Below, piece by piece: positions 1 to 9,182 of a stretch of 9,182 nucleotides of DNA (position 1 is the first letter of the stretch; every line of letters begins with the position of its first letter). The stretch lies in assembly GCA_900752785.1 (NCBI GenBank), contig CAADWP010000140.1, positions 1 through 9,182 of the forward strand. The letters are read 5' to 3'. Source of the DNA: an uncultured Ruminococcus sp. Its GTDB lineage: Bacteria > Bacillota > Clostridia > Oscillospirales > Ruminococcaceae. A program made the translations under genes and the position numbers. The notes under the pieces were generated by a model, which was not told the DNA's origin, did no database searches, and saw only the letters and a program-made list of their open reading frames with translations.

Positions 1-15
1 AGGAGAAATTACCAA

Positions 16-144
16 ATGAATAATCCTGTTATATTTTTGGATTATGATGGAGTGGTCAATACTCTTGTGATTTATAAAGAACCAGATAATTTTATCAAAA
101 ATACTTGCATAAGTGTAGATAAATGTAATATAATTATATTGTAA
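16..144 (+). pseudogene. Truncated HAD-superfamily hydrolase N-terminus (42 aa)
   Basis: An ATG preceded by AGGAG (positions 1-5) opens a 42-codon frame beginning MNNPVIFLDYDGVVNT. This is the first beta strand and motif I (DxDGVxN) of HAD-type phosphohydrolases, where the first Asp is the nucleophile and the second the general acid. HAD enzymes normally run to about 150-250 residues and need motifs II-IV, which are absent. The frame keeps HAD-like sequence only to about residue 26. The rest is translated from the promoter at 105-134 and ends at a TAA just after its -10 box. The simplest reading is that a promoter cassette replaced the rest of the gene, leaving a start and motif I with no expected catalytic activity. 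A functional 42-residue peptide is possible but not supported. The fragment is recognised from motif I alone. Confidence 0.7.
105..134 (+). promoter_or_regulatory. Promoter P1 (TTGCAT-18-TATAAT)
   Basis: The -35 TTGCAT (105-110) and -10 TATAAT (129-134) are separated by 18 bp, with an A-rich upstream stretch (ATCAAAAATAC). The bases after the -10 box, TATTGTAAA, recur at several other promoters in the window. It should drive the two genes at 167-744. Confidence 0.85.
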
Positions 145-166
145 AAAAGAAAAGGAGAGTGATAAA

Positions 167-439
167 ATGAAAAAGAAATATATAGATGAACAAGGAGTGT
201 GTCCATTCTGCCACAAGTCAAATTTAGCTTATGGCACGGCAGAATTTGAAGATGATATGCTTATGTTTCCCTGGGAATGCAATAATTGTGGAAAAACAGG
301 AGAAGAGTGGTATGATTTAAAGTTTATCGGGCATGATGTGTTCATAGAAATAGATAACAAGTATGAAAAATATGAAGTTTCAGCCTTAATTAAAAAAGAA
401 AAAGAAAAGGAGGATACAATATGGAATGGAATGTATTGA
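167..439 (+). CDS. Small zinc-ribbon protein, phage-type orphan
   Basis: This 90-residue protein has two CxxC knuckles: Cys12-Pro-Phe-Cys15 near the N-terminus and Cys38-Asn-Asn-Cys41. They are 22 residues apart, the geometry of a four-Cys zinc ribbon. The region between them is acidic and aromatic (EFEDDMLMFPWEC). After the second knuckle comes GEEWYDLKFIGHDVFIE, followed by a Lys/Glu-rich tail. Similar short CPxC...CxxCG...W proteins are common unannotated genes in Bacillota phages, and their function is not known to me. The start follows a strong AAAGGAG Shine-Dalgarno with normal spacing. The gene lies behind P1 and its last 19 bases overlap the next gene, whose ribosome-binding site (AAGGAGG) is inside this reading frame, suggesting translational coupling. 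Zinc binding is inferred from the motif; any nucleic-acid-binding role is speculation. Confidence 0.85.
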   Translation: MKKKYIDEQGVCPFCHKSNLAYGTAEFEDDMLMFPWECNNCGKTGEEWYDLKFIGHDVFIEIDNKYEKYEVSALIKKEKEKEDTIWNGMY

Positions 440-744
440 GATATGATTTCAACCAAAGAAAAATAGTTAATTTTAATATCTTTAATAGTGTGCGTTTTTC
501 AGAGTATGTAGAAGAAATGAGAAATCAAATATGGGATAGTATAGACAAGTTTATTGAGAAACTTAATAACAATTTAATGTATTGCTTCTGGAGTAAATCT
601 GAATATGAGATTATGGTTGGTGGTCTATTTGAAACCGATTGCTCTAAATTTGAGAAAATAGATATTTATGATCAGGTAAGACCGAATATAGTACAATTAG
701 CAAGATATATTTTAAATTATTGGGCAAATAATCCTAGACAATAA
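421..744 (+). CDS. Conserved phage-type hypothetical protein (FWSKSEYEI motif)
   Basis: A 107-residue protein starting at ATG 421 after AAGGAGG (408-414), overlapping the zinc-ribbon gene by 19 bp in another frame. It has no signal peptide or membrane segment. It begins MEWNVLRYDFNQRKIVNFNIF, has a central amphipathic region (about residues 24-52), then a motif YCFWSKSEYEIMVGG (about 54-68), and ends with KIDIYDQVRPNI and a helical tail with two Trp/Tyr residues. I have the impression that short proteins with an N-terminal 'NYNVF/FNIF' stretch, a 'YCFWSKCEYEI' core and a 'K(I/V)DVYDQV' tail recur in phages and gut Bacillota without known function. That family memory is not verified here. Co-transcription with the zinc-ribbon gene from P1 is likely. 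No catalytic residues can be named. Confidence 0.85.
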   Translation: MEWNVLRYDFNQRKIVNFNIFNSVRFSEYVEEMRNQIWDSIDKFIEKLNNNLMYCFWSKSEYEIMVGGLFETDCSKFEKIDIYDQVRPNIVQLARYILNYWANNPRQ

Positions 745-817
745 GATGCTAAAAATTAAAGATAGAGTTATGTTAATTGATAAAACTATTTTTAATACAT
801 AAAATTATCAAAAACAC

Positions 818-847
818 TTGACTTTAGATAGAAAAATATTATATAAT
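818..847 (+). promoter_or_regulatory. Promoter P2 (TTGACT-18-TATAAT)
   Basis: TTGACT at 818-823 and TATAAT at 842-847 are 18 bp apart, preceded by ATTATCAAAAACAC. The downstream TATTGTAAA is identical to P1. It drives the structured RNA at about 854-1085 and the two tRNAs. Confidence 0.88.
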
Positions 848-853
848 TATATT

Positions 854-1085
854 GTAAATTGAAAAGGAAAAATTCAATTTATAAAAAGATAAGATTTAGT
901 AGAGAAGTAGCTATTCTCACAAGCCCAGACAATAACTTATGGCGTTGAAGTGGAGAGAAAGATAGAACCAATCTTACTCAAGACCAACCTCCAAAGTGAG
1001 AAAGGGAGAGAAAACACCAATCTTATCTTTGAATAAATGTCGCTCGACTTAAAACCTTTATGGGTTTTGAGTCGAGGGCATCCTA
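854..1085 (+). ncRNA. Structured RNA 1, leader of the tRNA transcript
   Basis: This region has no ORF with a ribosome-binding site but clear secondary structure. A 12-bp perfect helix pairs 885-896 with 1019-1030 and encloses about 120 nt. Inside, GAGAA/TTCTC forms a hairpin near 902-918. A 14-bp hairpin follows at 1043-1076. A second copy of AATCTTA (971-977) could replace the 3' half of the closing helix, so two exclusive folds are possible. Motifs CACAAGCC, CTTATGGCGTT and AGAAAGAT recur in RNA 6 and near 6630-6652. The transcript should read through into tRNA-Thr and tRNA-Ala and be released by tRNA processing. Boundaries are estimated; I do not recognise a known family. Confidence 0.65.
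1043..1076 (+). other. 14-bp stem-loop between RNA 1 and tRNA-Thr
   Basis: CTCGACT/AGTCGAG is continued by a T-G pair and AAAACC/GGTTTT, with a loop of about six bases. No T-run follows, so it is not a canonical terminator. It is more likely a protective or processing hairpin ahead of the tRNAs. Confidence 0.75.
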
Positions 1086-1102
1086 AATACTATTATTATA
1101 AC

Positions 1103-1186
1103 GCTGGAGTACCAAAGTAGACAAATGGAATTGACTTGTAATCAATCGGGAAACCTTCGTGGGTGCAAATCCTACCTCCAGCACCA
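1103..1186 (+). tRNA. tRNA-Thr (anticodon UGU), CCA encoded, long variable arm
   Basis: Acceptor GCTGGAG/CTCCAGC (1103-1109 with 1176-1182), discriminator A1183 and encoded CCA (1184-1186). The anticodon stem is ATTGA/TCAAT with loop CTTGTAA, giving anticodon TGT (1137-1139), which reads ACA. The T stem is GTGGG/CCTAC with loop TGCAAAT. G1-C72, C2-G71, G35 and U36 agree with known ThrRS identity elements. Oddities: the D arm (TACCAAAGTAGAC...) is of the Tyr/Ser class II type with a C10-G25 pair, the variable region is 12 nt with a GG-GAAA-CC mini-hairpin (1148-1155), the T loop has G at position 55, and the D loop has AG where GG is expected. It is expressed with RNA 1 from P2. Confidence 0.9.
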
Positions 1187-1215
1187 GTATTTAGATATAA
1201 AATTCAAATTTTTAT

Positions 1216-1294
1216 GGGGCATGGGACTGCTTGATGTGGTCACCTGACTTGCAATCAGGAAATCAGCGGGGTTTGAATCCCCGATGCTCCACCA
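1216..1294 (+). tRNA. tRNA-Ala (anticodon UGC), CCA encoded
   Basis: Acceptor GGGGCAT/ATGCTCC (1216-1222 with 1284-1290) carries the G3-U70 wobble that is the AlaRS identity element. Discriminator A1291 is followed by encoded CCA (1292-1294). The anticodon stem is CCTGA/TCAGG with loop CTTGCAA, anticodon TGC (1250-1252), reading GCA. The T stem is CGGGG/CCCCG with loop TTTGAAT. The D arm is short (GAC/GTC) with an atypical loop. Position 8 is G instead of the near-universal U, and C56 is replaced by T while the D loop offers GA instead of GG, which could be a compensatory A19-U56 pair. It lies 29 nt after tRNA-Thr in the same transcript. Confidence 0.88.
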
Positions 1295-1325
1295 AGTTTT
1301 TAATACTCAAAATTATCAAAAATAC

Positions 1326-1355
1326 TTGATTTAAAATAATAAAATCATTTATAAT
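1326..1355 (+). promoter_or_regulatory. Promoter P3 (TTGATT-18-TATAAT)
   Basis: TTGATT at 1326-1331 and TATAAT at 1350-1355 are 18 bp apart, behind ATTATCAAAAATAC. The TTATTTATAAAG after the -10 box is shared with P6. It drives the roughly 600-nt structured RNA 2. Confidence 0.88.
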
Positions 1356-1361
1356 TTATTT

Positions 1362-1958
1362 ATAAAGTTAAGAAAAAAATTATTCCTGACTGGCGTACGG
1401 CGGTCGTGCGGCTGGGCTGTAAACAGCTAACTCACCAGACTGACCGAAAGGTTGGAGGTCCTTTAGGACATCACTTAGTAGGGTTCGTGATATGGAGCGT
1501 GTTACTTCATAGACATAAGCGATAGTATCTGGAGTTGTGTGGGGGCATACACTGCATTAATGGAGCAGGAGGGTGCCAGCGGGAATTAGTAAGATTTTAA
1601 TTTGGGGATTTGTCCTTAAGCACGCTGTATAAGTGTACTTGCTGCAACGGTAGTTGGTGATCTCTACTGCTCCAGCTTTTTGGCAACCAGTCCGATTCCG
1701 AGCTGAAAGAAATTGTGGGGGACTGAACAAAGGACGTGGATTTATGCTCGATTCAAAGATTTAAAAATGATATGTGTGCTATTTGAAATATAGATAGCGA
1801 TGGGAGGACCGAGCCTCTCCGTTAAGCCGTAGCCAATCGGTAAACGTGTGGTGAAACATAGGTTATTAAACCACCTTATCATTTTTTTCTTATGGTTATT
1901 AAGGTCGCACGGTTGATCCTGCATCAAGACCTTTAACAGACATTTTGTAATTTTCGTC
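1362..1958 (+). ncRNA. Large structured RNA 2 (about 600 nt)
   Basis: Between P3 and P4 there is no convincing ORF on either strand, but the sequence is full of helices. Long-range GACTGG (1388-1393) can pair with CCAGTC (1687-1692). TGGAGCAG (1561-1568) pairs perfectly with CTGCTCCA (1667-1674). AAAAATGATA (1763-1772) pairs with TATCATTTTT (1877-1886). A two-part hairpin at 1899-1936 stacks TTAAGGTC/GACCTTtAA on TTGAT/ATCAA. Local hairpins include ACC-GAAA-GGT (GNRA loop), GTCC-TTTA-GGAC and ATCAC/GTGAT between about 1443 and 1493. GC content looks higher than in the flanking promoter and coding DNA. Size, tRNA neighbourhood and complexity resemble ROOL/GOLLD-type phage RNAs, but family membership is not shown. 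Ends are inferred from promoters; no clear terminator is visible. Confidence 0.7.
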
Positions 1959-1979
1959 ATAAAAAAATAAAAAAAAGAC

Positions 1980-2009
1980 TTGACCGAAGATGGCAAAATC
2001 GTTTATAAT
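1980..2009 (+). promoter_or_regulatory. Promoter P4 (TTGACC-18-TATAAT)
   Basis: TTGACC at 1980-1985 and TATAAT at 2004-2009 are 18 bp apart, following an A-tract (AAAAAAGAC). It drives RNA 3. Confidence 0.87.
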
Positions 2010-2015
2010 TTAATT

Positions 2016-2431
2016 ACAAAAGTTGAGAAAAATATAATTGAACTGAGAGGGGTTGAGACCAGTGCAACTCTGGTCATTCATTAAGATTATATTTTTCAAT
2101 AGAGTGATTACCCGAAGCTGATGCGAGAACGTCTGAGCCCAGTAGGATATCTATTAGATTCTGAAGTGCAATAGTGAGTTAGGTGCGAAGTAAAGTGGAA
2201 TGAATGAGAGCGGTCATTTCTCACTCGTGCTTTTGTAAAAATAATGACACATAGCCCGGCAGAAGAGGCGTGGCATAGCTTGCCGACCACGTGTTTGTGT
2301 TATTTGTAGCTGAATATAAACCCTAAGGCACAAGATGAGAGTGGTCTTGGCATCAGCTTTTCTTATAATCAAGAATAAGTATAAAGAAATCTTGATGGTG
2401 TTTTATTCATTTTCTTCCAGAAAGAAAATGT
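2016..2431 (+). ncRNA. Structured RNA 3 (about 350-415 nt)
   Basis: No ORF with a ribosome-binding site. The 5' part is a stem-loop: 2027-2038 pairs with 2086-2097 (12 bp) and contains a GACCAG/CTGGTC hairpin. The main domain is closed by a perfect 10-bp helix, AAGCTGATGC (2115-2124) with GCATCAGCTT (2350-2359), enclosing about 225 nt with, among others, a CGGCA/TGCCG hairpin near 2255-2284. Two hairpins end the unit: ATCAAGA/TCTTGAT (2368-2396) and CATTTTCTT/AAGAAAATG (2408-2430). The latter may act in termination although the T-run after it is weak. The fold is not one I recognise. I checked by eye for tmRNA and RNase P signatures and found none. Confidence 0.7.
2408..2430 (+). terminator. 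Possible terminator hairpin after RNA 3
   Basis: A 9-bp perfect stem CATTTTCTT/AAGAAAATG with a 5-nt loop lies between RNA 3 and P5. The downstream stretch TCTACTTAATTTTTG is only moderately T-rich, so termination is plausible but not certain. Confidence 0.4.
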
Positions 2432-2466
2432 CTACTTAATTTTTGAAAAAAATATTCAAAAAAGAC

Positions 2467-2496
2467 TTGCAAAGTCCTACGAATATATTATATAAT
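2467..2496 (+). promoter_or_regulatory. Promoter P5 (TTGCAA-18-TATAAT)
   Basis: TTGCAA at 2467-2472 and TATAAT at 2491-2496 are 18 bp apart, with the same TATAATTATATTGTAAA core as P1, P2 and P8. It drives the small gene at 2553. Confidence 0.86.
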
Positions 2497-2552
2497 TATA
2501 TTGTAAAAAAGAAAAAAAAGATTTTTTATTTATAGAAAGGAAAGTGATAGTT

Positions 2553-2783
2553 ATGAATAAAAAGTATAGTTATGAAATTGAATTCTTATCAAGAGATGTA
2601 AGTCCAACAGGTACGAAACATTTTGGTGCAACTGGTGGAGCATTGTTAAAAGAAATGAAAGCAAGTCTTGACAAATTTCTTGAAGAAAATGGATTGCAAA
2701 AAAAGGGTGCAACAAGTGGTCAAATCCTAAATGCAAAAGGTCAAGTAATTGGAAGATTTTGTTTCAATTGCCAAACTTTTTAA
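2553..2783 (+). CDS. Small orphan protein with C-terminal FCFNC
   Basis: A 76-residue protein. I choose ATG 2553 rather than the in-frame GTG at 2544 because AGAAAGGAAAG (2534-2544) gives normal spacing only to the ATG. It has a charged N-terminal strand (YSYEIEFLSRDVSPTG), a Gly/Ala stretch (KHFGATGGALLKEM), an amphipathic helix (ASLDKFLEENGLQKK), then GATSGQILNAKGQVIGRF, which looks like a beta hairpin, and a C-terminal Cys70-Phe-Asn-Cys73. A single CxxC could bind metal only with other ligands or as a dimer. No family is recognised. It is the only protein gene inside the 4.7-kb RNA array and has its own promoter, so it could act with the RNAs, but nothing in the sequence proves this. Confidence 0.8.
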   Translation: MNKKYSYEIEFLSRDVSPTGTKHFGATGGALLKEMKASLDKFLEENGLQKKGATSGQILNAKGQVIGRFCFNCQTF

Positions 2784-2803
2784 GAAAAAATTATCAAAAA
2801 TAC

Positions 2804-2833
2804 TTGATTTCTTATAGCAAAAAAGTTTATAAT
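2804..2833 (+). promoter_or_regulatory. Promoter P6 (TTGATT-18-TATAAT)
   Basis: TTGATT at 2804-2809 and TATAAT at 2828-2833 are 18 bp apart, with ATTATCAAAAATAC upstream and TTATTTATAAAG downstream as in P3. It drives the roughly 1-kb RNA 4. Confidence 0.88.
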
Positions 2834-2839
2834 TTATTT

Positions 2840-3856
2840 ATAAAGAAATGAGAAATAAATTAAGAAGTGTTATAGTGTAAATCGGAACCGTATCTATAAT
2901 TCCTTTCTCAACAATTTACCAAGTTTGAAATGTGAACTGGAGATTGAAATAACTAAACTTGACTTAACCCCTTGGGGTAGGAACAAGAGTTCCAGAGTAA
3001 GCCTGAACCTGTTATGAAGTAATCCCTACTATAAATCTAAAACAAACTTGAAGATGGAGTCAGAAACCTGCAAGCTGACAGAGGGTAGGCGACCCAACGC
3101 TGACATTATAACTGCGAATTGACGCAAGATTTTGTTGATAAGCAATAACAAACCAAGGAAAATGTCAATAACAACTTTCCTTTATATGAGAGAATGAAAT
3201 CTCAGGGGGTATCATTCTTTCATATAAGAGAATGTTGAAACCATTGGCACAATGTGTTAGAGAGAAGAACCTAAAGGTGTATGGAAGAGCCTCAAAGCCA
3301 ATAGGGAAGAGCCTCGGCGGTCCGAGTTGAAGGCTTGTAGGACGGAAGGCATCTAAGTTCTCTAACATATTGTGGCGATGTAGCAGCAGGGTAAGTCAAG
3401 AAACTGAATGGCACGCCTGTCTGCGATCTGAGATAGCACTGCTTCCAATCGGGAGTATCTAACAACACGTGTGGCTCAGCCGTTTCAGTGCCTCTTAAAT
3501 AGGACTCATCGGGACGATGAGGGGATTGGCACCATCATAGCTCGTCTAATAACCTTTCAGGGGGTTGGGGTTTGAGCGAAAACCTTGCAGATGATGGTGG
3601 GTGAATCAAAATTGCTTGGTTCATTGGCAAAAACTTGACCAGTAATAAGTTTTAAACTTCGGTTTATCACAATACTGCACAAGTAGGGACTTTGAGAGTA
3701 AGGTAATAATTAGTCCGTGGTGGAATATAGACACGCTAAAGAAAATAATGGTCAGCTCATATAGAGGGTAATCGAACAGGTCATCTAGCAATAATTTGTT
3801 TTGAACCTCGAGTTGGCGTCCCTTGGTGAAAGTCCTTGGGCGGGCTACTAAATATT
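2840..3856 (+). ncRNA. Giant structured RNA 4 (about 1 kb)
   Basis: Roughly 1000 nt without a supported ORF. Visible helices: long-range CTTGACTTA plus CCC (2958-2966, 2968-2970) with GGG and TAAGTCAAG (3389-3400), 12 bp with one bulge; GGAAC-AAGA-GTTCC near 2980; GTCAG/CTGAC and GGGT/ACCC between 3059 and 3096; GACATT/AATGTC and TTTGTT/AACAAA between 3102 and 3167; a 16-bp stem 3182-3197 with 3212-3227; a 16-bp stem 3248-3263 with 3359-3374; CTCATC/GATGAG at 3505-3521; and CACCATCAT (3530-3538) with ATGATGGTG (3591-3599). The helices nest into several domains. Length and layout are in the GOLLD range, but no family can be assigned by eye. The 3' end lies before P7 and is approximate. Confidence 0.75.
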
Positions 3857-3878
3857 TAATTAAAATTATAAAAAAGAC

Positions 3879-3908
3879 TTGACCATTCGTGGTAAAATGA
3901 TTTATAAT
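3879..3908 (+). promoter_or_regulatory. Promoter P7 (TTGACC-18-TATAAT)
   Basis: TTGACC at 3879-3884 and TATAAT at 3903-3908 are 18 bp apart, behind AAAAAGAC. The spacer resembles that of P4. It drives RNA 5. Confidence 0.87.
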
Positions 3909-3914
3909 TTTAAT

Positions 3915-4262
3915 ATAAAATGAAAGAGAAATAAGAATGATGTGGTTTTACCAGTCAGTTTAAAGCCATCTTTCAACTGACATAAGATGTGGCTATTTAG
4001 AAAGCAACAGAGGACACGGGACTAAATAGTGCGTAAGCAACACTTATTATGAGCAGAAAGTTAGGATTGGGAAGGTTCTATACGTGCTTGAGATGATCCT
4101 TTGGGTGAAGCGATACGCAGTATAAAGTTGGCAATTAGGGAGTATGAACCAAGATAGTAAGGGTTAGGCTATCAAAAATTGAAAATTATTGGTATTCCAG
4201 TTTGGTAAGAGGAACTAAGTATATACCATTCTCCTTAGAGTTGAGAAAAATATATCAGCCAT
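3915..4262 (+). ncRNA. Structured RNA 5 with a 5' H-type pseudoknot (about 350 nt)
   Basis: No ORF. The 5' part can form a compact pseudoknot: GTCAGTT (3954-3960) with AACTGAC (3975-3981), crossed by GCCATC (3965-3970) with GATGTGGC (3986-3993, one bulge). CTATTTAG (3994-4001) pairs perfectly with CTAAATAG (4021-4028) immediately after. Farther on, TATAC/GTATA (about 4080-4125) and a GGTAT/ATACC pairing containing TTCC/GGAA (about 4191-4228) are possible. The 3' end lies before P8. No known family is recognised. Confidence 0.65.
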
Positions 4263-4292
4263 AAATTTTCTATAAAAAAATTAAAAAAATAC

Positions 4293-4322
4293 TTGACTTT
4301 TATGAGATAATTATTATATAAT
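4293..4322 (+). promoter_or_regulatory. Promoter P8 (TTGACT-18-TATAAT)
   Basis: TTGACT at 4293-4298 and TATAAT at 4317-4322 are 18 bp apart, with the common TATAATTATATTGTAAA core. It drives RNA 6. Confidence 0.88.
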
Positions 4323-4328
4323 TATATT

Positions 4329-4500
4329 GTAAATAAAAAAAGAATAAAAAGGAAATGTATAAGACTTAATTAGTAAGGCTGGTATGTAGTGATTATTCAC
4401 AAGCCAAAGCCATAAGAGAAAGATCCTTCTAATTAAGCACTGTGGAAAACGAGCCATAACAGTTTGCGAAATGAGTTTACTCTTTCTCCTGTTTAAAAAG
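4329..4500 (+). ncRNA. Structured RNA 6 (about 170 nt)
   Basis: A 13-bp helix with one bulged T closes the 5' domain: 4365-4378 with 4425-4437. Inside are GTGA/TCAC and GGCT/AGCC pairings and the stretch CACAAGCC...ATAAGAGAAAGAT that resembles RNA 1 (CACAAGCC...AGAGAAAGAT). The 3' part has weaker structure. A short ORF reading at 4502-4687 has no ribosome-binding site, crosses P9 and is not counted. RNAs 1 and 6 may be members of one family. Confidence 0.6.
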
Positions 4501-4576
4501 AATGTGGCATAGATTTTTGATAAGTTTGATAAATATGCCTTACAAAAACTTATCTCAAAAATATTTCACAAAAGAG

Positions 4577-4606
4577 TTGACTTTTAGTCCTCAAGTAGTG
4601 TATAAT
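4577..4606 (+). promoter_or_regulatory. Promoter P9 (TTGACT-18-TATAAT)
   Basis: TTGACT at 4577-4582 and TATAAT at 4601-4606 are 18 bp apart, followed by ATATTTATAAAG. This is the last standard promoter before 6920, so it is the only visible source for the 1.2-1.4 kb transcript that follows. Confidence 0.87.
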
Positions 4607-4612
4607 ATATTT

Positions 4613-5853
4613 ATAAAGAATGAAAAAAATAGTTATTCTGCAAACCAACCGAGTTTGGTGACGAGGCAACCATCATTCACTGTTTAAGACAGACATTTGG
4701 TAAAAGCGAATTGCAGACACATTCCTTTCATAATTAGTAGTCTATCTTTTATAGACTGCTTAGGACTGAAAAAAGGATTTATCACTTTCCTTCACTATAG
4801 ATTTTTCAGTCCTAAGGAGTTTATAAAAGGCAATCTTCTACGCTGGTGGAGTCCTAAAGAGGGGAAGCCCCGAAGGAAGTAAAAAAATAGTTAAAGTGTC
4901 CGTTGTTGCAACTCCGATACTTATGTATCTTACACAATAGCTACCCATTTTGGAAAAGGCACTATAAAGAACCGTAGCAAAACGTTATGTGTTGTCCGAA
5001 TTGTATATTACCTAAGGATGAAGCAACTCGTAGTAGGACAATAGCTCTTAGGTGTGGCGGGAAAATATCAGCTCTAAACTGTGGATTCCCTCCTAATACT
5101 ATTGTTAAGAACACAAGCCGTTTGACTGATCGTAGACTGTTCAGTTGCTTATATTACTAAAAATATGAGCCACTCCCACTGGGGCTGGGGCGGATGTTTA
5201 GCACTTTCCATTCGTTAGGGTTTAAAGTGCGTTGTTCTTTGAAAAGGGAATATTTAGAACCAGATGAAAAACAGTGTGTCGACCACACTGGCTGGAATAT
5301 AACTCAAGGGATAGAATTCCGATCAGCAGAGATGCGAACAGGTGAAATCCTTAGCTAGTTAGGTAACTAACCCGCTCGGAGCTACTCAGTGGCAAGGGAG
5401 TTATAGGTGCAGCTATATCAGTGTCAAAAACAATGCTAAACTGTTCGGGGCAAATCGGGAGACCAACATGGGCGTACCCACATATCCCACTACTGGAGAC
5501 AGTGGTAAGGGCAATGAGTGAAGATCGCTAAAGCCTTTGCGTAATTGAAGCATCGCAAGATGTGTATAAGAACAGACGGCAGTCCAAGTAGCCTAAATTT
5601 ACGCTTCTATTAACAATTATGATTGCGTTTAGTGCGAAAAAAGCAATTTACTGTACACAAAAGGTGTAAATGTCTATCGCAGGTGAAAGGTGCAACGAAA
5701 GATGTTGTCAGGGCAAGTCGGAAGCCTATGGCTTTGGCTAAACGTGGAGGTGCAGGCATGCACCAAGGGCGGTTAGTCCCCTGTGTGTGAATATTGGCTG
5801 GGATATAGTGTGTATAAGGAGGACTTACTAAATATTCTTTTTTCAAAGAACAA
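4613..5853 (+). ncRNA. Giant structured RNA 7 (about 1.25 kb, two halves)
   Basis: No credible ORF runs through this stretch and no second promoter of the standard design is seen. 5' half: AGTCTAT/ATAGACT (4739-4757), then a perfect 15-bp stem 4759-4773 with 4802-4816. Its loop (ACTTTCCTTC) could pair with GAAGGAAGT near 4873-4881. Next come GGGG-AAG-CCCC near 4861, and a pseudoknot with TTGTCC (4992-4997)/GGACAA (5036-5041) crossing CCTAAG (5011-5016)/CTTAGG (5047-5052). A GCACTTT/AAAGTGC hairpin follows at 5200-5230. 3' half: a 618-nt domain closed by a 24-bp helix, 5234-5257 with 5828-5851, with only two G-U pairs. It contains CAGTGTG/CACACTG (5272-5290), GTTAG/CTAAC and CCACT/AGTGG hairpins. 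The 3' domain alone is ROOL-sized. It may be one RNA or a precursor of two. Confidence 0.75.
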
Positions 5854-5974
5854 GAAGTTCTTATCTAACTCAGAAACTCAAGTCTTGAACGAAGCTAGCT
5901 TTCTGAGATATAGATCAACTGCTGGCGGCAGCCAAAGCCTAAAGCGAACCAGCTAGATAAAGAGTAAATAACTT
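5854..5974 (+). ncRNA. Structured 3' segment of the RNA 7 transcript
   Basis: After the 24-bp helix, ATCTA plus CTCAGAAA (5863-5867, 5869-5876) pair with TTTCTGAG plus TAGAT (5900-5907, 5911-5915). TTATCTA (5861-5867) can instead pair with TAGATAA (5954-5960), so two exclusive folds are possible. A CTGC-TGGCG-GCAG hairpin follows at about 5919-5931. CTTGAACGA occurs twice (5884 and 5973 regions). It may be the tail of RNA 7 or a separate processed small RNA. Confidence 0.5.
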
Positions 5975-6015
5975 GAACGAGGAGGAAAGCAAGTGCTGCC
6001 ATCTCGTTTTTTTGT
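5975..6015 (+). terminator. Intrinsic terminator of the RNA 7 transcript
   Basis: ACGAG (5977-5981) pairs with CTCGT (6003-6007). Inner GG/CC and AGCA/TGCT pairs extend the stem, and an uninterrupted T-run follows (6007-6013). This is the clearest terminator of the RNA array and marks its end. Confidence 0.8.
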
Positions 6016-6040
6016 TTTTTTAAAAAAATTAAAAACCGAA

Positions 6041-6121
6041 TTGACCTATTTGACCAAATTAACTAGCATACGCTGTTTTAAATATTCTTTTAATATAATT
6101 TATCATTAAAATATTTTGACC
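6041..6121 (+). promoter_or_regulatory. Leader region with three TTGACC boxes upstream of the winged-helix gene
   Basis: TTGACC occurs at 6041, 6050 and 6116; the latter two are followed by similar bases (AAATTAACTAG and TAATTTGCTAG). TATAAT stands at 6094-6099 but without a -35 box at 17-18 bp. This gene therefore lacks the standard promoter of the window, and the repeats may be operator sites or a different promoter class. Function is inferred only from position. Confidence 0.4.
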
Positions 6122-6185
6122 TAATTTGCTAGAAAAGATACTAGAACGGGATTGTGGTACCGAACGGACTAAGGAGGAAACGCTT

Positions 6186-6470
6186 ATGGCAACGCACTAT
6201 CTATTACTTAATAAAGAACGATTTGGAAAAGGACTTACTATATTAGAACAAGCAATTTTAGCACAGGCGGAAGAATATGAAAAAAATAAGTGTCCTTGCT
6301 TTATAACCAATGAACAGTTTGCCTTTATGTTTGGCGTTAGTCTTTATCAGGTTAAGTTGGCTCTAGATAGATTAGAAAAAGTATATGGGCTTATCAAAAG
6401 AGAAACCTCAAACGTGCGTGCTGATGGAGGCAAGGGTAAAATGAGAATAATCAAACTAACTCATCACTAA
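6186..6470 (+). CDS. Small winged-helix protein, replication-initiator N-domain-like
   Basis: A 94-residue protein. ATG 6186 is preferred because AAGGAGG (6171-6177) sits 8 bp upstream; longer in-frame TTG starts have no such site. Residues 14-35 form a helix (LTILEQAILAQAEEY). Then CFITNEQFAFMFGVSLYQVKLALDRLEKVYGLIKRE (about 38-73) reads as helix-turn-helix plus wing, with 'GLIKR' before the wing, and the protein ends in a strand (KMRIIKL). This pattern is typical of the DNA-binding N-terminal domain of phage replisome organisers and plasmid initiators, which usually have a further C-terminal part absent here. It could be a stand-alone repressor or a truncated initiator. Iteron-like repeats follow directly, supporting a DNA-binding role there. 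The function is inferred, not shown. Confidence 0.75.
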   Translation: MATHYLLLNKERFGKGLTILEQAILAQAEEYEKNKCPCFITNEQFAFMFGVSLYQVKLALDRLEKVYGLIKRETSNVRADGGKGKMRIIKLTHH

Positions 6471-6472
6471 CT

Positions 6473-6574
6473 CATCAAGGTTAATATACGACCTTGGTAG
6501 CAGTGAATAAAATGAACTACCAAGGTTGAAAGAATGTCATTACCAAGGTTGAAATTTGAACTTACCAAGGTTGA
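6473..6574. repeat. Iteron-like TACCAAGGTTGA repeats
   Basis: Exact TACCAAGGTTGA occurs at 6518-6529, 6541-6552 and 6563-6574, with start-to-start spacings of 23 and 22 bp, about two helical turns. A diverged copy (CATCAAGGTTAA) lies at 6473-6484 and an inverted ACCTTGGTA at 6491-6499. The spacing is not a multiple of three throughout, so it is not a coding repeat. Position just after a winged-helix gene suggests binding sites, possibly an origin or autoregulatory array. Confidence 0.75.
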
Positions 6575-6599
6575 CTATCGACCAATAATATAATAAATA

Positions 6600-6735
6600 A
6601 ATGTGTGATTTCATAGAAGAGACTGCAGCTAAACTATGGCGTTAAAGAAAGATCAATATTATAGGTCGAGAGATGAGCTGCTGAAGCTGAATAAGGGAAA
6701 GAGGAGTTGGTAAGTAAACTTACCTCTTTGTAAAG
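6600..6735 (+). ncRNA. Possible structured RNA 8
   Basis: GCAGCT (6625-6630) pairs with AGCTGC (6676-6681) around CTATGGCGTTAAAGAAAGAT, which resembles RNA 1 (CTTATGGCGTT...AGAAAGAT). GATC/GGTC can pair inside. A hairpin with GTAAGT/ACTTAC and AAGAG/CTCTT follows near 6700-6728. There is no standard promoter immediately upstream, so it may be the 3' untranslated region of the winged-helix gene. Confidence 0.4.
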
Positions 6736-6790
6736 TAATAAAAAAGGCTAGGTCCTATTGAAGTGATAAAAATAAAGAGGAGTATAAGAT

Positions 6791-6850
6791 ATGGAGCGAA
6801 ACTCAATGTTGTGGGAAAAAGTGGTGAAAAGTGGAGATAGGAGTTGGTGA
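6791..6850 (+). CDS. Very short ORF (19 aa), possible gene remnant
   Basis: ATG 6791 follows AAAGAGGAG at 9-bp spacing and gives MERNSMLWEKVVKSGDRSW before TGA, whose last bases enter the terminator hairpin at 6842. The good ribosome-binding site argues for translation. The length and sudden end argue for a truncated gene or a leader peptide. No family is recognised. Confidence 0.3.
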   Translation: MERNSMLWEKVVKSGDRSW

Positions 6851-6886
6851 CCAACTTCTTGGTGGGCAACTTCTTGCCCCCTTTTG
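6842..6886 (+). terminator. Tandem hairpins with T-run
   Basis: AGTTGG-TGA-CCAACT (6842-6856) is followed by GGGCAA-CTTC-TTGCCC (6864-6879) and CCTTTT. The repeated ACTTCTTG between and inside the hairpins is notable. This isolates the upstream block from the promoter cluster starting at 6920. Confidence 0.65.
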
Positions 6887-6919
6887 TCAACATTTTCAGC
6901 AAATTTTTGCTTAAAACAC

Positions 6920-6949
6920 TTGCATTTTCCTAGCTTTTGGGTTTATTAT
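6920..6949 (+). promoter_or_regulatory. Promoter P10 (TTGCAT-18-TATTAT)
   Basis: TTGCAT at 6920-6925 and TATTAT at 6944-6949 are 18 bp apart, followed by TATTGTAAA as in P1. It is the first of three tandem promoters before the winged-helix gene at 7366. A strong AAAAGGAGAG follows at about 6964-6973, but only a 9-codon frame (6989-7015) comes after, probably a gene remnant. Confidence 0.8.
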
Positions 6950-7043
6950 TATATTGTAAATAAGAAAAGGAGAGAAAAAGAGTAGGAAATGGGCTTGACA
7001 ATAGCCAAAATATAATTTTTCTACATAAAATAATCAAAAATAC

Positions 7044-7073
7044 TTGCATTTTTCCTCCAAAGTGTTATATAAT
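7044..7073 (+). promoter_or_regulatory. Promoter P11 (TTGCAT-18-TATAAT)
   Basis: TTGCAT at 7044-7049 and TATAAT at 7068-7073 are 18 bp apart, with TAATCAAAAATAC upstream. Between P11 and P12 lies about 120 bp with an AATTGG/CCAATT hairpin. A 52-codon frame (7084-7242) has no ribosome-binding site and runs through P12, so I do not call it a gene. Confidence 0.86.
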
Positions 7074-7197
7074 ATATATATAAATGAAAGGAATAAAAGA
7101 AAAAAATACAATATCGCAGGTTATCTCAACTGGCTTGGTGCTGAATTGGACAACTATTATTTGCTACCAATTATTTGAAAAAAGTTTTAAAAAAGAC

Positions 7198-7227
7198 TTG
7201 ATTCAAGGTAGCAACATAGTTTATAAT
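7198..7227 (+). promoter_or_regulatory. Promoter P12 (TTGATT-18-TATAAT)
   Basis: TTGATT at 7198-7203 and TATAAT at 7222-7227 are 18 bp apart, behind AAAAAAGAC. It is the promoter nearest to the winged-helix gene at 7366. Confidence 0.86.
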
Positions 7228-7262
7228 ATAAATGTAAAATGAAAAAGGAAAAATAAAAAAGA

Positions 7263-7297
7263 CTTCTAATCCTTCACCAGCTCTGGTTTATTAGAAG
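7263..7297 (+). promoter_or_regulatory. Leader hairpin upstream of the winged-helix gene
   Basis: CTTCTAAT (7263-7270) pairs perfectly with ATTAGAAG (7290-7297), with CCAG/CTGG stacked inside. It lies about 35 nt into the P12 transcript and about 70 nt before the start codon, so it may stabilise or regulate the mRNA. Confidence 0.6.
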
Positions 7298-7365
7298 CAA
7301 AAAATATTTATTTTAGAAAGGGTATCCAATTGGCTGCTATAAGGTTGGATATTAGGGTGAGAATT

Positions 7366-7602
7366 ATGGCTAAAGAAAGATTTAATGTAATGGGAAAAGA
7401 ACTTACTGCAAATGAAAAAGCAGTATATGAATTCGTAAGGGACAACGGAGTAGTTGACTACAAGATGGTTGCTGAAAAACTAAACATCAGTCCAAAGAGT
7501 GCATCAAGCACACTAGCAAGACTAGAAGCAACTCATAGTCTATTAAAGAAAAATGCTCCAAAAGTTGCTACAACTTATGAAGTAGAAGCTGAAGCTGAAT
7601 AG
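7366..7602 (+). CDS. Winged-helix DNA-binding protein A (78 aa)
   Basis: ATG 7366 is chosen because GGGTGAG (7354-7360) matches the GGTGA part of the anti-Shine-Dalgarno and gives MAKERFNVMG, which aligns with MAKAKELFNVRG of the paralogue at 8778. An upstream in-frame TTG (7330) adds 12 residues not shared with it. Residues about 11-68 read as a winged helix: ELTANEKAVYEFVRDNGVVDYKMVAEKLNISPKSASSTLARLEA, then a short wing (LLKKNAPKVATTYEV) and an acidic tail. The fold resembles MarR/GntR-type small regulators; specificity is unknown. It is transcribed from three tandem promoters and ends with a structured 3' region and an intrinsic terminator. A role as regulator of the shared promoters or as a host-directed early protein is inference only. 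Confidence 0.85.
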   Translation: MAKERFNVMGKELTANEKAVYEFVRDNGVVDYKMVAEKLNISPKSASSTLARLEATHSLLKKNAPKVATTYEVEAEAE

Positions 7603-7603
7603 T

Positions 7604-7738
7604 AATAGGTTTTTATTCTTCACAATATAAAAGGGGTTGCTTGTGGTTGCCCCAACCAAAAACATAAGTGGTGTAGGTTTGCTCGTTAGGGGCTGCGAGG
7701 GTAAATAAAGAACAGCAGAACTGGTTGCATAATACGAG
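7604..7738 (+). other. Structured 3' untranslated region of winged-helix gene A
   Basis: About 135 nt without an ORF lies between the stop and the terminator. GGTTG/CAACC and CTCG/CGAG pairings are visible around 7636-7655 and 7682-7699. It could be a stable 3'-derived small RNA. No recognised motif. Confidence 0.35.
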
Positions 7739-7739
7739 T

Positions 7740-7768
7740 GGCAAGGCAAGAGCCTTGTCTTTTTTTTA
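7740..7768 (+). terminator. Intrinsic terminator of winged-helix gene A
   Basis: GGCAAGGC (7740-7747) pairs with GCCTTGTC (7752-7759), eight pairs including one G-U, with loop AAGA, followed by a T-run from 7760 to 7767. Confidence 0.92.
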
Positions 7769-7845
7769 TTTTTTTAATTTTAGACTTGACAAACGGTACT
7801 TGCATATGATAAAAAAATTTTTTTTATTTTTTTGCAAAAAAAGAC

Positions 7846-7875
7846 TTGACGAGATCCCTTAAAATGAATTATAAT
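7846..7875 (+). promoter_or_regulatory. Promoter P13 (TTGACG-18-TATAAT)
   Basis: TTGACG at 7846-7851 and TATAAT at 7870-7875 are 18 bp apart, behind AAAAAAAGAC. It is followed by GGGGGAGTATT and an A-tract, then by repeats rather than a gene. Its layout resembles P18 near the window end, which is followed by GGGGAAGTATT and a T-tract. Confidence 0.8.
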
Positions 7876-7899
7876 TATTATAATGGGGGAGTATTATTA

Positions 7900-8140
7900 A
7901 AAAAAAAATAGATCCCAGCTCCCTTAGCCTGATCCAGCTCCAAATCCCAGCTCCCACCTAGGGCGCAGCTCCAAATTGCTACCAGGGGATAGGTGGCAAT
8001 GAATTATTTCCTGGGAAATATTTGCTAGCAAAAAATGGGTAGACTCCCCCCTCCCCTTCTTCTGGCAGTTAGATCTCATTACACGGCTCGGGTCTAACTA
8101 TTGCCCACATATTTAATTTTTCTTTTCCTCCTTTCTTTAT
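7900..8140 (-). ncRNA. Possible minus-strand RNA from P14
   Basis: Transcription leftward from P14 would start near 8140, after AAAGGAGG on the minus strand. The only start codon downstream (ATG at 8110 on the minus strand) gives 13 codons and is 16 nt away, so no real gene is supported. A strong hairpin lies at 8064-8105 (GGCA and GTTAGA paired with TCTAAC and TGCC). GGAGCTG repeats follow, and a U-run would be made at 7909-7900. It could be a repeat-bearing small RNA or the stump of a lost gene. Confidence 0.4.
7975..8000. repeat. Hairpin repeat copy 1 (TTGCTACC-N8-GGTGGCAA)
   Basis: ATTGCTACC (7975-7983) pairs with GGTGGCAAT (7992-8000) with one G-U pair and an 8-nt loop. The same arms recur at 8297-8318; half-copies are TAGGTGGCAA at 8276-8285 and TTGCTACC at 7161-7168. 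Confidence 0.7.
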
Positions 8141-8146
8141 AATATA

Positions 8147-8176
8147 ATTATACATCTTTCAGCTCCCAATAGTCAA
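8147..8176 (-). promoter_or_regulatory. Promoter P14, the only minus-strand one (TTGACT-18-TATAAT)
   Basis: On the minus strand TTGACT (8176-8171) and TATAAT (8152-8147) are 18 bp apart, preceded by CAAAAAATAC and followed by TATATTATAAAGAAAGGAGG. The design is the same as the plus-strand promoters, with a CAGCTCC unit inside the spacer. Confidence 0.85.
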
Positions 8177-8296
8177 GTATTTTTTGAAAAATTTTAGCAG
8201 CTCCCATTGCCCCCACCTTCCAGCTCCCATAGCGCAGCTCCGGTAGGAAAAGCGCAGCTCCCACCCAGCTCCAAATAGGTGGCAATGCCAGCTCCC

Positions 8297-8318
8297 TGCT
8301 ACCAAATTATAGGTGGCA
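8297..8318. repeat. Hairpin repeat copy 2
   Basis: TGCTACC (8297-8303) pairs with GGTGGCA (8312-8318) around an 8-nt loop of different sequence from copy 1. Conserved arms with a changed loop suggest the stem is what is kept. Confidence 0.65.
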
Positions 8319-8392
8319 ACACCTGATCTGATCCACCTTGACCGGATCTCTTGCCCTTGGGATAATTTTTGCAATAAATTTTTAAAAAAGAC

Positions 8393-8421
8393 TTGCATTT
8401 TACTCCATAATTTGATATAAT
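8393..8421 (+). promoter_or_regulatory. Promoter P15 (TTGCAT-17-TATAAT)
   Basis: TTGCAT at 8393-8398 and TATAAT at 8416-8421 are 17 bp apart, with the TATAATTATATTGTAAA core. It drives the small ORF at 8440 and, by read-through, the gene at 8778. Confidence 0.86.
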
Positions 8422-8439
8422 TATATTGTAAATAAAAGA

Positions 8440-8586
8440 GTGGTAAAACTAATTAAAAAATTGCACGATCTAATGCTACAAATAATTACTTGTAATGATG
8501 CTGAACTTGACAAGATAGGAATTGAACTTGCAGAAATAGAAAAACAACTAATTAATTGGCAAGAAAAAAAATCTCAAAAAAAATAA
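8440..8586 (+). CDS. Small coiled-coil-like protein (48 aa), GTG start
   Basis: An open frame of 48 codons from GTG 8440 to TAA 8584-8586: starts (M)VKLIKKLHDLMLQII, then CNDAELDKIGIELAEIEKQL and a Lys/Gln tail. The composition and regular Leu/Ile spacing look like one or two amphipathic helices rather than random AT-rich sequence. GTG 8440 has only a weak AAGAG site at short distance and would be almost leaderless from P15. ATG 8473 has no better site. It fills the interval between P15 and P16 exactly, as the other small genes fill theirs. No family is recognised; a decayed gene start is the alternative. Confidence 0.5.
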   Translation: MVKLIKKLHDLMLQIITCNDAELDKIGIELAEIEKQLINWQEKKSQKK

Positions 8587-8594
8587 AAAAATAC

Positions 8595-8623
8595 TTGACT
8601 TTAAGGACAAGATGTAGTATAAT
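8595..8623 (+). promoter_or_regulatory. Promoter P16 (TTGACT-17-TATAAT)
   Basis: TTGACT at 8595-8600 and TATAAT at 8618-8623 are 17 bp apart. Only about 60 bp of A-rich DNA separates it from P17, so it works in tandem for the gene at 8778, or a gene between them was lost. Confidence 0.84.
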
Positions 8624-8684
8624 TAATATATCAAATGAAGAAATAAAAGAAAAGTAAAAAAATTAAAAAAATTAAAAAAAACAC

Positions 8685-8713
8685 TTGACTTTTAAATCTG
8701 AATTTGATATAAT
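8685..8713 (+). promoter_or_regulatory. Promoter P17 (TTGACT-17-TATAAT)
   Basis: TTGACT at 8685-8690 and TATAAT at 8708-8713 are 17 bp apart. It is the promoter nearest to the winged-helix gene at 8778, giving a leader of about 55-60 nt. Confidence 0.87.
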
Positions 8714-8777
8714 ATATATGTAAATAAAAAAAGAAAGGGCATTAACAAATTAGTCGGTTAATGTAATGGTGATTAAA

Positions 8778-9023
8778 ATGGCTAAAGCAAAAGAATTATT
8801 TAATGTTAGAGGAGTAAACTTAACTGCTCACGAAAAAAATGTTTACGACAAAGTAAAGGAGTTAGGCACTGTTGACTATAACCAAGTAGCAACTGCTTGT
8901 AATGTATCTACTAAGTCTGCTATTGCAACATTAGCAAGATTAGAAAAAACTCACGGTTTATTAAGAAAAAATGAACCAGTAAAAGTAACTACTTATGAAG
9001 TTGCTGATGTGGAGGGCGAATAG
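8778..9023 (+). CDS. Winged-helix DNA-binding protein B (81 aa)
   Basis: Paralogue of the protein at 7366, about half identical along its length. They share xFNVxG, LTAxEKxVY, VDYxxVA, NxSxKSAxxTLARLExTHxLLxKN and TTYEV. ATG 8778 has GGTGAT (8769-8774) just upstream, the same type of ribosome-binding site as gene A; an in-frame ATG at 8766 adds four residues (MVIK) and lacks a site. Residues about 14-70 form the winged helix, with the probable recognition helix at STKSAIATLARLEKTHG, then LLRKN and a short wing, and an acidic tail (VADVEGE). Three tandem promoters lie upstream, as for gene A, and the terminator overlaps the stop codon. DNA binding is inferred from the fold; the target is unknown. 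Confidence 0.88.
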   Translation: MAKAKELFNVRGVNLTAHEKNVYDKVKELGTVDYNQVATACNVSTKSAIATLARLEKTHGLLRKNEPVKVTTYEVADVEGE

Positions 9024-9035
9024 TCCTCTTTTTTT
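9011..9035 (+). terminator. Terminator overlapping the stop of winged-helix gene B
   Basis: GAGG (9012-9015) pairs with CCTC (9025-9028), extended by a G-T pair, around the stop codon and followed by seven T. The stem is short, so strength is uncertain. Confidence 0.6.
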
Positions 9036-9047
9036 ATTTACTGTAAA

Positions 9048-9063
9048 GCGAACAAATGTTTGC
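9048..9063. repeat. Short palindrome GCGAACA-AA-TGTTTGC
   Basis: A 7-bp inverted repeat (one G-T) with a 2-bp centre lies between the terminator and P18. Its symmetry fits a dimeric repressor operator better than an RNA hairpin. No second copy was seen. Confidence 0.4.
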
Positions 9064-9108
9064 CAAATACTTGACAAAAAATTTTTTTATTTTTTTTATT
9101 AAAAATAC

Positions 9109-9138
9109 TTGACTTTGTGGGGGAAAGTGTGATATAAT
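9109..9138 (+). promoter_or_regulatory. Promoter P18 (TTGACT-18-TATAAT)
   Basis: TTGACT at 9109-9114 and TATAAT at 9133-9138 are 18 bp apart, behind ATTAAAAATAC. AAGGGGAAG follows, then 17 consecutive T (9152-9168). The product lies beyond the window. Confidence 0.85.
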
Positions 9139-9182
9139 TAAAGGGGAAGTATTTTTTTTTTTTTTTTTAGTAGCTTCGCAGC

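Follow-up and report, generated by a model that had tools for sequence, protein, structure and literature searches.

Promoter-headed gene-less units in probable phage DNA, with a ROOL RNA whose end helix carries the boxA of Bacilli rRNA at its foot

What is made from a run of promoters that leads into almost no genes was the question raised by this locus. The window, meaning the whole stretch of DNA analysed, comprises 9,182 nt from an uncultured Ruminococcus sp. (GCA_900752785.1, contig CAADWP010000140.1, positions 1-9,182, forward strand). On its + strand, 16 sites of the form TTG[ACT]N15-20TATAAT were found, against a mean of 0.66 and a maximum of 7 in 300 dinucleotide shuffles, and the spacer measured 18 nt in 8/8 promoters between 818 and 4577. 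Seven TTGNNN-18-TATAAT promoters (starting at 1326, 1980, 2467, 2804, 3879, 4293 and 4577) lie within 1326-6012: the one at 2467 precedes a gene of 76 codons, and each of the other six heads a unit devoid of ribosome-bound ORFs. The promoters located by site scan were:

818..847, + strand: promoter of unit A / tRNA transcript, TTGACT-18-TATAAT
1326..1355, + strand: unit B promoter
1980..2009, + strand: unit C promoter
2467..2496, + strand: promoter of the 76-aa gene
2804..2833, + strand: unit D promoter
3879..3908, + strand: unit E promoter
4293..4322, + strand: unit F promoter
4577..4606, + strand: unit G promoter

A first-pass annotation of this DNA had described promoter-headed long non-coding units broken by a single 76-residue gene, and the promoter and ORF scans bore this out for 1326-6012; the lengths that it gave (about 600, 400, 1000, 350, 170 and 1250-1400 nt) were close to those measured for units B to G. 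Its single promoter design stood as a shared 18-nt-spacer layout, but this layout also occurs ahead of the tRNA unit and of genes in other parts of the window, and is the general promoter of the element rather than an RNA-specific one. In ten phage contigs, the strand of ROOL carried 4-15 such promoters over the 5-10 kb around it, the opposite strand 0-4. The transcribed features were delimited as follows, with folding z-scores computed against 30-60 shuffles:

858..1075, + strand: unit A, small structured RNA before the tRNAs (z -4.0; predicted helices)
1103..1186, + strand: tRNA-Thr (tgt)
1216..1294, + strand: tRNA-Ala (tgc)
1362..1945, + strand: unit B, non-coding, about 580 nt (z -1.4; predicted end helix 1369-1380/1881-1892)
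2024..2432, + strand: unit C, non-coding, about 410 nt (z -2.5)
2553..2783, + strand: 76-aa protein, no family
2840..3860, + strand: unit D, non-coding, about 1020 nt (z -3.3)
3916..4270, + strand: unit E, non-coding, about 355 nt (z -0.5; 3' part is module M5)
4332..4555, + strand: unit F, non-coding, about 220 nt (z -1.3)
4615..6012, + strand: unit G, 1.4 kb, with module M4, leader, ROOL and trailer (folds, ORF test)

The absence of ribosome-bound ORFs was upheld, as a ribosome site followed by a + strand ORF of >=20 aa occurred in 0/6 units. In each unit the longest ORF was about what chance gives (its length was reached by 41 to 199 of 200 shuffles of that unit). The 76-aa protein had five metagenome relatives, each 96-100% identical across 50-100% of the length. 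In the folding test, C, D, the 5' part of G (G1, z -3.1) and ROOL (z -4.4) fell below their shuffles, C, D and G1 beating every one of theirs, and six coding controls on the + strand gave z of -1.1 to +1.8. Reverse strands were also low (ROOL reverse, -3.2), because strong helices are nearly symmetric. B, E and F folded no better than shuffles (G3 gave -1.4), so that structure above chance in every unit was not supported. Long helices, claimed for each unit, were predicted in B, C, D and G but not in E and F. Predicted elements comprised an end helix (877-896/1019-1038) and hairpin (1044-1075) in A, a 5' hairpin (2027-2097) and end helix (2102-2112/2397-2408) in C, and in D a 5' hairpin (2849-2910), an end helix (2915-2923/3822-3830, mean pair probability 0.56) and inner 17-bp helices at 3181-3228 and 3248-3374.

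Compared with Rfam, unit G contained ROOL above the cut-off, unit A gave nothing above a cut-off, and none of the units other than G attained a gathering score, with weak matches only at E<=10 (the best being Atu_L1 on unit D, with E 0.41 to 1.5 and 16.3 bits where the cut-off is 60). Since only the ROOL unit reaches such a score, undescribed RNA classes, which the annotation had thought might be present, are likely among the units. Searching the fetched loci with the window units by nhmmer returned, besides ROOL, only modules M3 and M5 and a weak match of unit F; no relative of B, C or D was found there. Unit D was considered as a divergent ROOL (common ACAAGTAG and GGTGAAAG) and rejected, as D alone gave no ROOL match and the motif lies in a different predicted helix. 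Its kinship with an RNA of contigs G012 and G038 (common GGAGTCA...ACCTGCAA) was dropped for want of nhmmer support, and the 19 matches of a unit D pattern search, in loci of 55-70% GC, were judged to be chance.

Unit G and its ROOL RNA were resolved into:

4637..4717, + strand: M4, with outer helix, hairpin 1, GTGACGAGGC, hairpin 2 and AGCGAA, every element present
5232..5257, + strand: ROOL P1 helix, 5' arm, pairing with 5828-5853
5233..5242, + strand: TGTTCTTTGA, boxA of Bacilli rRNA, foot of the ROOL end helix (exact sequence)
5236..5847, + strand: ROOL RNA, RF03087, model positions 1-574 of 574 (covariance model)
5828..5853, + strand: ROOL P1 helix, 3' arm

The full-length ROOL scored 150.5 bits against a gathering cut-off of 99.1, and the cmscan alignment showed its core, GUAUAA...CAAGUAGC...GUGAAAG, the parts of which are separated by a variable linker. 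ROOL is a known free RNA; its cage structure has been solved, but to our knowledge neither its function nor its biogenesis route is known. The cage, RNA-only and octameric, is known for env-120 (PMC12286853).

Pieces of the array were found again, as modules M3, M4 and M5, in other phage contigs, mostly tRNA-rich. Those additional to M4 were:

4183..4261, + strand: M5, 3' part of unit E (nhmmer E 1.5e-7; 5.8e-6 in a larger set; alignment)
7682..7745, + strand: M3, possible H-type pseudoknot and hairpin, 3' of the winged-helix gene (nhmmer E 9.1e-9)

In G038, M5 stands alone behind its own promoter (L217:3062-3137). All elements of M3 were present (CTCG-loop-CGAG pseudoknot, AAATAAAGAA and a hairpin with a GCATAAT loop), with one non-standard hairpin pair, in the window copy; candidate pseudoknots had been claimed for each unit, and they were counted for M3 only, whose pseudoknot pairs never vary. 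M4, from the 5' region of the transcript that contains ROOL, was first spotted by eye through a common ten-base word, and its helices change on both sides. As MAFFT misaligned it, the covariance model used was built on two close members and then widened by one. The first model gave 11.5 bits on the window (rank 2, E 0.43), a model built without the window gave 17.2 bits (E 0.016), a modest score although the top one in the window, and the widened model gave E 0.088 in a four-source search. Among 49 loci scanned for M4, five passed the helix filter; three looked real (G012, G014 and G038) and two GC-rich ones were taken as chance. The unit F sequence AAGGCTGGTA...AGCCATAAGNGAAANATCCTT is common to M4 hairpin 1 in G038 and G014, a weak match (E 0.004; 0.17 in another search). 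As pieces of the array occur in different transcripts elsewhere, the units look modular. The claim of large structured RNAs thus held for the ROOL in G and for the recurring pieces of E and G (conserved sequence or paired changes), and not for B, E and F in the fold test.

It is improbable that we are dealing with long untranslated leaders or with genes in decay rather than with units that are functional RNAs themselves. M4 does precede a small gene in all three real-looking contigs, and the folds of B, E and F fit decay; against this, 5/6 window units run into the next promoter and not into a gene, C, D and G1 exceed every shuffle, M3 and M5 are conserved, and unit G holds a free RNA. The small genes adjoining M3 or M4 in G012, G038 and G037 had no family above the Pfam cut-off, the one in G038 showing a LexA-type HTH at 20.5 bits against a cut-off of 23.7.

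As an antitermination element, the boxA of Bacilli rRNA is defined by two properties: it binds NusB-S10, and it renders RNA polymerase resistant to termination. An exact copy was found at the P1 5' end in 8/13 ROOL records collected without regard to boxA (7/11 after merging two near-identical pairs), against a background of 2 copies in 746,302 bp of other phage loci, both strands counted. Five records lack the exact sequence, so that a ROOL can exist without it. A separate boxA scan gave 60 stretches, from which 23 were chosen by eye for ROOL scoring; 19 of these scored as ROOL. Thirteen genome_contigs matches, which have no RF03087 score, may be phage contamination of MAGs, and as 16S was found in 0/13 of those MAGs, rRNA boxA was checked instead in 40 genomes belonging to the same class as G040 (itself included), 17 of them with 16S. 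With 28/30 fetched loci used and one without a 16S motif dropped, 16 Bacilli genomes were left: the 9-mer GTTCTTTGA lay within about 120 bases of a 16S gene in 8/16 and the exact 10-mer TGTTCTTTGA beside 16S in 3/16, and in 8/16 boxA of this form was not seen beside 16S. The ROOL foot has the form (T)GTTCTTTGA, as beside 16S genes. What is new here is that the rRNA boxA of Bacilli opens the end helix of ROOL; the retrieved part of the ROOL account of Kretsch et al. (PMC12286853) has no occurrence of boxA or antitermination. From the frequency of boxA at this helix and its rarity in the background, we predict that transcription and trimming of ROOL follow the rRNA pattern.

We consider it unlikely that the ten-base foot is only a helix arm kept by descent, with no link to boxA. 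These bases do pair within a long helix in the 23 listed cases, several with interruptions, and ROOL types without exact boxA carry other sequences at the helix foot (L108/L109 a partial look-alike). With pairing as the only constraint, however, drift would be expected in both arms, whereas the 5' arm has the sequence of boxA in Bacilli rRNA and is identical in the 8 divergent unselected records, a constancy that is partly by construction (boxA was counted by exact match), and the 3' arm varies, with G-U and other pairs, P1 still forming.

Our preferred reading, given a probability of roughly two in three, joins these results: the six units are gene-less, the boxA-headed ROOL would be made and trimmed in the manner of rRNA, and the other units are likely phage structured RNAs assembled from exchangeable domains. 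Each unit would be a discrete transcript. NusB-S10 would bind boxA and allow RNA polymerase to pass through untranslated, highly structured RNA, P1 would play the part of a leader-trailer helix and be cleaved by RNase III or a similar enzyme, and the trimmed ROOL may form cages, as is known in vitro for a relative. The other units would, at a guess, probably serve the same programme of the infected cell, such as translation take-over or care of the phage tRNA pool.

A serious minority possibility is that one long precursor runs from the upstream promoters and is cut like an rRNA-tRNA operon, the inner promoters merely boosting it. On the + strand of 780-6150 no terminator-like site passed the scan, so that read-through is possible, and the end helices predicted for units A to D and for G, together with the boxA within unit G, would suit such a precursor; a near-consensus promoter before every unit argues for the discrete transcripts of our preferred reading.

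The window is likely DNA from a virus of gut bacteria, on account of its relatives. OLE (RF01071) was found in phage contigs G012, G018 and G022 beside ROOL and tRNAs, and two related contigs hold ROOL, OLE, tmRNA and 23-24 tRNAs within one island. No virion protein was found among the eight window ORFs searched, and 1300-6100 had no relative in 'phages' (5 records, promoter stretch only) or 'plasmids'. The winged-helix protein (7366-7599) had 33 metagenome homologues and none in viral_contigs, genome_contigs, phages or plasmids. MT835469 was rejected as a relative, since the two have a protein in common (37%) and none of the RNAs. Downstream of the array, 6186-6574 contains repeats resembling iterons and a Rep-like protein. 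Such neighbours would fit sequences working as DNA (origin, packaging or decoy sites) and not as RNA, which is very improbable given that ROOL fits an RNA covariance model, that M4 has paired changes and that the promoters are directed into the units. A broader account is held only tentatively, at slightly worse than even odds: phages of gut Bacilli would carry an island dedicated to stable RNAs (tRNAs forming a nearly complete set, along with tmRNA, OLE, ROOL and about a dozen undescribed structured RNAs built from interchangeable domains), in which the ROOL nanocage would be produced through the host rRNA pathway by way of boxA on a leader-trailer-like helix.

The boxA on the end helix offers a directly testable route of ROOL biogenesis, namely whether the cage RNA is produced and trimmed in the way of rRNA. 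A mosaic use of the modules across transcripts, if true, would mean that phages recombine structured RNA domains as they do genes, and the islands are a source of several candidate classes of RNA that could be taken up by cryo-EM and covariation analysis. Among known systems, GOLLD is likewise a large phage RNA near tRNAs (PMC12286853); a covariance search of the window at E<=1 gave no match to it, and neither did searches of 780-4570 and 4560-6020 at E<=10. OLE is likewise large and ornate, with no covariance match in the window, 780-4570 or 4560-6020, and with matches in the three relatives named above. The lncRNA of the L. salivarius megaplasmid is a ROOL-type RNA upstream of an HTH gene that attains 16S rRNA levels, with no array described in the retrieved part of that report (PMC5643018). 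The ROOL family itself is matched by 5236-5847 over the whole model above the cut-off, with tRNAs 4 kb upstream; the window copy differs in lying inside a 1.4-kb unit, about 615 nt behind the promoter, with M4 and a leader before it and boxA at its foot. With the rRNA leader-trailer helix the locus shares the boxA sequence and a long helix joining both ends; in E. coli rRNA, boxA lies just 5' of the leader strand of that helix (PMC10250234), whereas in the window it lies inside the helix rather than upstream, and the RNA that the helix encloses is a ROOL and not an rRNA.

On the plus strand of the window, 16 promoters of the form TTG[ACT]N15-20TATAAT were found (0.66 expected). The first-pass annotation had described 1326-6015 as six structured non-coding RNAs under one promoter design, interrupted by a 76-residue gene, and this layout was confirmed: seven promoters, each with an 18-nt spacer, lie between 1326 and 4577, one heading the 76-aa gene and six heading units of which none (0/6) contains a ribosome-bound ORF of at least 20 aa. 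The 76-aa protein has five near-identical homologues and was assigned to no family by homology and family searches. Since the same promoter also precedes genes and small units outside this range, it was taken to be the usual promoter of the element. Each unit would form a separate transcript. The terminator scan gave no terminator-like site on the plus strand of 780-6150. The features are:

just upstream of the array: two tRNAs
858-1075, plus: unit A, upstream
1362-1945, plus: unit B
2024-2432, plus: unit C
2840-3860, plus: unit D
3916-4270, plus: unit E, ending in module M5 (4183-4261)
4332-4555, plus: unit F
4615-6012, plus: unit G, starting with module M4 (4637-4717) and containing ROOL (5236-5847)
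7682-7745: module M3

Structure had been proposed for every unit. Folding of C, D, the 5' part of G and ROOL beat all shuffles of each (z −2.5 to −4.4), whereas B, E and F folded no better than theirs; six coding stretches used as controls gave z −1.1 to +1.8. End helices were predicted for units B, C, D and G.

The Rfam search of the whole window (E ≤ 1) returned two tRNAs and ROOL (RF03087), one of the families that the first-pass annotation had named for the search. ROOL is an already known RNA. Here it is embedded in a 1.4-kb unit, preceded by about 615 nt and followed by 160 nt, and in the predicted fold its two ends pair in a 26-nt helix (5232-5257/5828-5853). Additional matches from narrower searches at E ≤ 10 were all far under the family cut-offs, the best on unit D being Atu_L1 (16.3 bits, cut-off 60), and M3, M4 and M5 reached no Rfam cut-off.

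ROOL loci were gathered using a core pattern (87 stretches, 11 with a second motif), and two were added by nhmmer to give 13 records. Twelve scored E ≤ 0.001 in one run, 11 of them above the cut-off, and the thirteenth, from contig G012, gave 152.4 bits in a separate search. The end helix, P1, starts with the boxA sequence TGTTCTTTGA in eight of the 13 (L006, L019, L020, L035, L039, L052, L055 and L058), and the exact word is missing from L001, L002, L003, L033 and L059; as L002/L003 and L039/L055 are near-identical pairs, the count becomes 7/11. As a background, other loci totalling 746,302 bp contained 2 copies, counting both strands. In eight of 16 Bacilli genomes, GTTCTTTGAAAAC was located near the 16S gene, either 38-63 nt upstream or 55-119 nt downstream of it, and three genomes have the exact ten-base boxA there; it was not seen beside 16S in the other eight. 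A pattern containing boxA matched, by pattern only, 13 stretches of bacterial assemblies titled uncultured Bacilli (11), Candidatus Caccenecus (class Bacilli; one) and uncultured bacterium (one).

In E. coli rRNA, according to the available part of PMC10250234, boxA is required and sufficient for the antitermination complex, and 30S formation depends essentially on the leader-trailer helix. By analogy with these roles, ROOL P1 is read as a leader-trailer-like helix carrying a built-in boxA. The ROOL boxA would then recruit NusB-S10, and ROOL would be processed at its end helix and form a cage in the cell. A literature search for ROOL together with boxA gave no paper, and the available parts of the main text of Kretsch et al. 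(PMC12286853) and of the L. salivarius paper (PMC5643018) do not mention boxA or antitermination. In the literature searched, which lacked most subscription journals, no paper was found on the array, boxA in ROOL, or M3, M4 and M5.

A boxA-based scan brought up large phage contigs that carry tRNA islands, though not all are rich in tRNAs; the fetched stretches contain:

G017: 24 tRNAs
G018: 23 tRNAs and tmRNA
G022: 24 tRNAs and tmRNA
G012: 18 tRNAs
G031 and G034: one tRNA each
G014: no tRNAs

Among seven stretches searched, Rfam detected ROOL in five, OLE in three and tmRNA in two. OLE RNA (109-119 bits, cut-off 50) shares an island with ROOL and tRNAs in L201 (G018), L208 (G022) and L122 (G012), tmRNA being present too in the first two. 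A 48-aa protein of the window (8440-8583) has a counterpart in G012, with 58% identity across 40 residues, in support of kinship.

Three window modules recur elsewhere. M3 matches G018 (88% over 59 nt, nhmmer E 9.1e-9) and G037; among the three sequences three pairs of its hairpin are changed on both sides, one non-standard pair occurs, in the window, and a possible pseudoknot is invariant. M5 matches a stand-alone unit in G038 (E 1.5e-7; 5.8e-6 in a larger set). M4 has GTGACGAGGC, AGCGAA and three helices in common with G012, G014 and G038. With a model built from G038 and G014 the window M4 ranked second within the window (11.5 bits, E 0.43); adding G012 to the model raised it to first place (17.2 bits, E 0.016; E 0.088 in a larger search). 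In the model alignment 50/50 cells pair and 3/14 pairs change on both sides, against none in the slid-alignment control. A small gene follows M4 in G012, G014 and G038 (no confident family for those in G012 and G038), whereas the window has M4 at the start of the ROOL unit; M1 and M2, other modules of the related contigs, form the ROOL leader in G012 but separate units in G018. Because of these changes of context the RNAs are called modular. Unit F shares a weaker motif with M4 hairpin 1 (E 0.004; 0.17 in another search). No relatives of B, C or D were found across all searches made.

ACAAGCC...AGAGAAAGAT is common to units A and F (858-1038, 4360-4500), and TATGGCGTTRAAG occurs both in A and in a further unit at 6600-6720; the three are perhaps copies of one small RNA class. 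Undescribed RNAs of 330-730 nt, wholly or partly common to the phages, were noted at L201 reverse 17310-17640, L122:14605-15340 and L217:1015-1545. By eye, L122:14078-14130 (G012) has the order T-arm, acceptor, D-arm, like a piece of a circularly permuted tRNA. In G038, L217:3856-4755 holds a 299-aa frame open only if TGA is tryptophan (nine such steps), and the contig also has a tRNA with anticodon TCA (L263); stop-codon reassignment in these phages is possible.

Taken as a whole, the data are consistent with an island whose stable RNAs are used alongside phage tRNAs during infection.

Elsewhere in the window, the stretch 6186-6574 holds a protein with weak similarity to initiators of phage replication (phrog_270, E 1e-4). 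After it comes TACCAAGGTTGA, present as three direct repeats plus an inverted near-copy, a possible replication origin. At 7890-8360, where CAGCTCC repeats are plentiful, the GC skew is reversed, and a minus-strand promoter stands at 8176; this is a possible antisense unit on the minus strand. The proteins at 7366-7602 and 8778-9023 are paralogues (56% identical), and the former has a DNA-binding domain above the Pfam cut-off; ROOL of L. salivarius likewise adjoins an HTH gene, as stated in the available part of PMC5643018.
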